From Halorubellus sp. JP-L1 (GTDB lineage: Archaea > Halobacteriota > Halobacteria > Halobacteriales > Natrialbaceae): DNA of 64,000 bases. The notes under the pieces were generated by a model that saw only the letters and a program-made list of their open reading frames with translations, was not told the origin of the DNA and made no database searches. Shown one piece after another: positions 1-64,000 of this stretch; the stretch's first letter is position 1; each line of letters begins with the position of its first letter. Both the position numbers and the translations under genes were made by a program. The stretch is from the NCBI RefSeq assembly GCF_011440375.1, contig NZ_JAAOIR010000002.1, positions 496,001 to 560,000 on the forward strand, given 5' to 3'.

Positions 1-2
1 CC

Positions 3-47
3 TCGAGTTACGCCGTCTTCGGGCGCGAGAACGACGCCGGATGCTAG
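3..47 (+). CDS. possible C-terminal end of a gene cut by the window edge
   Basis: From base 3 one frame is open and ends at a TAG, giving a 14-residue tail that contains YAVFGREND. The codons end in G or C as expected here, but the fragment is too short to identify and could be chance. If real, it is convergent with the L40e gene. Very uncertain. Confidence 0.2.
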   Translation, partial: SSYAVFGRENDAGC

Positions 48-95
48 TGGGGGATGGAGCGATACGGAGAACGCTGCAGCGGAAAAGTCGACCGA

Positions 96-245
96 TCAGG
101 CGGCGCGCGCTTCCTTGGCCTTCGGGCGCAGATTCTTGTACCCGCACTTCCGACAGCGATCGGCTTCCTTCGCGTTCCGTGCGTTACATCGCATGCAGAT
201 CATCTTCTCGAGGTTCCGCGCTTCCGCTTCCTTGAAACTGGCCAT
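96..245 (-). CDS. rpl40e: 50S ribosomal protein L40e
   Basis: This 49-residue basic protein of the large ribosomal subunit carries a four-cysteine zinc-binding core. CMRC (C17, C20) and CRKC (C31, C34) are spaced as in archaeal/eukaryotic L40e, and the tail is lysine- and arginine-rich ([11 protein letters not shown]). Archaeal L40e is a free protein of about 50 residues, not fused to ubiquitin, and the length fits exactly. The gene starts at an ATG encoding [20 protein letters not shown] and ends with TGA. It is read away from the membrane protease, with about 175 bases between the two starts, so the two are divergently transcribed. Confidence 0.95.
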
Positions 246-421
246 ACGACCCCTCACGTCCCGGTACTGTTAAACGTTTCCGAGTTCCGGCGACGCGCGC
301 CGTCGAGAACGCGGCCGTCGACGGTCGACAGTGGAGCACGCCGTCTTCGCGCACGGACGGTCGCGTCCCGTGCAGGGGGTAACCAAAGCCATTTGCCCGC
401 GGGTCCCGGACTGTCGAAGTG

Positions 422-2212
422 ATGGTTTCCACGCTGCAGTGGGTGCTGTTCGGGCTCCTCGTCTACTGGCTCGCCGTCCTCTACGCCGACCGGAACGGGC
501 TCATGCCGTCGTTCGTCGGCACGAGCGGGCCGATACTGACGCTGCACACGAAGCGCGGGCGGGCGTTCCTGAACTGGCTCGCCGGCCCGAAGCGGTTCTG
601 GCGAGCGTGGTCGAACGTCGGCGTCGGCGTCGCGCTCGTCGTGATGCTGGGGTCGTTCCTCGCGCTGGTGTTCGCGGCGCTCCGCGTCGCGCGCGACCCC
701 GCCCAGCAGACGGTCAGCAACCCGAAGAACTTCCTCGTCATCCCCGGCGTGAACGACTTCCTCCCGCTCTCGGCCGCGCCCGGCATCGTGTTCGGGCTCG
801 CGGTCGGGCTCGTCGTCCACGAGGGCGGACACGGCCTGCTCTCGCGCGTCGAGGACATCGAGATCGAGTCGATGGGGCTCGCGCTCCTGGCCGTCCTCCC
901 CATCGGTGCGTTCGTCGAACCGAACGAGGCCGAGCGTCGCGAGCGCTCTCGCGGCGCGCAGACGCGGATGTTCGCTGCGGGCGTGACGAACAACTTCGCG
1001 GTGACGCTCGTCGTGTACGCCCTCCTGTTCGGCCCGATCATCGCGTCGCTGTCGGTCGCACCGGGCGCGGCCGTCGCGGGCGCCCTCCCCGGGTCGCCCG
1101 CCGCCGACGCCGGCGTCGGCCCAGGCGACCGCATCACCGCGATCGACGGCACCGACGTAGAGACGAACGAGGACTTGGACGCCGTGCTCGACGACTCGAC
1201 TGCGGAGAACGTCACCGTCGAACTCAACGACGACCGGACGGCGACGGTGTCCCGCGAGGTGATCGTCACCGAGACCGTCCGCGGCGGCCCGAGCGCCGTC
1301 GCGGTGAACGACAGCGTCGTCGCCGTCGACGGCGAGCGCGTCGACTCCCGCTCCGCGTTCCGGGCGGCGCTCGCGAACACCACCGGCCGGACGACCGTCA
1401 CCGTCGAGCGCGACGGCGCACGCGAGCAGGTGGCGTTCGTCGCCGGCGCGTACCTCACCGTCCTCCCCGGCGAACCGCTCGCCGAAGCGGGCGCACCCGC
1501 CGGCGACCCCGTCGTCGTCACCGCCGTCGACGGCGAGCGCGTCCTCGACGCCACGGCCCTCATCGCGGCTCTCGACGACACCGAACCCGGCCAGGAGATC
1601 GCCGTCACCGCGTTCCACGACGGCGAACTCGCGACGTACAACGTCACCCTCGGGAACCAGGACGGCGCCGGGTTCCTCGGCGTCCAGCCCGCTCGCGGCA
1701 TCGGCGGCGTCTCCGTGACGGACTTCGGCACTGAACTCTACCCGGCGGGCACGTACCTCACCGCGCTCGGCGCCGCGCCCGACGGCGGCGCTGGCGGCGT
1801 CGGCCCCATCCAGCGGTTCTTCGGCACCCTCATCGGGACGCTCGTCCTCCCGTTCGCGAGCGCCATCGGCGGCATCGGCCTCCCGTTCAACTTCGCCGGC
1901 TTCCAGGGCCCCATCACGAACTTCTACGTCGCCGACGGCGGCCCACTCTCGTTCATCGGCAAAGACGTCCTCTTCGTCCTCGCGAACCTCGCGTTCTGGA
2001 CCGGCTGGATCAACGTCCAGCTCGGCTTCTTCAACTGCATCCCGGCGTTCCCGCTCGACGGCGGCCACATCCTCCGCACCAGCGCCGAAGCCGTCATCTC
2101 CCGACTCCCCATCGACCCCAAGCGCCGCCACGTCCGCTACGTCACCACGAGCGTCGGCGTCACCATGCTCGTCTGTCTCCTCGCGATGGTGCTCGTCCCC
2201 AGCCTCCTCTGA
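422..2212 (+). CDS. M50 (site-2 protease-like) membrane metalloprotease with PDZ domains
   Basis: Probable intramembrane zinc protease of the M50/site-2 protease family, which cleaves membrane-anchored substrates such as anti-sigma factors or signal-peptide remnants. The active-site helix has HEGGHG at about residues 133-138, and the second family motif FPLDGGH (third zinc ligand Asp) lies near the C-terminus at about 545. Membrane helices are at about 5-20, 68-88, 118-138, 185-205, 455-480, 510-530 and 575-595. Between the two motifs there is a soluble insert with two PDZ-like repeats (about 205-300 and 345-420), as in bacterial RseP. Length near 596 is normal for haloarchaeal members. The codon just before the ATG is a GTG and could also serve as start. 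The substrate is unknown. Confidence 0.92.
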   Translation: MVSTLQWVLFGLLVYWLAVLYADRNGLMPSFVGTSGPILTLHTKRGRAFLNWLAGPKRFWRAWSNVGVGVALVVMLGSFLALVFAALRVARDPAQQTVSNPKNFLVIPGVNDFLPLSAAPGIVFGLAVGLVVHEGGHGLLSRVEDIEIESMGLALLAVLPIGAFVEPNEAERRERSRGAQTRMFAAGVTNNFAVTLVVYALLFGPIIASLSVAPGAAVAGALPGSPAADAGVGPGDRITAIDGTDVETNEDLDAVLDDSTAENVTVELNDDRTATVSREVIVTETVRGGPSAVAVNDSVVAVDGERVDSRSAFRAALANTTGRTTVTVERDGAREQVAFVAGAYLTVLPGEPLAEAGAPAGDPVVVTAVDGERVLDATALIAALDDTEPGQEIAVTAFHDGELATYNVTLGNQDGAGFLGVQPARGIGGVSVTDFGTELYPAGTYLTALGAAPDGGAGGVGPIQRFFGTLIGTLVLPFASAIGGIGLPFNFAGFQGPITNFYVADGGPLSFIGKDVLFVLANLAFWTGWINVQLGFFNCIPAFPLDGGHILRTSAEAVISRLPIDPKRRHVRYVTTSVGVTMLVCLLAMVLVPSLL

Positions 2213-2298
2213 CCCGACAGACGTCAGGCGGAACGCTGCTGGGAACGTGCACTTCCAGGCGCGAGAAGGGTTTTCCGAACGCGTCCTGTAAGGTCCAT

Positions 2299-2790
2299 AT
2301 GAGCCCCGAAGAGATCGACGACACGGACAAAGGGATCGTCTATCTGCTCCAGCAGGACGCTCGGAAGCGAACGGTCGCCGACATCGGCGATCAGGTCGGC
2401 GTCTCGTCTAGCACCGTCACCAACCGGATCGATCGGCTCGAAGAACGGGGCGTCATCAAGGGGTACCACACGATCGTCGACTACACGAAAGCCGGGCTCG
2501 GTCATCATCTCCTGGTCACTGCGACGGTCCCTCTATCGGAGAAGGAGGAGATGGTCGACGAGATCATGGACCTCTCCGGTGTCGTGAGCGTTCGAGAGCT
2601 GTTGACAAATAACGAGAATCTGTCCCTGGAGGTGGTTGGGCGGACGCAGGAGGACGTAGAGGCGAGCCTGGTCGCCCTGGATTCGCTGGGCGTTAATATC
2701 GAACGTATGGAGATCATGAAACAGGAACGGGCCCAGCCCTACAATCACTTTGGTCAGGAGTTCGCTGACGACGACGAGGTTGGCCGATGA
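2299..2790 (+). CDS. Lrp/AsnC family transcriptional regulator
   Basis: This 163-residue protein has an N-terminal winged helix-turn-helix (about 6-60; recognition part SSSTVTNRIDRLEERG) followed by a ligand-binding RAM-like alpha/beta domain (about 65-145). Lrp/AsnC proteins control amino-acid metabolism or act globally as ligand-responsive dimers and octamers. A TATA-like GGGTTTTCC ends about 26 bases before the ATG, so the mRNA is probably leaderless. The C-terminal tail (QPYNHFGQEFADDDEVGR) is an acidic extension. It stands alone, with the HalOD1 gene downstream under its own promoter, so its target is unknown. Confidence 0.9.
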   Translation: MSPEEIDDTDKGIVYLLQQDARKRTVADIGDQVGVSSSTVTNRIDRLEERGVIKGYHTIVDYTKAGLGHHLLVTATVPLSEKEEMVDEIMDLSGVVSVRELLTNNENLSLEVVGRTQEDVEASLVALDSLGVNIERMEIMKQERAQPYNHFGQEFADDDEVGR

Positions 2791-2865
2791 CCAGCCCGCT
2801 TTAAGTCACGCTGGTTAGTGTCCAATTGACGACATGTTTAAATGCGGCGAGGCTCGAATGAAGAC

Positions 2866-3138
2866 GTGAACCAGGTACAGGCCGACGCCTCTACGAAGAG
2901 CAGCATATGTCAGAAAGTCATTGAAGCAGTCGCAGACGCGGAACGGACGGATGCGACCGACCTCGTTCCACCCCTGTACGACGCGATCGATCCCGACGCC
3001 CTGGAGAGCCTATTCGACAACGACGGAGCGCGCGGAAAGGTCGTTTTCAACTACATGACCTACGAGGTGAGCGTCTTCTCCGATGGGTACGTTTCAGTGA
3101 ATTCCCTCGCTACAGTACCAACCGTGCTGAAAGAGTGA
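2866..3138 (+). CDS. HalOD1 output domain protein
   Basis: This small haloarchaeal protein consists of a single HalOD1 domain, with the family core PLYDAIDPDALESLF and a C-terminal beta hairpin (VVFNYMTYEVSVFSDGYVSV). HalOD1 is predicted to be an output module of haloarchaeal signal transduction; its biochemical activity is unknown. I place the start at the GTG at 2866, not the ATG at 2842. A clear TATA box (TTTAAAT, 2837-2843) overlaps that ATG and lies 26 bases before the GTG, the usual spacing for leaderless haloarchaeal transcripts. The product is then 90 residues. Confidence 0.8.
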   Translation: MNQVQADASTKSSICQKVIEAVADAERTDATDLVPPLYDAIDPDALESLFDNDGARGKVVFNYMTYEVSVFSDGYVSVNSLATVPTVLKE

Positions 3139-3192
3139 CGACGGACGGAACGGAACCGTCGGCGTGGCGGTCGCTGTAGGCGTCTCGGTCGA

Positions 3193-3717
3193 TCAGTCCT
3201 CGTCTCTCTCGACGCCGTGGTCGTCGTAGAACTCTTCCGGAGTTACCTCTACGCGGTCGAACTCGCCGAAGTAGTGGTCGTGGTGGCGGATCATCTGTTC
3301 GACGATCCACGCCGAGAAGTCCTCGTCGAAGTGCCACTCGCCGTCGAGGTCGGGGACCTCGAACCGGTCGTCGCAGGAGAACGCGACGTACACGTGGTAG
3401 AACCCGAGGATGACGTCCGCGAACTCCTTGGCCATCCGCGCGGACTCCTCGCGGCGACTCGCGAGCTCCTCGACGCCGTCGTCTGTGAGCTCGAAGTACT
3501 TCCGGTCGGGTTCGTCCTCGCGCTCGATTCGCCGCGCCCACTCTTCGTCCTCGAACTTGTACAGGATCGGGTACACGGAGCCATAGGAGGGCTCCCAGTG
3601 CCCGCCGCTTATCTCCGTGATCTCCTTGAGGATCTCGTAGCCGTACCGCGGTTTCTCCGCGAGCAGCTCCAGGACGATGTACGCGATGAGCCCCTTCGGT
3701 GGGCCGCTCTTACGCAT
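3193..3717 (-). CDS. PadR family transcriptional regulator
   Basis: This 174-residue regulator has a PadR winged helix at about 8-90, including YGYEILKEI and the signature SYGSVYPILYKFE, followed by a dimerising helical C-terminal domain. PadR proteins usually repress detoxification, transport or stress genes in response to small molecules. The chosen ATG encodes MRKSGPPKGLIAY, directly before the conserved domain; the upstream in-frame extension has no similarity to the family. It is divergent from the PitA-type gene, with 124 bases between the starts, so it may control that gene as well as itself. That link is inferred from position only. Confidence 0.92.
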   Translation of the reverse strand: MRKSGPPKGLIAYIVLELLAEKPRYGYEILKEITEISGGHWEPSYGSVYPILYKFEDEEWARRIEREDEPDRKYFELTDDGVEELASRREESARMAKEFADVILGFYHVYVAFSCDDRFEVPDLDGEWHFDEDFSAWIVEQMIRHHDHYFGEFDRVEVTPEEFYDDHGVERDED

Positions 3718-3841
3718 CTTGTATTGACCTTCCGTGGCGTTCGTGAAAGGGTTTCGATACGGGTGGTCAGTTGCCGGGGCTACGGCTGCGACGTGGCGCG
3801 ATACCGACACGGCCTTTTGACCCCCACCCCAAGCCGCTCGT

Positions 3842-5419
3842 ATGACACAGCGCGAACCGCCGCTGACGGCGGAAGGGTCGTACGTACTCCACGACTTCCG
3901 GACGGTGGACTGGGACGCGTGGCGGGACGCTCCCGAGCACGAGCGCCAGCGAGCGCTCGAGGAGGGCGAGGACTTCCTCGTGCACCGCGAGCACGCCGCG
4001 CGAAGCGAGAGCGGCCAGTCCGCGCTCTACTCGATCCTCGGGCACAAGGCCGACCTGCTCTTCCTACACTTGCGACCGGAGATGGCGGACCTCGACCGCA
4101 TCGAGCGGTCGTTCGAGGACACCGCGCTCGCCGCGTTCACCGAGCGCGCGACGAGTTACGTCTCCGTCACCGAAGCGTCGGGGTACGGCGAGCAGACCCG
4201 CGAGTACCTCGCCGGCGAGACCGACGAGGACGCCGCGATCGGCGACTACATCGACGACCGCCTCCACCCCGAGATTCCGGACAGCGAGTTCGTGTCGTTC
4301 TACCCGATGAGCAAGCGCCGTCAGCCCGAGCAGAACTGGTACGACACGCCGTACGACGAGCGCGCCGAGCACATCATGCGGCACGCCGACATCGGCCGCG
4401 ACTACGCGGGGAAGGTCGAGCAGATGATCTGCTCGTCGGTCGGACTGGACGCCCACGAGTGGGGCATCACGCTCTGGACGGACGACCTGACGGACGTGAA
4501 GGACCTCTTGAACGAGATGCGGTTCGATCCCTCTACGTCGCAGTTCGCGGAGTTCGGCGACTTCCTCGTCGGTCGGAAGTTCCCGCCCGCGGACCTCCCC
4601 GCGTTCTTCGCCGGCGAGGACGTCCCCGCACCCGAGAGTCAGGGCGAAGGCGGCGGTCACCATCACGGCGAAGGTGAGACGCACGCCCACGGCGACGACG
4701 CGGAGCACGCGCACGGTGGGGAAGGCCACCACCACGGCGAGGAAGGCCACCACCACGGCGAGGAAGGCCACCACCACGGCGACGACGCGGAGCACGCGCA
4801 CGGCCAGGACGACGACGCGGGCGGGCCGCCGCCGGGAGTCCGCGACGAGCTCGAAGCCGAGGGCGTCTACGGCGGTCAGCCCCACGGCGAGGACGTGTAC
4901 GCGGTCGTCCTCTACTCGGAGGCCGACGTCGACGAGCTCTACGATGAGATGGACGGCCTGCGCGGGAACTTCGAGCACTACGACCGCCACGTGAAGACCG
5001 CCGTGTACGAGAACGCCGGGGGCCCGCACGCGGTCGCGAGCGTCTGGGAGGCCCAGGAGGCCGCCGACACCGCGAGCGGGTTCCTCACCGACCTCCCCGG
5101 GATCGTCCGGCAAGCCGGCGACGACGCCGACAGCGACACCTGGGGAACGATGGGGATGTTCTACACCACGAAGCCCGATCGCCGCGCGGAGTTCGTCGAG
5201 AAGTTCGAGACCGTCGGCGGCGTCCTCGCCGACATGGACGGCCACATCAACACGGACCTGCTCGCGAACGTCGAGGACGAGAACGACATGTTCATCGCCT
5301 CCCGCTGGCAGTCCCGCGACGACGCGATGGCGTTCTTCCGCTCCGACGCCTTCAGCGACACTGTCGACTGGGGCCGAGACGTCCTCGCCGACCGTCCACG
5401 ACACGTGTTCCTGGCGTAG
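3842..5419 (+). CDS. pitA: PitA-type protein: chlorite dismutase-like domain fused to an ABM domain
   Basis: This 525-residue fusion is characteristic of haloarchaea. Residues 10-250 form a chlorite dismutase/coproheme decarboxylase-type haem domain. The likely proximal haem ligand is H181 in IMRHADIGRDYAGKV, and Y154 in FYPMSKRR matches the catalytic tyrosine region of HemQ/ChdC. Residues 345-525 resemble an antibiotic-biosynthesis monooxygenase (ABM) fold. The two are joined by a very histidine-rich linker (about 271-321) built from repeats such as GEEGHHHGEEGHHHG, which probably binds metal. Family members act in haem biosynthesis or oxidant chemistry; the exact reaction of haloarchaeal PitA is not settled. 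The divergent PadR gene may regulate it. The last bases, including the stop, are duplicated just downstream. Confidence 0.93.
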   Translation: MTQREPPLTAEGSYVLHDFRTVDWDAWRDAPEHERQRALEEGEDFLVHREHAARSESGQSALYSILGHKADLLFLHLRPEMADLDRIERSFEDTALAAFTERATSYVSVTEASGYGEQTREYLAGETDEDAAIGDYIDDRLHPEIPDSEFVSFYPMSKRRQPEQNWYDTPYDERAEHIMRHADIGRDYAGKVEQMICSSVGLDAHEWGITLWTDDLTDVKDLLNEMRFDPSTSQFAEFGDFLVGRKFPPADLPAFFAGEDVPAPESQGEGGGHHHGEGETHAHGDDAEHAHGGEGHHHGEEGHHHGEEGHHHGDDAEHAHGQDDDAGGPPPGVRDELEAEGVYGGQPHGEDVYAVVLYSEADVDELYDEMDGLRGNFEHYDRHVKTAVYENAGGPHAVASVWEAQEAADTASGFLTDLPGIVRQAGDDADSDTWGTMGMFYTTKPDRRAEFVEKFETVGGVLADMDGHINTDLLANVEDENDMFIASRWQSRDDAMAFFRSDAFSDTVDWGRDVLADRPRHVFLA

Positions 5420-5451
5420 TCGATTCACGACACGTGTTCCTGGCGTAGTCG
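5397..5451. repeat. 29-base tandem duplication covering the pitA stop codon
   Basis: A 29-base unit starting CACGACACGTGTTCC occurs at 5397-5425 and again at 5426-5451 (26 matching bases). The first copy encodes the last residues HVFLA and the TAG stop. The second copy lies in the 3' untranslated region and carries the same TAG. Confidence 0.9.
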
Positions 5452-5502
5452 CGTCGCGCCATCGCTTCCCGACTCGTCGAATCGACCCTCGACCCCGACC
5501 CG

Positions 5503-6420
5503 TCAGATGTCGGCGAGGAAGAAGTCGAACGCGCTCGTCGGTTCCGTGCCGGTGACGAGCACGACGCGGTCGTCGACCGAGATCTCGGTGCGCTGGAAGT
5601 TCTCGAACGTCCCGCCGTCCTCGTTTGTCGCGACCCAGTCCTCGACGTCGCCCTCGTCGACGTCCGCGGCCTCGTCGAAGACGAGCGCGAACGTCGTCTC
5701 GACGCCGTCGTCGACGAGCGTCGACGTGACGCCGCGGGCGACCTCGCCCCGGAACTGGCCCTCGTCGGTGTCCGTCGAGTCTGTCTCGGCGTGCGTGCGG
5801 ACCGACTGGATCGTGCCGGCGTCGAGCGCGTCCAGGAGCGTCTCGAAGTCGGCGTCGTCCTCGACGTAGCTCTCGGCGTCCCCGGCGTTCGCGTCGACGA
5901 TCGCCTGGAGGATTCGTTCGGCGTCGTCCGCGCTCCCGAAGATACCCGTGGACTGGGCGACGACGACCGCGTCGTCGCCGATGCCGACGGCGGCGTCCTC
6001 GTCCGGGCCGACGTACGCGTCGAACCCCTCGTACTCGCCCTTGGCGACGAAGTCCTCGCCCTTGAGCGTCGACGCGACGTCGTCGGCGTCGAACTCGGCG
6101 GCGAGGACGCTGTTCCGACCGAACACGAGTTGGGCGTCGGTGTCAGCGAACCCGAACCCGACGAGGTCGCGCGCGTCGCTCCCGAACGCCCGCATCGCGT
6201 CGTACACGTCGGCGTCGAAGTCGCCGGCCCGGTCGGCGATGGCGGCGGGCGCGTACCGGAGCGCGAGGTAGTGGTCGACGTCCGCGATCGTCCCCGGCTC
6301 GTACAGCCAGTCGCCGGGCGCGGCCGCGGTTCCGTCGCCGAGGATGGTCGAACAGCCCGCGACTGCGACCGCACCGGAAACGGCCGTCGCTTTCAACAGT
6401 GAACGTCTCGTGCGTGTCAT
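5503..6420 (-). CDS. Tat-exported lipoprotein of unknown function
   Basis: This 305-residue protein begins with a Tat-like signal (RTRRSLLKATAV) that ends in a lipobox with Cys23 (AVAGCSTILGDG), so it is probably exported folded and lipid-anchored to the outer face of the membrane. The rest is acidic with repeated Asp/Glu-rich turns and no cofactor motif I recognise. There are two similar alpha/beta halves (about 55-165 and 170-305), each with strands followed by short helices. It appears monocistronic. Probably a haloarchaea-specific surface protein; no function can be assigned. Confidence 0.85.
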   Translation of the reverse strand: MTRTRRSLLKATAVSGAVAVAGCSTILGDGTAAAPGDWLYEPGTIADVDHYLALRYAPAAIADRAGDFDADVYDAMRAFGSDARDLVGFGFADTDAQLVFGRNSVLAAEFDADDVASTLKGEDFVAKGEYEGFDAYVGPDEDAAVGIGDDAVVVAQSTGIFGSADDAERILQAIVDANAGDAESYVEDDADFETLLDALDAGTIQSVRTHAETDSTDTDEGQFRGEVARGVTSTLVDDGVETTFALVFDEAADVDEGDVEDWVATNEDGGTFENFQRTEISVDDRVVLVTGTEPTSAFDFFLADI

Positions 6421-7046
6421 GGTCGCCTCGAGTGCTTTCTATCACAAAACGCCATCGCCAAAATCGTCTTGCTTCGGCCAGATTCGAGACGCACGACTCG
6501 TCGACTGGACGCCCCCGGCGGTTCGACGACGGGGGTCGGCGACGAGGGTCGGCGACGAGGATTTGGACGAGGATCGATCCGGGCGCTCCGGGGCGAGGTT
6601 GTGGAGCGACGTGCACGTTCGACCGGCGTGGCTACCCGTCGCTGTGAACTGTGCGGACGGGGCGCCGAAAGAATCCGTCCCGGGGGAGCCGCGAACGCGG
6701 CCCACCCCGGACCGTAGATGGGTGGATGGGTGGGTGGGTCCGGCCTGACGTGGGTGGGGTGGGTGGGTGGTGTCGGCCGGTGGATTCGGTGGTGCGGTTG
6801 TCGACGTCTGCACGATTGCACCCGGTACGACGGAACCGACGAGGCGTCGGTCTCCCCCCTCGTATGGAGTGCGTGTGCGGACAGGCCCAGGCAGCTCGCT
6901 GTGGGAACGAGCGCCAACGGGCGTCATCAACTACGGCGGTATCACATAAGGGTATATAGCTCCTACCGGGGCGTAAGGACTCCTTACGGTCGGACGACGG
7001 GCCGTTACTGCGACGGCCCGTTCGTCCACTCGTCGACGACGGTCGG
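6421..7046. other. 626-base intergenic region with paired G-quadruplex motifs and a palindrome
   Basis: No convincing gene was found; the open frames here lack family similarity and start signals. The left end should hold the promoter of the leftward lipoprotein gene (a TTTTGTG-like box about 30 bases before its ATG). In the middle, the plus strand has two strong G4-type motifs: four G runs with loops 5, 1, 1 at 6720-6738, and four G runs with single-base loops at 6752-6767. At 6972-6988 there is a perfect palindrome, CGTAAGGACTCCTTACG, 18 bases after an AT-rich TATATAGC. The right end is the 3' region of the aldo/keto reductase gene. Confidence 0.7.
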
Positions 7047-8105
7047 TCAGTCGCCGGCGACGTGCTTGTCCAGGCCCGCGCGCTCGATGTCTTCCCCACC
7101 GACGGACGACCGGAGACTGTCCATGCCGTCGTCGCGCTCCAGCTCGAAGTCGTTCGCCTGGAGTTCGCGGACGCGCTCGTACTCCGCGTCCGACAGCGCT
7201 GGGACGTCGCTCGCCGCCGCCCACGCGTCGATGTCCTCGCGCGTGCGGAACGTCGGCGTGACCGTCGCCACCGCGTCGTGGTAGAGGAGGTACTGGAGGC
7301 TCGCCTGCGCCATGCTACGCTGGCCGTCGCGTTCGAGGAACCGGAGGGCGTCGACCTTCTCGAACCCTGTCTCGAACCACTCGTCGGGCCGGTACGCGCG
7401 ATGATCGCCCTCGCCCGGTGGGTTCTCCGGCGTGATCTGCTCGTTCAGGAGGCCCGAGGAGTGCGGAACGCGCGGAACCAGGCTCGTCTCGCTCCCCGAC
7501 TCCTCGATGACCTCCAGGAACCGGTCGCCGATCTCGGGTTCGAGCGCGTTCCAGACGAGCTGGACGGAGTCGAACTCCTCGCGGATCGCCTTCTCGCCCT
7601 CGGCGAGCCAGCCGATGCTCGGCCCGAGCGCGATCCCGACCGCGTCCGCGCGCCCGCTCTCTGTGACCTCGTCCAGCCACTCGAGGACGTCCGCGTCGAT
7701 CTCGCCGACGTTCGCGTTGTGCAACTGGAGGACGTCCACGTGGTCGAAGCCGAGGCGGTCCAGGCTCTTCTCGAGGGCGTCGTCGAGGTACTCGGGGTGC
7801 ATCTCCTTCGGGAGCTCCCCGTGGCCCGCCTGCGGGTTGTCGTAGAAGTCGTACCCGACCTTCGTCGCGACCGTCACCTCGTCGCGGACGTCGCCCAGCG
7901 CCTCGCCCACGAGTTCCTCGCTCTTCCCGTGACCGTACACGTCGCCGGTGTCGAAGTACGTGATCCCCTTCTCGAGCGCGTACCGGAGCATCTCCGTGGC
8001 TTCCTCGTCCGTGCGGTCGCCCCACCAGTCCGTGCCGACGGTCCACGCGCCGAACCCGATCTCGGAGACGTCGACGCCGGCGGCGCCGAGTTCGCGATGA
8101 TGCAT
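7047..8105 (-). CDS. aldo/keto reductase
   Basis: NAD(P)H-dependent oxidoreductase of the aldo/keto reductase superfamily, a soluble (beta/alpha)8 barrel that reduces aldehydes and ketones. The catalytic tetrad is visible: D52 and Y57 in DTGDVYGHGKSEE, K82 in VATKVGYD and H129 in VDVLQLHNANVG. The N-terminal beta hairpin and phosphate-binding C-terminal region are present, and 352 residues is slightly longer than the usual 320-340 because of an acidic C-terminal extension. It resembles the general-stress/oxidoreductase AKR subgroups rather than a specific sugar reductase; the substrate is unknown. It starts with ATG (MHHRELG), reads leftward and has no operon partner. Confidence 0.94.
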   Translation of the reverse strand: MHHRELGAAGVDVSEIGFGAWTVGTDWWGDRTDEEATEMLRYALEKGITYFDTGDVYGHGKSEELVGEALGDVRDEVTVATKVGYDFYDNPQAGHGELPKEMHPEYLDDALEKSLDRLGFDHVDVLQLHNANVGEIDADVLEWLDEVTESGRADAVGIALGPSIGWLAEGEKAIREEFDSVQLVWNALEPEIGDRFLEVIEESGSETSLVPRVPHSSGLLNEQITPENPPGEGDHRAYRPDEWFETGFEKVDALRFLERDGQRSMAQASLQYLLYHDAVATVTPTFRTREDIDAWAAASDVPALSDAEYERVRELQANDFELERDDGMDSLRSSVGGEDIERAGLDKHVAGD

Positions 8106-8207
8106 ACGACCGGCTAGGGGTGCCCGCCACTTAGCGGGTGTGCTTCGTCGCCAGCCTCCGGGAACGGTCGGGAAGCCGTTCGAACGATCGTGAATGTGCT
8201 CGAACCG

Positions 8208-8648
8208 TCAGGAGACGTCGACGCGCGCCGGGTCGTCCGCGGTCGTCGACGTCGCACGTCCGCAGCGCTCGCCCTCGCAGTAGACGACGACGGCCAGCGG
8301 CGACCCGGCAGAGACGCCGCCTTCCGGGACGGCGACGACCGCGAGCGGTTCCTGGATGACGTCGTAGTCGTCGGCGTCGATGTCTCCCGGGAGCCCGTAC
8401 GACCGACTGCCGAGTGCGCGGTCGACCGTTATCGACACGCGCGTACCGTCCGCGCTCTGGAACGACACCACCCCCGACCAGACGACGCCGTCCGCTTGCA
8501 CGTCGACGCGCACGGTGTCGTACGTGCGCTCGCCGAGCACGTCGAACGACGCGCACCCGGTGGTGGTCGCGATGCCGGCGACGCACCCCGAGAGGACGGC
8601 GCGTCGCAGCACTCCCCGCCTCCCGCCCGCCGTGTTGCCTGCCCCCAT
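8208..8648 (-). CDS. small exported lipoprotein, unknown function
   Basis: This 146-residue protein starts at an ATG (MGAGNTAGGRR). It has a twin-arginine N-region, a hydrophobic stretch and a lipobox-like cysteine (Cys32 in ATTTGCASF). The mature part is beta-rich (VRVDVQADGVVWSGVVSF) and ends with a small cysteine pair (YCEGERCG). No known domain was recognised. The much longer open frame upstream is antisense to the acyltransferase gene and is not coding. This gene and the acyltransferase gene are divergent with about 126 bases between the starts. Confidence 0.8.
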   Translation of the reverse strand: MGAGNTAGGRRGVLRRAVLSGCVAGIATTTGCASFDVLGERTYDTVRVDVQADGVVWSGVVSFQSADGTRVSITVDRALGSRSYGLPGDIDADDYDVIQEPLAVVAVPEGGVSAGSPLAVVVYCEGERCGRATSTTADDPARVDVS

Positions 8649-8774
8649 ACACCACGGACGCTCGCGGACGATTGATAAGCCTTCCTGCACGCCACAGCGA
8701 GCAGGCCGCAGTCGGCGACTCCCACGGCTTCGGACAACCAAACGGGTATCAGGGCCGCCCGCCAAGGGCGGACC

Positions 8775-9683
8775 ATGACGAAACGTCACGTCGCACTCCC
8801 GGACGCCGCGGAAGCGGGCGTCCGGGCGTTCATCGAGGACGTCGACGACCGACTCAGCGGCGACGCGGAGTCGACGTGCGAGGTCGTCGAGGACGTGCTC
8901 GTGGACCTCCACGGCGACCGCGACGCCTACGAGCGCTGGCAGAACGACGAGGACGTCTCGCCCGCCGAACGCGTCCGCCTCCAGGGGTACGACCCGTGCA
9001 ACACGACGCTCGAGTCCGAGTACTACGCGGAGAAGGACGAGGAGACGTTCGAGCGCTCGAAGCACCTCCAGTGGCTCTGGCGGCAGTTCGACGCCACGCC
9101 GATGGCGGACAACGTCGAGTTCGCGCTCCGGTTCCGCCGGATGCTCGCCGACCACCTCTTCGAGGACTGCGGCGACGGCTGCCGGTTCTTCAAGGGGATC
9201 TCGTTCACGTACGGCCACAACATCACCGTCGGCGACAACGTCGTCGTCCACGACGACGTCCACCTGGACGACCGCGGGAAGCTCACGATCGGCGACCGCG
9301 TCTCCATCAGCGACGACGCGCACGTCTACAGTCACGACCACGATATCGTCGACCAGACCGAGGTCGAGAACTACCACACGATCATCGAGGACGACGCCCG
9401 CGTCACGTACGACTCGATGATCCGCGCCGGCTGCAAGATAGGGGAGAACGCGGTCGTCGGCGCGAAAGCGGCCGTCTCCTCGGACGTTCCCGCGCATCAC
9501 GTCGCCGTCGGCTCGCCCGCCAGGAGCGTGAAGGTAAAGCCCGGCTGGGAGTCGGTTGCCGACCCGCTCGAGGACGCGAACGTCAACCGCCAGGACGAAC
9601 GCCGGATCGAGTACGACCTCCCGGACGACCTCGACGTCTTCGACGAGTTCGATCGCGACCGGCAGCCTCCCGGCGAGCGGTGA
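8775..9683 (+). CDS. hexapeptide-repeat (LbH) acyltransferase
   Basis: This 302-residue protein has a C-terminal left-handed beta-helix domain (about 145-260) of the maltose/galactoside O-acetyltransferase type, with hexapeptide turns such as ITVGDNVVVHDDVHLDD, LTIGDRVSISDDAHV and IGENAVVGAKAAVSSDV, and the terminal VGSPARSV motif. A histidine in VYSHDHD is a candidate catalytic base. Residues 1-140 form a haloarchaeal alpha-helical extension. Such enzymes transfer acetyl or another acyl group from CoA to a sugar or similar acceptor; the acceptor is unknown. The ATG is about 26 bases after a TATA-like region. Its TGA stop begins a 36-base tandem repeat. Confidence 0.9.
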   Translation: MTKRHVALPDAAEAGVRAFIEDVDDRLSGDAESTCEVVEDVLVDLHGDRDAYERWQNDEDVSPAERVRLQGYDPCNTTLESEYYAEKDEETFERSKHLQWLWRQFDATPMADNVEFALRFRRMLADHLFEDCGDGCRFFKGISFTYGHNITVGDNVVVHDDVHLDDRGKLTIGDRVSISDDAHVYSHDHDIVDQTEVENYHTIIEDDARVTYDSMIRAGCKIGENAVVGAKAAVSSDVPAHHVAVGSPARSVKVKPGWESVADPLEDANVNRQDERRIEYDLPDDLDVFDEFDRDRQPPGER

Positions 9684-9810
9684 CGAGGCGGTAGCGCCGA
9701 CGTGGTGCCGTGCGATGGACGAGGCGGTAGCGCCGACGTGGTGCCGTGCGATGGACGAGGCGGTGGCGCCGACGTGGTGCCGTGCGATGGACGAACCGGT
9801 AGCGCTGACC
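9682..9810. repeat. 36-base tandem repeat starting at the acyltransferase stop codon
   Basis: The unit starting GACGAGGCGGTAGCGCC is repeated at 9682, 9718 and 9754, with a decayed fourth partial copy from 9790 to about 9810. Copies 1 and 2 are identical and copy 3 differs at one base. The first copy starts inside the TGA stop codon (9681-9683). The array fills half of the short gap before the next gene. Confidence 0.92.
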
Positions 9811-9925
9811 ACACCTTTTCATCGCCGGTATCCGCCAATCCAGTAGCCGCCTGGGCCGCCATCCGGCCGGGTTCGCGCTCTCTTCAGCGGCAACAATAAA
9901 GTATCCATGCGAACTACTAGCACGT

Positions 9926-10243
9926 ATGGTCGAGGTCTGGAGCTGGATCATCGGCTACGCCGTCCTGTTCGCGGTCGTCCAGCTCGCCATCTACGCGTAC
10001 TACGTCCGACGCGGCGACGGCCGGCCGTCCGCGAGCGCCATCGGCGACCCCGACGACTACCCGCGAACCGGCGACCGCGTCCAGCACGACCCCGTCGACG
10101 ACCCCCAACTCGACGACACCGACCCGCAAACCACCCAACACGACGCCGACGACACTCACCGCACCTGCCCGCACTGCGGCACCACCAACGACGCCACCGC
10201 CACCATCAAGTACTGCCGCATCTGCACGCGCTCGCTCGGGTGA
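9926..10243 (+). CDS. single-pass membrane protein with C-terminal zinc ribbon
   Basis: This 105-residue protein has one N-terminal membrane helix (about 8-27), an acidic linker rich in Asp and Gln (35-78) and a zinc ribbon of the form CPHC (C81, C84) and CRIC (C97, C100). The zinc ribbon would face the cytoplasm if the N-terminus is outside. Haloarchaea carry many such small DUF75xx-type proteins, and their role is unknown. The start ATG follows a TATA-like AATAAAG by about 25 bases, consistent with a leaderless mRNA. Confidence 0.85.
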   Translation: MVEVWSWIIGYAVLFAVVQLAIYAYYVRRGDGRPSASAIGDPDDYPRTGDRVQHDPVDDPQLDDTDPQTTQHDADDTHRTCPHCGTTNDATATIKYCRICTRSLG

Positions 10244-10388
10244 CACACCACGCACTCGCACGAAACGCATCCACTCCACACCTCGCCAGCACGCGCCCCC
10301 GCACCCCGCGGCCGACACCCTTTTATCGACCCGCACACCCGGCCAGCAAGCATAAGAACCACCCCAGTATATCCTGCATCGAACCCGG

Positions 10389-10592
10389 ATGCAGTCCCAG
10401 GAAAACGAAGACGCCGACCGGTACGTCGGCCGAGAGACCGTCGATGGAATGGTCGTCTACGACCGCGAGAACCTGAACGCCTGGATCGAATCCGACACCA
10501 CGCGACCAGTCGAGGACGCCGCCACCGGAGACCCGCTCGAGGACGGCGGTCTCGGTGACGGGTCGGCCGGCCCCGGTCTCCGCGACGACTGA
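10389..10592 (+). CDS. small conserved haloarchaeal protein, unknown function
   Basis: This 67-residue acidic protein contains RYVGRETVDGMVVYDRENLNAWI (split over residues 11-33), a beta-strand plus helix pattern like other small haloarchaeal DUF proteins, followed by a disordered Gly/Asp tail. The ATG follows an AT-rich AGTATATCC by about 22 bases. Coding is supported by codon usage and a plausible promoter, but no function is recognisable. Confidence 0.68.
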   Translation: MQSQENEDADRYVGRETVDGMVVYDRENLNAWIESDTTRPVEDAATGDPLEDGGLGDGSAGPGLRDD

Positions 10593-11048
10593 CCTCGCGC
10601 CCTCCGCGCAGCGCCGTCCGGTCGGCGGTGGTCGACTCCTCGACGACGGCCGACGGCGAGCGGACGCCGCGTCCGTCGGTCGTTGCATTCCGCTCTCCAC
10701 ATCGTCTCGACAGCATTCCGATCGAAACCGACCATAGCGACGTGTTCTACCGGTCAGCTGGCGGTCCGCGAGACCACCATCGCTCCGAGCGCCGCCGGAC
10801 CGAAGGACCCCGCGACCTCCATCCGCGGAGGAGGACTCGGACCCTCGTGGCGCCGCCGATTCCTGTCGACCGCTCTGCACGAACGGCGTCGCTACGGACG
10901 TGACGCTGTCGTTCTCTTCGTGATTGGGGAAGTTCCCTGAACCGATTCCTCCGTCGTTGTTACGTGTTACCCTCACTTTCCGAGTACCTTTCAGGGCCGG
11001 CAGGAAGCCTCAAACGAGGCGCTGCCGGAACCGACGCCTCTCCTACAC
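10593..11048. other. 456-base intergenic region ending in a strong hairpin before the GtrA gene
   Basis: I see no gene here. Base composition is typical of the genome for the first 300 bases. At 10997-11028 there is a strong two-part hairpin: CCGGCAG pairs with CTGCCGG, and inside it GCCTC pairs with GAGGC around an AAAC loop. It lies 20 bases before the GtrA start codon, so it is either in that mRNA's leader or overlaps its promoter. Confidence 0.6.
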
Positions 11049-11525
11049 ATGCCAGTAGACGACGACTCGAATCGCCGCCTTCCCTCGTCGGCGCCCATCT
11101 ACAGGTCTCTGCTCGAACCGACCCGATTCGCCCAGTTCCTCTCGATCGGTGTGATCGGCGCCATCGTCGACAACTCCGTGCTCGTCCTCCTCGTCGAGGC
11201 GGCAGCGCTCGCGCCGACCGTCGCCGCGTTCGGCGCGAAGGAATCGTCGATACTCCTCATGTTCGCGTTGAACGAGCGCTGGACGTTCGAGGCCCAGAGC
11301 GGCGGCGGATACAAGCGGCGCCTCTGGCGGCTGGTCAAGTCGAACGCCGTCCGGGTCGCTGGCGCGTCCATCGGCATCGCCACCCTGTACGTCCTCCACG
11401 TGCGGTTCGGCATCTGGTATCTCGCCGCGAACGTCCTCGGCATCGGCGTCGGGTTCCTGTTCAACTACACGCTCGAGGCGCTCGTCACCTGGAGCGTCCA
11501 CACCGAGGACAGATCCGTCGAGTGA
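11049..11525 (+). CDS. GtrA family membrane protein
   Basis: This 158-residue protein has four predicted membrane helices (about 30-52, 56-76, 100-120, 124-146) and the GtrA family pattern (FLSIGVIGAIVDNSVL; NERWTFEAQ between helices 2 and 3; FNYTLEALVTWSV at the end). GtrA proteins are thought to help move polyprenyl-linked sugars across the membrane or to support glycosyltransferases of cell-surface polysaccharides. The gene starts the carbohydrate-related block that includes two GH10 enzymes and a GT2 enzyme, which fits that role. The specific sugar is unknown. Confidence 0.92.
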   Translation: MPVDDDSNRRLPSSAPIYRSLLEPTRFAQFLSIGVIGAIVDNSVLVLLVEAAALAPTVAAFGAKESSILLMFALNERWTFEAQSGGGYKRRLWRLVKSNAVRVAGASIGIATLYVLHVRFGIWYLAANVLGIGVGFLFNYTLEALVTWSVHTEDRSVE

Positions 11526-11594
11526 CTGGCGGCCCATCTCCGGCGGCCCGTCGACGAACGATGCTCCGGCGGGAGTCCTCACGCCGCTCGAGAG

Positions 11595-12920
11595 TCACTG
11601 TAGCGTCATCTCGACCGTCGTTCCGCTGCCCGAGAGCGAGGTGGTCGTCAGCGCACGTCCTTGCCCTGCGCTCGCACGCACCAGGTACGACCCTTTGTAG
11701 CCGCGGGTCGCGAACGTCCCCCCGGCATCCGTCCGTCCCGTCGCTTCGGTCCACCACTCGTCGTACACCAGGTCCAGGAACGCCCGTCCGTGCGGTCTGA
11801 GCGTCCAGTCCTCGCCGAACAACGCCGCGCTCGGACTGAAGTGTCGCTCCGTCCAGAACCCCCAGAACGTGAACGTGGTCACCGCCGGGTGGCTATAGGC
11901 GGCTATCAGCAGGTCGCGCGTGTACGCGGCCTGGAGCGCTCTGGTGGCGGGGGTGACCTCTTCGAGCGAGAACGAGAACTCCGTGATCTGTAGTTCGAGC
12001 CCGAAAGACGACAGGCGGTCGAAGGCGTCCACGACGGCCGCCGGGTGGAGCAGCCAGTCGTCGGAGAAGTGCGCCTCGATCCCGATCCCGTCCAGGGGTG
12101 CGCCCGAGTCGACCAGGTACTCGACGAGCTCCTCGAACCGCTCCGGGAGGTTCGAGTCCGCCGGCTGTAACGGGGCGTAATCGTTGACGAACAGATCCGC
12201 TTCGGGAGCGGCCTCGCGCGCCGTCTGGAGCCACTCCACCATCGCGTCCCGCCCGAGCACCTCCATGAACGCGGTGTTCGTCGTCGGTTCGTTGACGACG
12301 TCCCACTCGTCGACGAGTCCCGCCAACCGTCCCGCTTCGTCGCGGATGTGGTCCCGAATCTCCGTCCGGAGGCGCTCGGGGTCGTCGCGCCCGATCTCCT
12401 CGACGTACGCGGGGGCGTTGTCGTAGCTCGGCCAAACGAGCGTGTGTCCCCGGACCGGAAACCGCTGTTCGCGCAGCCACCGGATTGCTTCGATGGTCTG
12501 CTCCGGGGCGAACTCGGGACCCCATTCGCCGCTCCAGGCGGGCCACTTCAGTCCGTTCTCGATGGTGGTCTTGTTGAAGTGCTCGCGGAGGAGGCGGCGA
12601 TACGTCTGGGCGCTCGTCGAATCGGACGTGAGCTTCGGCACACTGACTGCCGTCCCGAACCCGAAGGCGTGGTCGGTCATCTCGACATCGACCTCGGCGT
12701 CCGGAATCGGCCGTCCACTCGCGTCGGTCACGCTGACCCGTAGCGGTGCCGTTCGAACCCGTTCGATGCGACTCTCGGCGGTCGTTCGCCAGTTCGGGTC
12801 GCCGCGGGCGCGACCGTAGTACGACGGCGTGGACTGGGCGACGGACCCGCCTGTCATGCACGCGAGGCCGACAGCGCCCAGCTGTTTCAGGCCCGTTCGA
12901 CGAGAGATGTGCTCGCACAT
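11595..12920 (-). CDS. glycoside hydrolase family 10 (xylanase-type) protein
   Basis: Probable extracellular endo-beta-1,4-xylanase-type enzyme with a GH10 (beta/alpha)8 barrel over about 95-395. The acid/base is E211 in EWDVVNEP, the nucleophile is E314 in LQITEFS, and the substrate-binding motifs NGLKWPAW and RGHTLVWP are present. Residues 58-92 (LRVSVTDASGRPIPDAEVDV) form a small beta-domain typical of plant-like GH10 proteins, and residues 400-441 are a Gly/Thr-rich beta tail that also occurs there. The N-terminus (SRRTGLKQLGAVGLA) is Tat-like, so it is probably exported. It is read leftward like its larger paralogue next door, about 270 bases apart, so the two may be a duplication. Actual substrate not proven. 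Confidence 0.92.
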   Translation of the reverse strand: MCEHISRRTGLKQLGAVGLACMTGGSVAQSTPSYYGRARGDPNWRTTAESRIERVRTAPLRVSVTDASGRPIPDAEVDVEMTDHAFGFGTAVSVPKLTSDSTSAQTYRRLLREHFNKTTIENGLKWPAWSGEWGPEFAPEQTIEAIRWLREQRFPVRGHTLVWPSYDNAPAYVEEIGRDDPERLRTEIRDHIRDEAGRLAGLVDEWDVVNEPTTNTAFMEVLGRDAMVEWLQTAREAAPEADLFVNDYAPLQPADSNLPERFEELVEYLVDSGAPLDGIGIEAHFSDDWLLHPAAVVDAFDRLSSFGLELQITEFSFSLEEVTPATRALQAAYTRDLLIAAYSHPAVTTFTFWGFWTERHFSPSAALFGEDWTLRPHGRAFLDLVYDEWWTEATGRTDAGGTFATRGYKGSYLVRASAGQGRALTTTSLSGSGTTVEMTLQ

Positions 12921-13189
12921 GGCGGACGGATTCGAGGAGACGCGTCAGGAGTACGTTCGACACACCGAGGAAAAAGTCTTTGCCAGGCGAGGGATTGGCT
13001 CTGCTCGAACCCTCGACTCCCCTGGCGCTGGACGAGCACCCCCCTCGTCTGGGGGGCGGCGTTCGCCGCCACGTCGCACGGCCTCGCTATCGCCGTCGCC
13101 GAGACACCGTTGCCCCGTTCCCCGTCGCGCTCACGTCCATACGGGGTTGAGTCGGTTCGCGCCGCGAGGTCGCGAGTCGCTCGGTCGAA

Positions 13190-15400
13190 CTACTTCTCGC
13201 TATTGCGGTTGCCCTTCGTCCGGAACGTCACCGTGTCGCCGGTCTGCTTCTTCCCGTCGCTCGTCCGTGCGACCGCGTAGTACTCGTACTCGATGTCCGG
13301 ACGCAGGTGCCGGATGGTCGTCTCGAACGTCCCCGGGGCGTCCAAGGACTGTACGTCAGTCGCGAACCAGAAGTACGACCCCGCCACTCGATACAGGAAG
13401 TAGCAGTCGACCTCGGACGCGTCCCCGAGCGCCGTCAGCTCGCCCGAGAACGTCGCCACCTTCTTCGTCACCTTCGACGGCTGCCTCGTCTCGACGGTCC
13501 GCGATTGCTCGTCGCTCGGGACGTCGACCGTCACCGTCGACCCGCCCTCCGAGACGGTCGCCTCGACGGTCTTCGTCGTCCCGCCGTGCTCGACCGTGAT
13601 CTCGTAGTCGCCGCGGAAGGCCCGCGTCTGGTAGCTGCCGTCGTCGCTCGTCGTCCCGGTCTCTTCGGTCCACCACTCGTCGAACACGAGGTCGAGGTAG
13701 GCGCATCCGTTCGGTTTGACCGACCAGTCCTCGCGGAAGTACGCGCCCGAGGAGTGGTACATCTGGCCCTCCCAGAACCCCCACCCGACGAACGACGTCG
13801 TCGCCGGATGACTGAACACGGCCGTTAACATGTCTCGTGTGTAATCGGCCTGGAGCGCGAGCTGCGAGTCGCTCGACGGGTCGTCGATCCGGAAGTCCCA
13901 CTCCGTGATCTCGACGTCCAGGCCGCGGGACGCGTAGCGGTCGATGATGTCGACGACCTTCCCCGGCCGGGTCTTGTTGTGCATGCTGAAGTGGGCCTGC
14001 ATGCCGATGCCGTCGAGAGTTGCGTCGTTCGACTGGAGGAAGTCGAGCAGGTTCGCGTACCACTCGCGCTTCTCGTCCGACCCCTCGTAGAGGAACCCCC
14101 AGTCGTTCACGACCCGGGGCGTCTCGGGGTCCGCCTCCCTCGCGATCTCCAGCCAGTCGACGAGGCTCCCTCGCCCGAGGGTGTCGGTGATCTCGTCGGA
14201 GGTGTACGGTTCGTTGATGACGTCCCAAGACGTGAGTCGGCCACTGAGCGCGCCGGCCTCGTCCCTGATGTGTTCGGCGATGGCGCGGTGGAGGGCGTCG
14301 GGGTCGTCGGAGTACTGCGCTATCCGGTCAGGCGTGTTCGCGAAGTCGGGCCAGATGAGCGTGTGCCCGCGAACGGGGACGTCGTTGGACTCGAGCCACT
14401 CGAGCGTCTCGAGCGTGGCCGCTCGGTGGTGCGTGTCTTCCCAGGCGTCCCACTTCAGACCGTTCTCGATGCTGGCTTTGTTGAAGTGCTCCCGGAACTG
14501 CTCCCGGTACGTCTGTGCTTCGGGCGAGTCGTCCGCCATCTTCCAGGCGTTCACGACGCTCCCGAAGTCGTACTCGTGGTCGGTCATGGAAACGTCGACG
14601 GTCGCGTCGGATACCGGCAAGCCGTCGGCGAGGACCTCGACGGTAAGGTCCGATTTCCGGTGGGTCTCGATGCGTTCCTCGGCGTCCGCTCGCCAGGCCG
14701 CGCTCGGCGACCGACCCTGGTACGACCAGATGCCCGGGAGGTCGCTCACGTCCACATCAGCGTCGGCGAAGCTGAGCACGGCGATGCCGCCGATGTCGAT
14801 GACCTGTTCGCCGTATCCGAGGAAGAAGTCGATCCAGGCGTCGCCGGCGCCGCTCGACTCGTCGTACTCGACGGGGAAGTAGTACCGCGTCCACTCCGAC
14901 CCGGGCGAAATCTCGGCGTTCCGCTTGACGTGGTTCTCGTAGCCGTCGTTCTGCTTGAAGAAGACGTCGACCGTCGCGTCGCCCGCCGCTTCCGGGCTTC
15001 GGAGGTAGACGACGCCGAGCAGGACCTCTCCCGCGGCGACGTCGCTCCGGAAAGAGCCGTTGAAGCCGACGTCCCAGAAGTTGGACGTGGGCGCCGTGTT
15101 CTCGATGCGGAAGTACGTGGAGAACGGCTGGTCGGACTCCGCCTGCCGTCTCGTCTGCGTGGCCTGGCCCCACAGCTGGCCGTCGAACACGTCCATCGTC
15201 TCCGCTTCGGTCGGTGCGTAACGGAACGACCCCTCTGGGAGATCCATCCCGGTGAGCGTCTGTTGGATTCCGGCGTAGTAAGGGTCATCGGTCGTCGGTT
15301 CGCTCCCGCTCGCACTGCTTGCACAGGCGCCGAGTAGGGAGGCACTTACCGCGCCCTTCAGGAAGTTGCGTCTGATTACGTTGTCGTATGGCACTGTCAC
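13190..15400 (-). CDS. multidomain exported GH10 glycoside hydrolase
   Basis: This 736-residue exported enzyme begins with a Tat signal (RRNFLKGAVSA) with a nearby Cys26. Residues about 50-220 form a beta-sandwich like carbohydrate-binding modules of the CBM22/CBM4 type. Residues 250-290 form the small beta-domain seen in plant-like GH10 proteins, followed by the GH10 barrel (about 295-590) with acid/base E397 in WDVINEP and nucleophile E500 in VEITEWDF. A fibronectin-III-like domain (about 640-730) ends the protein. It should bind and cleave xylan-like beta-1,4 polysaccharides outside the cell. The start is a GTG 26 bases after a good TATA box (TTTATT on this strand, 15421-15426), so the mRNA is leaderless. 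Rare in haloarchaea. Confidence 0.93.
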   Translation of the reverse strand: MTVPYDNVIRRNFLKGAVSASLLGACASSASGSEPTTDDPYYAGIQQTLTGMDLPEGSFRYAPTEAETMDVFDGQLWGQATQTRRQAESDQPFSTYFRIENTAPTSNFWDVGFNGSFRSDVAAGEVLLGVVYLRSPEAAGDATVDVFFKQNDGYENHVKRNAEISPGSEWTRYYFPVEYDESSGAGDAWIDFFLGYGEQVIDIGGIAVLSFADADVDVSDLPGIWSYQGRSPSAAWRADAEERIETHRKSDLTVEVLADGLPVSDATVDVSMTDHEYDFGSVVNAWKMADDSPEAQTYREQFREHFNKASIENGLKWDAWEDTHHRAATLETLEWLESNDVPVRGHTLIWPDFANTPDRIAQYSDDPDALHRAIAEHIRDEAGALSGRLTSWDVINEPYTSDEITDTLGRGSLVDWLEIAREADPETPRVVNDWGFLYEGSDEKREWYANLLDFLQSNDATLDGIGMQAHFSMHNKTRPGKVVDIIDRYASRGLDVEITEWDFRIDDPSSDSQLALQADYTRDMLTAVFSHPATTSFVGWGFWEGQMYHSSGAYFREDWSVKPNGCAYLDLVFDEWWTEETGTTSDDGSYQTRAFRGDYEITVEHGGTTKTVEATVSEGGSTVTVDVPSDEQSRTVETRQPSKVTKKVATFSGELTALGDASEVDCYFLYRVAGSYFWFATDVQSLDAPGTFETTIRHLRPDIEYEYYAVARTSDGKKQTGDTVTFRTKGNRNSEK

Positions 15401-15721
15401 CTCTGCTTACTCACACCAACAATAAATTTTCGGAAGTTGAAACGAATGTTCATGGTATATAAAAATACGCAAGCGGACCTACCGTGGGACCAACCGAACG
15501 TAGCTGGTAACTACCGGAGGACTGTACGCGATTAAACGCGTCTTTGCGGCCAGGGCGGTGCAATCGCATACCTTTGCGGACCCTTTCGACCGTCCACTCG
15601 TCGTCGAGCTACCGCCACTCTATGCTCTTCTTTCCTGGTATAGCGCGGCGTTTGTCACGCATTCCTCGTGTATAACTAATCATCCCCTCTCTGTAGCCGA
15701 CTTCAACGACTGGTGTACTAG
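15401..15721. promoter_or_regulatory. divergent promoter region between the large GH10 and GT2 genes
   Basis: This 321-base AT-richer region holds the GH10 promoter on the minus strand (BRE/TATA around 15421-15431). A very strong TATA-like tract (TATATAAAAATA, 15456-15467) lies more than 250 bases from any rightward gene. TATAACTA near 15670 probably serves the GT2 gene with a short leader. No protein gene is convincing between these sites. Confidence 0.6.
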
Positions 15722-17011
15722 ATGGACTTCACATCGACGCTCGATAGCGTATACGTCGGAATCGGCGTGCTCTTCGTACTGACACAGATCCTCTACTTCA
15801 CCGGTAACATCACCGTCCTGTCGTTACTCCTTACCCCCTCCAAGTCCGTGTCGCGGGCTACGGCCGACCGAGAGCCACCGATGCAAGTCCTGCTCCCCGC
15901 CTACGCCGAACCCCGGGAGCTCATCGAGCGCACGCTCGAGTGCATCCAGTCAACCGACTACCCTACCGACCGCCTGCACGTCTACGTCGTGTACGAGGAG
16001 GACGACGACGTCCTCGCGTCGTACATCGACGAACTGGCCGCCGATTGGGCCATCGAACCCGTCCCCGTGCGGCAGAGCGCCCCGGTTTGGGACCGGATCG
16101 AGGACCGCTGGCACGACGGCGAGGCGTTCCCGGCGAACAAAGCCCGGGCGCTTACCTACGCCCTCCACGTGCTCGACTTCGATCCGGACGACGTCGTCAC
16201 CGTGTTCGATGCGGACACCCTCTTCGAGCCCCACCTGTTCCAGCTCGCCGTCACCGGTCTCGAAACCCACGACATCGTCCAGGCGAAGCAGACCGTCCGC
16301 AACATCGACGACGGCTGGCTCCCGCTCCTGGAGTCCACCGGCGTGACCGCGTGGTCGTGCAACGTCTACGAACGCCTGACGGGCCGTCCGTACCAGCTCC
16401 TCGGCAAGGGCTACTTCACGCGGGCCGAGACTCTCTACCGGCTCGACGGCTGGAACCCTTACTCGATCACCGAGGACATGGAACTCGGCATCAGAGCGTA
16501 CAAGCACGGCTGCAGCCTGGGCATCCTGGACACGTACGTCCAGGACATCTGTCCCGCGGCGTACGACGACTGGATCACGCAGAAGACCCGGTGGGCGAAC
16601 GGTCCCTACGAGGTGCTCGCGAACTCGATGCTCTCGGGATACGACCGCCTGCAGTTCGTCGGGACGATGTTCCTCAACCAGATGATCTCCGTCCTCAACG
16701 TCGTCGGCATTCCGATCGGCCTGATCGAGTTCTACCTGTACCTCACCGGTTCCGGCCACGCGTTCCCCGCGGTCGTCCGGATGATGGTCCTGTTCAACCT
16801 CCTGAGCTGGGTGTTCTACACGTACAAGGCGCTGGACGCCACGTCGTCTACGCAGAGCTTCGACAGCGCGTGGGACCGTCTCAGATACCACCTGCGTTCG
16901 AACATCGTCACGCAGACGCTGTACGCGACGGTCTGGACGGTCCCCATCCTCCTCGCGCTACGCTCCCACCTCGCGGAGGACGACCTCTCGTTCGAGGTGA
17001 CCCCGAAATGA
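15722..17011 (+). CDS. processive GT2 family glycosyltransferase
   Basis: Membrane-bound family 2 glycosyltransferase of the cellulose/hyaluronan synthase type. One membrane helix lies at 10-38 and the catalytic domain at 55-295. D163/D165 (FDADT) are the metal and UDP-sugar site, E251/D252 (SITEDMELG) contains the catalytic base, and QKTRW (Q287-W291) is the QxxRW motif of processive enzymes. C-terminal membrane helices at about 315-345, 360-380 and 400-420 would form the translocation path. It probably builds and exports a beta-linked surface polysaccharide. The DUF2298 gene starts 46 bases after its stop and is probably co-transcribed. Donor sugar unknown. Confidence 0.92.
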   Translation: MDFTSTLDSVYVGIGVLFVLTQILYFTGNITVLSLLLTPSKSVSRATADREPPMQVLLPAYAEPRELIERTLECIQSTDYPTDRLHVYVVYEEDDDVLASYIDELAADWAIEPVPVRQSAPVWDRIEDRWHDGEAFPANKARALTYALHVLDFDPDDVVTVFDADTLFEPHLFQLAVTGLETHDIVQAKQTVRNIDDGWLPLLESTGVTAWSCNVYERLTGRPYQLLGKGYFTRAETLYRLDGWNPYSITEDMELGIRAYKHGCSLGILDTYVQDICPAAYDDWITQKTRWANGPYEVLANSMLSGYDRLQFVGTMFLNQMISVLNVVGIPIGLIEFYLYLTGSGHAFPAVVRMMVLFNLLSWVFYTYKALDATSSTQSFDSAWDRLRYHLRSNIVTQTLYATVWTVPILLALRSHLAEDDLSFEVTPK

Positions 17012-17057
17012 CCGTCGGGGCTCGCCGCCGCCTCGTCTCGCCGCGGCGTCCAGCGCC

Positions 17058-19895
17058 ATGAGCGACGAACACCTCTCGGAGCCTCGCTCTCGCTCGCCGA
17101 GCGTCGCGAGGACGTACTACTCTCGAGCGAGAGGGCTTCTCACCGCGCGGAGCGTCGTCGCCCTCCTCGTGACCCTCCTCGGTGCCCTCGCCCTCTGGGA
17201 CAACCAGGTCGCGCAATTCCTCCTCCTGGCGGCCGCGTCAACGTACTTCTTCTCACGCGTCGCTCGGCCACCGAACACGAAGTGGGACGTCGGCGGATAC
17301 ATCGTCACCAGCGTCTTCCTCGTCCACGTCCACCTCCTCGGACTACTCCTGCTCCTCGCCCAGAACGTCCGGATGTTCGCGGTGCTCCCCGGTCGACCCG
17401 TCGACGACCACCTCACCCTCAGGCGATGGCTTGAGTTCCAGGTGCTCGTCGGGATGGGCGTGCTCCCCGCCGCGACCGTTCGACCGAAGCTCTTCACGCG
17501 ACTCCCCGTCGAACAGGAGCTGTTCGTCGTCCTCTGGGCCGGCGTCTTCCTCGCGTTGCTCGTCGTCGGTCTCCCCGTCGCCAGCCGCGTCTTCGCGCCG
17601 CTCGCGAGCAAGGGCGCGGGGTACGCGCTCCCGCTCTCGATGACCGTCCTCACTGTCGTCATCTACTGGGCCGGTCACTACCGGTACGGCTGGTTCTCCG
17701 TGGGCGCCGCCTTCCTCGTCCTCGGGGCGCTCTCGATACACCTCGGCCGGGACGGCAGCGAGATCGACTGGCCGGCGGTCGGCGAGACCGTCTGCGTGTT
17801 CCTGTTCGCGTACGTCCTGATGGTAACAATCCTCTCCGCCTCGCCGGGTGTCGACCCGTTCGGGGAGGCGTTCCACGACTACGGCCAGTTCAAGACGCTC
17901 CTGCGGTCCGCGGAACTGCCACCCGAGGACGTCTGGTTCGCCGGCGAATCCGTCCAGTACTATTACGGCGGATTCGTCTCGGCCGCGTTCCTCGCCGACG
18001 TTACGGGGACGGCCCCTCACTATGCGTACAACCTCGCACTCGCCGGCTTCTACGCGATGCTCGTCACCGCCGCCTACGAGACGGCCGCCGCCATCGCACG
18101 ACATCGCGGAGACGCGCACCACCTCGCGGGCGCCGCGAGCGCGTTCTTCGTCGGATTCGGCGGGAACCTCTACCAGGCCCTCGTGACCGTCGTCTGGGCG
18201 GTCCCGTCGCCGTTCGACCGGATCGTCGAGACCGCCGTCTCCGGCTCGCTCCGGCCGGAAGCGGCGTGCGTCCTCGGCGAAGCGCCGAGGGAGGTCTCGT
18301 ACTTCAACGCCGCGCGCATCATCCCAGATACCCTGAACGTCTTCCCGATACTGCACTGGTTCACCGGCGAACTGCACCCGAACCTGATGAGCACCCCGTT
18401 CCTGCTCCTCGCTGTCGGCGTCCTCTACAGTTACTACAGAGCGCCAGCGGAGAATCGCAGGTTACGTCTGGGCCTGCTCTTCCTCGCCCTACCGCTGATG
18501 ATTGGGTTCGTGGCGACGGTGAACACCTGGGACGTCGCGACGGTCCTCGGGATGGCGACCCTGACACTGGTCTTCGCACCCACTGACTCGCTCTCGACGC
18601 TCTGGAATCGATCCGGTCGAGACGGGAACCCGAACACGATTGTCGAAGAAGCCGTCCAGCTGGTTCGTTCGATTCCGCCGCTGACCCTGCTATCTGCGGC
18701 GGGCGTCATCGTCGCACTTCCGTTCCTCTTGCAGACAGCGAGCGGTCGAGAGCTCGCGCTGGTACCGGCCTCCCGCCGGAGCACCGCGATCGGTCTCCTC
18801 CTCGTCCACGGGAGCTTCCTCGTCGTTTTCGGCCTCTACTTCCTCGGGCGACTACGGGACCGCGACCGCCGGACGGTGCTCGTGCTCCTCGCCGTCTCCG
18901 TCCCGTGGCTGCTCCTCGTCGCAGGACCGAGACGCTACCGCGTAATTGGTCTCTTCGTTCCGTTCCTCGTCGTCACGTGGTACCTCAGACAGCGCGACCG
19001 CGACCTCGGCTACGAGACGGTCCTCGTGATCGGCGGGCTCGGACTGGTCCTGATCGTTGAGTTCGTTTACGTCGTCGAAGACGCTGCGGCGTTCCGGTTC
19101 AACACCGTCTACAAGTTCTACGTCCACGTCTGGCTGCTGTGGGGCGTCGCTGCGGGCGTGTTGCTCCCGCGGCTCGTCCGGGGGAGATTCGCCACGTGGT
19201 CGGTACCGACCCTGCGACGCCAACAGGTCGGCGTCGTCTTCGCAGTCTGTCTGCTCGTTTCCGTCGGGCTCTTCGCGACCATCGCCTGGTCGAACAGAGC
19301 GACGGGCTACCAGGACCCGTCGCTCGACGGGATGCGGTATGCGGAGAGCGAATACCCCGAGGAGACCGAGGCGATCCAGTGGCTCGACGAACGGTCTGGC
19401 ACGCCGACGATGCTGTCCGCACCCGGCGAGACGAGATACATCTGGGAGGCGAGCCCTGGCGCCAGTCTCTCGGGAATTCCGACGTATGTCGGTTGGCTGC
19501 ATGAAGGAGCGTACCGGAGCTGGTCGGCGTACTACGGTCGACAGCTCGTCGCCGACACCATCTTCAACGGGAGCTCGCCGGAGCAACGCAAGCGACTACT
19601 CGTCTTCAACGACATCCGCTACGTCTACGTCGGACCGAGCGAGCGAGCGCGCTACGACGACGTCGAACCCTTCTCGTTCCCGGGCGTGTCGGTCGCGTTC
19701 CGGAACGACGCCGTGACGATATATCGGGTCGACCAGTCGCGTCTCGCGACGAACACCGACCTCTCCGCTGGAAGAGTCGGCGGGTCGCCCGAGGCGAGAG
19801 GCAAACCGCTTCCGGCGGACGAACCCGCCTGCCGAGACGACTCCGACGACTCGCTCAAAGGCCCACTCCTCCCGAATCCGTTCGGTTGGATCTGA
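17058..19895 (+). CDS. DUF2298 (Chlor_Arch_YYY) multi-pass membrane protein
   Basis: This very large membrane protein (945 residues) has about 18-20 predicted helices and the DUF2298 core around 270-330 (FHDYGQFKTLLRS, ESVQYYYGGFVSA) and 410-470. DUF2298 proteins, known from Chloroflexi and archaea, look like GT-C-type membrane glycosyltransferases or mannosyltransferase relatives, and many sit next to sugar-polymer genes. Here the gene follows a GT2 gene, which fits a role in assembling surface glycans. The soluble C-terminus (about 760-945) would be extracellular, as in GT-C enzymes. Its stop is 4 bases from the end of the convergent dehydrogenase gene. Reaction unproven. Confidence 0.9.
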   Translation: MSDEHLSEPRSRSPSVARTYYSRARGLLTARSVVALLVTLLGALALWDNQVAQFLLLAAASTYFFSRVARPPNTKWDVGGYIVTSVFLVHVHLLGLLLLLAQNVRMFAVLPGRPVDDHLTLRRWLEFQVLVGMGVLPAATVRPKLFTRLPVEQELFVVLWAGVFLALLVVGLPVASRVFAPLASKGAGYALPLSMTVLTVVIYWAGHYRYGWFSVGAAFLVLGALSIHLGRDGSEIDWPAVGETVCVFLFAYVLMVTILSASPGVDPFGEAFHDYGQFKTLLRSAELPPEDVWFAGESVQYYYGGFVSAAFLADVTGTAPHYAYNLALAGFYAMLVTAAYETAAAIARHRGDAHHLAGAASAFFVGFGGNLYQALVTVVWAVPSPFDRIVETAVSGSLRPEAACVLGEAPREVSYFNAARIIPDTLNVFPILHWFTGELHPNLMSTPFLLLAVGVLYSYYRAPAENRRLRLGLLFLALPLMIGFVATVNTWDVATVLGMATLTLVFAPTDSLSTLWNRSGRDGNPNTIVEEAVQLVRSIPPLTLLSAAGVIVALPFLLQTASGRELALVPASRRSTAIGLLLVHGSFLVVFGLYFLGRLRDRDRRTVLVLLAVSVPWLLLVAGPRRYRVIGLFVPFLVVTWYLRQRDRDLGYETVLVIGGLGLVLIVEFVYVVEDAAAFRFNTVYKFYVHVWLLWGVAAGVLLPRLVRGRFATWSVPTLRRQQVGVVFAVCLLVSVGLFATIAWSNRATGYQDPSLDGMRYAESEYPEETEAIQWLDERSGTPTMLSAPGETRYIWEASPGASLSGIPTYVGWLHEGAYRSWSAYYGRQLVADTIFNGSSPEQRKRLLVFNDIRYVYVGPSERARYDDVEPFSFPGVSVAFRNDAVTIYRVDQSRLATNTDLSAGRVGGSPEARGKPLPADEPACRDDSDDSLKGPLLPNPFGWI

Positions 19896-19899
19896 CGCC

Positions 19900-21867
19900 C
19901 TAGGACGACTCGTCGCGACCGAGGAGGTACAGGACGATCGCCGTGAGACCACCGAGACCGCCGAGGACGACGAGGTCGCGGTGCGTGTCTCCCGTCCCGT
20001 CGCCCGCTTGTGCGACGTCGCCGACGGTCGGCTCGACGCTCCCCGCGGCCCCCTCGGTACCGCTCGAAGTGCCCGTCGGTTCGTCGGGCGGAACCAGTTT
20101 GTAGATCGCTCCGTTCTGGTCCTTCGGTGCAGCCGACTTCTTCGTCAGAAGGTAGAGCTCTCCGTCGGGGCCCAGTTCCACGGAGAAAATGTATCGATCG
20201 AGCCGTCCGTGCTCGAACTCCTCGAAGACAACCTCCTCTATCGACCAGAGACCGTCTCCATCGGACGACGGGGCGGCAGCCATGAGCGTCCCGGACGGGG
20301 TCTCGTACGACGTACTGAAGTCGGCGAACACGTACTTGTCTCGCAGCTGTGGGAAGGAGTCACCGTCGTACAGATGCCCGCCGACGACCGCGCTTCCGAT
20401 CGGGGTCCCATCCCCGGTGGTATGCGGGTATTCGATGATGGGGTCCCGGAGCTCCTCGCCGCCGCGAATCGACTCCGGGGTCGATTTCGGGCAATCCGCG
20501 GGATTCCCGAAGGTCCCAGCGTCGAAGCAGTGGGTTCCCTCCCTGACGTTCCACCCATAGTTGCCCCCCTTCTCGACGATGTTCACTTCCTCGTAGCGGC
20601 TGGCACCGGGGTCCGCGACGAACAGGCGGCCGTCGTCGTCGAAAGACATCTGCCAGGGATTTCGTAGCCCCCATGCGTAGTGTTCGTCGAGTCCCTCCCT
20701 GTCGACGAGCGGATTGTCGTCGGGGACGGCGTACGGCCTCTCGCCCCCGGTTCCGTCCACGTCGATCCTGAGGATGCTCCCGAGGAGGTTCTCGGTGACG
20801 TCCTGCCCGTTCCCACCCTGATTGCCGTCGTACCAGTCCGATACGTGACCGTTCCCGTCCTGCCAGTCGTTGGCACCGCTTCCGTCCGCTACCGCCACGT
20901 ACAGGTAGCCGTCGGGACCGAACGTCACCGCGCCGGCGTTGTGAATCGGACCCGGGTGTGGGATGTCGAGGAACACCCGCTCGGAGTCCGGGTCCGCCGC
21001 CTCTAGATTCGACACCGCTGTGAACTCCGAGAGCAGCTCACGATGCCCGAAGTCCGCGAACGGACCACCGGGTGCGCTGTATCGAACGTAGAACCGGCCG
21101 TTGTCCTGGAAGTCAGGATGGAACGCCAGTCCAAGGAGTCCGCGCTCGTCGTAGCTGGACCACGTCCCCTCGCCAACCGCGACCAGCTGGTCGCTGATGT
21201 CGAGGAACGGTTCGTCCGCCAGGCCGTCGGGACCGAGCACGTGGACGTAGCCGAGCTGGTCGACGACGAACCGCCGGTCCGAATCCCCTGGGGGAACCTT
21301 CATCCGGAACGGCGCAGTGAGTCCCTCGGCGACGAGTTCCAGCCGGCCCGACGGACCCGTAGCGAAGACGCTGTCCCGCGCCGACTCGGCCGTCGTCTCC
21401 GTCTCACTTTCACCCAGCGCTATCTCACCGCGCATCGACGTCGGATGGACCTCGCAGAAGTACGCGTCCATCTCCCTCGAAGCGGTAAACGTGAGCGTCT
21501 GCGTCTCACCCTCGTCCCGCACCAGCTCGGTGCGTTCGAGCTCGATCCCCGCCGAGTCGTGGATGACGACGTTGTGAGGCCGCCCGTCGACGTTCTCCCA
21601 CCTCAACTCGTATTCCACTCCCGGCTCGAGCGAGAGCGTCGGGTTCGTCTCCCCCTCGATCTCGGCCGGTGCCCGCCCGCGCCACCCGTCCGTCACGCCA
21701 CCTAGTTCGAGCCGCTCGACGATCCGACCACTCGTGCGACCCGCAACCAGCGTCGACGCTCCGACTGCGGAGAGGAACCCCCTCCGGGAGAACGCAGCAC
21801 CAGACCGGCGGCGAGCCCTCCATAACGACCCATCGGCGCCGAGAGCCTCGTCTCCCCTCTCGCTCAT
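19900..21867 (-). CDS. exported cupredoxin-PQQ-type sugar dehydrogenase
   Basis: This 655-residue extracellular oxidoreductase begins with a Tat signal (SRRGFLSAVGAS). A cupredoxin domain (about 72-152) has full type-1 copper ligands H98, C138, H141 and M145. A six-bladed glucose/sorbosone dehydrogenase propeller (about 175-590; RGLLGLAFHPDF, GNQGGNG, GLRNPWQMSF) follows. A membrane anchor near 630-650 ends in LGRDESS. The propeller would oxidise aldose sugars with PQQ, and the fused copper domain could pass electrons to the respiratory chain. No PQQ biosynthesis genes are in the window, so the cofactor is inferred from the family. It ends the carbohydrate block and could act on sugars released by the GH10 enzymes. 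Confidence 0.92.
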   Translation of the reverse strand: MSERGDEALGADGSLWRARRRSGAAFSRRGFLSAVGASTLVAGRTSGRIVERLELGGVTDGWRGRAPAEIEGETNPTLSLEPGVEYELRWENVDGRPHNVVIHDSAGIELERTELVRDEGETQTLTFTASREMDAYFCEVHPTSMRGEIALGESETETTAESARDSVFATGPSGRLELVAEGLTAPFRMKVPPGDSDRRFVVDQLGYVHVLGPDGLADEPFLDISDQLVAVGEGTWSSYDERGLLGLAFHPDFQDNGRFYVRYSAPGGPFADFGHRELLSEFTAVSNLEAADPDSERVFLDIPHPGPIHNAGAVTFGPDGYLYVAVADGSGANDWQDGNGHVSDWYDGNQGGNGQDVTENLLGSILRIDVDGTGGERPYAVPDDNPLVDREGLDEHYAWGLRNPWQMSFDDDGRLFVADPGASRYEEVNIVEKGGNYGWNVREGTHCFDAGTFGNPADCPKSTPESIRGGEELRDPIIEYPHTTGDGTPIGSAVVGGHLYDGDSFPQLRDKYVFADFSTSYETPSGTLMAAAPSSDGDGLWSIEEVVFEEFEHGRLDRYIFSVELGPDGELYLLTKKSAAPKDQNGAIYKLVPPDEPTGTSSGTEGAAGSVEPTVGDVAQAGDGTGDTHRDLVVLGGLGGLTAIVLYLLGRDESS

Positions 21868-22019
21868 GTACCTCCGGATTCAGAGGACGGCTTATTAAGA
21901 ATAGAGCAGTTACAGGGCACGCTCCGCTCGAAATCACCCTTTTCCATGTCCGTTCATCCCCATGCGACTCCGCGGTGTCCGCGCCCAGCGATTCCGCTCC
22001 TCACGTTCGTTGGAGCAGA

Positions 22020-22041
22020 AATGCACCGTACAGGAATTGAA
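22020..22041. repeat. degenerate copy of the tRNA-Gly 3' end
   Basis: 22 bases here match the 3' end of the tRNA-Gly gene and its flank (22131-22152) at 19 positions. It lies 111 bases from the gene on its 3' side, as expected for an old attachment site or a partial tRNA duplication. Confidence 0.6.
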
Positions 22042-22132
22042 ACTATAAGAGACGGTCGCCCTCACTCCGTCGCTGCGCGCGACTGGTAGGGTTCAATTCT
22101 CGATGGAGATTTTCTTCGCTTCGCTCAGAAAA

Positions 22133-22203
22133 TGCGCCGTCCGGGAATTGAACCCGGGCTAGTAGCTTGGGAAGCTACTGTCCTACCACTGGACCAACGG
22201 CGC
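22133..22203 (-). tRNA. tRNA-Gly (anticodon CCC)
   Basis: Reads on the minus strand as a complete cloverleaf. The acceptor stem GCGCCGT pairs with ACGGCGC with discriminator A. The D-loop has AGTGGTA, the anticodon stem GTAGC/GCTAC closes the loop TTCCCAA (anticodon CCC), and the T-arm is CCGGG/CCCGG around TTCAATT. No intron and no encoded CCA were seen. Confidence 0.97.
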
Positions 22204-22338
22204 TCTCATCCGCCGATTCCCGCCGCTTGCACTTGAACGTAGCGCTTCGACGCGGCCCGAGTTGCTCGAAGTGGACGTGCGTCCAGCGTTCTCGTCGGAC
22301 GGAACCGTATTTGTCGATGCAATCCGTACAACCGCGTG

Positions 22339-23136
22339 ATGCTCGACTTGCGCTTCTCCGACGACGAACTGCGCGAGCGCCGCGACCACATCGAGACGTT
22401 CATTCAGGACGTCGTCGCCGACGCCGGCGCCGACGGCGCCGTCCTCGGACTCTCCGGTGGCGTCGACTCGACGACGACCGCGTACCTCGCCGCGAACGCG
22501 CTCGGCACCGAGAACCTCTACGGGCTCGTCCTCCCCGCCGAAGTCTCGAGCGACGAGAACATGAGCGACGCCGAACGCGTCGCCGTGGACCTCGGGATCG
22601 ACTACGACGTCGTCGAGATCGAGCCGCTCGTCGACGCGCTCGTCGACGCCGTCCCCGAGAGCGACGGGGACCGGACCGCCGTCGGGAACGCCCGAGCTCG
22701 CATGCGCGGCGTCATCAACTACTACGTCGCGAACGAGGAGAACCGCGTCGTCCTCGGCACGGGCAATCGCGCGGAAGCGCTCACGGGCTACTTCACGAAG
22801 TACGGCGACCAGGCCGTCGACTGCAACCCGATCGGGAACCTCTACAAGCAACAAGTCCGCCAGCTCGCCAGCCACCTCGGCGCGCCCGACGAACTCGCGG
22901 AGAAGGAAGCGACCGCGGAACTCTGGGCCGACCAGACCGACGAGGACGAACTCGGCGTCGACTACGACACCATCGACGCCATCCTCGCGCTCCACGTCGA
23001 CGGCGACCTCTCCCCGGCCGCGACCGAGCGCGCGCTCGACGTCGACCGCGATGCGATCGCGACCGTCCGCGAACTCTACGAGCGCAGCAAACACAAGCGC
23101 GCGATGCCGCCTGCCCCCGTTGACCCGACGCCCTGA
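22339..23136 (+). CDS. nadE: NH3-dependent NAD+ synthetase
   Basis: This enzyme catalyses the last step of NAD biosynthesis: adenylation of nicotinic acid adenine dinucleotide with ATP, then amidation with ammonia. The P-loop of the N-type ATP pyrophosphatase fold is SGGVDST at about 39-45. Further conserved parts are TGNRAEALTGYFTKYGD and NPIGNLYKQQVRQLA. No glutaminase domain is present and 265 residues fits the ammonia-dependent form. It starts at ATG, with a GTG one codon upstream also possible. It is divergent from tRNA-Gly, stands alone and is presumably housekeeping. Confidence 0.95.
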   Translation: MLDLRFSDDELRERRDHIETFIQDVVADAGADGAVLGLSGGVDSTTTAYLAANALGTENLYGLVLPAEVSSDENMSDAERVAVDLGIDYDVVEIEPLVDALVDAVPESDGDRTAVGNARARMRGVINYYVANEENRVVLGTGNRAEALTGYFTKYGDQAVDCNPIGNLYKQQVRQLASHLGAPDELAEKEATAELWADQTDEDELGVDYDTIDAILALHVDGDLSPAATERALDVDRDAIATVRELYERSKHKRAMPPAPVDPTP

Positions 23137-23221
23137 CTGCAACGACCGAAGAACTGTAACGACCGCACCGACCGCACCGACCACACCAGGTCGGTCTCGT
23201 CGACGCGATACCGGACCGGCC

Positions 23222-23995
23222 TCAGGCGAGCGCGGCCGGCGTGGTACTCGGCGAGCCACTCGCCGCGATGCCGTTCGTCGTCGTCTCGTTCGCCGAGCCG
23301 CCACCGTCACCGCCGGGCGCCTCGACGTGGACCGTGATGCTGTCGCCGTCCTCGAGGACGTACGTCTCGGGGTCGACGCGCTCGCCGTTCACCACGTACA
23401 CCACGGTCGCGTCCGTCACGACCTCCCAGCCGTCGGGCGCGCTCGCGTTCGATCCCGTCCGGTAGACGGTGCCGTCGTACGCGAACGAGTCGTTCGTCAC
23501 GCCGAACGCCGTCGCCTCGAGCGCGTACTCGAGGGAGATCTGGCGGGCGTGCCCGTGCCAGCGGCGTTCGCCGGCCTCGAAGTGGAACGCAACCATCTGC
23601 TGGGGGTGCTGGAACTCCGCGCGTCGGAAGTCGATCTCGGTGCCGTCGACGGTCACCGAGATCTGGCCGTGCGTGTGCGCGGACCCGACCTGCTGGGGCT
23701 GGATCGTCTGGTCGTCGCCCGCCGGCCCGAGCTCGTGCCCGGGCGGGTTCGGCGCCGGCCCGAGGTTCTGCCCGCCACTCGTCGTCACGGTGTAGATGAC
23801 GATGGCGAGCAGGAGCGCGCCGACAGCTATCCCACCGACGAGGAGCGGCATCGACGGCCCGTCGCTCGACCCCCCGAGGTCCTCCAGTCGTCGCCGCTCG
23901 ATCCGCCCCATCTCGTCCGGATGTTCGGCGTCGAGGTGCCGGAGGTACGCGGCGTCGTCCTCGAACGTCTCCGAACAGTGCTCGCAATCGGTCAC
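23222..23995 (-). CDS. membrane protein with N-terminal C2H2-like finger and extracellular beta domain
   Basis: This 257-residue protein has a short zinc finger at the N-terminus (C4 and C7 of CEHC, H20 and H25 of HLDAEH), one membrane helix (about 50-70) and a beta-rich domain outside (about 100-230) with several histidines (SAHTHGQISVTVDG, ERRWHGHARQI). It ends in a Ser/Thr/Gly-rich tail with possible glycosylation sites. The N-terminal finger would be cytoplasmic. The start is GTG (MTDCEHCSETF). A similar haloarchaeal family exists, but the function is unknown. The histidine-rich external domain could bind metal. Confidence 0.82.
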   Translation of the reverse strand: MTDCEHCSETFEDDAAYLRHLDAEHPDEMGRIERRRLEDLGGSSDGPSMPLLVGGIAVGALLLAIVIYTVTTSGGQNLGPAPNPPGHELGPAGDDQTIQPQQVGSAHTHGQISVTVDGTEIDFRRAEFQHPQQMVAFHFEAGERRWHGHARQISLEYALEATAFGVTNDSFAYDGTVYRTGSNASAPDGWEVVTDATVVYVVNGERVDPETYVLEDGDSITVHVEAPGGDGGGSANETTTNGIAASGSPSTTPAALA

Positions 23996-24061
23996 ACCCC
24001 AACGTCCGCGTTCTTACTTCACGACTCTTTCGGACGAACGCGAGCGCAGCGAACGAACGGG

Positions 24062-24793
24062 TCAGTCCTCGCGCCGCGACGCGGCGATGTCCTCGGCGTG
24101 CGCGGCGACGAGGTCCGCGAACGCCTCGACCTCCCGAGCCTCCTGGGTCGGGACGTCGTCGCGGTCGCGCATCCGGCGCTTCAGTGCCGCGAGCGCGTCC
24201 GGCGGGTGTGCCGCGATCTCGTCGGCGACCGCACGCGGGTCGTCGACGATCCGCGACACCAGTCCCATCCGGAGCGCCGTCTCGGCGTCCACGCGCCGCC
24301 CGGAGAGCGCGAGGTCCATCGCGTCGCTCTCGCCGCAGACGCGCGCCAGACGCGCGGTCCCACCCCACGCGCCGAACAGCCCCAGCGACACGCCCGGTTC
24401 CGCGAACGACGCGTCCGGCGTCGCCACCCGGAGGTCACACCCGAGCGCGATCTCCACGCCACCGCCGCGCGCCGCGCCGTCGACGCCCGCCACGATCACC
24501 GCGTCCGCTGCCTCGAACGCGCGTACGACTCGCTGGCCGCGCGCCGCCAGGTCCCGCGCCCCGTCGCGGTCCAGGCCCGACACCACGTCCAGGTCCGCGC
24601 CCGCACAGAACGCCGTCCCCTCCCCGCGCAAGAGCACCACCGGCGCGCTCGCCTCCCGGACTGCGGCCGCGAGCGCGTCCAGGTCCGCGGGCCGGAGCGC
24701 GTTCCGTCGCGCCGGCCGGTCGATGCTCACCACGCACACCGCGCCCTCGCGCTCGACTCGAATCACGCCACCGGGAACGTCCGCCGTTTCCAA
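24062..24793 (-). CDS. enoyl-CoA hydratase/isomerase family protein
   Basis: Crotonase-fold enzyme of 243 residues that acts on CoA thioesters, typically hydrating enoyl-CoA in fatty-acid or amino-acid breakdown. The oxyanion-hole region GEGTAFCAGADLD and the second loop GAARGGGVEIALGCDLRVAT are present. The glutamate pair of classic hydratases is only partly conserved (one Glu in FAEPGVSLG), so isomerase or another crotonase activity is possible. The ATG encodes METADVPGGVIRVE. It is divergent from the next gene with 34 bases between the starts, so the promoters overlap. Confidence 0.92.
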   Translation of the reverse strand: METADVPGGVIRVEREGAVCVVSIDRPARRNALRPADLDALAAAVREASAPVVLLRGEGTAFCAGADLDVVSGLDRDGARDLAARGQRVVRAFEAADAVIVAGVDGAARGGGVEIALGCDLRVATPDASFAEPGVSLGLFGAWGGTARLARVCGESDAMDLALSGRRVDAETALRMGLVSRIVDDPRAVADEIAAHPPDALAALKRRMRDRDDVPTQEAREVEAFADLVAAHAEDIAASRRED

Positions 24794-24827
24794 AGGTCTT
24801 TGCGTGTCCCGTCGCTACGTAGGCGCG

Positions 24828-25511
24828 ATGGACGAGGCAGCAACGTGTCGCTCGGCCGCCGTAGACGCCGTCGAGGACGTCTATCCGGCGCGCCTCCGCG
24901 ACGACATCGTCGCTCACGTCGACGCCGGCTCGCTCGCACCCGGGACGCTCGCACTCCGCTGTGCACGCGCCGTCGACGACGCGGTCGACGACGACGCCAT
25001 CGGCAGTCGCGCCGCCGGCGTCCAACTCATCTACGACGGCCTCCGCCTCACCCGGACGCTCGCGCACACCGAACCCTGGACCGAGGTCGACGACCAGACG
25101 CAGCCGAATCTCGACATCCTCGCCGCCGACGTCCTCGTCGCCCGCGGCTTCTACCTCCTCGCGCGCACCGACGCCGCCGGCCGCGCCGTCGAGGTGGTCC
25201 AGACGTTCGGCCGCGAACAGACCGAGCGCCGCGACGCCGCCGCCGACCCGACCCGGGACCCAGCCGACCACGACCGCACGCTCGAACGCGACGTCCTCGA
25301 CCTCGCCGTCCTCGCCGGCACCACCGCCGCCGGCGGCACGCCCACGCCGGAACTGTACGCGTACGTCGCCGACTGCAACGACCACGTCACCGACGACGGC
25401 TTCCCGAACGAACTCGACTTCCTCCCCACCGTCGCCGGCCTCCGCGGCACGATTCCACCCGAAGAGCCGACCGCCGACGACGGCGTCCCCCAGTCCGCGG
25501 GCGATTCCTGA
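24828..25511 (+). CDS. haloarchaeal protein of the DUF7114 type
   Basis: This 227-residue, mostly alpha-helical, acidic protein has conserved stretches VQLIYDGLRLTRTLAH and LDILAADVLVARGFYLLA. The helical Asp-rich pattern with an LAADVLVARGFYLLA helix resembles a degenerate polyprenyl-synthase fold, but the two aspartate-rich catalytic motifs are missing, so it is unlikely to be an active prenyltransferase. It starts at the ATG at 24828 (MDEAATCRSAAVDAV), about 26 bases after an AAAGGTCTTT box. Conserved in haloarchaea; role unknown. Confidence 0.85.
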   Translation: MDEAATCRSAAVDAVEDVYPARLRDDIVAHVDAGSLAPGTLALRCARAVDDAVDDDAIGSRAAGVQLIYDGLRLTRTLAHTEPWTEVDDQTQPNLDILAADVLVARGFYLLARTDAAGRAVEVVQTFGREQTERRDAAADPTRDPADHDRTLERDVLDLAVLAGTTAAGGTPTPELYAYVADCNDHVTDDGFPNELDFLPTVAGLRGTIPPEEPTADDGVPQSAGDS

Positions 25512-25566
25512 CCCGGAATCGAAACGCATTAAAACGAATCCCGACAAGAGGAGAGTGCGTTCACGC

Positions 25567-25638
25567 GCCTGGGTAGCTTAGCGGTAAAGCGCGTCCTTGG
25601 TAAGGACGAGACCCCGGATTCAAATTCCGGCCTAGGCT
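25567..25638 (+). tRNA. tRNA-Thr (anticodon GGT)
   Basis: A complete cloverleaf: acceptor GCCTGGG/CCTAGGC with one G-T pair and discriminator T, D-loop AGCGGTAAA, anticodon stem CGTCC/GGACG around TTGGTAA (anticodon GGT), and T-arm CCGGA/TCCGG around TTCAAAT. No intron, and CCA is not encoded. Confidence 0.97.
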
Positions 25639-25782
25639 CTTCCGAACTGTCCTGTCCCGCGAGCAGCAGCGTCCCTGGCGGCGTTCGTCTAGCCTGGTAT
25701 CAGGTACGGACAATCGTTCGCAAAGAGAACCCCCCGCGGTTCGACGGGCGAGTGCTCGGCGTCGCCGCCGGGGTTCGGTCGT

Positions 25783-26628
25783 CTACGAGTAGTCCTCGGT
25801 GGTGGTCTCGTTTCCGGCAGTCGTCGTCGTTCCCTCGGTCGCGTTGCCATCGGTCATGTTGCCGTCGGTCTCGTTGCCGTCGGTCATGTTCCCTCCGGTG
25901 ATGAACGGGCCGGCGGCGTCGAGGACTTCCTGCTGCGAGCGCGCCGCGTCGAAGGCGTTCGGGAACGGCGGTTCGCCGACGACGTCGTTCAGGACTGCGG
26001 CGTGGCGCGCCTCGACGCTGTGGATGGAGAGCGCGACGCCGAGGAGGTCGGGGCTCTCGACGTGCGGTGCGGCGCCGGCGTACGCCGACACGCCGACGTT
26101 TTCGACGACGGCGGCGGTCTGGAGGAACTCGTCGGCGGACTCGATGCCGAAGTCGTACTCGCCCGCCTGCGCGGGGTCGCCGCCGAGGAGCTCGACGGCT
26201 TGCGTGAGGACGTCGACGTGCGTCGCCTCCTGTTCACCGGCCGTCTGGACGTACTCGACGACGTCGGCGACTGCTTCCTCGTCGGCGCCGCTGAGCGCGT
26301 CGGAGTCGGCGTAGTCGCTCTCGTCGAACGTCTCGGTCGCCTCCTGGTAGAGTGCGTCCTCGAGGTGTTCGAGCGTGAGCGCGTAGTTGAGGACGTCGAG
26401 GTCGGTGCCCTCGACGTCGTCGAAGGCGGCCTCCATGCCGTCGTCGTCCTCGTGTTCGTCGGCGACGGTGAGGCCGACGCCGCTCCCGAGGGCGAGGAGT
26501 CCGCCGCCTGCGAGGGCTGTCCGCCCGAGGAAGCCGCGTCTGGACGCGTCGTCGTCTCCGAGGCGGTCGTTGATCGATGTCGCGATGCGTTCTGCGATGT
26601 CGTTCGTGGTCTCGTTCGAGTCAGTCAT
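25783..26628 (-). CDS. Tat-exported ferritin-like protein with a sequon-rich tail
   Basis: This 281-residue exported protein has a Tat signal in the middle of the N-terminus (ASRRGFLGRTALAGGG at about 28-43) and a ferritin-like four-helix bundle (about 75-235). The metal-type residues are YALTLEHLEDALY, EQEATHVDVL and SIHSVEARHAAVL, giving Glu/His pairs like those of di-iron or DUF4439-type proteins. The C-terminal 40 residues are a low-complexity tail with six NxT sequons (NMTDGNETDG repeats), likely N-glycosylated. Possible role in extracellular metal handling or oxidative protection; unproven. It reads leftward and is monocistronic. Confidence 0.88.
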   Translation of the reverse strand: MTDSNETTNDIAERIATSINDRLGDDDASRRGFLGRTALAGGGLLALGSGVGLTVADEHEDDDGMEAAFDDVEGTDLDVLNYALTLEHLEDALYQEATETFDESDYADSDALSGADEEAVADVVEYVQTAGEQEATHVDVLTQAVELLGGDPAQAGEYDFGIESADEFLQTAAVVENVGVSAYAGAAPHVESPDLLGVALSIHSVEARHAAVLNDVVGEPPFPNAFDAARSQQEVLDAAGPFITGGNMTDGNETDGNMTDGNATEGTTTTAGNETTTEDYS

Positions 26629-26962
26629 TGGTGCGTCGGCGGGGCCGACGTGCTAGCACCTCGACGGGACGGAGTTTGTTATCCGCAACCAATACCAGAA
26701 TAATACCAAGATATGTAGAGTAACGTTGCGCTGCTCGAATCTCGTGGCTACCGCCTCGCGTGCGCGCTTCGGCGACGGTCGGTAGGCTTGCGCACGTTCC
26801 CTCCGCGTCGTTTCAGGAACCGGAAAGTCTGGCTTTACGTGTCGAGTTCCCGAGTGGTATGGGGTCGCCGAAGCGATGGACTGCGATTCGACCGCTGGAA
26901 CGACCGGTCGGTGCCCCCAGTCTTGGCGAGCGGACGCGAGCGACGGCAATCGCACGACGCGT

Positions 26963-28036
26963 TCACTCGGCGACTTCGTCGTCGGCCATCCAGCGCTGGC
27001 CGTAGGACCGGTAGCCGTCGAACTCGCCCTGCGTGATCTCGCGTTCGATCTCCTCGCGGGTGTCGGGCGTGATGCGGACGAGGTGACAGATGGGGTGGCC
27101 GGGGAGGGCGACGGGGTTCTCGAGGACGCCGACGATGAGGCCGGTGAAGGGGGCGTCGACGACGTGCTCCTCGTCCTTGAAGTGGTCGGTGATGGTGCAG
27201 ATCGAGTCGCCTTCGTGGACGAGCGGGTTCGGGCCCCACTGCATGTCGACGAGGCCGCCGGTGTCGGCGCGCAGCCAGCGTTTCTCCTCGGTCGGTCCCA
27301 TGACCTTCCGCCAGGCGGGGTCTGTCGTGGTGGCGTCGGGGACGACGTCGTACTCGGCGAGGACGCTCTCGACGCCGTCGAGCGCCTTCTCTATGAGCGC
27401 CGGCTGGAAGCGGTGTGCTTTGCCCATCTCGACGGTGACGGTGGGGATGCCGTCGCTGGTGGCGACGGCGCGGAGCGAGTGCTCGTCGCCTTCGCCGGAG
27501 AGGACGACGTTCGCGCCGAAGGCGTTCGCGAGCCGTTCGACGTCGGGGTTCCCGACGTCGGCGCGGGCGTGGTACATCGTCGTGCGGTTGCGCGTGGACG
27601 TGTGGAAGTCCAGACCGAGGTCGCACTGGCCGAGGAACTGGTCGTAGATGCGGTACGCCATGCGTTCGGCGGTGTTCGACCGCTCCTTGCCGGGGAACGA
27701 CCGGTTGAGGTCGTGGTCGTAGATCGGGAGGTAGCGCTGCTGGGCCTGGTAGCCGGGGACGTTTACGACGTGCAGGAGGACGAGCGTCCCGTGCACGTCC
27801 CGCGGATTGTAGCGATCGGCGACCTCCTGGAGGACCTTCACGCCGTTGAGTTCGTCGCCGTGGATGGCGGCGGTCATGAACACGCGCGGCCCGTCCGCGT
27901 CGCCATTGACGATCGTGACGGGGATCTCGACGGGGTCGCCGAGGTAGGATTCGCTGACTTCGTAGCGGAACTGGCGCTTCTCGCCGGGCGGGACCTCGGC
28001 GTCGAACCGGAACGGCTCGGGTTCGTCGGTGGACAT
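26963..28036 (-). CDS. succinylglutamate desuccinylase/aspartoacylase family protein
   Basis: Zinc-dependent carboxypeptidase-like deacylase of 357 residues. The zinc site is HGDE (H and E, with HGDELNGVKVL at about 65-75) plus H in GLDFHTST, and the catalytic Glu lies in TVTVEMGKAH. The C-terminal beta domain (about 250-345) is typical of the AstE/AspA group. It would remove an acyl group from an N-acylated amino acid or similar. I choose the ATG at 28036 (MSTDEPEPFRF); an ATG 24 bases upstream is less likely. It is divergent from the MscS gene. Confidence 0.92.
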   Translation of the reverse strand: MSTDEPEPFRFDAEVPPGEKRQFRYEVSESYLGDPVEIPVTIVNGDADGPRVFMTAAIHGDELNGVKVLQEVADRYNPRDVHGTLVLLHVVNVPGYQAQQRYLPIYDHDLNRSFPGKERSNTAERMAYRIYDQFLGQCDLGLDFHTSTRNRTTMYHARADVGNPDVERLANAFGANVVLSGEGDEHSLRAVATSDGIPTVTVEMGKAHRFQPALIEKALDGVESVLAEYDVVPDATTTDPAWRKVMGPTEEKRWLRADTGGLVDMQWGPNPLVHEGDSICTITDHFKDEEHVVDAPFTGLIVGVLENPVALPGHPICHLVRITPDTREEIEREITQGEFDGYRSYGQRWMADDEVAE

Positions 28037-28185
28037 ACCCGCTGGACGCGTGCGGGACACTAATCGCTTGGTGCTCCCGTGGGACTCACGGAGTGGCGAC
28101 CGGAACGCACTCGCCCGTCGCGTGGCGCGTTCGCGCTCGCAGCCGCGGCACGGGTCTTTTTGCGTGACGTGCCTGTGGGTTCGGT

Positions 28186-29082
28186 ATGCTCTCGGTCACG
28201 ACCGCGGCCGTGCTCCAGGCGACGACCGCGGAAGGGTCGGGTTTGGGGGTGCCCGACCTCGTTCCCGTGCTCGTGCGAGCGGGCAAGTTCGTCGCCGGCT
28301 TCCTGCTGGTGCTCGTGCTCGGCTGGTACGTACTCGAACCCGCGATCTCGCGCCTCGTCCAGGAACGGAACGCCGACAACCCGACGATTCAGGAGGCGAT
28401 CTCGCGGTACGTGCGGTTGTTCGTCGTCGTCGGCGCCGTCTTCGTCGGCGCGGGCGTGGCGGGATACGGCCAGTTCCTGAGCGATTCGGCGCTCGTCATC
28501 GCCGCGGGCACGCTCGCGGTCGGGGTCGCCGCCCAGACCGTCATCGGATCGCTCGTGAGCGGGCTCGTACTCGTCGCCGACCCCGAGTTCAACGTCGGGA
28601 ACTTCATCGAGTGGTCGGACGGGCAGGGCGAAGTCCAGTCCATCACGCTGCGCGTGACGCGCGTCCACACGCCGGACGGGAAGCTCCAGACGATACCGAA
28701 CGAGACGCTGACGAGCGACGTCATCGCTCGCCCATACGGCCGTGGGCGGTTCCGCGTCGTCGAACACATCGGGCTCGCCTACGAGGACGACGTCGACGAC
28801 GCGCTCGACGTCCTCGAGGAGGCGGCGACCGAACTGGACGGGGTGCTCGCGGATCCGGCGCCGAGCGCGTACGTGGAGACGTTCGAGAGCGACGCCGTGC
28901 TGGTGCGGGTACACTACTGGATCGACGACCCGCGGCACCGCGACGTCCTCGGGATCCGGTCGGCGTACGCGCTCGCCGTGAAGGACCGACTCGAGCGCGC
29001 CGGCGTCACCATCAGTCCCGCGTCGAAGCGCGAGCTCCAGGGTCGCATCGAAGTCGAGCGGTCCGAGCCAGCGTCGACCTGA
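28186..29082 (+). CDS. MscS-type mechanosensitive ion channel
   Basis: This 298-residue small-conductance mechanosensitive channel has three membrane helices: about 22-45, 68-90, and the pore-lining 97-125 with Gly/Ala spacing (IAAGTLAVGVAAQTVIGSL). The beta domain and C-terminal cage start with the conserved VADPEFNVGNFIEW and TIPNETLTSDVI. These channels open on hypo-osmotic swelling to release solutes, which matters for haloarchaea facing dilution. The ATG follows a TTTTTGCG box by about 26 bases. Single gene. Confidence 0.93.
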   Translation: MLSVTTAAVLQATTAEGSGLGVPDLVPVLVRAGKFVAGFLLVLVLGWYVLEPAISRLVQERNADNPTIQEAISRYVRLFVVVGAVFVGAGVAGYGQFLSDSALVIAAGTLAVGVAAQTVIGSLVSGLVLVADPEFNVGNFIEWSDGQGEVQSITLRVTRVHTPDGKLQTIPNETLTSDVIARPYGRGRFRVVEHIGLAYEDDVDDALDVLEEAATELDGVLADPAPSAYVETFESDAVLVRVHYWIDDPRHRDVLGIRSAYALAVKDRLERAGVTISPASKRELQGRIEVERSEPAST

Positions 29083-29212
29083 CGACGTTCCCCGGGCCGC
29101 GGCTCGAGGCCGGGGTTTGCGTCGTCGGGCGTCGGTCGGGGTCGTCGGTCGAGTGCGTCGGTGGCGGCGCGCCCGGGGAACTTTTGGTGTGGACTCCCAG
29201 AGGTAGGAGTGA

Positions 29213-30811
29213 ATGCGAACGAGAGCCGTCCTGGTCGTGCTCGCGGTGGTCGCGGTGGTGGCGCTCGCCGGGTGTACGCTGTCGGCGTTCGACGGGACGT
29301 CGACGGCGGAGAACGACTCGGCGAGCGCGCCGGCACCGGCGGAGAACGGTACGCTCGCGGACCCCGAGGAGGACGTCGAGGGGTGGGAGAACGGCGTCTG
29401 GTACAACGAGTCCCTCCCCGTGAACGCGTCGGACGGCCTGAACGAGTCCGAGCTTGCGCTCGTCGTGAACCGCAGCATGGCGCGCGTCGAGCGCGTGCGG
29501 AACGTCGAGTTCGACCGGCGCGTGCCGGTGTCCGTGATCTCGCGCGAGGAGTACGCCGACCGCCAGAGCGGCTCTGGCGGCGGCGGTGAGACGGCGGCGA
29601 CGCGCGAGGCGGTCCGGCTGGAGGCGCTGTTCCTCGTCGGCGAGCGAACGGACGCGCAGGCCGAGCAGGAGCGGACGCGGTCGGCGAGCGTGCAGGGGTT
29701 CTACTCGTCGAGCGAGGACGAGATCACGATCGTCGCGCCGACGTCGACGCCAACCGTGGACGAGGTGACGCTCGCGCACGAGCTCGTGCACGCGTACCAG
29801 TTCCGCGGGAACATCGACGTGCGGTTCCCGCGGTCGCCGACGCGCGACGAGCGACGGGCGCTCGTCGCGCTCATCGAGGGTGACGCGAACCTCGTCGACC
29901 GGACGGTGCGCTCGCACTGCGATGGGGCGTGGTCGTGCGTCGGGCACGACGCCGGTAGCGGCGGTGGCGACGGCGCTGGGGATGGTGGTGGCGGAAGCGA
30001 CGGCGGCGATGGCGATGGTGGCGGCGGTGACGAGGGGTCGGTGTCGGCACCACGTCCGAACATGGGCCTGTATCTGCTGTCGTACTTCCCGTACGCGGAG
30101 GGCGAGCGGTACGTCGCGGCGACGAAGCGGGCCGGCGGCTGGGAGGCGGTGAACGCGCTGTACGCGGACCCGCCGTCGTCGAGCGAGCAGGTCATCCACC
30201 GGACCGACGACGCCGCGGTCGACGTGTCGGTGCCCGACCGGAGCGACGGCGCGTGGACGCGCCTGGGCGACGACCCCGTGGTGAGCGGCGAGGCGGACCT
30301 GGCGACGATGTTCGCGGCGACGCTGTACGACGACCGCGAGGGGAGCGTCGTCTCGCGCGAGGCGTTCCTCACGCGCGACGACCCGATACCGATCACGTAC
30401 GGGCTCGAGCCGAGCGCGGGCTGGGCTGGCGACGGCCTGTACGCGTACCAGCGCGACGACGGCGACACGGGCTACGTGTGGCGGCTCCGGTTCGACGACG
30501 ACGCCGAGGCCCGCGAGTTCGCGTCCTCGTACCGGGAGCTCCTCCGGTACCACGACGCGGACCGACCGAGTGCGGGCGTGTTCGTCGTCGAGGATGGCCC
30601 GTACGCGGACGCGTTCTCCGTCTCCGTCTCCGGTGGGCGGGTCACGATCGTGAACGCGCCGACGGTCGACGACCTCGGCGGCGTCCACGAGCCGGCCGGT
30701 CAGCGGGTCGCGCCGGCCGGCCATCGAGCCCAGTTGGCGTCCGACGCGGTCGCGATGCGCGGGAACGCGACCGGCCTCGTAACTGCGCCGCCGCGCCGTG
30801 GGAGTGCGTGA
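29213..30811 (+). CDS. Hvo_1808-type surface lipoprotein with an HExxH motif
   Basis: This 532-residue exported lipoprotein has a signal with a lipobox at Cys21 (VVALAGCTLSAF) and several NxS/T sites in the N-terminal 90 residues. A zinc-peptidase-type helix carries HELVH (H189, E190, H193 in VTLAHELVHAYQF) with a possible third ligand E222 in ALIEGDANLV, so it may be an active metallopeptidase. A low-complexity Gly/Asp stretch (about 248-275) interrupts the domain and is variable in the family. It resembles the haloarchaeal Hvo_1808 surface-protein family. Its activity has not been shown to my knowledge. Confidence 0.88.
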   Translation: MRTRAVLVVLAVVAVVALAGCTLSAFDGTSTAENDSASAPAPAENGTLADPEEDVEGWENGVWYNESLPVNASDGLNESELALVVNRSMARVERVRNVEFDRRVPVSVISREEYADRQSGSGGGGETAATREAVRLEALFLVGERTDAQAEQERTRSASVQGFYSSSEDEITIVAPTSTPTVDEVTLAHELVHAYQFRGNIDVRFPRSPTRDERRALVALIEGDANLVDRTVRSHCDGAWSCVGHDAGSGGGDGAGDGGGGSDGGDGDGGGGDEGSVSAPRPNMGLYLLSYFPYAEGERYVAATKRAGGWEAVNALYADPPSSSEQVIHRTDDAAVDVSVPDRSDGAWTRLGDDPVVSGEADLATMFAATLYDDREGSVVSREAFLTRDDPIPITYGLEPSAGWAGDGLYAYQRDDGDTGYVWRLRFDDDAEAREFASSYRELLRYHDADRPSAGVFVVEDGPYADAFSVSVSGGRVTIVNAPTVDDLGGVHEPAGQRVAPAGHRAQLASDAVAMRGNATGLVTAPPRRGSA

Positions 30812-30828
30812 CGGGCCTCGCGGGGTTC

Positions 30829-30967
30829 CGAAACCCTTTACCTCCCGACGCGGGAATTGCCTCCTAACTCGCTGGTCGACGGGCACCAGTGGGCACCTGT
30901 CCAACGACGGGTCATCGGAATGTGGTCCCTTCGGGACTGAACCGGACAACGCCCGGGTGAACCAACA
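30829..30967 (+). promoter_or_regulatory. promoter and structured 5' leader of rpl15e
   Basis: A BRE/TATA-like element (CGAAACCCTTTACC, 30829-30842) predicts transcription from about 30865, giving a leader near 100 bases, long for a haloarchaeon. The leader can fold: CTGGT 30872-30876 with ACCAG 30885-30889; GGGC 30891-30894 with GCCC 30951-30954; TGTCC 30898-30902 with GGACA 30944-30948; and GTCCC 30925-30929 with GGGAC 30933-30937. Such a shape would suit feedback control by a ribosomal protein. The pairing is seen; the function is inferred. Confidence 0.55.
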
Positions 30968-31558
30968 ATGGCACGAAGTTTCTACTCGCACATCAAGGAA
31001 GCGTGGCGCGACCCTGGCGACGGCAAGCTCGCCGAACTCCAGTGGCAGCGCAAACAGGACTGGCGCGACCAGGGCGCGATCGAGCGCGTCGACCGACCGA
31101 CTCGCCTGGACAAGGCCCGCGAACTGGGCTACAAGGCCAAGCAGGGCGTCGTCGTCGCTCGCGTGAGCGTCCGCAAGGGGACCGCCCGCAAGTCCCGCCA
31201 CAAGAAGGGGCGGCGTTCGAAGCGCCAGGGCGTGAACCGCATCGGTCGCCGGAAGAACATTCAGCGGATCGCCGAGGAGCGCGCCTCTCGCAAGTACAAG
31301 AACCTCCGCGTGCTGAACTCGTACTGGGTCGGCGAGGACGGCTCGCAGAAGTGGCACGAAGTGATCATGGTGGACCCGGAGCATCCCGCTATCGAGAACG
31401 ACGACGACCTCTCGTGGATCACGGAGAACCAGCACGAGTCGCGTGCGTTCCGTGGCCTCACGAGCGCCGGCAAGCAGAACCGCGGACTCACGTTCAAGGG
31501 CAAGGGTACCGAGCACACTCGACCCTCGAACAACGGCGGCAAGGGCCGCGGCAAGTAA
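30968..31558 (+). CDS. rpl15e: 50S ribosomal protein L15e
   Basis: This basic 196-residue large-subunit protein is of the archaeal/eukaryotic L15e family, with the diagnostic start MARSFYSHIKEAW and the segments RLDKARELGYKAKQGVV, RKSRHKKGRRSKRQGVNR and RVLNSYWVGEDGSQKWHEVI. L15e lies near the peptidyl-transferase region. The C-terminus is Lys/Gly-rich as in haloarchaeal relatives. It is preceded by a long foldable leader and followed by a T-rich tract (CTTCTTTCGCGCGTTT) that may end transcription. Confidence 0.97.
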   Translation: MARSFYSHIKEAWRDPGDGKLAELQWQRKQDWRDQGAIERVDRPTRLDKARELGYKAKQGVVVARVSVRKGTARKSRHKKGRRSKRQGVNRIGRRKNIQRIAEERASRKYKNLRVLNSYWVGEDGSQKWHEVIMVDPEHPAIENDDDLSWITENQHESRAFRGLTSAGKQNRGLTFKGKGTEHTRPSNNGGKGRGK

Positions 31559-31772
31559 CCGCTCGCGCGGTCGACGGTCGGCGGCGACCGAACTCTCGAC
31601 TTCTTTCGCGCGTTTACCGGGGTAGCGACGGCGTCGTCGGTAGCGCCCGACTCCATTGGGCTGCGACGGCGTCGCGGGACCGCGCGTGGTGTGACTCGGC
31701 CCCGCACCGAACGAACCCATACCGAGCACACATAGCGGGGCTTTTCCCTACGCTCTCGATAGTCACTCGCAG

Positions 31773-32642
31773 ATGAGTTCGGTGGGTATCGCGCTGGCGC
31801 TCGCTGGCGCGGTCGTGTTCGGGACGTACGTGTTCCTCGTGAAGTACCGGTTCGGGCACTACCCGGACACGGTGTTCGTCGTCTGCGTGTACGCGATCGC
31901 GACCGTGCTGTACGCGCCGGTCGCGGTCGCGAGCGGTGCGACGCTCCCGACGGACGCGTACGCGCTCGCCGTCCTCGTGGGGGTGTCGGCGCTCGCGGGC
32001 GTCGCCATCCTCGCGTTCTTCCGCGCGCTCACGCTCGGTGACGTGTCCTACGTCACGCCCGTGAGTAAGGTCGTGCCGCTGTTCGTCCTCCCGATCGAGC
32101 TGGCGCTCCTCCCCGGGACCGAACTCGGGCGGCTACAGGTCGTGGGCGTGCTCGTCGTGACGGTCGCGCTCTACCTCGCGAACTACCAGGGCGACCTCGT
32201 GACGCCCCTGCGGCGGGCGGTCACGCTCCGTCCCGGCCAGCTCGCGCTCGCGTCCGCGGCGACGTTCGGCGTCGTCGACGTCGGGAAGCGCCACCTCGTG
32301 AGCGACCTCGGCGTCGACCCGGCGACGTTCGTCGTCGTCCTCTTCCCCGTGGTCGCGGTGCTGTTCGCGCCGCTCGCGTACCGCGCGTGGCCGAGGGACG
32401 TCGACGTCGCGGCCGACTGGCGACCCCTGGTCGGGCTCGCGGTCCTCGCCGCGGTCGGCCAGCACGTCGTCGCGATCGCGTTCGTCGAACTGGCGGCGAG
32501 CGTCGCGTCGCCGCTCGTGAACGCGCAAGCGATCGTGGCGGTCGTCCTCGGCGGGGTCGTCCTCCACGAACCCCGGTTCCGTGCGCGACTCGCGGCCGCG
32601 GGGCTCGCGGTCGGCGGCGTCTCCCTCATCGCGCTCGGCTGA
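31773..32642 (+). CDS. EamA/DMT family transporter
   Basis: This 289-residue inner-membrane protein has ten predicted helices arranged as two EamA halves (about 1-145 and 150-289), as in drug/metabolite transporters. ALTLGDVSYVTPVSKVVPLF and ASVASPLVNAQAIVAVVLGG are the family repeat-end motifs. It could export amino acids, nucleotide-like molecules or other small compounds; the substrate cannot be told. The ATG lies about 30 bases after a TTTTCCC box. It is convergent with the NUDIX gene across a short tandem-repeat array. Confidence 0.9.
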   Translation: MSSVGIALALAGAVVFGTYVFLVKYRFGHYPDTVFVVCVYAIATVLYAPVAVASGATLPTDAYALAVLVGVSALAGVAILAFFRALTLGDVSYVTPVSKVVPLFVLPIELALLPGTELGRLQVVGVLVVTVALYLANYQGDLVTPLRRAVTLRPGQLALASAATFGVVDVGKRHLVSDLGVDPATFVVVLFPVVAVLFAPLAYRAWPRDVDVAADWRPLVGLAVLAAVGQHVVAIAFVELAASVASPLVNAQAIVAVVLGGVVLHEPRFRARLAAAGLAVGGVSLIALG

Positions 32643-32653
32643 CCGCCGCCCCC

Positions 32654-32783
32654 AGAGGAGGCCGTCGTCGCTCGCGATCAGAGGAGGCCGTCGTCGCTCG
32701 CGATCAGAGGAGGCCGTCGTCGCTCGCGATCAGAGGAGGCCGTCGTCGCTCGCGATCAGAGGAGGCCGTCTTCCTTCGCGAGC
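32654..32783. repeat. 26-base tandem repeats derived from the NUDIX gene 3' end
   Basis: Four identical 26-base copies beginning AGAGGAGGCCGTCGTCGC run from 32654 to 32757. A fifth diverged copy (32758-32783) is the 3' coding end of the NUDIX gene, whose stop codon is at 32756-32758. The array occupies the whole gap between two convergent genes. Confidence 0.93.
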
Positions 32784-33331
32784 AAGAGCCCTTCGAGCGT
32801 CGCGTCGTTCGTCGGCGGGTCGCGCGCCACCGCGAGCGCGTCCTCGATGGGAACGGACGTCACCTCGAGGAACTCGTTGCTGTCGAGTTCGCGCTCGCAC
32901 GGCGTCAGGCCCTCCGCGAACACGTACCCGCGGCGGTGCCGGAGCAGGCCCGTCGAGCACCACACCTCCTGGAGGAGTACGGTACCGGCGGGGTCGAACC
33001 CGGTCTCCTCGCGGAGTTCGCGCGCTCCGGCGGTCGTGTAGGACTCGCCGTCCTCGACGATGCCCGCCGGGAGCTCGGTCTGAGTCTGGCGGATCGTCGG
33101 CCGGTACTGCTCGACGAACACGACCTCCTCGCCCGTCGACGCCACCACGACGACGGCGTCGGGTAGTGCCGCCCAGTAGTAGTCCTTCTCGCTGCCGTCG
33201 GGTTGCTCGACGCGGTCGCGGCCGCCCGTGAACCACGGCGTCTCGTACTCGGCGACGGACTCGCGGACGGGCCACTCGGGGTCGGGAAGTTCGCCTGCCG
33301 GGTGGTCGGAGTCGGGGAGGTCCGGCGTCAT
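32756..33331 (-). CDS. NUDIX hydrolase (ADP-ribose pyrophosphatase-like)
   Basis: This 191-residue NUDIX protein has the full G-x5-E-x7-REL-x-EE-x-GF box starting at GIVEDGE. The segment VVFVEQYRPTIRQTQTELPAG before it is typical of ADP-ribose or other NDP-sugar pyrophosphatases. It would split ADP-ribose or similar compounds to AMP and a sugar phosphate, limiting toxic metabolites. The start ATG overlaps the stop codon of the upstream gene by 4 bases (ATGA), so the two are translationally coupled. The upstream in-frame extension belongs to antisense sequence. Exact substrate unknown. Confidence 0.93.
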   Translation of the reverse strand: MTPDLPDSDHPAGELPDPEWPVRESVAEYETPWFTGGRDRVEQPDGSEKDYYWAALPDAVVVVASTGEEVVFVEQYRPTIRQTQTELPAGIVEDGESYTTAGARELREETGFDPAGTVLLQEVWCSTGLLRHRRGYVFAEGLTPCERELDSNEFLEVTSVPIEDALAVARDPPTNDATLEGLLLAKEDGLL

Positions 33332-33714
33332 GCGTCCTCCCGGACGATTTCGAGCCGGTAAACGGTTCCGTCGTACGTCACGTGCGCCACGCCGTCGTCG
33401 ATCGCTGCCGGCGCGCGCGTCTCGATCGCGCCGAACTCGTCGAACGGCGAGTGCGCGAACGCCTCCTTCACGCCGAAGGGCCCCTCGTAGTAGCGCTCTG
33501 AGGTTCCGTTCTCGATCGCGCCCGTCACGTAGGGGAACCGGCGGTCGCTCACGTTCGTCGCGTCGTACGCCGCACCGTCGAACGACGACGCGTTCCCGAC
33601 GTCGGTCGCGTGCACGCGGTACGGGTCGCCGCTCTGGAGGAGCGAGGGCAGCGCGCCGACGGCGAGCGCGACGACGACGAGGCCGACGAGCACCAGCAGG
33701 TACCGCTGTCGCAT
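33328..33714 (-). CDS. single-pass exported protein, unknown function
   Basis: This 128-residue protein has one N-terminal membrane helix or uncleaved signal (about 5-25: LLVLVGLVVVALAVGALP) and an extracellular domain of about 100 residues with several NxS/T sequons (NASS, NVSD, NGTS). It is co-transcribed with the NUDIX gene through an ATGA overlap. No known domain was recognised. A TATA-like GGTTTGAAC lies about 27 bases before the ATG on this strand. Confidence 0.82.
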   Translation of the reverse strand: MRQRYLLVLVGLVVVALAVGALPSLLQSGDPYRVHATDVGNASSFDGAAYDATNVSDRRFPYVTGAIENGTSERYYEGPFGVKEAFAHSPFDEFGAIETRAPAAIDDGVAHVTYDGTVYRLEIVREDA

Positions 33715-33885
33715 ACGCCGACGCTAGGGGGGAGGGGTTCAAACCTCCACCGGACCGCGACGGCGCCACCGCGGGCACGTGGATGGCCATCGGGGACGCG
33801 TGGACGGTCGCCGACGTGGGCGGCCACGACCCGCTCGAAACCGGGAGACAGAGCGGGGACCCCGGCGCGGTTGCCCAGTGCGGAG

Positions 33886-34009
33886 TTTTTAAAGGTCGTG
33901 GGGTCCAACCTTTGCGTACGATGGAGGAGTACGGAGTCGACGTGGCCGTCTGACGGCCTTCAGAAAGTACTTCCGGACTCGTCCACTTACTTCAGGTTAG
34001 GAACCTCAT
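33886..34009 (+). promoter_or_regulatory. psmA promoter region with a leaderless 10-codon open frame
   Basis: TTTTTAAA at 33886-33893 is a good TATA box and predicts transcription at about 33916-33920, just before ATG 33921. That ATG opens a 10-codon frame (MEEYGVDVAV) ending with TGA at 33951-33953. The psmA start is 56 bases further on. A small inverted repeat AGGTTAGGAACCT (33994-34006) precedes the psmA ATG, and CACTTACTTC near 33984 could be a second weak promoter. Confidence 0.5.
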
Positions 34010-34771
34010 ATGCAAGGACAAAATCAACAGCAGGCGTACGACCGCGGGATCACAATCTTCTCGCCGGACGGACGTCTCTATCAGGTCGAGTACGCTCGCG
34101 AGGCCGTCAAGCGCGGCTCCGCGAGCGTCGGCATCCGAACGCCCGACGGGGTCGTGCTCGCCGCGGAACGACGCACGCGGTCGCCACTCATGGAGCGCGA
34201 CAGCGTCGAGAAACTCCACAAGATCGACGACCACGTCGGGATCGCGAGCGCCGGGCACGTCGCGGACGCCCGCCAGCTCATCGACGTGGCGCGCCGCCAG
34301 AGCCAGGTGAACCAGCTCCGGTACGGCGAGCCGGTCGGCGTGGAGACGCTGACGAAGCACGTCACGGACCACATCCAGCAGTACACGCAGACGGGTGGTG
34401 CGCGGCCGTTCGGCGTCGCGCTGCTCGTCGGTGGCGTCGAGAACGACGGGACGCCCCGCCTGTACGAGACCGACCCCTCGGGGACGCCGTACGAGTGGAA
34501 GGCGGTCGCGATCGGCGGGAACCGCGAGGACATCCAGCGTCGCCTCGAGGACGACTTCACGGAGGCGCTCACGCTCGACGAGGGCGTGGACCTCGCGCTG
34601 AAGGCGCTCGCGGAGGCCGACGAGGAGGGCTTCCCGGCGGAAGGTATCGCAGTCTCGACGATCCCGACGGAGTCGGGGAGCGTCGAGGAGCTGTCGACGG
34701 CGGAGATCGGCGACCGCTTGGACGAGCTCGACCTCCTCGCCGAGGAGGAAGTGGACGGTGATGACGAATGA
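34010..34771 (+). CDS. psmA: proteasome subunit alpha
   Basis: Alpha subunit of the 20S proteasome (253 residues), forming the outer gating rings. The N-terminal gate YDRGITIFSPDGRLYQVEYA is the family signature. Further conserved parts are RGSASVGIRTPDGVVLAAE and GGARPFGVALLVGG. The acidic C-terminus (EEEVDGDDE) suits a haloarchaeon. The stop overlaps the start of psmB by 4 bases, so the alpha and beta chains are made from one transcript in this organism. Confidence 0.97.
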   Translation: MQGQNQQQAYDRGITIFSPDGRLYQVEYAREAVKRGSASVGIRTPDGVVLAAERRTRSPLMERDSVEKLHKIDDHVGIASAGHVADARQLIDVARRQSQVNQLRYGEPVGVETLTKHVTDHIQQYTQTGGARPFGVALLVGGVENDGTPRLYETDPSGTPYEWKAVAIGGNREDIQRRLEDDFTEALTLDEGVDLALKALAEADEEGFPAEGIAVSTIPTESGSVEELSTAEIGDRLDELDLLAEEEVDGDDE

Positions 34772-35457
34772 TGGACGCTGACAACCCCTACGAGCCCGAA
34801 CTCGCGCCCGACGACTGGGGCGAGCACGCGGGACAGGACGAGGAGAACGTGAACAAGACCGGGACGACGACGGTCGGTATCGCGACCGACGACGGCGTCG
34901 TCATCGCGACGGACCGCCGCGCCAGCCTCGCTGGCCGATTCGTCTCGAACAAGCAGGTGGTGAAGGTCGAGGAGATCCACCCGACCGCGGCGATGACGCT
35001 CGTGGGGAGCGTCGGTGGCGCGCAGTCGTTCATCTCGAGTCTCCGCGCGGAAGTGAACCTCTACGAGGCGCGTCGGGGCGAGGAGATGAGCATGAAGGCG
35101 CTGTCGACGCTCGCGGGGAACTTCGCGCGCGGCGGCCCGTACTTCGCGATCAACCCGATCCTGGGTGGGGTCGACGACGAGGGCAGTCACGTGTTCTCGA
35201 TCGACCCGGCCGGTGGCGTCATGAAGGACGACTACACCGTCACGGGCAGCGGGATGCAGGTCGCGTACGGGTTCCTCGAGCAGGCGTGGCACGAGGACAT
35301 CGACATGGGCGAGGCGAAGACGGCGGCAGCGCGTGCGGTCGTCTCGGCGGCCGAGCGCGACACGGGCTCCGGGAACGGGCTCGTGCTCGCGGAGGTCACG
35401 GCGGACGGCGTCGAGATCACGGAGTACGACGAGTTCCCGGACCCCGACGAGGTCTGA
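34768..35457 (+). CDS. psmB: proteasome subunit beta
   Basis: Catalytic beta subunit (229 residues as translated). A 32-residue propeptide ends NVNKTG, and autocleavage would expose T33 of TTTVGIATDDGVVIATDRRAS as the N-terminal nucleophile. The catalytic Asp and Lys positions are present in ATDRRAS and QVVKVEEI. Mature rings sit between alpha rings and degrade unfolded proteins delivered by PAN-type ATPases. Two adjacent ATG codons start the gene and overlap psmA. A T-rich CTTCTTTCGCGGTTTC just after the stop may terminate the operon. Confidence 0.97.
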   Translation: MMDADNPYEPELAPDDWGEHAGQDEENVNKTGTTTVGIATDDGVVIATDRRASLAGRFVSNKQVVKVEEIHPTAAMTLVGSVGGAQSFISSLRAEVNLYEARRGEEMSMKALSTLAGNFARGGPYFAINPILGGVDDEGSHVFSIDPAGGVMKDDYTVTGSGMQVAYGFLEQAWHEDIDMGEAKTAAARAVVSAAERDTGSGNGLVLAEVTADGVEITEYDEFPDPDEV

Positions 35458-35589
35458 CGCGGCACCCTTCTTTCGCGGTTTCGAACGGTTCGGTCAGCGA
35501 CGGCGTTCGCTCGCGGAACGTCCAGTCGACGCGATTCGTGCGGGATTAGGGCCGACCTTTTGATGACTGGCGAACGGATCTTTCGACGA

Positions 35590-37086
35590 ATGGCGGACAT
35601 CGTCTGTACGGGGGCGCGTTCTGCGGCGGTTGCCGACCGGCTCGCGGAGGGGGGCGTCGCGGTCGAGCACGTGCCGATGGTGGCGGCGGCCGTCGAGCGG
35701 GCGCGCGAGGCCGCGGGCGTGGTGCTGGCGGTCGATGCGGGGGAGGCGTCGGTCGTCGAGCGGGTGCGCGAGGCGGTGCCCGAGCGGCCGGTGGTCGTCG
35801 TCGCGGCGTCGGTGGACGCGGCGGTGGCGTCGGCGGCGGTCGCGGCGAACGTCACGGCGCTCGTGTCGATCGACGACGACGTCGTGGCGGTAGTCGAGGA
35901 CGCGGTCGACTCGATGGACGGCGAGGTCGTGCCGGTCGTCGAATCGGACGACGGCGTGGTATCGGTCGACGCCGGCCCCGGCCCGGACGTCGGACGCGAT
36001 CTCGTGGAGAGTGGTGCGACAGCGAGCGGGGACTGGCGCGGCCTCGTCGTCGACCGACTGTTCGAGTCGAGCCCCGACCGACTCGTGGTCGTCGGTGCGG
36101 ACGGCACCGTCGTTCGCGCGAACGACCGCGCACGCGAGGCGTTCGAGATATCGATCGGGGAGACGAGCACCGGCGACGTCGACGTGTACGACACCGACGG
36201 CGAGTTCGTCCCCCCGGAGGCGCGGCCGTGGGCGCGGGTGTTCCGGACCGGCGAGGCGTCGTACGGCCACCAATTGCGCATCGACCCGGACGTGGGCGAG
36301 CCCGCGTGGTTCGTCGTCGACGTCGTCCCGCTCGGCGACGGCCCGGACGCGGCGTTCGCGTCGTTCCGGGACGTCACCGACGACGAGCGCGCGCGCGAGC
36401 GCCGCGAGCAACTCGAGCACGAGCGCGAACGCCTCGAGTACGTCAATCGCTTGCTCCGGCACAACCTCCTGAACAGCCTGAACGTCGCGCACGCACGCAC
36501 GAACCTCCTCGAGGGGCACGTCGACGACGAGGTCGAGGGGCACCTGGAGACGGCGTCGTCGCGCCTCGACGAGATGATCGACTTCGTGGAGACGATGCGG
36601 TCCCTGATGCACATCCTCGTCGAGGACGACAACGATAGCGACCCCATCTCGCTCGAACGCGTGCTCGACGCCGAGGTCGCGAAGCTCCGGGAGGCGTACG
36701 ACGTCGACGTGCACGCGGAGGTCCCGTCGATCGCGGTCGCAGCCGACGAACTCCTCCCGGAGGTGTTCGAGAACCTCCTCTTGAACGCCGTCCAGCACAA
36801 CGACGCGGACCAGTCGGCGGTGTTCGTGGACGTCGACGTCGACGAATCGGCGGGCGTGGCGACGGTGTCCGTCGCGGACAACGGACCGGGCGTCGATCCG
36901 TCGATGCGCGAAGAGCTCTTCGAGAAGGGCGAGAAGGGGTTCGACTCGCCCGGGACCGGGTTCGGGCTCTACCTCGTCCGCGAGACGGTCGACGCGTACG
37001 GCGGCGACGTCGAGCTCGTCGACGACGACCACACCGGGGCGACGTTCGCGGTCACGCTCCCGCTCGCGGACGGACGCGTCGACTGA
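35590..37086 (+). CDS. PAS-domain sensor histidine kinase
   Basis: This 498-residue cytoplasmic kinase has a receiver-like N-terminal alpha/beta domain (about 1-125) that lacks a clear phosphorylatable Asp. A PAS domain (about 150-265), a dimerisation helix pair with H-box RHNLLNSLN (His near residue 291), and a HATPase domain (about 375-495) with N-box ENLLLNAVQHN, DNGPGV and GTGFGLYL follow. It should autophosphorylate on the H-box histidine and pass the phosphate to an unlinked regulator. No membrane segment is present, so the signal is cytoplasmic. Starts at 35563 or 35590 are both possible. Confidence 0.92.
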   Translation: MADIVCTGARSAAVADRLAEGGVAVEHVPMVAAAVERAREAAGVVLAVDAGEASVVERVREAVPERPVVVVAASVDAAVASAAVAANVTALVSIDDDVVAVVEDAVDSMDGEVVPVVESDDGVVSVDAGPGPDVGRDLVESGATASGDWRGLVVDRLFESSPDRLVVVGADGTVVRANDRAREAFEISIGETSTGDVDVYDTDGEFVPPEARPWARVFRTGEASYGHQLRIDPDVGEPAWFVVDVVPLGDGPDAAFASFRDVTDDERARERREQLEHERERLEYVNRLLRHNLLNSLNVAHARTNLLEGHVDDEVEGHLETASSRLDEMIDFVETMRSLMHILVEDDNDSDPISLERVLDAEVAKLREAYDVDVHAEVPSIAVAADELLPEVFENLLLNAVQHNDADQSAVFVDVDVDESAGVATVSVADNGPGVDPSMREELFEKGEKGFDSPGTGFGLYLVRETVDAYGGDVELVDDDHTGATFAVTLPLADGRVD

Positions 37087-37114
37087 ATGGCGGGGCGACG
37101 AAGGGACGGCCGCG

Positions 37115-38461
37115 TCACCACGTGGTGAGCGCCTCGGCGCCCTGTGTGTACCAGAGCGCGCCGAGGAACAGTGCGACCCCGACGAGCGCGCTCGCACCGC
37201 CGACGTAGAAGACGGCGGCGTAGCCGACGCTCGTGGTGAGGACGCCGCCGACCATCGGCGCGAGTACGCTCCCGGGCCGCCAGACGAGTTCGCGGATGCC
37301 GAAGCTGGACGCGACGCCGTCGCCGTCGCTGCCCTCGTCCGCGAACAGCGCCATGCTCGCGGGTTCGCGGAACGAGTCCGCGACGCCCAGCAGGCCGTTG
37401 AGTGCGACGAGGACGAGGAACGATTCGCCGGGCGTCCCGAGGAGGCCGTCGACGACGCCCGCGGTCGCGTTCGCGTCCAGCACGAGCGTGACGCCGGGGA
37501 GGCTCGCGACCGCGCCGGCGAGCGCGGGCAGCGAGGGGAGAGCGACTTCCGCGCCGATCGTGGGTGCGAGCGGGACCGCGAGCGCGACGAGTCCGTACGC
37601 GCCACCGCCGGCCGCAACGAACGTCGCCCGCCCGAACCGATCGGAGAGCCGGCCCGTGTACGGCTGACAGAGCATGTTCGTGAACCGCTCGGCGCCGTAG
37701 ACGACGCTGACCGCGACCGCGGCGAACCCGAGGCCGCCCTGGACCGCTTCGACGCCCGCGTACAGGAGGACCCACGTGCGGACGAGCGTCACCGCGACCG
37801 CGTACGGCGCCCGGAAGGCGGAGAGCGTCAGGATGCGGGCGTTCACGGCGAGGTCCCTGAACGGGAATCCCTCGACGCGCGTGGTGTCGGGTGCGAGCAC
37901 GAGCACGACGCCCGCCATCGCGAGCGAGAGGAGGCCGACGATGACGCTGTACACGACGCCGAACCCGTACACGTCGTAGAGGACGCCGGAGACGCCACCG
38001 CCGAGGATGCCGGCGAGCAGCCGCCACGCGTTCGCCTTCCCGATGAACTGTGCGGTGTCCTCGGGCGGCGACCGGTCGCCGACGAGCGCGAGCGACAGCA
38101 GCCCGGACCCCGTCACGGCCGCGCCCTGGAGCGCGCGGACGCCGACGAACGCCCACTCGCCGCCGGAGAAGACGTCGAGCGCCGCGAATCCGACGTACGC
38201 GAGCACGCCGAGCGCGAGCACGCCCACGAGGACGTTGCGCTTGTCCCTGGCGTCCCCGAGGTACGCGATGGGGACGACCGCGACCGTCTGTGCGATCGCG
38301 AACCCGCTCGTGAACAGGCCGAGCATCAGCCCGGAGGGGTCGTACTGGTTGACGTACGTCGCGAGGAGGACGGCGAGCGTCGCGAACCCGAACCCGGTCG
38401 CGAACCGCGTGAGGTAGAGGACGGGGAACTGCAGTCGGTCGGATTCGAGGCGCACGTTCAC
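37115..38461 (-). CDS. major facilitator superfamily transporter
   Basis: This 448-residue transporter has about twelve helices in two halves, with the MFS loop motif GDARDKRNVLVG after helix 2 and GRLSDRFGRATFV after helix 8. Such proteins move sugars, drugs or metabolites by proton or ion coupling; the substrate cannot be told. It starts with GTG (MNVRLESDRLQF); a GTG five codons upstream is also possible. The 3' end faces the histidine kinase gene, 28 bases away. Confidence 0.9.
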   Translation of the reverse strand: MNVRLESDRLQFPVLYLTRFATGFGFATLAVLLATYVNQYDPSGLMLGLFTSGFAIAQTVAVVPIAYLGDARDKRNVLVGVLALGVLAYVGFAALDVFSGGEWAFVGVRALQGAAVTGSGLLSLALVGDRSPPEDTAQFIGKANAWRLLAGILGGGVSGVLYDVYGFGVVYSVIVGLLSLAMAGVVLVLAPDTTRVEGFPFRDLAVNARILTLSAFRAPYAVAVTLVRTWVLLYAGVEAVQGGLGFAAVAVSVVYGAERFTNMLCQPYTGRLSDRFGRATFVAAGGGAYGLVALAVPLAPTIGAEVALPSLPALAGAVASLPGVTLVLDANATAGVVDGLLGTPGESFLVLVALNGLLGVADSFREPASMALFADEGSDGDGVASSFGIRELVWRPGSVLAPMVGGVLTTSVGYAAVFYVGGASALVGVALFLGALWYTQGAEALTTW

Positions 38462-38565
38462 GGTCGCATTCGCCACCCTCGCCCCGAAACCGTTTCGCTC
38501 TCGGCTCGCCGCGTACCGGTTCGAGTGCGGGGTGGTCGGTGACCGCTGGACCCGCGCGCGGACCC

Positions 38566-39819
38566 TCAGTCGTCGGCGGTGGGCGGGTCCTCGAACTCGG
38601 CGCCGTCGACCATCGCGGCGAACCCGCGGTCGAGGTCGGCGAGGAGGTCGTCGACGTGTTCGACGCCGACGCTCGCGCGAACGAGGGTGTCCGTGATGCC
38701 GAGCGCCTCGCGTTCCTCGGGCGAGAGCGGTTCGTGGGTCATCCCGGCGGGGAGTTCGACGAGGGACTCGACGCCGCCGAGCGACACCGCGAGCGTGAAC
38801 TCGGTGAGTGCCTCGAGGAAGCGCTTCGCGTCCGCGAACTCGCCGGCGAGCTCGAAACTGAGCACGCCCCCGTACCCCGACATCTGCTTCGTAGCGAGGT
38901 CGTGCTGGGGGTGTGATTCGAGGCCGGGGTAGTGGACGGCCTCGACGAGCTCGTGGTCCTCGAGGTACTTCGCGACCGTCGTCGCGTTCTCCTGGTGGCG
39001 TTCCATCCGCATGGGGAGCGTCTTGATGCCCCGGAGGAGGAGGTACGAGTCGAACGGCGCGAGCATGTCGCCGACGCCGACGGTCTGGAAGAACTCGACC
39101 TCGTCGGCGACTCTCTCGTCGTTCGTGACGAGCGCGCCGCCGACGGAGTCGCTGTGACCGTTCAGGTACTTCGTCGTCGAGTGCGCGACCGCGTCCGCGC
39201 CGAGCGCGAGCGGGTTCTGAAAGTACGGGCTCATGAACGTGTTGTCGACGCCCAGGAGCGCGTCCGCGTCGTGTGCGAGGTCGGCGATAGCCGCGACGTC
39301 GCACATGTTCATCCGGGGGTTCGTCGGGGTCTCCAGCCAGACGAGCGCGGTGGAGTCCGTGATCGCTGCTGCGACGTTCTCGACGTCGGTCGCGTCGACG
39401 AAGTCGACGTCCACGTCGAGGCGCGAGCGGAAGACGTCCTCGAGCATCCGGCGCGTACCGGCGTAGAGGTCGTCGAACGCCACGACGTGGTCGCCGGGCT
39501 CGACGACCGAGAGGACGAAGGTGAAGATGGCTGCGGTGCCCGAGGAGAACGCGTACGCGTACTCGCCGCCCTCGAGCGCGCCGATGCGTTCCTCGACGGC
39601 GTGACGCGTGGGGTTCGAGAGCCGCGAGTAAACGAAGTCGCCCTGGCTCGGGTCGAGGTCCTCGAGGGACATCTCGGTGTCGAGCCCTGGGAGGGCGTAC
39701 GTCGACGCGAGGTGGATGGGGGAGACCACGTCGCCGGTCATCGGGTCGCCAGGCGTCGGTTCCTCGCCGTACGTCACTGACAGCGTCTCGAAGCGCGTCG
39801 ACTCGGGCCCGTCTTGCAT
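38566..39819 (-). CDS. cystathionine gamma-synthase/lyase family enzyme
   Basis: PLP-dependent trans-sulfuration enzyme (417 residues) of the Cys/Met metabolism family. The PLP lysine lies in AHSTTKYLNGHSD, the cofactor is cradled by YAFSSGTAAIF and LETPTNPRMNMCD, and SLGGVESLVELPAGMTH is the C-terminal signature. It may make cystathionine from O-acyl-homoserine or break it down; the sequence alone does not separate synthase, lyase and sulfhydrylase. The mRNA is probably leaderless: on its strand a TTTATTGG box lies about 26 bases before the ATG. Confidence 0.93.
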   Translation of the reverse strand: MQDGPESTRFETLSVTYGEEPTPGDPMTGDVVSPIHLASTYALPGLDTEMSLEDLDPSQGDFVYSRLSNPTRHAVEERIGALEGGEYAYAFSSGTAAIFTFVLSVVEPGDHVVAFDDLYAGTRRMLEDVFRSRLDVDVDFVDATDVENVAAAITDSTALVWLETPTNPRMNMCDVAAIADLAHDADALLGVDNTFMSPYFQNPLALGADAVAHSTTKYLNGHSDSVGGALVTNDERVADEVEFFQTVGVGDMLAPFDSYLLLRGIKTLPMRMERHQENATTVAKYLEDHELVEAVHYPGLESHPQHDLATKQMSGYGGVLSFELAGEFADAKRFLEALTEFTLAVSLGGVESLVELPAGMTHEPLSPEEREALGITDTLVRASVGVEHVDDLLADLDRGFAAMVDGAEFEDPPTADD

Positions 39820-39998
39820 GCGTAATATTTGCCGCCACTGGCCAATAAACCTTTCATGCAGGTGTAATATCCGCGCTGGCGTGCTATGCCTGGTAGTAAT
39901 AGGGGAGATGGTCCTCGTCGTTCCGCCTGCGACCTCGGTCCGACATTATGAAGCATCATCCAGCAGACACGTCGGCCGGATAGGACGGACGAAATAGT

Positions 39999-40012
39999 TT
40001 AGACGAGTCTAA
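39999..40012. promoter_or_regulatory. palindromic operator upstream of the zinc transporter operon
   Basis: TTAGACGAGTCTAA is a perfect 6+2+6 inverted repeat. It lies about 20 bases before the TATA box CTATATC (40035-40041) of the leaderless znuA gene. Its shape fits the palindromes bound by DtxR-family or other metal-sensing repressors in haloarchaea, so zinc- or manganese-dependent control is likely. The sequence is seen; the regulator is inferred. Confidence 0.7.
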
Positions 40013-40068
40013 TTATACTATTCGATAGAAACTACTATATCCTTCTCCTCATCTATACCTAGGCACCC

Positions 40069-41175
40069 ATGAACGAAGCCACCGCTTCGCGAACGCCCGC
40101 TCGCGTCTCGCGGCGACGGACCGTCGCCGCGACCGCGGGCCTCCTCGCGAGCGCCCTCGCCGGCTGCACGAGCATCGCCGATCCCGGAGACGGCGACAGT
40201 CCGACGGACGGAACCGACGACGCGAACGGGACGGACGGCGCGGACGGCGACGGCCCGGTCGTCGCCGCGTCGTTCTTCAGCTTCTACGACTTCGCGCGGA
40301 ACGTCGTCGACGGCACCCCCATCCAGGTCGAGAACCTCGTCCCCACCGGCCTCCACGGCCACGGCTGGGAACCCAACGCGAGCGTCACGCGCTCCATCGT
40401 CGAAGCCGACGCGTTCCTCCACGTCGGCCCCGGCTTCCAGCCGTGGGCCGACCGCGCCATCCAGACCCTCGAGGACGACGACGTCGACACCCAGCTCATC
40501 GACGCCCGCGAGGGCGTCGAACTCGTCGACCTCGCCGCCACCCTCGACCCCGACGAGGAGGGCGTCGGCGACCAGCAGGGGAAGGACCCGCACTTCTGGC
40601 TCGACCCCGAGCGCGCGAAGACCTCGATCGACAACATCACCGACGGCGTCGTCGACCTCGCACCCGGCCACGAGGAGACGCTCCGCGAGAACGCCGAGAC
40701 GTACAAGAGCGACACGCTCGACCGCATCGACGACGACTACCGGGCGATCTTCGACGCCGCCGACCGCGACGTCGTGCAACTCGCCGCGCACAACGCCTTC
40801 CAGTACGTCGGCGTCAGGTACGACGTCACGATGCGGCCGCTCGTCACGAACCTCGCCGCGAGCGGCGACGTCAAGCCCTCCGACATCGCCGACGCGAAGG
40901 CCGTCATCGAGGACAACGACATCCAGTACATCGCGAACGGCGTCTTCGAGTCCCGTCGCCCCGCGAAGCAACTCCTCGCCGAGACCCAGGTCGAGGCGTA
41001 CTTCCCCGTCACCCCGTACGCGGGCGTCCGCGAGGACTGGGTCGAGAACGACTGGGGCTACGAGGAGATCGCGTACAACGTCAACATGCCTACGTTCGAG
41101 GTCGTCCTCGGAAACGACGCCCCCGAGAACGTCGGCCCCGACGGCTGGGCCGACGAGTGGAGGAACTTCGAATGA
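40069..41175 (+). CDS. znuA: zinc/manganese-type ABC transporter substrate-binding lipoprotein
   Basis: This 368-residue cluster A-I (ZnuA/TroA) binding protein is exported by a Tat-like signal (SRRRTVAATAGLLAS) and anchored at Cys33 (LAGCTSI). Metal ligands include the His residues in GLHGHGWEPN, KDPHFWLDPE and LAAHNAFQYV, with a late Asp/Glu. An acidic linker (about 42-65) precedes the two lobes. Its stop overlaps the ATPase start by 4 bases (ATGA), so it is the first gene of a three-gene operon controlled by an upstream palindrome. Zinc is the best guess; manganese is possible. Confidence 0.92.
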   Translation: MNEATASRTPARVSRRRTVAATAGLLASALAGCTSIADPGDGDSPTDGTDDANGTDGADGDGPVVAASFFSFYDFARNVVDGTPIQVENLVPTGLHGHGWEPNASVTRSIVEADAFLHVGPGFQPWADRAIQTLEDDDVDTQLIDAREGVELVDLAATLDPDEEGVGDQQGKDPHFWLDPERAKTSIDNITDGVVDLAPGHEETLRENAETYKSDTLDRIDDDYRAIFDAADRDVVQLAAHNAFQYVGVRYDVTMRPLVTNLAASGDVKPSDIADAKAVIEDNDIQYIANGVFESRRPAKQLLAETQVEAYFPVTPYAGVREDWVENDWGYEEIAYNVNMPTFEVVLGNDAPENVGPDGWADEWRNFE

Positions 41176-42011
41176 GCACCGACCCGACCACCACCGCGAC
41201 CGCGTCCGCGTCCGCGTCCGGGGTCGCGCCCGCCGAGCGCGACGCGACCGCGGACGAGGCGCGCTCGACCCAGGTGTCGGCGGTCGTCGAACTATCCGAC
41301 GTCGACTTCGGGTACACTGCCACGCCCGTCGTCGAGAACGTCTCCGTCCGCGTCGACGCCGGCGAGTACGTCGCCGTCGTCGGCCCGAACGGCTCCGGGA
41401 AGTCGACGCTCATGAAGCTCATGCTCGGCCTGCTCCGGCCCGACGAGGGATCCGCGAGCCTCTTCGGCGAACCCGCTCACGAGTTCGACGACGGCTCCCG
41501 CATCGGGTACGTCGCCCAGCACGCGAGCGCCTCGAAGGAGATGCCGATCACCGTCCGCGAGGTCGTGAAGATGGGGCGATTCCCGCACGTCGGCTTCGGC
41601 CGCCTCGACGCCGCGGACTGGGCGATCGTCGACGAGGCGCTCGCGACCGTCGGCATGACCGCGTTCGCCGACCGCCGCGTCACGCACCTCTCGGGCGGCC
41701 AGCGCCAGCGAGCGTTCATCGCGCGCGCCCTCGCGAGCGAAGCTGACCTCCTCGTCCTCGACGAACCCACCGTCGGCGTCGACGCCGAGTCCGTCGACGC
41801 GTTCTACGACCTGCTGGACGCCCTCAACGACCGGGGCATCACCGTCCTCCTCATCGAGCACGACCTCGGTGCCGTCGCCGAGCACGCCGACCGCGTCGTC
41901 TGCATGAACCGCGAGATTTACTTCGACGGGCCGACCGACGCGTTCGTCGAGAGCGACGCGCTCGCCCGCGCGTTCGGGACCGCCGCGAACGTCCTGGGTG
42001 GCGACCGATGA
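41172..42011 (+). CDS. znuC: zinc/manganese-type ABC transporter ATP-binding protein
   Basis: This 279-residue ATPase powers metal uptake together with the adjacent binding protein and permease. Walker A is GPNGSGKST (about 71-79), the signature is LSGGQRQR, Walker B is LLVLDEP and the H-loop is LLIEHDLG. An extended Ser/Thr/Ala-rich N-terminus of about 35 residues precedes the ATPase fold and is unusual. It overlaps both neighbours by 4 bases, indicating translational coupling. Confidence 0.94.
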   Translation: MSTDPTTTATASASASGVAPAERDATADEARSTQVSAVVELSDVDFGYTATPVVENVSVRVDAGEYVAVVGPNGSGKSTLMKLMLGLLRPDEGSASLFGEPAHEFDDGSRIGYVAQHASASKEMPITVREVVKMGRFPHVGFGRLDAADWAIVDEALATVGMTAFADRRVTHLSGGQRQRAFIARALASEADLLVLDEPTVGVDAESVDAFYDLLDALNDRGITVLLIEHDLGAVAEHADRVVCMNREIYFDGPTDAFVESDALARAFGTAANVLGGDR

Positions 42012-43066
42012 CCGGCACTCACGGACTCGTCCCCGCCGCCACCGACGGCGGAAGTGTCGCGCTATTCCCTGGCGAGTCGGGCGTCGCGCTGTTCACTGGC
42101 GAGTCGGGAATCCTCGCACCCCTGTACTGGCTGCTCGACGCCTGGTCGGCGCTCATGTCCTGGCTCGCGGGCGCGACCGGCCTGGAACTCCTCCAGTACG
42201 GGTTCATGCACCGCGCGATACTCGTCGGCCTCTGCATCGGCGTCATGGCACCGCTCATCGGGACGTTCCTCGTGCACCGCCAGCTCGCGCTCATCGGCGA
42301 CGCGCTCGCGCACACCGGGTTCGCCGGCGTCGCCGTCGGCCTGTTCCTGAACGCCGTCTTCGACTTCGGCGTCTCCCCGTACCTCACCGCGGTCGTCGTC
42401 GCAATGATCGCCGCGCTATTCATCGAACTCATCTCCGAGACGACCGACGCGTACAACGACGTCTCGATGGCGATCGTGCTCTCCACGGGGTTCGCGCTCG
42501 GGACGACCCTCATCAGCGTCAACGCGGGTGGACTCGCGGTCGGCGTCAACCAGTTCCTGTTCGGGAACCTCTCGACGGTCTCCGCGGAGAGCGCCGCGAT
42601 CCTCCTGGTGCTGTTCGCGCTCGTCGTCGGCGTCGTCGCACTCACCCGCAACCAGCTCCTCTACGTCACGTTCGACGAGACCGCGGCCGCCGTCTCCGGG
42701 CTCCCCGTGAACTGGTACAACCGCATCATGGTGATGCTGACCGCGATGGTCGTCGTCGGCGCGATGCAGATCATGGGCGTCATCCTCGTCGCCGCGATGC
42801 TCGTCGTCCCAGTCGCCGGCGCCGCACAGGTCTCCCGGAGCTTCAACGAATCCCTCCTGGTGGCGGTCGTCCTCGCGGAACTCGCCGTCACACTCGGCAT
42901 CGCCGCCTCGTACTACGGCGAGGCGACCGCCGGGGGCGTCATCGTCCTCATCGCGGTCGGCATCTACGTCCTCGCCGTCGTCCTCGGAAAACTCCAGACC
43001 GCCGTCGCCGGAGACGAGACGCCGGAGATGGGGAGCATCAACGTCGACGACTCGTTCGGCGACTGA
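42008..43066 (+). CDS. znuB: zinc/manganese-type ABC transporter permease
   Basis: This 352-residue permease of the ABC-3 family has about eight helices from residue 55 on, with the family stretch ALIGDALAHTGFAGVAVGL and a later MQIMGVILVAAMLVVPVAGA. The first 55 residues are an extra N-terminal segment containing a 27-base tandem duplication (42056-42109) that encodes VALFPGESG and VALFTGESG, so this part is not conserved in the family and may be a recent expansion. It completes the zinc operon. Confidence 0.92.
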   Translation: MTGTHGLVPAATDGGSVALFPGESGVALFTGESGILAPLYWLLDAWSALMSWLAGATGLELLQYGFMHRAILVGLCIGVMAPLIGTFLVHRQLALIGDALAHTGFAGVAVGLFLNAVFDFGVSPYLTAVVVAMIAALFIELISETTDAYNDVSMAIVLSTGFALGTTLISVNAGGLAVGVNQFLFGNLSTVSAESAAILLVLFALVVGVVALTRNQLLYVTFDETAAAVSGLPVNWYNRIMVMLTAMVVVGAMQIMGVILVAAMLVVPVAGAAQVSRSFNESLLVAVVLAELAVTLGIAASYYGEATAGGVIVLIAVGIYVLAVVLGKLQTAVAGDETPEMGSINVDDSFGD

Positions 43067-43587
43067 CGACGTCGACGAACGACCGCCCCGTCAGACCGTC
43101 CACCGCCCGACGGCCAATTTCCGCCCGTAGACGTCTCGCATCGGTCGCGACCGCTCCGAAGCGCCCGAACCTCGTCGCTTCGAGTCGCATTCGCGGAGTC
43201 CGCCCTATTTACTATCGCGATATGGGGTTTATTCGTGGGGGCTCGCGTCACCTCTCTTGTTCGAAGTAGTGACAGTTATGGGGGCGAACGCCCGAAATCC
43301 GCGCCCTGCCCTCCAAACGATCGCTGGTCCTGCATGGCTCCACCTGCTCCCGTCAGCGGCGACGAGGCTTGTGGCGTCGATCGACCATCGCTCGACCACT
43401 GACGTGCCCAGAAACAGGGAGTTCTCCGAGGACAGCCCCGTGCCGTTCGAACGTGACGGGAACAACCGGCGTTCGAGCGCGCGAACCAGGGATTCGAGCG
43501 TGTGAAGTCGGGGTCGAGCGAGTTCGTCGAGGACGAGTATCGGTGGCGAACTAGCGCGGTCGACGAAAACCGGTCGCGGGAGTCGAT
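43067..43587. other. 521-base intergenic region without a recognisable gene
   Basis: Between the zinc operon and the convergent Rio2 gene I see no conserved gene. There is one short open frame (43257-43505), but its protein has no family pattern and no promoter. An AT-rich stretch near 43205-43235 (CTATTTACTATCGCGATATGGGG) is the only promoter-like element. Confidence 0.6.
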
Positions 43588-44496
43588 TCAGGGGACGTGT
43601 TCGCGCACGGTCTCGAACTCGCTCGCGACGAGCGCGTCCACGAGGTCGCCGCGGTCGAGTTCGGGGACGTCGCTCGGGTACTTGCGCTGGAAGTACCCGA
43701 CGATGTTGTCGACGTCGCGCGCGAGGAACTCGCGCGCGTTCTCGTGATCGGCGGGGACGGCCTGTGGCCAGTCGAACACCGTCACGCCCGATTCGGCGAG
43801 GAAGACGTTGTACTCGCTCATGTCCGCGTGCACGAACCCGGCGTCGTACGCGGTCGCCATCTCCGAGAGCACGAGATCGAGGACGCCGACGACCTGCGCG
43901 GACTCCACGCGCGTCCGCGCCAGCTCCACGCCCTCCATCTTCTCCATCACGATCGCGTGTCGGTTGTGGTCGACCGGCCGCGGCACCGCGACGTCGGGAT
44001 ACAGCGCCTCCAGGCGCTCGAACTCGCGTTCGGCGGCCTTCCGCGCGGTGTACAGCCAGGAGACGTGGTCGCGGTCGCTCGTGTAGTCGCGTTCCTTCAT
44101 CACCTCGCGGAAGTTCGTGTACCCCTCGCGGTGGTACTTCAGCGCCATCGGCTTGTAGGACTGCACCTCGTACACGTCCGATTCCTTCCCGACGCCGAGA
44201 CTCGACCCGAACCCCTGCACGGTGTCGCGTTCCGCGAACGTGTGCAGGGCGAGGGCGTCGTAGCCCTCCGGCGTGAGCTTGTAGCCCTCGTACTGGATCG
44301 TCTTCCGCTGGATCAGGCTCCGGTCGAGACAGCGGTCCAGGCGGTACTCGACGTTCTCGGCGGTCAACCCCGAGAAGTCCGGGAGCTTCCCGCGCTGCAC
44401 CCACTCCGAGAACCGCATCCCCTGCTCGACACCCGACAGGAGGTTGAAGTCCTCCTGTTCGAGGTCGACCATCATCGGCGCGACGTTCTGGACCAT
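43588..44496 (-). CDS. rio2: RIO-type serine/threonine kinase Rio2
   Basis: Atypical protein kinase/ATPase needed for late 40S/30S ribosome assembly. Residues 1-90 form the Rio2-specific winged helix (ELEQEDF-like start, EQGMRFSEWV, GLTAENVEYRLDR), followed by the RIO kinase with flexible P-loop GVGKESDVYE, catalytic HADMSEYNVFL (about 222-232) and metal-binding DWPQ. About 302 residues is normal. I prefer ATG 44496 (MVQNVAPMMVDLEQ); an in-frame GTG 14 codons upstream would add MTGGFSISPDYGQA, which the family lacks. Confidence 0.92.
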   Translation of the reverse strand: MVQNVAPMMVDLEQEDFNLLSGVEQGMRFSEWVQRGKLPDFSGLTAENVEYRLDRCLDRSLIQRKTIQYEGYKLTPEGYDALALHTFAERDTVQGFGSSLGVGKESDVYEVQSYKPMALKYHREGYTNFREVMKERDYTSDRDHVSWLYTARKAAEREFERLEALYPDVAVPRPVDHNRHAIVMEKMEGVELARTRVESAQVVGVLDLVLSEMATAYDAGFVHADMSEYNVFLAESGVTVFDWPQAVPADHENAREFLARDVDNIVGYFQRKYPSDVPELDRGDLVDALVASEFETVREHVP

Positions 44497-44656
44497 CGCC
44501 TGCCCGTAGTCGGGCGAGATGGAAAAGCCTCCCGTCACGCACCCTCGACATAAGTGATAAACCAGCTAGTGCGATACGAAATACGGTGGCGGCGGCCCAG
44601 GTCGGGACGTCGGTAGAGGTTCGAGGTGTGACTCGCGGGGACAGCGGCCGTCAGGA

Positions 44657-45442
44657 TCAGATCGTGTACGTCTCGAAGTCTGCGCCGAGTTCGTAGCCCC
44701 GGTCGGCGACGTCGGCGGCGAGGGTGGCGGTGTCGCGCTCGAGGTGGTGTTCGTTGACGTGGACGAGGACGGTGCGGTGGGCGGCGGCGTCGGCGACGGG
44801 AGCGTCGGTGGTGTCGAGTTCGTCGAGCAGGTCGGGTGAGACGACGCTCGTCGCTTCCAGTATCGCAAGGTCGGCGTCGCGGTAGCGGTCGCCGCCGGGT
44901 CGGTCGGGGCACCACGTCCCGAAGTCGGGGGCGTAGACGACGCTGGCGTCGCCGGTCTCGACGCGGAACGCGACCGTGTCGAATGCGGGTCGGTCGTGAG
45001 CTACGGGGATCGGCGTGACAGTGGCGTCGCCGACCTGGACGGGGACGCCGTGTTCGAGCGTGCGTTCGTCGAAGGCGTCGTCGAGGTACGGCTTCTCCCG
45101 CGAGAAGCGCTCGCTCGCGGTCTCGGTCCGGTAGAGGCGGTCGCCGACCCGGTCTGCGACCATGGCGATGTCGTCGATGCCGCCGACGTGGTCGTGGTGC
45201 CAGTGCGTGAGGAACGTCGCGTCGACGCTGCGAACGCCGCGGTCGCGGACGCCGTCGCGGAAGTCCGGTGGCGCGTCGAACAGGAGGGTGGCGGCGTCGG
45301 TCTCGACGAGCAGGCCGCAGCGGCGGCGGCGCGCGCTCGCGCCGGCGTCGTCGAGGTCCCGGAACGGGGCGGGGACGCCCGTGATGTCGCCGGTACCGAG
45401 GAGCGTGCAGTCCATGCGGTCGGCGTCGGAATCGCCCGACAT
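44657..45442 (-). CDS. metallo-beta-lactamase-fold hydrolase (PhnP-like)
   Basis: This 261-residue zinc or manganese hydrolase has the signature THWHHDHVGG (about 85-94) and later metal ligands in VAHDRPAFDTV, YAPDFGTW and LVHVNEHH. The start GTGDITGVPAPF and CGLLVETDAATLLFDAPPDF resemble PhnP/RNase Z-like phosphodiesterases. It could cleave cyclic phosphates or another phosphodiester; the substrate is unknown. It may start at the ATG 27 bases downstream. Divergent from the small acidic gene at 45540. Confidence 0.88.
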   Translation of the reverse strand: MSGDSDADRMDCTLLGTGDITGVPAPFRDLDDAGASARRRRCGLLVETDAATLLFDAPPDFRDGVRDRGVRSVDATFLTHWHHDHVGGIDDIAMVADRVGDRLYRTETASERFSREKPYLDDAFDERTLEHGVPVQVGDATVTPIPVAHDRPAFDTVAFRVETGDASVVYAPDFGTWCPDRPGGDRYRDADLAILEATSVVSPDLLDELDTTDAPVADAAAHRTVLVHVNEHHLERDTATLAADVADRGYELGADFETYTI

Positions 45443-45539
45443 AGGCCTACTGGTCGTCGCCTGCGACCCGAACCCATACTGATTAGGTGGTGTGGTCATC
45501 CCGACGCGGCCGATTCGTGCGAGTAGGAGGTATCATCCA

Positions 45540-45737
45540 ATGTCGAAGTCTCGGTCCGGCACGGACTACGGTGCACTGTTCGAGAAGTTGACGGGCGAGA
45601 CGGAGGTCGTGGAAGAGCAGGACGCCGCGGAGGCCAACGGCGAGCGCGAGGTCGCGGACGACCTCTCGTCGTCCATCGACGAGGCGATGCGCGAGGACGG
45701 CCTCGACGAAGCCGTCGCCGATCCCGACACGGAGTAG
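45540..45737 (+). CDS. small acidic haloarchaeal protein
   Basis: This 65-residue acidic protein (MSKSRSGTDYGALFEKLTG) has no cysteine or membrane segment. It probably forms a helix pair (DDLSSSIDEAMREDGLDEAV). A good Shine-Dalgarno GGAGGT lies 12 bases before the ATG, which supports this start and a leadered mRNA, in contrast to most genes here. No function can be assigned. Confidence 0.8.
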   Translation: MSKSRSGTDYGALFEKLTGETEVVEEQDAAEANGEREVADDLSSSIDEAMREDGLDEAVADPDTE

Positions 45738-45797
45738 CGACGAGCGTTCCCTCCTGGCGGTTTCACCGGTGGTCGGGATCTGCCGTGACGACCGGGG

Positions 45798-46046
45798 TCA
45801 GGGACCGAGCGATCCGTCGGTGAACCGACGAAGCAGCAGTTCGACGCCCAGGCCGATGGCGACGGCGACGAGCGCGAACGCGAGGTAGCCGCCGACGAGC
45901 GTCGCTGTTGCGACGCCGACGTTCCCCGTGGCGATGGCGGCGACGCAGAGGACGCCCGCGAGCGCGAGGACCGGTGCGACGAGCAACCGGATCGCCCAGT
46001 GCGCGTCGAGGAACCCCCGGACGTTCTCGACGTGATACCGAAGCAT
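45798..46046 (-). CDS. small two-helix membrane protein
   Basis: This 82-residue protein has two predicted membrane helices (about 20-40 and 45-68) and a short polar start (MLRYHVENVRGFLDAHW). It ends with LLLRRFTDGSLGP, a positive patch that should be cytoplasmic. Unrecognised family. The convergent position to the small acidic gene (60 bases) suggests a shared terminator area. Confidence 0.75.
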   Translation of the reverse strand: MLRYHVENVRGFLDAHWAIRLLVAPVLALAGVLCVAAIATGNVGVATATLVGGYLAFALVAVAIGLGVELLLRRFTDGSLGP

Positions 46047-46130
46047 ACACCGACGTCGAGCCGCTCAGGTGATAAGTCTTCTCTCGAGTCATGTCGTCCG
46101 TTCGGAGATGGACGTGGTTCGCTATCGTCC

Positions 46131-46187
46131 GTTCGTGGTGGCGTCGAGTGTTCGTGGTGGCGTCGAGTGTTTGTGGTGGCGTCGAGT
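46131..46187. repeat. 19-base triple tandem repeat upstream of the lipoate-protein ligase gene
   Basis: GTTCGTGGTGGCGTCGAGT occurs at 46131, 46150 and, with one change, 46169. It ends 37 bases before the ATG of the lipoate-protein ligase gene and therefore overlaps where the promoter should be. Confidence 0.85.
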
Positions 46188-46224
46188 CCAAATCCATATG
46201 CTGCCCGTGGGCGAACTCGCGGCC

Positions 46225-47064
46225 ATGAGTTCGCTCGAGGACGGGGACTGGCGGTTGATCCGGGAGGAGGCCCGGGACGGGGCGACGAACATGGCGCTGG
46301 ACGAGGTCGCGGCGCGGACCGCGGTCGACGACGGCGTCCGGACCGTTCGCGTCTACCGCTGGGAGCCGAGTTGCCTCTCGATGGGGTACCGGCAGGCCGC
46401 CGACAGCGTCGACTGGACGTACTGCGAGCGCGAGGGGATCGACGTGACGCGCCGCCAGACCGGCGGTGGCGGCATCTATCACGACTCGTACGCCGACGTC
46501 TCCTACAGCATCGTCGCGCCCGCCGCGGAACTCCCCGGGGACCTCATGGACTGCTACGAGCTGCTCTGCGAGCCCGTCCTGGACGCGATCCGGAGCGTCG
46601 GCGTGGACGCCGACTTCGCGGACCGCGAGTACGAGAGCATCCACGAGCCGTCGTGTTATCTGCGGGGCATCCATCCCGCGCACGACGTGCTCGCGTACGA
46701 GAGCGACGAGGAGCATCGAAGCGGCCGGAAGCTCTCGGGGAACGCGCAGTACCGCCAGCGGGACGCCGTCATCCAGCACGGCTCGATCTCGTTCGATCAC
46801 GCGACCGAGAAGCACCTCGGCGTGTTCGCGGACCACGACGTCGCGCCCGCGGAGTTCCGCGAGCGCGTGACGAGCGTGCGCGAGCAAGCGGGCGTGGACC
46901 GCGACGCGTTCGTCACCGCGCTCGAGGATCATCTCGCGGACTGGTGCGACGCCGACCCCGGCTCTTGGCGCGACGACGAACTCGACGCCGCCGCCGACCT
47001 GGCCGCCGAGAAGTACGACGCCGACGCGTGGCTCCGCGAGCGGGACGCCCCGAACGCTCGCTGA
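46225..47064 (+). CDS. lplA: lipoate-protein ligase A family protein
   Basis: This 279-residue protein belongs to the biotin/lipoyl A/B ligase superfamily, which attaches lipoate, or related groups such as octanoate, to the E2 subunits of 2-oxoacid dehydrogenases or to GcvH. The signature RRQTGGGGIYHDSYADVSYS binds the substrate, and the catalytic lysine is in GRKLSGNAQYRQ. ATG 46225 (MSSLEDGDWRLI) fits the family; upstream in-frame codons include the tandem repeat and are unlikely to be translated. Whether it uses free lipoate or another donor is not clear. Confidence 0.92.
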   Translation: MSSLEDGDWRLIREEARDGATNMALDEVAARTAVDDGVRTVRVYRWEPSCLSMGYRQAADSVDWTYCEREGIDVTRRQTGGGGIYHDSYADVSYSIVAPAAELPGDLMDCYELLCEPVLDAIRSVGVDADFADREYESIHEPSCYLRGIHPAHDVLAYESDEEHRSGRKLSGNAQYRQRDAVIQHGSISFDHATEKHLGVFADHDVAPAEFRERVTSVREQAGVDRDAFVTALEDHLADWCDADPGSWRDDELDAAADLAAEKYDADAWLRERDAPNAR

Positions 47065-47160
47065 ACGGCCTCGGGTCCGCGCGAGCGCACTCGCGCTCGC
47101 GACCCTGCAGCGCGGGCCGGTTCCGAAGGCACTTTGACGCGCTGTCTCGTCGCTCCGGCC

Positions 47161-48009
47161 ATGCTAAAGGTCGGTGCGCACGTCTCCATCGCCGGGGGCG
47201 TCGACAACGCGGTCGAGAACCAGCTAGATATCGGTGGGAACTGCGGGCAGATCTTCACGCACTCCCCGCAGGTGTGGGACCACGGGAGCATCGAGGACGA
47301 GGAGGCGGCGGCGTTCCGCGACGGCACGGCGACGTCGCTCGAGGGGCCGTGGGTCATCCACGCGTCGTACCTCGTGAACCTCTGCACGCCGAAGGACGGC
47401 CTCCGCGAGAAGTCGATCGACTCGATGCAGCAGGAGGTCGACGCGGCGGAAGCGCTCGGTATCGACTACGTGAACGTCCACCTGGGCGCGCACACGGGTG
47501 CGGGCGTCGAGGGCGGTATCGAGAACGCCGCGAGCGCGCTCGACGAACTCGACGTTCCGGAGGGCGTGACGGTGCTCGTCGAGTCCGACGCCGGCAGTGG
47601 GACGAAGCTCGGCGGGCAGTTCGAGCACCTCGCGAGCGTCCTCGAGCAGTCCGAGCAGGACCTCGACGTCTGCCTGGACACCGCGCACATGTTCGCCGCG
47701 GGCTACGACCTCTCCTCTCCGGAAGCAGTCGAAGCGACGATGGCGGAGTTCGACGACGTCGTCGGGTTCGAGCACCTCGAGTGCGTGCACCTGAACGACT
47801 CGAAGCACGCGTGCGGGACGAACAAGGACGAGCACGCGCACGTCGGCGAGGGCCTGATCGGCGCCGAGGGCATGCGTGCGTTCGTGAACCACGACGCCAT
47901 CGTCGACGGCGAGATCCCGCTCGTTCTGGAGACGCCGACGGAGGACGGGAAGAGCTTCGCGTGGAACGTCGACCGCGTGCAGGAGCTCCGCGACGACCAC
48001 GACGCCTGA
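47161..48009 (+). CDS. nfo: deoxyribonuclease IV (endonuclease IV)
   Basis: AP endonuclease (282 residues) that incises DNA 5' of abasic sites in base excision repair. TIM barrel with the trinuclear zinc ligands in [10 protein letters not shown] (His), [30 protein letters not shown] (Glu), [31 protein letters not shown] and PLVLETP. ATG start at 47161 encodes MLKVGAHVS. Single gene. Confidence 0.96.
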
Positions 48010-48144
48010 GGGCGATCGAGGAGTACGAGGATCGAGAGCGAGAGAACCGTTCGGGGGACTCGCCGCTCGTTCCCGCATCGCGTAGATGAAAGCGCGGATT
48101 CAGTTAGCGCGGGCTCTTTCAGCCGTGACCCGCTACCGGTGGGT

Positions 48145-49242
48145 ATGTCAGAGGGTGGCTTCGGTCCGGGGGCGCAGGCGGTCGTCGTGCTGTGTGCGCT
48201 CGCGGCGTTCGCGCTCGCGACGACGGCGGCCGTGGTGGCCGTCGGCGTCGGGCCGATCGCGGACGTGGTGCCGAACTCGTCGGATTCGGTGCCGGACCAG
48301 CCGGGTGACGTCGTCGACGATGGAGAGGCGGCGGACGCGACGGTGTCGGGTCGCGTCGCCGCGCCTGATGGTGGGGCGGCGGCGAACGCGACGGTGGTCG
48401 TCGCCGAGCACCCCGAGTCGCTGTTCGCGAACGCGACGCCGTCGGAGCTCGCGTCGGTCGTCGACGGCGAGTCCGGCGCGGACCTGTGGACGGCGCGGAC
48501 GGCCGTGAACGGGTCGTTCGCCGTGGACGTCCCGGACGGCGAGTACGACGTCATCGCGTTCCGGGACGGGAACGTCAGTCGCGTGCGGACGGTCGAGGTG
48601 TCGGGCGCGACGGTCGTCCCGCTGTCGCTCCGCGAGGACCGCCGGCTCGCGTATCGCGCGAGCGGCGAGACGGTCGCGCCCGGCGAGAACGCGACCGTCG
48701 CGGTCGCGGTGTACAACCGCGACGACGACGCGGCGACCGCGTCGGTGTCGTTCTTCCCGCTCCCCTCGGGGTGGACGGTCGTCGGGTTCGAGGGGTCGGC
48801 GTCGAGGGTCGTCGAGCGCTCGCGGACGTTCGCGTTCGAGAACGTCTCCGCGGGCGCGCTGGCGCGAGCGGAACTGGTCGTGCACGTCCCCGAGAACGCG
48901 ACGCGCGGCGAGACGTACGCGATTGGCGCGTCCGCGAGCCGGCCGATCGGGGAGGACGGGAGCGGGGTCGTGCGCTGGCGCGGGAGCGCGGACGTCGTCG
49001 TCGCCGGGAACGGGACGAGCACGTCGGCGGAAAGCGCTGGGTCCAGCGGCGACGCGGCGTCCGGCGGCGGCGACGGTGCGTCCGGCGACGGAGAGGGAGC
49101 GACCGCGAGTGCGGCGTCGACGAGTGACGACTCGGCGCTCCCGTCGCTCCCCGGCCGTACCGTCCCCGGGTTCGGGGTGGCGCTCGCGCTCGCCGCGACG
49201 ACGCTCGTCATCGCCGCCGTCGCCGCGAGACAGCAGGCCTGA
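48145..49242 (+). CDS. surface-anchored PGF-CTERM protein with a carboxypeptidase-like beta domain
   Basis: This 365-residue exported protein has an N-terminal helix (about 12-35) and a carboxypeptidase-regulatory-like beta domain (about 70-140; GRVAAPDGGAAANATVVVAE and VPDGEYDVIAFRDGNVS). A second beta domain (about 150-270) and a Gly/Ser/Ala-rich spacer follow. The C-terminal sorting signal starts at VPGFGVALALAATTLVIAAV and ends in basic RQQA: the PGF motif plus helix plus charge recognised by archaeosortase A for lipid anchoring. Many NxS/T sites suggest glycosylation. Function unknown. Confidence 0.86.
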   Translation: MSEGGFGPGAQAVVVLCALAAFALATTAAVVAVGVGPIADVVPNSSDSVPDQPGDVVDDGEAADATVSGRVAAPDGGAAANATVVVAEHPESLFANATPSELASVVDGESGADLWTARTAVNGSFAVDVPDGEYDVIAFRDGNVSRVRTVEVSGATVVPLSLREDRRLAYRASGETVAPGENATVAVAVYNRDDDAATASVSFFPLPSGWTVVGFEGSASRVVERSRTFAFENVSAGALARAELVVHVPENATRGETYAIGASASRPIGEDGSGVVRWRGSADVVVAGNGTSTSAESAGSSGDAASGGGDGASGDGEGATASAASTSDDSALPSLPGRTVPGFGVALALAATTLVIAAVAARQQA

Positions 49243-49367
49243 GCGGCTCCCGGGGTCGTGCGCGACGGCACGCGGGGCGCGACGGTTCGGGCGGCACGAC
49301 GCCACGCCACGCCTGGACGGCCGCGTGGACCGACTCGCTTTTGCCGGACGCTCTCGGACGTGGACGC

Positions 49368-50159
<792 letters not shown>

Positions 50160-50171
<12 letters not shown>

Positions 50172-50257
50172 CGGCGGCTCGGTTCGGGCGCTCTCGGCGA
50201 CGACTGACGGCGGCTCGGTTCGGGCGCTCTCGGCGACGACTGACGGTGGCTCGACTC
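50160..50257. repeat. 36-base tandem repeat covering the methyltransferase stop codon
   Basis: GGCGACGACTGACGGCGGCT and the following 16 bases occur at 50160-50195 and identically at 50196-50231, with a third partial, mutated copy from 50232 to about 50257. Copy 1 contains the TGA stop (50169-50171) of the methyltransferase. The period equals that of the array at 9682. Confidence 0.92.
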
Positions 50258-50312
50258 GGCACTCCCCGCGTGCGTCGGGGGATTTTTGACGGATGGCGTC
50301 CACCGGGCAGCC

Positions 50313-51182
50313 ATGGCCGACGACAGCGTCTCGGACGCGTTCGCCGCGCTCGGCGACGCGACCCGCGTCGCCATCCTCGAAGCGCTCGTCGACGAGCGGC
50401 GCGAGAACCCCACGGACCCGGGGCTGTCGTTCAGCGCGCTCCGGGAGCGCGTCGGCGTCGCGGACTCCGGGCGCTTCAACTACCACCTGGGGAAGCTCCG
50501 CGGGCAGTTCGTCGAACTCGACGACGGCACGTACTCGCTGACGGACGTCGGGAACGAGGTCGTCGGCGCCATCCTCGCGGGCACGTACGACGACGCCGCG
50601 GACCTCGAGCCGACCGGGCTCGGCGACGATTGCCCGCTCTGCGAGCGCGAACTCTCCGCGCGGTTCGAGGACGGCGTCCTCACCGTCGAGTGCGACGACG
50701 AACACTCGCTGCTCGTGACGACCGTCCCGCCCGCGGCGGTCGCCGACCGGACCGTCGCCGAGCTCGTCGCGTTCGCCGTCCGGACGACGTACGCGCGCCT
50801 GGACCTCGTCACCGCCGGTATCTGCTCGGAGTGCTACGGGCCCGTCGACGCTACGGTCGACGCGACCGATGCGGACGACGACGCGCTCCCCGAGTACGGG
50901 TACCGGACGACGTGCCGGCGCTGCGGGTACACCACGCGGTCCGCGGCGGCGGTCGCGGCGCTCCGCGAGCCCGCGTTCGTCTCGTTCTGTCACGACCACG
51001 GCGTGAACATCCGCGACCGCTTGCCGTGGACGCTCCCCGGGATCGTCGACGGCGAGACGCTGCAAGTCGCCGACGACCCGCCGCGCTACAAGGCCCGCAT
51101 CGAACTCGACGGAGACGTGCTCGTTCTGGAACTCGACGGCGAGGGCGAGGTCGTCGACGCCACCCGGGAGCGAACGGAGTGA
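50313..51182 (+). CDS. ArsR-like helix-turn-helix protein with zinc-ribbon-like C-terminus (DUF7351 type)
   Basis: This 289-residue protein has an N-terminal ArsR-type winged helix (about 5-85; FAALGDATRVAILEALVDE and LRERVGVADSGRFNYHLGKL). A C-terminal domain follows with two cysteine pairs, CPLCERE (about 106-112) and CSECYGP/CRRCGYT (about 170-215), that may bind zinc. The architecture is typical of haloarchaeal DUF7351 regulators, with unknown targets. TATA GATTTTTGAC (50281-50290) lies about 26 bases before the ATG, giving a leaderless mRNA. Confidence 0.9.
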   Translation: MADDSVSDAFAALGDATRVAILEALVDERRENPTDPGLSFSALRERVGVADSGRFNYHLGKLRGQFVELDDGTYSLTDVGNEVVGAILAGTYDDAADLEPTGLGDDCPLCERELSARFEDGVLTVECDDEHSLLVTTVPPAAVADRTVAELVAFAVRTTYARLDLVTAGICSECYGPVDATVDATDADDDALPEYGYRTTCRRCGYTTRSAAAVAALREPAFVSFCHDHGVNIRDRLPWTLPGIVDGETLQVADDPPRYKARIELDGDVLVLELDGEGEVVDATRERTE

Positions 51183-51245
51183 AAGTATTCGAACAGAAGG
51201 CGCGTTCTGGAAACCCTTAATTGGGAGACGCGAGTCCGTCGTCCT

Positions 51246-52325
51246 ATGGACCCACGCATCGAGCAGCACGCCGAGGTCATCGTCGAGCACTCAACGAGCG
51301 TCGAGGCGGACGACAACGTGCGGGTCGTCGCGCCGGCCGTCGCGGAGGACCTCGTGGTCGCGATCGCGGAGAAACTCGGCGAGAAGGGCGCGAACCCCGC
51401 GTATCATCTGCGGAGTCCGCGGGCGTCGCGAGCGTACATGCGGGCGGCGGACGAGGACTCGTTCTCGCTCGCCGACCACAGGCTCGCGGAGATGGAGGAG
51501 ACGGACGTCGTCGTCCTGATCCGGGGCGACGAGAACACGAGCGAGACGGGCGACGTCGACCCGGCGAAGGTGGCCGCCGCGTCGAAGGCGGGGAAAGCCA
51601 TCCAGGAGGAACGGATGGACACGCGGTGGGTGGGGACGCAGTATCCGGCGCCGGGGAACGCCCAGGACGCGGAGATGAGCACGGAAGCGTACGCGGACTT
51701 CGTGTACGAGGCGGTGAACAAGGACTGGGACGCCCAGCGCGAGCACCAGGCGCAGATGGTGGAGATCCTCGATCCCGCGGACGAGGTCCGCATCGTCTCC
51801 GGGGAGACGACGGACCTCCGGATGAGCGTCGACGGGATGGTGACGGCGAACGACTACGGCGAACTGAACCTCCCCGGCGGCGAGGTGTACACGGCGCCGC
51901 GACCGGAGAGCGTCGAGGGCGAGGTCCTGTTCGACATGCCGCTGGTTCGACAGGGTCGCGAGATTGAGGACGCGCGCCTCGTCTTCGAGGAGGGCGAGGT
52001 CGTCGAGTACGAAGCCGCGAAGAACGAGGACGTCCTCGGGGCGGTGCTGGACACCGACGACGGCGCGCGTCGCCTCGGCGAACTCGGCATCGGGATGAAT
52101 CGCGACATCGACCGGTTCACGTACAACATGCTGTTCGACGAGAAGATGGGCGACACCGTCCACCTCGCGGTCGGGAAGGCCATCGAGCACACCGTCCCGG
52201 ACGGCGAACCGTTGAACGAGTCCGCGACGCACATGGACATGATCGTCGACATGAGCGAGGACAGCTTCATCGAGGTCGACGGCGAGGTCGTCCAGCGCGA
52301 CGGGACGTTCCGGTTCGAGGAGTAG
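51246..52325 (+). CDS. M29 family aminopeptidase
   Basis: This 359-residue metal-dependent aminopeptidase of the thermophilic M29 family removes N-terminal residues from peptides using two cobalt/zinc-type ions. Metal ligands are in PGGEVYTAPR (Glu), FEEGEVVEYEA (Glu), ELGIGMNRDID and KMGDTVHLAVGKA (His), and in the final HMDMIVDM (His/Asp). The N-terminal half forms the typical alpha/beta domain. ATG start after an AATTGGGAG stretch; single gene. Confidence 0.94.
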   Translation: MDPRIEQHAEVIVEHSTSVEADDNVRVVAPAVAEDLVVAIAEKLGEKGANPAYHLRSPRASRAYMRAADEDSFSLADHRLAEMEETDVVVLIRGDENTSETGDVDPAKVAAASKAGKAIQEERMDTRWVGTQYPAPGNAQDAEMSTEAYADFVYEAVNKDWDAQREHQAQMVEILDPADEVRIVSGETTDLRMSVDGMVTANDYGELNLPGGEVYTAPRPESVEGEVLFDMPLVRQGREIEDARLVFEEGEVVEYEAAKNEDVLGAVLDTDDGARRLGELGIGMNRDIDRFTYNMLFDEKMGDTVHLAVGKAIEHTVPDGEPLNESATHMDMIVDMSEDSFIEVDGEVVQRDGTFRFEE

Positions 52326-52524
52326 CGAGGCGACGCAGTCGCCTCGAATCGGAACGGGGAGCGAAGCGACCCGTGAGTGGGCGAGTTCGACGCCGACGCC
52401 TGACCGGAGAGGGCGTTCGACGCCGGGACCCACCCCGTCGAGCGCCGTCGACGCCGAGACCTCCCGCGGCGTCGATTCTCGCCCGAGTCGAGAGGCCTTT
52501 GTAGCGGCCACGCCGCGTTCGAGT

Positions 52525-52683
52525 ATGGTCACACCACTGCATCTCGGTCTCGAACACCCCAGCCTGCTCTGGATAGTACTCGCGGGTGTCGTCGCGTTCG
52601 CGGCGGGACTCGGCGTCCGCATGCGTCGAGCGCGACGCGACGATGCATCACCCCCGGATACTGCCGTCGTCGACGCCGACTGA
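52525..52683 (+). CDS. small single-pass membrane protein
   Basis: This 52-residue protein has a short polar start (MVTPLHLGLEHPS), one membrane helix (about 14-32: LLWIVLAGVVAFAAGLGV) and a basic then acidic tail (RMRRARRDDASPPDTAVVDAD). The Arg cluster after the helix should stay in the cytoplasm. The ATG is about 26 bases after a CCTTTGTAGC box. Such small membrane proteins are common in haloarchaea; the role is unknown. Confidence 0.72.
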   Translation: MVTPLHLGLEHPSLLWIVLAGVVAFAAGLGVRMRRARRDDASPPDTAVVDAD

Positions 52684-52736
52684 CGGCGACTCGGCGCTCC
52701 CGCAACTCGCGGTCCCAGTACAGTTTCCGGCTGACC

Positions 52737-52829
52737 CGAAGCGACCCTTCGCGTTCACTTTTCGAAGCGATCCTTCGCGTGCACTTTTTCACCCATGTTT
52801 TGCGCGCCGCGACCGAAGGGAGCGGCGCG
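52737..52829. terminator. paired hairpins with T runs between convergent genes
   Basis: Two copies of a 26-base unit (52737 and 52763) each form a CGAAG/CTTCG hairpin and end in CACTTTT or CACTTTTT. A third hairpin, CGCGCCGC with GCGGCGCG, follows at about 52803-52829. Placed between the rightward small membrane-protein gene and the leftward DUF7095-type gene, this looks like a bidirectional terminator. Confidence 0.55.
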
Positions 52830-52841
52830 ACAAAAGATGGT

Positions 52842-53492
52842 CTATACGACGTCGCCGCGGACGGTCGCGCCCTCCTGCTGCTCGCGCCACGCGTGCAGGT
52901 CGCTCGCGGCGGCCTGTGATTCCTCCTCGTCGAGTCCGAGCATCTCGAGGGCGCGCGAGAGCGTCGGGAGTGCGAGCTCGCCCTCGCGGAGCTTGCCCAT
53001 GGCTTCGTCGCTGCGCTGGCCCTCGGCGTACAGGCAGACGCCGCGCGGGTCCAGGAGCTGCGTCCAGTCGCCGCGTGTCTTCGCGCCCTCGAGGCGCTGC
53101 GTGACGTTGTCCTCGAAGCTGGCGTTACAGACCTCGAGGTGGATGGGTTCGTCGTCCTCGAGGAGGTGCGCGGCGAGACAGCGCTCGGGGGCGGCGTGCC
53201 CGTTCGCGTTCGCGCGCACGAGCTCCGGGTGCTCGTCGGCCCACTCGGCGCGAACGGTCTGGCCCACGCCCTGGACGCCGAGTTCGCGCTCGAACTCGTC
53301 CGCGCGGTCCGCGTCGCCACGCATGAGGATGTCCTTCGTCACGTAGACGTCCAGTCGGTCGACGGGGTCGAGACCGAGCGCGACGTCGCCGTACACCCAC
53401 ACCTCGCGGACGGGCACGGGCATCGTCTCCGACTCGACCGCGTCTACGATCTCCGCGACGCGGTCCAGGGCGTCGTCCCGGGAGAGACTCAT
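52842..53492 (-). CDS. conserved haloarchaeal protein (DUF7095 type)
   Basis: This 216-residue acidic protein starts at ATG MSLSRDDALDRVAEI. The stretch VREVWVYGDVALGLDPVDRLDVYVTKD resembles the beta-sheet core of nucleotidyltransferase-like folds (GD...D-x-D-type acidic residues), and QLLDPRGVCLYAEGQRSDEAM is also conserved. A C-terminal helical region follows. Haloarchaeal DUF7095 family members have no known function. The longer upstream reading frame is antisense to the hotdog gene region and is not coding. Confidence 0.85.
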   Translation of the reverse strand: MSLSRDDALDRVAEIVDAVESETMPVPVREVWVYGDVALGLDPVDRLDVYVTKDILMRGDADRADEFERELGVQGVGQTVRAEWADEHPELVRANANGHAAPERCLAAHLLEDDEPIHLEVCNASFEDNVTQRLEGAKTRGDWTQLLDPRGVCLYAEGQRSDEAMGKLREGELALPTLSRALEMLGLDEEESQAAASDLHAWREQQEGATVRGDVV

Positions 53493-53599
53493 AGCTCCCG
53501 GTAGCCAGTCCAGCGTCAAGAACGGCCCGCTTCGTGCGACCGACGCTCCCGCCGTCGTCCCGCCTCGCGCCGCCGTACTGCGCGGCCGATACAACCGTC

Positions 53600-54055
53600 T
53601 CAGCGCTTCGCGACGTGCACGACGTTCTCGACGGTCGCGTGCACGACCCCGTCCTCGTCCACGACGTCCACCTCGTAAGCGCGATTCACCGCGCCGTCCT
53701 CGTCGACCGCCGCCTTCACCGCTGCGACCTCCGCGTCCTCCAGCTCGAACCGCGCGTACAGGTCGGTCCGCCCCGGCTTCACGAAGTCGACGGTCGCCTC
53801 GGTGTCCCACACCGCGTACTCGTCCTCGTCGAGGTTCTTGATCAGGAGCATCGCGTGCATCGGGTCGCACGCCCCGTAGATCGACCCGCCGAACGTCGTC
53901 CCCATGTAGTTCCGCGTGCGCCACGAGTAGGGAATCTCGACGCGGATCTCCTGCCAGTCCTCGCGGATGTACCGGACGCGACCGCCCGTGCCGCGATAGA
54001 CCGGGAAGAGGTTGAACTTCAGTCGCGCCAGTCGCGTTCGCCAGGACTCGCTCAT
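53600..54055 (-). CDS. hotdog-fold thioesterase-like protein (DUF4442)
   Basis: This 151-residue protein is of the DUF4442/PaaI-like hotdog group. RNYMGTTFGGSIYGACDPMHAMLLIK is the substrate-helix region (shown in parts: NYMGTTFGGSI and DPMHAMLLI), and VDFVKPGRTDLYARFEL forms the following strands. Related proteins hydrolyse or bind acyl-CoA thioesters; no specific substrate is evident. Starts at 54055 or, with two more residues, at 54061. Monocistronic. Confidence 0.88.
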   Translation of the reverse strand: MSESWRTRLARLKFNLFPVYRGTGGRVRYIREDWQEIRVEIPYSWRTRNYMGTTFGGSIYGACDPMHAMLLIKNLDEDEYAVWDTEATVDFVKPGRTDLYARFELEDAEVAAVKAAVDEDGAVNRAYEVDVVDEDGVVHATVENVVHVAKR

Positions 54056-54197
54056 TGCCACGCGCTCATAGCCACACGAGCACGAGCGCGGACGTGAACG
54101 CTATGGAACGCGGAGCGCGCCGCGTCGCGTTCCCGATTGTGCGGACCACCCCTTCGCCGCACAAGCCTCAAGCAACAGTCGTTCGTACGACGAGGGA

Positions 54198-55595
54198 GTG
54201 GGGTCGAAGCGTGCCGTCGCCGGCGCACTCGTTGCTCTCGCAGCGCTGGCGCTCGCGACCGCTGGCGGGCTCGCGGTCGCGGACGTCGACGGCGACGGCG
54301 TGCGGTCGCTCTCCGAACTCGACGCCGGCACGGACCCGCTGGTGGCGGACTCCGACGGCGACGGGCTGGACGACGGCGCGGAACGCGACGCCGGCACGAA
54401 CCCGCTGGTGGCGGACTCCGACGGCGACGGGCTCGGGGACGGGCGCGAAGTCCACGATCTCGGGACGGACCCGCTGGCGACCGATACGGACGATGATGGA
54501 CTCGCGGACGGCCGCGAAGTCGAGTCGACGGGTACCGATCCGCTGGTCGTCGACACGGACGGCGACGGGCTCGGGGACGACCGGGAAGTCACCGCGATCG
54601 GAAGCGACCCGACCGAGGCAGATACGGACGGTGACGGCCTCCGGGACGGGCGCGAAGTCCGCGACCTCGAGACCGATCCGACCGAGGCGGACACGGACGG
54701 CGACGGACTCGCGGACGGTCGCGAGGTCGAGGTCGTCGGCACCGACCCGACGGTCGCGGACACCGACGGCGACGGCCTCGACGACGGCGTGGAGGCGGCG
54801 GAAACCGGCCCGCTCGCGGCCGCGGACCCGCTCGCGCGCGACGTCTTCGTCGAACTCGACTACATGCGCGGCGAGCGCCCGGACCCGGACGCCGTCGCGC
54901 TCGTCGTCGACCGGTTCGCGAACGCACCGATCGAGAACCCGGACGGGTCCACGGGCGTCGCGCTCCACGTCGTCGTCGACGACGCCATCCCGAGGGAGCC
55001 GACGACGAGCGAGTTCGACAGCGTCCGCCTCCGGCTCTCGCACTTCGACAACACCGCCCGCGGCTACCACCACGCGATGGTCGTCGCGGACGCCCGCGCG
55101 ACCGGCGAGTCCGTCGCCGGGTTCGCGACCACCGGCCACGTCGTCCTCCAGACCCACGGCGACGACGGCGACGCGTACACCACGCGCGGCCAGGCGCACG
55201 TCCTCATGCACGAACTCGGGCACTCCCTCGGGCTCTCCGCCACCCGCTACGCCGGCATCGACTCGCACGCCGTCCCCTACGACGACTACGAGAGCACCAT
55301 GAACTACAACTCGCCCTGGGAGGCAGTCACGTACAGCAGCAGCGGCGCGTTCGACGACTGGGCGTACCTCGACAAGCACATGTACGCCCCGCCAGCGTGG
55401 CGCCTCCCCACCGCCCGGAACGCGAGCGCGACCACGAGCGCGAGCGCGAACGAATCCACCTCAACTGCGAGCTCCGTCCGGGCGTCCCCGAACTCACCCA
55501 CCGACGCTTCGGCGATCACGCCCTCATTCAGACTTGGTCAGGATACGCTTCGAACTCCATTTCCGGTACGTCTACATCGCGGTCAGAAATGCTAG
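54198..55595 (+). CDS. secreted calcium-repeat zinc metalloprotease, C-terminus ending at an island junction
   Basis: This 465-residue exported protein starts with GTG and a signal helix (about 5-25). Eight thrombospondin type-3/EF-hand-like calcium repeats of 22-23 residues (about 29-210; for example DTDGDGLADGREVEVVGTDP) follow. A zincin domain (about 215-400) has HELGH (in HVLMHELGHSLGLS) and a Met-turn-like STMNYN. The third zinc ligand is not obvious. After residue about 400 the sequence becomes a Ser/Thr/Ala tail, and the last 15-20 codons lie in AT-rich DNA that looks foreign and overlaps an antisense remnant, so the native C-terminus may have been lost or replaced. Confidence 0.85.
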   Translation: MGSKRAVAGALVALAALALATAGGLAVADVDGDGVRSLSELDAGTDPLVADSDGDGLDDGAERDAGTNPLVADSDGDGLGDGREVHDLGTDPLATDTDDDGLADGREVESTGTDPLVVDTDGDGLGDDREVTAIGSDPTEADTDGDGLRDGREVRDLETDPTEADTDGDGLADGREVEVVGTDPTVADTDGDGLDDGVEAAETGPLAAADPLARDVFVELDYMRGERPDPDAVALVVDRFANAPIENPDGSTGVALHVVVDDAIPREPTTSEFDSVRLRLSHFDNTARGYHHAMVVADARATGESVAGFATTGHVVLQTHGDDGDAYTTRGQAHVLMHELGHSLGLSATRYAGIDSHAVPYDDYESTMNYNSPWEAVTYSSSGAFDDWAYLDKHMYAPPAWRLPTARNASATTSASANESTSTASSVRASPNSPTDASAITPSFRLGQDTLRTPFPVRLHRGQKC

Positions 55596-55713
55596 CAATC
55601 ACCGGTCTTGACTTCCAAAACAGAGTCATATCGGGACGGTTCTGTCCGACTCTCGGTGCCTTCCCGGACGATGCATCGTAGAAACAGCCGTTAGGCCCAT
55701 CTTCTCCATTTAT
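55528..55713 (-). pseudogene. start-less protein remnant
   Basis: The minus strand is open for 62 codons between TAG and TGA and reads like a real protein: FYDASSGKAPRVGQNRPDM then LFWKSRPVIASISDRDVDV then PEMEFEAYPDQV and stop. No start codon precedes it, so it looks like the 3' end of a broken gene. It overlaps the metalloprotease tail antisense. I do not recognise the family. Confidence 0.4.
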
Positions 55714-55750
55714 CTACCCATATACAATTCTCCCAGCCACTACAATTAAA

Positions 55751-56311
55751 TTGTACTCTCCGAAATCAGATGATGTGCGAACGATTCCCCGCTGGTCAAA
55801 ACGGTTGGCAATTGTACTTCCTACGGTTCCTATTCTCGGACTCCCTCTATTGGATTTAGTTGTGTGCGATATTGGGCGCATGTCCGGATTCTTTGGGCTT
55901 GTTCTGAACGTTATCGGTGCTGTAATAATAGCTCTGCCTGACGTGCCAAGACTCGACCAGTACGCACTTCCCCGTGATCTCCGGCACTCTTGGAGAACAT
56001 TTCAGGATAATAAACAGCTGACTCCAACAGATAAGGGATTTGAATCGATGGTAGAGTTGATAAACCGACAAAACGGTAGACTGGATTATGACCGCTCCTG
56101 CAATCTCCTTAATATTGATTACAAGGTATACGGGAACCCCAGCATCTCGGCAGGATTTGTGGAGGATGACGGCAAACCTCCGCGATATAAGATAGCTGAT
56201 TGGGTTACTATGCAGATGTGGATTGAAGATGTCCGAGATAATGTACGAGCATCAGGATTTATTATATTTATGTCCGGATTTATGTATCAGATGTTGAGCT
56301 ACCTTCTTTGA
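55751..56311 (+). CDS. membrane protein of the AT-rich island, unknown function
   Basis: This 186-residue protein has two N-terminal membrane helices (about 20-38 and 45-65), a soluble middle (about 75-160; RQNGRLDYDRSCNLLNIDYK) and a C-terminal helix (about 168-185). Codon use is AT-rich (many A/T third positions), unlike neighbouring genes. Starts are weak: TTG at 55751 or GTG at 55775, and no ATG in frame near the start. No family recognised. Likely acquired by transfer. Confidence 0.65.
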   Translation: MYSPKSDDVRTIPRWSKRLAIVLPTVPILGLPLLDLVVCDIGRMSGFFGLVLNVIGAVIIALPDVPRLDQYALPRDLRHSWRTFQDNKQLTPTDKGFESMVELINRQNGRLDYDRSCNLLNIDYKVYGNPSISAGFVEDDGKPPRYKIADWVTMQMWIEDVRDNVRASGFIIFMSGFMYQMLSYLL

Positions 56312-56654
56312 ATGTTCTGTCTCTACCGATTTCTGTTCCTGCACTGTGTCCAGATTTCCTGCCATTCTCGGACAGTCGAACTCACTAATCGCTGGTTCAG
56401 GGTGAGTCGGCCGCCCAGCGTGTTGTGAATCGGCTTCCTTCCGCTGTCCCCCAATTCGGGCCGTGTAGATTGGGCAATCGACACGGGCCGATTCTGTGCT
56501 GGATGCAGATCGACCTGAACCGTCAGAGCATACAGTACAGCGTTTGAAACCCGAGATTATGAACGGTCAAATCCTTATATTACCCTCCAACTCGTGGCGA
56601 TAGATGCGATGTACAAGCGAACTAAGGTGATTGGCGCAACGAACGGAGGCATGC
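56312..56654. other. 343-base intergenic stretch of the island with a possible gene remnant
   Basis: No complete gene is seen. On the minus strand 78 codons are open from 56556 to the TAG at 56323, including LGGRLTLNQRLVSSTVREWQ, but without a start, so this may be a second decayed fragment. A TATA-like CTTATATT (near 56575) could drive the following small genes. Confidence 0.45.
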
Positions 56655-56843
56655 ATGAGTAACATAGTTGAAGGAGTGGAGGGTGTGATCGCGTTCGTCG
56701 TGAGCGGGTTCATACTCATTCTGATGGGCTCGGCGGTTGAATCCAGCTCGGTGCTTTACAATCTCAGCACCTTCGGCCTGTTCATGATCCTGCTTGGGGC
56801 TGTACTGGCAGTCGGGATTGTCGCAACAATTATAGGGAAATAA
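56655..56843 (+). CDS. 62-residue two-helix membrane protein
   Basis: Short protein of two predicted helices (about 10-30 and 38-60) with little else. The ATG has a Shine-Dalgarno-like GGAGG 6-8 bases before it, and the next gene follows 2 bases after the stop, so the two form an operon. AT-rich codon use. Family unknown; in an island such a pair could be a small membrane-associated module, but nothing identifies it. Confidence 0.65.
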   Translation: MSNIVEGVEGVIAFVVSGFILILMGSAVESSSVLYNLSTFGLFMILLGAVLAVGIVATIIGK

Positions 56844-56845
56844 CG

Positions 56846-57406
56846 ATGGGGGTCAGAGAGTATCTTAAGGAAAAGAAGGAGGGTCGAATCACTGACGAGA
56901 GGATACTTAATGTCATTCGAGAGAGTAATGCTGGTTTCGTTGGTACAACTGAAGTCAGTGATGACGATCGAGTCGATTTGAAAGAGGATGCAGTCCGTAA
57001 TCGTTTGGAAGATCTCGAGAAAGAAGGTAGGATCCATCAGAAGCGAATCGGGCATCCGGAAAGAGGGAATCTGGCTTGGTATTTGGCGGATGACGAGCGC
57101 GATCGCCCTGTCTTAGCAGAACGCTATTGGTTTGCTCGGGTTTGTGAAGAAGGGCGGGTGATTTCAGGGAACGTGCTGCGTATCGGTGGTGTCGCTGCAT
57201 TAGCTGGAATGATGATGATTCTATTATCCATCAGCGCCGACCTTTTTGACCTTCAATTTGCCCTCGTTCAGCCATCGACAGCGGGGAGTGTCGGCTTTGC
57301 CTTAGCGATTGCAGGATTCTCGAACGTTATGATTGGAGGTGGATTTAAATTTGGTCTGAGCTTTACTGAGGCAGTCGTTACCCGCCGGTCGTCTTCGAGA
57401 AGTTGA
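56846..57406 (+). CDS. winged-helix and two-helix membrane protein
   Basis: This 186-residue protein has a predicted winged-helix-like N-terminus (about 15-85; DERILNVIRESNAGFVGTTE then RNRLEDLEKEGRIHQKRIG and LAWYLAD) and two membrane helices (about 112-134 and 145-170), with a basic C-terminus (TRRSSSRS). A membrane-bound DNA-binding or regulatory protein is plausible. It follows the small membrane gene in an operon. Unrecognised family; AT-rich composition indicates transfer. Confidence 0.7.
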   Translation: MGVREYLKEKKEGRITDERILNVIRESNAGFVGTTEVSDDDRVDLKEDAVRNRLEDLEKEGRIHQKRIGHPERGNLAWYLADDERDRPVLAERYWFARVCEEGRVISGNVLRIGGVAALAGMMMILLSISADLFDLQFALVQPSTAGSVGFALAIAGFSNVMIGGGFKFGLSFTEAVVTRRSSSRS

Positions 57407-57474
57407 ATCTAGGACTTTGGCTGGAAATCGCTCGGCATCTAAGGGGGTTCCGAATGGCTGAGGATAAATGACTC

Positions 57475-57924
57475 TCACGATTTGAAGACTTGAGCGTACG
57501 GAACCTTGTGTTGATACTTGAACTCCTGATGACCCGCCTCATTCCAGCCGTCGACGAGCGTTCGCTGTACTGTCGAGGGTTTCATTCGGCGTAGTCTAAC
57601 GACGCCGTCGTTGTGGTCGTAGAGCACGAACACGACCCAGGCGACGCCGCTTGCGTCGGATGCGCGGAGCGAGCGGAGTTGGTCGCGTCGGAGTCGAAAG
57701 CGTCCGTTCGCGCTGTAGGTGTCGCCGATCTCGGAGTGCGTGGATTTCACTTCGTACTTCGCACCGGTCGATTCGAGCATGCCGTCGTACCACTCGGCGT
57801 CGTCGGGCCGGTGCGTGAAGCCGTAGACTGCCGCCGCAATCTCTTCGGCGAGCGTCGCGGAGTCCTCCTCGAGCTGTCGGCGTTCGCGACGGGACAGGTC
57901 GCGGAGTGGAACCGTCTTGCTCAT
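57475..57924 (-). CDS. PD-(D/E)XK-like nuclease fold protein
   Basis: This 149-residue protein contains YDGMLESTGAKYEVKS, with an Asp followed at suitable spacing by E-x-K, the core of PD-(D/E)XK nucleases. An N-terminal helical LEEDSATLAEEIAAAVYGF and a strand-rich remainder (RLRRDQLRSLR, GVAWVVFVLYD) support a small restriction-like fold. The start ATG is chosen because upstream sequence is not conserved-looking. GC content is typical, so it is outside the AT-rich island. Function (restriction, repair or other) unknown. Confidence 0.75.
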   Translation of the reverse strand: MSKTVPLRDLSRRERRQLEEDSATLAEEIAAAVYGFTHRPDDAEWYDGMLESTGAKYEVKSTHSEIGDTYSANGRFRLRRDQLRSLRASDASGVAWVVFVLYDHNDGVVRLRRMKPSTVQRTLVDGWNEAGHQEFKYQHKVPYAQVFKS

Positions 57925-58191
57925 GACCCACTCGTGGCATCGCCCTGGTCGTCGTCGGTCGCGTCGTCGTAGTCGGTGACGGTCGCGGGCTTCGTGTCGA
58001 ATCCAATCTACCACGCGCACGCGTCGACAACTCAACCACGGTCAGGAACGAATACAATACACCAGAACTGACTCTCCCCGATTCGAAACGCGCGAGACTT
58101 CCTTCGGTCGTCTCACTGGTCCCGCTCGCGGTGCTCGCGGGGACGGGGGACAAGCCGACCACTCTCGGGTACGAATCGACTTCAGAGAAGG

Positions 58192-58265
58192 TCCGCCCTC
58201 CCCGATTTGAACGGGGGGCAAGTCGATCTACAGTCGACTGCTCTACCAGTCTGAGCTAAGGGCGG
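58192..58265 (-). tRNA. tRNA-Tyr (anticodon GTA)
   Basis: Reads on the minus strand as a complete cloverleaf: acceptor CCGCCCT/AGGGCGG with discriminator A (C1-G72 as in archaeal tRNA-Tyr), D-arm GCTC/GAGC, anticodon stem GTCGA/TCGAC around CTGTAGA (anticodon GTA), and T-arm CCCCG/CGGGG around TTCAAAT. No intron. Confidence 0.97.
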
Positions 58266-58344
58266 ATGCATTCATTGGTTGGTCCTCGGGCGATTATAAG
58301 GGTTTTCTTTCGATGTGGGGTGCGGCGGGCGGATGCGTGGCACG

Positions 58345-58439
58345 GAGTGACTGCTCTGGCGTCGACGCAGCGACTGTTTGGGCGTCGACAGAGAGGACTG
58401 CTGGTGGGTCGACGGAGCGACTGCTTGGGTATCGACTGA
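58345..58439. repeat. degenerate ~24-base tandem repeat between tRNA-Tyr and cdrL
   Basis: Four imperfect units of 23-25 bases share the pattern GCGACTGCTTGGGCGTCGAC, with changes in each copy. The array lies in the 245-base gap before cdrL and may predate the other, cleaner repeats. Confidence 0.6.
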
Positions 58440-58510
58440 GTGGTGGGGGACCCGGCGTGCGACGGGTAGGAAAGTTGAAATAGGATGCTTGTGTTTGTGG
58501 GGCACGCCAG

Positions 58511-59206
58511 ATGAGTAAGATAACCGTCCGCGCGGACGACGACCTGGTCGCGCAACTGGAGGCCCTGGAGGCGTCCAAGAGCCAGGTGGTTCGCGAGGCG
58601 CTCCGGGCGTACCTCGACGACGGGTCGAGGGCGTCGGGTCGCCTGACGGACGGGGAGGTCATCGAGGACGCAGACGGTGGTGCTGTCGCGGGCGACGACG
58701 GGACGCTCGACGCGCTCGTTCGCGAGCGCGTGGACGAGATCGTTGCCGAGCGCGTCGACGCGGCGCTGTCGGCGCGCGGCGTCGGGCGGCGGGCGTCGCC
58801 GCAGGACGTCAACGTCACCATCGCGGTCGAGGGTGCGGTGTCAGACATCGAGTCGTCCACGGGTGGCGTGGACGCCTCGGGAACGAACGGCGAGGAGTCG
58901 ACTGCGGCGTCGGACGGTGACGGGTCGACTGCTGCGTCGGACGCGGACGAGTCGGCGCCGTCGGACGTGGACGAGGAAGACGTGTCGGACGCCTCGCGCG
59001 CGCCGGAGTCGGCTGGCGAGGCGTCGTCGTCGTGCGCGCAGTGCGGCGAGGCGCTCGATTCGGAGCACGTGTACTGCCCGAACTGCGGGGAGAAGACGTC
59101 CCGTCGGGCGTTCTGCGAGTGCGGGGACGAGCTGCGATCGGACTGGGCGTTCTGTCCGGGCTGTGGTCGTCGGACGCCCGCCGCCGACGTCCTCGAACCG
59201 GAGTAA
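58511..59206 (+). CDS. cdrL: ribbon-helix-helix regulator with double zinc ribbon, CdrL-type
   Basis: This 231-residue protein has an N-terminal ribbon-helix-helix domain (about 1-45; SKITVRADDDLVAQLEALE and SQVVREALRAYLDDG), a long acidic Ser/Asp linker (about 105-175) and a double zinc ribbon at the end (CAQCGEALDS, CPNCGEK, CECGDEL, CPGCGRR). It lies just upstream of cdrS-ftsZ2, the layout known in Halobacterium and Haloferax, where the long (CdrL) and short (CdrS) RHH proteins control cell division. A direct role on the palindrome before cdrS is likely. The zinc ribbons may mediate protein contacts. Confidence 0.9.
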   Translation: MSKITVRADDDLVAQLEALEASKSQVVREALRAYLDDGSRASGRLTDGEVIEDADGGAVAGDDGTLDALVRERVDEIVAERVDAALSARGVGRRASPQDVNVTIAVEGAVSDIESSTGGVDASGTNGEESTAASDGDGSTAASDADESAPSDVDEEDVSDASRAPESAGEASSSCAQCGEALDSEHVYCPNCGEKTSRRAFCECGDELRSDWAFCPGCGRRTPAADVLEPE

Positions 59207-59271
59207 ACGCCGTATACGCGGGGTAGCGGTGGCTGGTGGTGGGTTCCGTACCAATTCGAAACCCACCGGCG

Positions 59272-59438
59272 GTAGTTTTATTACGTATGACACTGTGATT
59301 ACAGTCGCGTAAGACGGTCGTCTTACAGGCTCCCTCAGGTGGTGCGTATCGGGCCGCCCTCACGGGGTTTCGCCGTGTAAGACAAAGTGCGTGGGACTCT
59401 CACGCGTGCCGTCTTACCCAAAGGGGAAACTACGAACC
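59272..59438 (+). promoter_or_regulatory. cdrS-ftsZ2 promoter, operator and structured leader
   Basis: TATA TTTTATTA (59276-59283) predicts a start near 59306. A perfect palindrome of 8-base arms, GTAAGACGGTCGTCTTAC (59309-59326), sits right there, and ACTGTGATTACAGT (59292-59305) is a second inverted repeat beside it. Further half-sites GTAAGAC (59377-59383) and GTCTTAC (59411-59417) flank two hairpins (CACGG/CCGTG 59361-59377; GCGTG/CACGC 59389-59405). The leader is about 130 bases, unusually long. Likely site of RHH autoregulation. Confidence 0.7.
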
Positions 59439-59612
59439 ATGGAGCGTGTGACACTGCGCATTCCGAAACAGCAGATCGATGAGGTCGAACAGATGGTGGA
59501 GACGGGAGAGTTCCCGAATCGCTCGGAAGCGATCCGCTCCGCCGTGCGCGAGATGCTCAACGAACAGAGCGATCGCGCGGACAAGAACAACCGCAGCTGG
59601 GCGAAGGTGTAG
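59439..59612 (+). CDS. cdrS: short ribbon-helix-helix cell-division regulator, CdrS-type
   Basis: This 57-residue RHH protein has the beta-strand [19 protein letters not shown] and helices [17 protein letters not shown]. In Halobacterium salinarum the small RHH protein CdrS, encoded directly upstream of ftsZ2, activates ftsZ2 and other division genes. ATG 59439 is chosen because the upstream in-frame extension has no RHH similarity and includes the regulatory half-site. Only 3 bases separate its stop from the ftsZ2 start, so they are one transcript. Confidence 0.93.
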
Positions 59613-59615
59613 ACG

Positions 59616-60824
59616 ATGCAGGATATAGTTCAGGACGCCCTCGAGAACGAGGAAGAGGAGAAGAAGAAACAGCAGGACATCGATGGCGGCGACTTCGGTG
59701 ACCCGCGCATCGTGATCGTCGGCGCAGGTGGCGCCGGCAACAACACCGTCAACCGGCTGTACAACATCGGCGTCGAAGGCGCCGAGACGATCGCGATCAA
59801 CACGGACAAACAGCACCTGAAGATGATCGAGGCCGACACCAAGATCCTCGTGGGGAAGTCCCTCACGAACGGACTCGGTGCCGGTGGCGATCCGTCGATG
59901 GGCGAGCGCGCCACGGAGATGGCCCAGGGCACGATCAAGGAGGTCCTCGGCGAAGCCGACCTCGTGTTCGTGACCGCTGGCATGGGTGGCGGGACCGGCA
60001 CCGGCGCCGCGCCCGTCGTCTCCAAGATCGCCAAAGAGCAGGGTGCGATCGTCGTCGGGATGGTCTCGACGCCGTTCAACGTGGAGCGCGCGCGGACGGT
60101 GAAGGCCGAGGAAGGCCTGGAGAAGCTCCGCGAGGAAGCGGACTCCATCATCGTCCTCGACAACAATCGACTGCTGGATTACGTCCCCAACCTCCCGATC
60201 GGGAAGGCGTTCTCCGTGATGGACCAGATCATCGCGGAGACCGTCAAGGGGATCTCGGAGACGATCACGCAGCCGTCGCTTATCAACCTGGACTACGCGG
60301 ACATGACGAGCATCATGAACCAGGGCGGTGTGGCCGTGATGCTGGTCGGCGAGACCCAGGACAAGAACAAGACGCGCGAGGTGGTGAACGACGCGATGAA
60401 CCATCCGCTGTTGGACGTGGACTACCGTGGTGCATCCGGTGGTCTCGTTCACATCACTGGTGGACCGGACCTCACTCTCAAAGAGGCGGAGGGCATCGCG
60501 GACAACATCACCGAACGCTTGGAGGCGAGCGCGAACGTCATCTGGGGCGCGCGCATCCAGGAGAACTACAAGGGCAAGGTCCGCGTCATGGCGATCATGA
60601 CGGGCGTGCAGTCCGCGCAAGTGCTCGGACCGAGTACGCAGAAGCAAGCGGACAAGTCCCGGCAGGCTATCGACGGCGTGGATGGCGTCGGTGGCGGCCA
60701 GGAGCCCGAGTTCGACGCGAGCCAGAACGTCTCCGGCGAGGGGTCGTTCGGTCAGTCTGGCGCGCAGAGCGACGGCGGGCGGAGCGAGGTCGAGCAGAAC
60801 AACGGCCTGGACGTCATCCGCTGA
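59616..60824 (+). CDS. ftsZ2: cell-division GTPase FtsZ2
   Basis: This 402-residue tubulin-family GTPase of the FtsZ2 type drives division-ring constriction in haloarchaea. The N-terminus ([15 protein letters not shown]) is typical of haloarchaeal FtsZ2. The GTP-binding tubulin signature is GGGTGTG near 123-129, the T7 loop is NLDYADM, and [12 protein letters not shown] is also conserved. An acidic, Ser/Gln/Asn-rich C-terminal tail (about 350-402) probably binds partners. Co-transcribed with cdrS. Confidence 0.96.
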
Positions 60825-60929
60825 CGGTTCCGGGCTCGAAGCGGTCAGACGCGGACTTCTCTCCGTTCTCGGTCGTCGAGCGACGCGACTATCGCGTGTT
60901 CGATCGACGCGACCGTCGACCCACGGCGT

Positions 60930-61922
60930 TCAGGCGTCGAGTGCGTCGAGCAGCTGGCACTTCCGGCAGACGTCGCGCGTGGTCGTGGACCCGCATCGCT
61001 CGCAGTCGCCAAGGTCGGCTTTCTCGCGGGTGTCTTCGGCGTCGCTGTGGTGTTCGCTGGCGACGATGCCGGCGAGTTCCTCGTAGCCCGCGAGGATACT
61101 GTGCCGTGTTCCGGGGTGGTTCTCTTCGAGGCCGTGGAGGAGTTCCTGTATCTCGCCCCTGTAGGCTTCGCTGGCGTGCGGGCACTCCGTGATGTGCGCG
61201 GGCAGGTCGCGGAGGTGACAGTAGAGCGCGACCTCCTTCTCGGGGACGTCCCGGAGGGGTTTCGCGCGCGGCACGAAGTTCTCCTGGTCTTCGCGCGTCG
61301 GGCCGTCGTCGTCGCCGAACGGCCCGAGGCTGGCGTCGAAGTGCTTCGCGATCTGGGCGACGTCGCCCTCGAGGAAGTTCATGAGCGCGGTCTGGGCCTC
61401 GTCGTCGAGATTGTGTCCCGTCAGGAGCTTGTCAGCGCCGTACTCGTCCGCGTACTCCTCTAAGAGGTCTCGGCGGAACACGCCACAGTACGCGCACGCG
61501 GCCATTCCCTCGGGGTCGTCCTCGACGACGTCGTCCATCTCCACGCCGAACTCCTCGCTGTACGACACCACCTCGTGCCGGATTTCGAGGTCCTCGGTGA
61601 GTTCCAGGCAGGCGTCGACGCTCTCGTCGCGGTATCCCTCGATCCCCTCGTGGATCGTGAGCGCGACGATCTCGATCCGCGGGTCCTTGGCGAACGTCTC
61701 GTGCAGGATCTGCGTCAGTACGACGCTGTCCTTCCCCCCGGAGAGCCCCACCACCCACGTCTCGGGGTTCTCCGGCGTCGCGTCGCGCGGCACGAGTCCG
61801 TCCTCGCGGACGCGCCGTCGAACGCGACGCTCGACGGACTCCGCGAAGTGCGCGTCGCAGAGGTGCGCCCCCGAGTACGCCGCGTGCATCACCGCGTCCC
61901 GCTCGCACTTCGAACACTCCAT
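60930..61922 (-). CDS. ncsA: tRNA 2-thiolation protein NcsA/TtcA family
   Basis: This 330-residue N-type PP-loop ATPase has SGGKDSVV at about 59-66, two N-terminal zinc-type cysteines (CSKCERD, then C22) and a C-terminal zinc ribbon (CERCGS, CRKCQL). A conserved Cys pair (CAYCGVFRR and ECPHAS) is the likely active site for sulfur transfer. In haloarchaea NcsA thiolates the wobble uridine of tRNA-Lys/Glu/Gln with the SAMP2 system. It lies next to ftsZ2 but is convergent, as in Haloferax volcanii. Confidence 0.93.
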   Translation of the reverse strand: MECSKCERDAVMHAAYSGAHLCDAHFAESVERRVRRRVREDGLVPRDATPENPETWVVGLSGGKDSVVLTQILHETFAKDPRIEIVALTIHEGIEGYRDESVDACLELTEDLEIRHEVVSYSEEFGVEMDDVVEDDPEGMAACAYCGVFRRDLLEEYADEYGADKLLTGHNLDDEAQTALMNFLEGDVAQIAKHFDASLGPFGDDDGPTREDQENFVPRAKPLRDVPEKEVALYCHLRDLPAHITECPHASEAYRGEIQELLHGLEENHPGTRHSILAGYEELAGIVASEHHSDAEDTREKADLGDCERCGSTTTRDVCRKCQLLDALDA

Positions 61923-62000
61923 TCGCCCCGAGATATCCGTCCTGGGGGGAAACGGGTTTCGTTCGCGCCGCGCGCGGCCATCACGGAGACGTGCCGAACG

Positions 62001-62076
62001 GGCGGCCTGGGGCCAGGCGGATGCTGGTGGAATGGGTACCGGTGGAACCGGCGGCCTGGCGGCCGCCGGATGCTGG
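62001..62076. repeat. imperfect 26-30-base direct repeat
   Basis: GGCGGCCTGG...GGATGCTGG occurs at about 62001-62029 and again at 62050-62076, with an intervening GGTACCGGTGG palindromic patch. It lies in the 200-base gap between ncsA and the cobalamin operon. Confidence 0.6.
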
Positions 62077-62120
62077 CACAGTCAGCAACGTTCAAGTCCA
62101 CTTTCGCCGAGTAAACTACA

Positions 62121-62801
62121 GTGGCAGTATCGTTCGACCTGTTCGGGACGCTCGTCGACGTGACTCGCCCCGACGACCCCGCCGAAGCGGTCGCGCGCGA
62201 ACTCCGGGAGCGCGACGTCGCGGTCCCCTATGATTGGGGGGCGGCGTACCGCGAGGTGCACGTGGACGCGCCCGAGGGCGCCGAGGTGCCGTTGCCGGCG
62301 CACGTCGCTCGCGCGCTGGCGAGCCGTGGCGTCGACGCGCCCGGGAACGCGCCCCGTCGCGCGGTCGTCGCTGCGTTCGACCCCGACGTCACCGTCCGTC
62401 CTGGCGCGCGCGAGGCGGTCGCGGCAGCACGCGAGCACGGGCCCGTCGCCGTGTGTTCGAACTGCGCGGTCCCCGGGCTCGTGCGGACGACGCTCGTCCG
62501 CGCGGACGTGCGCGAGGAGTTCGACGCGGTCGTCGCGAGCGCGGCCTGCGGGTGGCGCAAACCCGACGCGCGGGTCTTCGAGCGGACCGCGGACGCGCTC
62601 GACTGCGACCCCCGAGACCTCGTGCACGTCGGCGACGCGGACGCGGACGCCGGCGTCGAGGACGTCGGCGGGCACTTCGTGGACGTCCGGACGGTTCCGC
62701 CGGCCGAGCTCGCCGACGTCGTCGCGTCGTTCGCCGCGAGCGCCGACACCGGAGGCGACGAAGCGAGCACTGACCGGACCGACGAGGGGGGGTCGCGGTG
62801 A
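62121..62801 (+). CDS. HAD-superfamily hydrolase of the cobalamin operon
   Basis: This 226-residue HAD phosphatase has motif I FDLFGTLVD (Asp6), motif II VCSNCAV, motif III lysine in GWRKPDARVF and motif IV HVGDADADAGVE. It starts with GTG and overlaps cbiB by 4 bases. In haloarchaeal B12 operons a HAD gene at this position is a candidate for the alpha-ribazole-phosphate or another phosphatase step, a role inferred from context only. The last 20 residues are an acidic tail. Confidence 0.9.
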   Translation: MAVSFDLFGTLVDVTRPDDPAEAVARELRERDVAVPYDWGAAYREVHVDAPEGAEVPLPAHVARALASRGVDAPGNAPRRAVVAAFDPDVTVRPGAREAVAAAREHGPVAVCSNCAVPGLVRTTLVRADVREEFDAVVASAACGWRKPDARVFERTADALDCDPRDLVHVGDADADAGVEDVGGHFVDVRTVPPAELADVVASFAASADTGGDEASTDRTDEGGSR

Positions 62802-63733
62802 GCGCGCTCGCGGCGGTCGTCGTGGTCGCGGCGGCGGGCTTGGACGCGGCGGTCGGCGAACCGCCGGATCGCCTGCATCCGGTGGCGTGGTTCGGGCGCG
62901 TCGTCGCGCTCGCGGACCGCGAGTGGGAGAACCCCGCGCTCGCGGGCGCGGCGGTCGCGGTCGCGCTCCCGCTCGCGGCGGCCGCGCTCGTCGCCGGCGT
63001 CGTGCTCGCGGTCGGGTACGTGCACGTGGCGCTGTCGGTCGTCGCGGCCGTTTTCGCGCTGTTTACGGCGACGAGCCGCCGGATGCTCCTCGCGCTCGCG
63101 CGGGACGTGGTGGCGGCGAGCGAGACCGACCTCGCCGTGGCGCGCGACGCGCTCCGCGGGCTCGCGGGGCGGGACGCGAGCGCGCTCTCGCCGGCGCAGG
63201 TGCGGTCGGCGGCCGTCGAGTCCGCGGCGGAGAACCTCGCGGACGGCCTCGTCGCGCCCCTGCTCGCGTTCGCACTCGCGCTCCCGTTCGGGGTCGCGGC
63301 CGGGGCGGGCGCGGCGGCGTGGGTGAAGGCCGTGAACACGCTCGACTCGATGCTCGGCTACCCCGGGAAACCCCACGGGACGGCGAGCGCGCGCCTCGAC
63401 GACGCGGTGATGTGGGTGCCGGCGCGGCTATCCGCCGGCCTGCTCGCGTTCGCTGGCGGGCGACCGGGCGCGCTCGCCGCGGCTCGCGAGTGGCTCGCGG
63501 GCGTGCCGTCGCCGAACTCCGGGTGGCCGATGGGGGCGCTCGCCGGGACCGTCGGCGTGCGACTGGAGAAACCCGGCGTCTACGTCCTGAACCCAGAGGA
63601 GCCGCTACCGTCGGCGGCGGTCGCCCGGCGCGCGCTCGCGGTCGTCGACCGCGCCGGCTGGCTCGCGGTCGCGTCCGCGGCGGCGCTCGCGCTCGCGGTG
63701 CCGACGCCACCGGAGGTGCTCGCGCTCCCGTGA
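62798..63733 (+). CDS. cbiB: cobalamin biosynthesis protein CbiB/CobD (adenosylcobinamide-phosphate synthase)
   Basis: This 311-residue integral membrane protein has about six helices and the family motifs GEPPDRLHPVAWFGR, AAWVKAVNTLDSMLGY and VPSPNSGWPMGALAG. It joins (R)-1-amino-2-propanol phosphate to adenosylcobyrate to give adenosylcobinamide phosphate. It starts with GTG overlapping the HAD gene, and its stop overlaps the cobS start (GTGA), showing a tightly coupled operon. Confidence 0.95.
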   Translation: MSALAAVVVVAAAGLDAAVGEPPDRLHPVAWFGRVVALADREWENPALAGAAVAVALPLAAAALVAGVVLAVGYVHVALSVVAAVFALFTATSRRMLLALARDVVAASETDLAVARDALRGLAGRDASALSPAQVRSAAVESAAENLADGLVAPLLAFALALPFGVAAGAGAAAWVKAVNTLDSMLGYPGKPHGTASARLDDAVMWVPARLSAGLLAFAGGRPGALAAAREWLAGVPSPNSGWPMGALAGTVGVRLEKPGVYVLNPEEPLPSAAVARRALAVVDRAGWLAVASAAALALAVPTPPEVLALP

Positions 63734-64000
63734 CGGGCGTCCTCGCGACCGGCGTCCGGGCGTTCGCGGGCGCCCTCGGCACGGGAGTGCGAGCGGTCGC
63801 GGGCGCGCTCGGGTTCCTGACGCGCGTCCCGGTGGGTCGCGACGGGGACGCGTGGGCGGCGTTCGCGGCGCACCCGGCGGCGGCGGTCGTCCCGGGGTAC
63901 GTCGTCGGCGCGCTCGCCGGCGCGGTCCCGGCGCTCGCGCTCGCGTTCGCTCCCGGCGTGCCGGCGGCCTCGGTCGCGCTCGCGTACGTCGTCGGCGTTT
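63730..64000 (+). CDS. cobS: cobalamin synthase CobS, N-terminal part (cut by window end)
   Basis: The first 90 codons encode the start of adenosylcobinamide-GDP ribazoletransferase: ALGFLTRVPVGRDGD and HPAAAVVPGYVVGALAGA match its N-terminus. The enzyme joins alpha-ribazole to adenosylcobinamide-GDP in the membrane, the last main step of B12 synthesis. It starts with GTG. The first 25 residues are an imperfect tandem duplication (GVRAFAGALG then GVRAVAGALG). The gene continues past base 64000. Confidence 0.9.
   Translation, partial: MTGVLATGVRAFAGALGTGVRAVAGALGFLTRVPVGRDGDAWAAFAAHPAAAVVPGYVVGALAGAVPALALAFAPGVPAASVALAYVVGV

What the first reader, a model, noticed from the sequence alone, without database searches (positions are those of the whole stretch)
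55528..57470. AT-rich island with unknown membrane-protein genes
Composition and codon use drop sharply compared with flanks. It carries a 186-residue membrane protein and a tight two-gene unit: a 62-residue two-helix protein and a winged-helix protein with two membrane helices. None is recognised. A small membrane-linked regulatory, toxin or defence module is possible.
Basis: partly seen in the sequence, partly recalled or inferred. Interest (0 to 1): 0.6.

Follow-up and report, generated by a model that had tools for sequence, protein, structure and literature searches.

The report
Mobile membrane-tethered regulator gene pair
In a salt-loving archaeon, a small stretch of foreign DNA beside a tRNA gene carries a tightly coupled pair of membrane proteins, one of which can probably bind DNA from the membrane; the same pair, usually headed by a tiny extra reading frame, recurs on plasmids and chromosomes of many related archaea, has no name, and looks like a self-regulating switch carried by mobile DNA.

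Summary
The stretch is the lowest-GC 2 kb of the window (0.49 against 0.68) and lies in an insert beside tRNA-Tyr that the same-genus genome G001 lacks. Three membrane-protein genes and a fourth gene (D) are there.

The upstream 186-aa gene (A) is not part of the unit. The unit is B (62 aa, two transmembrane helices) plus C (186 aa, winged helix plus two long helices). All 23 of 391 haloarchaeal genomes with a confident B have C directly downstream. Six named plasmids and one circular contig with phage genes carry the pair.

New here: a conserved promoter element just upstream of a TATA-like box, and a 14-25-codon micro-ORF whose stop overlaps B's start in 19 of 24 loci (3.2 expected; 1 of 230 other genes).

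Best reading: C is a membrane-tethered regulator, built much like Sulfolobus ArnR, co-made with partner B and acting mainly on its own promoter. Regulator and target are inferred, not shown. A toxin/antitoxin-like or exclusion role for B remains open. No profile library names B or C; PADLOC gives no defence match.

The parts
55397..58156 (.). insert absent from the same place in G001 (same genus); left edge lies between 55397 and about 55533, right edge near 58156
   Evidence: DNA match to G001 ends at 55396 and resumes at 58156; the G001 region holds the TSP3 gene, tRNA-Tyr and CdrL but no A, B, C or D
55751..56311 (+). gene A, 186-aa membrane protein (N-terminal hydrophobic region 21-62, C-terminal helix); in the island but not part of the unit
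   Evidence: AlphaFold2 model poor (pLDDT 55.6)
56558..56568 (+). conserved promoter element TATGAACGGTC, inferred binding site of C or another regulator
   Evidence: conserved upstream of B in 6 relatives; block score above all of 200 shuffles; exact TATGAAMGGTC once in the whole own genome
56575..56582 (+). TATA-like box TTATATTA; centre about 30 nt before the micro-ORF ATG
   Evidence: sequence and alignment
56609..56662 (+). micro-ORF of 17 codons (MYKRTKVIGATNGGMHE) whose stop overlaps the start of B
56655..56843 (+). gene B, 62-aa protein with two membrane helices
   Evidence: relatives
56846..57406 (+). gene C, 186-aa protein: winged helix (1-80), then two 43-residue helices (91-133, 143-185) carrying two membrane segments
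57475..57924 (-). gene D, 149 aa, phrog_2095 (unknown function); in the insert, not part of the unit
58074..58087 (+). 14-nt partial repeat of the tRNA-Tyr 3' end (13 of 14), possible old attachment site
58191..58266 (-). tRNA-Tyr (GTA), probable integration hotspot
   Evidence: L044 9191-9266; G001 also has a partial copy of the tRNA 3' end near its own tRNA-Tyr

Best explanation
B and C form a mobile, self-contained, membrane-tethered regulatory cassette. Transcription starts next to a conserved element and TATA-like box and probably yields an mRNA that begins at the AUG of a 14-25-codon micro-ORF. Ribosomes then pass by termination-reinitiation to B and on to C, so B and C are made together. 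C sits in the membrane by a helical hairpin with its winged helix in the cytoplasm; B is a two-helix partner that probably packs against C's hairpin and sets whether C can bind the element upstream of its own promoter. The cassette would work like the archaeal membrane-bound one-component regulators ArnR/ArnR1, with a dedicated small membrane partner as in ToxR-ToxS. Shown by computation: gene pairing, coupling geometry, conserved element, fold of C, hydrophobic segments. Inferred: leaderless start, topology, B-C contact, DNA binding, self-regulation, and that plasmid or virus genes may also be controlled.
For: Pairing: all 23 genomes of 391 with B at E <= 1.3e-6 have C directly downstream; the gap is -4 to +12 nt in 22 of 23 loci, the exception being G001, where B has an in-frame TGA. 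Fold: winged helix plus two long helices, pLDDT 89.3; two hydrophobic segments in B in every copy but the one with the stop codon, and two or more in C. Promoter: block score 49 of 60 for TATGAACGGTCA in six relatives against a maximum of 42 in 200 shuffles, nothing in the downstream control; a second subfamily (G046, G166, G253; C 47-52% identical) shares the 9-mer TAGAACAAT just upstream of a TATA-like sequence, 0 of 200 shuffles. Exact TATGAAMGGTC occurs once in the own genome and once on each of three BC-bearing elements, each time just upstream of B, which fits self-regulation. Micro-ORF: 19 of 24 loci against 3.2 expected from shuffled upstream DNA; 10 of 14 subfamily representatives against 1.6, P about 1e-7; 1 of 230 other genes and 3 of 90 genes with NTGA starts. 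Selection on both genes: dN/dS 0.12 and 0.11 over 7 copies of one subfamily. Coupling at overlapping ORFs is demonstrated in Haloferax by Huber et al. 2019 (PMC6728339, passages); 72% leaderless transcripts there (PMC4983044, passages).
Against: No binding, expression or contact was measured. The element could serve a host factor or be a basal promoter part; by my estimate a single occurrence of an 11-mer in a GC-rich genome of this size is also not far from chance. It is not a palindrome, as a dimeric winged helix would often bind. No target other than the own promoter was found, so what the switch is for is open. B is broken in 2 of 24 loci while C is intact (G001 nonsense; G392 5' truncation), so B is dispensable at times. 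Two B-like ORFs without C were seen (G345, G221; weak hits), and five C-like winged-helix/membrane proteins without B (L147-L151). Most matches of the C profile cover only the winged helix.
Confidence: 0.5

Rival explanations
1. Toxin-antitoxin-like pair: B is a small membrane-disrupting protein; C holds it in check by binding it in the membrane and by repressing the operon.
For: Small size and hydrophobicity of B; tight gene overlap and plasmid carriage; B is the gene found broken while C stays intact (2 of 24 loci), and no intact B with a broken C was seen in those 24 loci.
Against: C is itself a membrane protein, unlike usual antitoxins (recalled). Two B-like ORFs stand without C. No PADLOC or Pfam toxin match. 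B is under purifying selection like C, which says nothing for toxicity.
Confidence: 0.25
2. Exclusion or immunity cassette: B-C in the membrane blocks entry of related plasmids or viruses, or shapes the envelope of the host cell for the element.
For: Carried by plasmids and by a circular 34-kb contig with a phage tail tube gene, a phage integrase and Orc1/Cdc6.
Against: No adjacent conserved entry or virion gene; neighbours differ between loci. No match in the phage collection for B or C; single-sequence scans of viral contigs with C and A found no relative.
Confidence: 0.12
3. DNA tether for the mobile element: C anchors plasmid DNA to the membrane for partition or replication.
For: DNA-binding domain on a membrane anchor; plasmid carriage.
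Against: The exact conserved element is found once per element, at the promoter, not as an array; pHSR-CO, the JP-L23 plasmid and pSTJ003 carry ParA genes of their own; chromosomal copies persist.
Confidence: 0.06
4. Decaying cargo: the island is a remnant of an integrated element and BC has no current role in this host.
For: No integrase was seen in the insert; nearly all of it is foreign in composition; the same-genus copy of B carries a stop codon.
Against: In this window micro-ORF, B, C and the promoter element are all intact, and the one subfamily tested is under purifying selection.
Confidence: 0.07

Closest known systems
ArnR/ArnR1, membrane-bound one-component regulators of the Sulfolobus archaellum (PMC6396743, passages read)
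   Same: N-terminal HTH domain and two C-terminal membrane segments; acts on promoter boxes
   Different: ArnR has HAMP and sensor domains between; C has none (helix 91-133 starts right after the winged helix). The passages read do not describe ArnR as part of a mobile two-gene unit with a B-like partner. Sequence relationship not tested.
ToxR-ToxS and similar bacterial membrane-bound regulators with a small membrane partner (PMC7496328, abstract start in a search listing)
   Same: membrane-anchored winged-helix regulator plus a separate membrane partner protein
   Different: C has two membrane helices and no sizeable external domain; bacterial; homology not tested
Solo winged-helix proteins of haloarchaeal genomes and mobile elements (most of the weaker matches; phrog_2440)
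   Same: C's DNA-binding half is of this family
   Different: most lack the membrane hairpin and the B partner
Haloferax uORFs and overlapping gene pairs (PMC4983044 and PMC6728339, passages)
   Same: short ORFs in leaders and stop-start overlaps are known there
   Different: a conserved position and overlap in front of one gene family across many genera was not described in the passages read

Membership tests
ArnR-type membrane-bound one-component regulators | N-terminal helix-turn-helix domain | tested here: met
   AlphaFold2 model and PDB profile hits to winged helices
ArnR-type membrane-bound one-component regulators | two C-terminal membrane segments | tested here: met
   hydropathy at 113-131 and 146-164; helices 91-133 and 143-185
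ArnR-type membrane-bound one-component regulators | HAMP and sensor domains between HTH and membrane part | tested here: not met
   no room: the winged helix ends about residue 80 and helix 91-133 follows; so not filed as a member
ArnR-type membrane-bound one-component regulators | sequence homology with ArnR | not tested
   no ArnR sequence was fetched
ToxR-ToxS-type pairs | membrane-bound winged helix with adjacent membrane partner gene | tested here: met
ToxR-ToxS-type pairs | single membrane helix and external sensor domain (recalled definition) | tested here: not met
   two helices, about 10-residue loop
Toxin-antitoxin systems | small adjacent gene pair with tight coupling | tested here: met
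Toxin-antitoxin systems | match to a known toxin or antitoxin family | tested here: not met
   Pfam, NCBIfam, PADLOC
Toxin-antitoxin systems | one protein toxic, the other neutralising | not testable with these tools
   needs expression assays
Known anti-phage defence systems | match to a PADLOC model | tested here: not met
   A, B, C, D: 0 families

The most novel reading that the evidence does not exclude
An undescribed class of mobile archaeal cassette: three translationally chained reading frames (micro-ORF, two-helix partner, membrane-tethered winged helix) that sense a membrane event, such as an incoming plasmid or virus or loss of membrane potential, and switch their own expression, with B acting as the membrane effector. 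The micro-ORF, whose amino-acid sequence differs between subfamilies, would be a translational start device rather than a peptide.
Probability: 0.3. Interest if true: 0.65.

Novelty: new variant of a known kind. Interest (0 to 1): 0.48.

Why it matters
[quoted passage not shown] BC would add a compact kind, spread among plasmids and chromosomes of haloarchaea (23 of 391 genomes sampled, 6 named plasmids), with a ready test site: an 11-base promoter element, a protein of under 190 residues and a genetically tractable host group. The conserved micro-ORF gives a natural case for studying how leaderless initiation feeds termination-reinitiation.

Tried and rejected
Provirus genes in the phage collection: no match for B, C or D. 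Viral contigs: no relative of C or A from single-sequence scans; an alignment scan was not possible. Gene A as third partner: rejected. A simple tRNA-attachment reading of the island's edges: only a 14-nt partial tRNA repeat was found, and the DNA next to the tRNA matches G001, so the exact integration event is unresolved. C as an array-binding partition protein: not favoured. Structure of A: model too poor to use. In-frame N-terminal extension of B in the G386-type copies: considered and dropped, since the overlapping micro-ORF is present in 8 of the 9 loci with a four-segment C (the eight similar copies plus G135), the exception being G392 with a truncated B. Papers: seven searches showed no description of this pair; that is limited to those term sets and that open-access library.

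Full report
What is there. The AT-rich stretch is real: GC 0.47-0.50 against about 0.58-0.74 around it, the lowest of 249 windows of its length in the 64 kb. The window belongs to a genome (G000, 3.76 Mb) that I take for haloarchaeal from its CdrL and FtsZ2 genes and from its relatives, which among named records are all haloarchaea. The left flank is a TSP3-repeat protein with weak metalloprotease matches.

Insert. In the same-genus genome G001 the TSP3 gene, tRNA-Tyr and CdrL genes are neighbours with no A, B, C or D between them. DNA similarity stops at 55396 and resumes at 58156. So the foreign segment is about 2.6-2.8 kb and includes gene D. A 14-nt partial copy of the tRNA 3' end lies at 58074-58087, and G001 has its own partial copy near its tRNA. 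This fits an integration hotspot, but the exact event is not resolved, and with one empty site a deletion in G001 is not formally excluded.

The unit is B plus C. A profile of B (alignment A1) found 29 of 391 class genomes at E <= 0.001. The 23 with E <= 1.3e-6 all have C directly downstream. Of the other six, I looked at four: two are B-like hairpins without C (G345, G221) and two lie inside longer frames (G163, G374); G175 and G171 were not examined. The C profile matched 98 of 391 genomes at E <= 1e-12, mostly by the winged-helix half alone. Five longer C-like proteins without a B were checked (L147-L151); none had a two-helix ORF upstream. Four plasmid records hold C over at least 80% of its length: Haloarcula sp. 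JP-L23, Halobacterium hubeiense, Halanaeroarchaeum sp. HSR-CO and Natronosalvus rutilus, each with a small ORF abutting upstream. Two more named plasmids, of Halorubrum salinarum and Haloarcula sp. SYNS111, carry a C with four membrane segments; by record length and place they are the contigs of G244 and G378, where B was seen. The Halorhabdus amylolytica copy spans the ends of a 34,082-b contig whose termini overlap by 54 b, so it is most likely circular; that contig encodes Orc1/Cdc6, a phage integrase and a phage tail tube protein. Eight copies of the four-segment type are 87-93% identical in DNA over the pair, across three families, with breaks in similarity close to the pair in several comparisons, which indicates recent horizontal spread. 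Neighbouring genes otherwise differ.

Fold. From 18 sequences (alignment A3) AlphaFold2 gives C a confident model: winged helix, then two helices of 43 residues. Foldseek finds only winged-helix regulators near the top, best PadR at E 1.8e-3, none at 1e-3 or better, and nothing at 1e-3 among viral models. Profile search against the PDB gives TFE, ArsR-type and ZitR winged helices. Invariant residues lie in the winged helix and just after it. Topology (winged helix inside) is an inference.

Promoter and leader. In six relatives (window, JP-L23, Halorhabdus, G342, Halobacterium hubeiense, G390; C 51-75% identical to the window's) an element TATGAA(A/C)GGTC or a close variant precedes B; a TATA-like TTATAT follows in four of the six. 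Its block score exceeds all 200 shuffles, while DNA after C shows nothing. A second subfamily has a different element, TAGAACAAT, at the like place. For other subfamilies I saw only weaker similarity. Between the TATA-like box and B lies a short ORF starting with ATG 41-74 nt before B and ending inside B's start region. It meets the criterion in 19 of 24 loci. Misses: G392 (B truncated), G046, G166 and G253 (one subfamily), and G332 (a second, more distant in-frame ATG). Shuffled upstream DNA gives 3.2 of 24; with one representative per subfamily, chosen by me, the result is 10 of 14 against 1.6, P about 1e-7. I set the -35 to -80 bounds after seeing the first table, so P is indicative. Controls: 1 of 230 genes, 3 of 90 with NTGA starts. 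In the window the ATG lies about 30 nt after the centre of the TATA-like box, close to the spacing of a leaderless start (spacing rule recalled). Haloferax is known for leaderless transcripts (72%) and uORFs (PMC4983044, passages) and for coupling of overlapping genes (13 of 14 pairs tested there and in E. coli; PMC6728339, passages).

Reading. The facts fit a regulator that is membrane-tethered, co-made with a small partner, and acting on its own promoter. ArnR/ArnR1 have the same order of parts (PMC6396743, passages) but carry HAMP and sensor domains that C lacks, so C is not filed as an ArnR. Results against: B can be lost while C stays (G001, G392); the promoter element is unproven as C's site; no purpose beyond self-regulation is visible. 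A toxin-antitoxin-like reading stays open at about one in four.

Gene A belongs to a scattered family (32 of 391 genomes at E <= 1e-5), with motif GLxLDxxGAxxLAxPDxP and a C-terminal helix. Of the genomes with both A and BC (G000, G244, G253, G378), only the window has them adjacent. Gene D is phrog_2095 (E 6e-9), 54% identical to a protein of an 11.6-kb Halobacterium litoreum plasmid.

Noticed in passing
57475-57924: Gene D (phrog_2095) has a conserved EVKST motif that by eye recalls PD-(D/E)XK nucleases (recalled, not tested); closest relative on an 11.6-kb Halobacterium litoreum plasmid.
   Followed up: partly
54198-55595: TSP3-repeat protein with an HELGH motif (weak metalloprotease profile hits) whose C-terminal tail differs from its G001 counterpart just where the insert begins.
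   Followed up: partly
55751-56311: Gene A founds or joins an unnamed haloarchaeal membrane-protein family found in 32 of 391 genomes.
   Followed up: partly
L147-L151: A second group of winged-helix proteins with two membrane segments and no B partner.
   Followed up: partly
L042 about 6208-6390 (G001): B with an in-frame TGA where relatives mostly have W or F; C downstream intact.
   Followed up: yes
L133-L138, L038, L039: Eight similar four-segment BC copies in three families of the order, a sign of recent transfer.
   Followed up: partly
L036 3089-3910: TnpB/Cas12f-like C-terminal domain on the Halorhabdus circular contig.
   Followed up: no
L166 3213-3410 and L167 3684-3872: B-like two-helix ORFs without a C gene next to them (coordinates in L167 on the reverse strand).
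   Followed up: partly

Follow-up and report, generated by a model that had tools for sequence, protein, structure and literature searches.

A palindrome at the start of the haloarchaeal cdrS-ftsZ2 transcript, probably shared by a structured mRNA leader and a ribbon-helix-helix operator

The cdrS-ftsZ2 division operon of haloarchaea begins with a palindrome that is present, with few exceptions, once per genome, and in which two elements, a structured mRNA leader and an old ribbon-helix-helix (RHH) operator, probably overlap. Its conservation would have two reasons: its halves help the start of the mRNA to adopt a three-armed fold, and the same bases are probably also recognised by a DNA-binding regulator. 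The timing of division in archaea is poorly known, and the CdrS/FtsZ2 operon has received the most study. The target sequence of the RHH protein CdrL is undefined in the literature that we found, and the palindrome supplies a concrete, testable sequence.

The palindrome, its promoter and its conservation

In the window (the whole stretch of 64,000 nucleotides of Halorubellus sp. JP-L1 that was analysed; all features given here are on its plus strand), the palindrome GTAAGACGGTCGTCTTAC occupies positions 59309-59326. It is composed of two 8-bp arms, arm 1 (GTAAGACG, 59309-59316) and arm 1' (CGTCTTAC, 59319-59326), separated by a 2-nt centre. Because the central GT is not self-complementary, 16 of the 18 positions are symmetric, and the original prediction of a perfect 18-base palindrome was right about the palindrome and slightly overstated its perfection. 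Upstream lies cdrL (58511-59206; 231 aa, with RHH_1, CdrL_M and a double zinc ribbon in Pfam), and downstream lie cdrS (59439-59612; 57 aa, a ribbon-helix-helix protein, RHH_1 in Pfam) and ftsZ2 (59616-60824, named by Pfam). Pfam thus confirms the identities of the two RHH proteins that had been placed on either side of the palindrome.

The promoter of cdrS-ftsZ2 has its TATA box, TTTTATTA, at 59276-59283. In 139 non-redundant loci aligned on the palindrome, the distance between this box and the palindrome is fixed, without insertions or deletions, and a pyrimidine-purine step is conserved two bases 5' of GTAAGAC. From the TATA spacing and this step, the transcription start (+1) is predicted at G59307, and the first base of the palindrome falls about 3 nt past it, as the proposal of a palindrome at the expected start had held. 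The published Haloferax transcripts of about 250 and 1,500 nt have sizes compatible with a leader of ~100 nt (PMC8406309).

A second inverted repeat, ACTGT-GATT-ACAGT, is present at 59292-59305, where it had been pointed out as a neighbour of the palindrome. Its symmetry is lost in relatives (ACAGTGCATACAGT in locus L092), and it was rejected as an operator for this reason. The same place in the window and its relatives holds a TGTG..TAC-like conserved stretch, spanning -14 to -6 relative to the palindrome and lying between the TATA box and the start, with T at -13 in 86%; it is possibly a proximal promoter element.

GTAAGAC occurs four times in the 64-kb window, all within one 109-bp stretch that contains the palindrome and two further copies, GTAAGAC at 59377-59383 and GTCTTAC at 59411-59417. 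Across the 3.76-Mb genome to which the window belongs, GTAAGACN4GTCTTAC, with up to two mismatches allowed, has a single occurrence. The search of other haloarchaeal cdrS promoters for GTAAGAC repeats that had been suggested was run here, and a genome scan found GTAAGAC-N2-6-GTCTTAC in 286 of 292 genomes of the class, in single copy in 285 and in two copies in one (G240, the sole scanned genome with two palindromes); the reversed control pattern was almost absent from the same scan. The palindrome is therefore conserved before cdrS, and a lack of such conservation had been named beforehand as grounds for giving up the idea. All 67 complete genomes of the window's own family have one palindrome each. 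Among 80 haloarchaeal cdrS loci retrieved via the CdrS protein, and hence independently of the palindrome, 79 contain it, 86-135 nt 5' of the ATG, the exception (L063) having an altered second arm. About 130 palindromes were examined in context and all were located before cdrS; with one copy per genome, a regulon defined by the palindrome is ruled out.

In four of the exceptions within the class, the palindrome changes but arm 1 (intact or with one base substituted) and the pre-ATG copy persist: arm 1' is altered in L212, L214 and L216, and arm 1 in L217. L218 is without the pre-ATG copy. The spacer of the palindrome is 4 nt (11 bp from start to start) in 167 of 206 loci, and the others have 9-13 bp, that is, a spacer range of 2-6 nt.

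A three-way junction in the mRNA leader

The cdrS-ftsZ2 mRNA very probably carries a class-wide structured leader, as judged from folding and covariance models. The element, a predicted three-way junction, extends over 59307-59438, and our covariance model R1 matches 59307-59428 with 100 bits, once in the window's own genome. Within the first ~110 nt of the mRNA, helix P1 would join arm 1 to the copy that precedes the start codon, helix P2 would join arm 1' to the middle copy, and a hairpin (P3) would occupy the gap. The 5' strand of P1 (59309-59318) pairs with 59408-59417, arm 2' (GCCGTCTTAC), in which the 7-mer is GTCTTAC in 202 of 206 loci and GTCTTGC in four. In P2, the 5' strand (59320-59330) consists of arm 1' and an extension that is paired in the centroid fold and whose pairs covary, and the 3' strand (59372-59383) is arm 2. 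P3 (59389-59405) lies between arm 2 and arm 2', and all five of its modelled pairs vary on both sides across species. The copies beginning at 59377 and 59411, which had been read as operator half-sites, are thus really there, within arms 2 and 2', but turn out to be the sequences with which the palindrome arms pair in the mRNA leader.

Folding of leaders from 28 species gave a near-uniform shape, with P1 formed by arm 1 and the pre-ATG copy, P2 formed by arm 1' and the middle copy and lengthened by variable pairs, and P3 between them. In minimum-energy folds of 68 leaders that are <80% alike and were ended just past P1, P1 is formed in 68 and P1 together with P2 in 64. Their median z is -4.6 against dinucleotide shuffles, controls that ignore relatedness among leaders, and a separate test on a longer stretch gave -2.9 for the window leader; the energies were computed for 1 M salt and 37 C, which differ from the conditions in haloarchaeal cytosol.

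Position tests were anchored by sequence alone, to avoid alignment to structure. Pairing in P1 at positions 8, 9 and 10 (94%, 79% and 72%, respectively) and in the P2 extension at positions 2-5 (p<=0.012) was above that of shuffles, and slid-partner controls mostly lacked a pairing excess in this test. RNAalifold, applied to a MAFFT alignment, chose P1 unprompted. The covariation score of the three-way junction was 0.144 in alignment A1, compared with 0.088 after shuffling, and counts for the named structures favoured the junction over a form with two hairpins. Alignment A3, which comprises 99 model-aligned leaders and leans towards the structure, gave 0.206 (0.092 shuffled, at most 0.088 slid), with 88.6% of cells paired (at most 49% slid). 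The secondary structure of the leader is thus backed by covariation.

A simpler fold would be a 5'-terminal hairpin of arm 1 with arm 1', acting as a stabiliser of the mRNA 5' end or as a pause, with arms 2 and 2' forming a separate hairpin. The two palindrome arms are almost always complementary, and the predicted folds of a few lineages (L282, L283, L217, L149 and L218) do contain the 1:1' hairpin, in some cases together with 2:2', in place of the junction. However, the 1:1' hairpin is in the minimum-energy fold of none of the 68 leaders, and forcing it costs a median of 5 kcal/mol relative to the junction (3.2 for the window leader); when the leader is folded in full, up to the ATG, six of 68 favour the hairpin form. 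Position 8 of arm 1 covaries with arm 2' and not with arm 1': its Watson-Crick partner is in 2' alone in 17 diverse leaders and in 1' alone in one. In the sequence-anchored test the 2:2' extension had no consistent pairing excess, one isolated position aside. The energies and the covariation of position 8 rule out the 1:1' hairpin as the main fold, and we consider this explanation of the palindrome very improbable. Also unlikely is a bistable leader, in which the four copies would pair either as the 1:1' and 2:2' hairpins or as the three-way junction, and a Cdr-family RHH protein bound to the DNA or to RNA helices P1/P2 would set the state, tying ftsZ2 expression to its own level once transcription has begun; the DNA operator and the RNA fold would then share one sequence.

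Under strict filters, model R1 matched in 40 of 43 genomes of the class, always at cdrS; 204 genomes from the rest of the phylum gave no match. The leader had no Rfam match at E<=5, and its structure is without description in Rfam or in the open-access portion of the literature that we searched. P1 lies ~2 nt from the 5' end on one side and ~20 nt from the AUG on the other, and the most plausible function of a helix in this position would be to set how stable the division operon mRNA is, how well it is translated, or both.

The same letters as a DNA operator

We consider it probable that a DNA operator overlaps the structured leader. Read as DNA, the arms would form two 7-bp half-sites 11 bp apart, with a geometry like that at ftsZ1 and sepF promoters and in the cdrS arrays of non-halophilic relatives. 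The palindrome has the 11-bp start-to-start spacing of a CdrS-type RHH operator (11 in the window as well). Its half-sites are GTAAGAC and GTCTTAC and not GTCNGAC, the sequence that CdrS appears to read, from which each differs by one base; we therefore speak of CdrS-like geometry and do not class the palindrome as a CdrS site.

The cdrS promoters of 20 genomes outside the class have no palindrome but contain GTCNGAC arrays, with 43 occurrences in 3,400 bp of cdrS promoters against three in 23,807 bp elsewhere, and with spacings of 11, 22 and 33 bp. These loci (L219-L238) belong to methanogen relatives, and their 11-bp-phased arrays include six near-copies in a row in L231. On sequence grounds, the arrays are probably the ancestral autoregulatory operator of CdrS. 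The most likely origin of the palindrome would be such an ancestral array, with half-sites that changed to GTAAGAC and GTCTTAC in haloarchaea.

Of 139 loci, 106 also have an exact half-site in the untranscribed DNA 5' of the TATA box; in control windows the figure is 12 of 695. This half-site takes one of two forms, GTCTTAC (usually at -52) or GTAAGAC (usually at -65), and in most genomes would be an activating or cooperating site. In most cases only one of the two is present, and a second upstream palindrome made of both was rejected. The window's own genus is without the upstream half-site (two to three mismatches).

It is possible, though clearly less probable than the shared use proposed here, that the arms owe their conservation to their part in the leader junction alone, the dyad being a relic of the ancestral operator that no protein reads as DNA today. 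The strong covariation of P1, P2 and P3, the variable spacer of the palindrome (2-6), its persistence without CdrL and the silence of CdrS ChIP at the cdrS promoter (PMC8406309) all agree with such a relic. Against it, arms 1 and 1' stay mutually complementary and invariant, although the junction requires just 1:2' and 1':2; the upstream half-site, which is not transcribed, is kept in most genomes; and the cdrS promoter was matched in CdrL ChIP (PMC7439475). Furthermore, the palindrome is kept in L149 and a near-palindrome in L218 without the P1 partner, and the RNA junction is therefore not the sole reason for conservation.

CdrL is encoded directly upstream in 204 of 209 loci, and its SKITFRAD strand is almost invariant. 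ChIP-seq of CdrL in Halobacterium salinarum found the cdrS-ftsZ2 promoter as the only reproducible target, and CdrL is stated in that study to be present in all sequenced Halobacteria (PMC7439475). This universality is contradicted by five loci without cdrL (L207, L173, L181, L182 and L175), observed in genomes of four genera (G093, G183, G138, G281 and G002). In these five genomes CdrL was absent both beside cdrS and genome-wide in a single-sequence protein search followed by a profile search, for which sister genomes, as positive controls, score 1e-76 or better, and tRNA-Tyr is now nearer to cdrS. All five retain the palindrome and the fold, and CdrL therefore cannot be the sole reason for conservation, a possibility that is ruled out by these losses.

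They also bear on a reading by DNA alone, in which four half-sites would make up a CdrL operator set that blocks initiation, and the RNA pairing would be incidental to inverted repeats in the DNA. The single CdrL ChIP site (PMC7439475), the position of cdrL directly upstream in most loci and its near-invariant strand, and the single genomic copy of the palindrome would fit it. Yet the pairing reaches past the repeats and covaries at positions of P2 and P3 that no operator needs, the middle copy drifts by G-U wobbles, so that the DNA half-site is gone in many genomes while RNA pairing is retained, and cdrL has disappeared from five genomes with no decay of the palindrome. We regard this reading as highly unlikely. 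The original proposal of an RHH operator set at cdrS thus survives in part: conservation, genomic uniqueness, position at the start, RHH geometry and the promoter's place as CdrL target (PMC7439475) agree with it, whereas the role of the downstream copies as RNA partners, the dispensability of CdrL for conservation and a CdrS ChIP target list from which the cdrS promoter is absent (PMC8406309) do not.

For the combined leader and operator that we prefer, an RHH protein at +3 to +20 (CdrL where present; otherwise CdrS or another RHH protein) would hinder initiation or promoter escape. Several observations speak against this combined reading: a spacer of 2-6 nt is unusual for a rigid RHH operator, the cdrS promoter is missing from the Haloferax CdrS targets, the loss of CdrL without decay of the palindrome makes the DNA binder uncertain, the window's own genus has no upstream half-site, and some lineages are predicted to fold as hairpins and not as the junction.

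Comparison with known systems and other division promoters

The CdrSL network of Halobacterium salinarum has the same genes in the same order, with CdrL binding to the cdrS-ftsZ2 promoter (PMC7439475). The main text of that paper is without a motif or leader structure, whereas the present analysis gives both a conserved sequence and an RNA fold. In Halobacterium, the mRNA level and ribosome occupancy of cdrS-ftsZ2 are mismatched (PMC8303175); a post-transcriptional role of the leader fits this mismatch, without proving it, and the structured leader is a candidate explanation for it.

The cdrS leader resembles the cis-regulatory leaders and riboswitches of Rfam in having a conserved multi-helix junction directly before the regulated gene and a closing stem near the 5' end. 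It differs from them in matching no Rfam family at E<=5 and in the unusual use of one invariant sequence by both P1 and P2. In RHH operators of the Arc/MetJ/CopG type, short half-sites in inverted or direct orientation follow one another at about one helical turn, and autoregulation is typical. The half-sites of the palindrome are also short and about one helical turn apart; unlike in those operators, the sequence at cdrS is transcribed as well and supplies strands of RNA helices, and its spacer is variable in some lineages.

For CdrS of Haloferax volcanii, a symmetric motif was obtained from 18 ChIP sites, ftsZ1 included (PMC8406309). The sites at ftsZ1, like the palindrome, are two 7-mers 11 bp apart, and their letters probably match the published motif; the half-sites of the palindrome differ by one base each, and the cdrS promoter is outside the list of CdrS targets (PMC8406309). 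In Haloferax relatives, GTCNGAC-N4-GTCNGAC is found at the ftsZ1 promoters, and one such site also precedes a sepF-like gene, named from its sequence, in Halogeometricum. In L245, L247-L250 and L274, this site or a one-base variant of it is found just 5' of ftsZ1 promoters and before the sepF-like gene. These sites are candidate CdrS operators, of which three to five exact copies per genome are present in four genomes.
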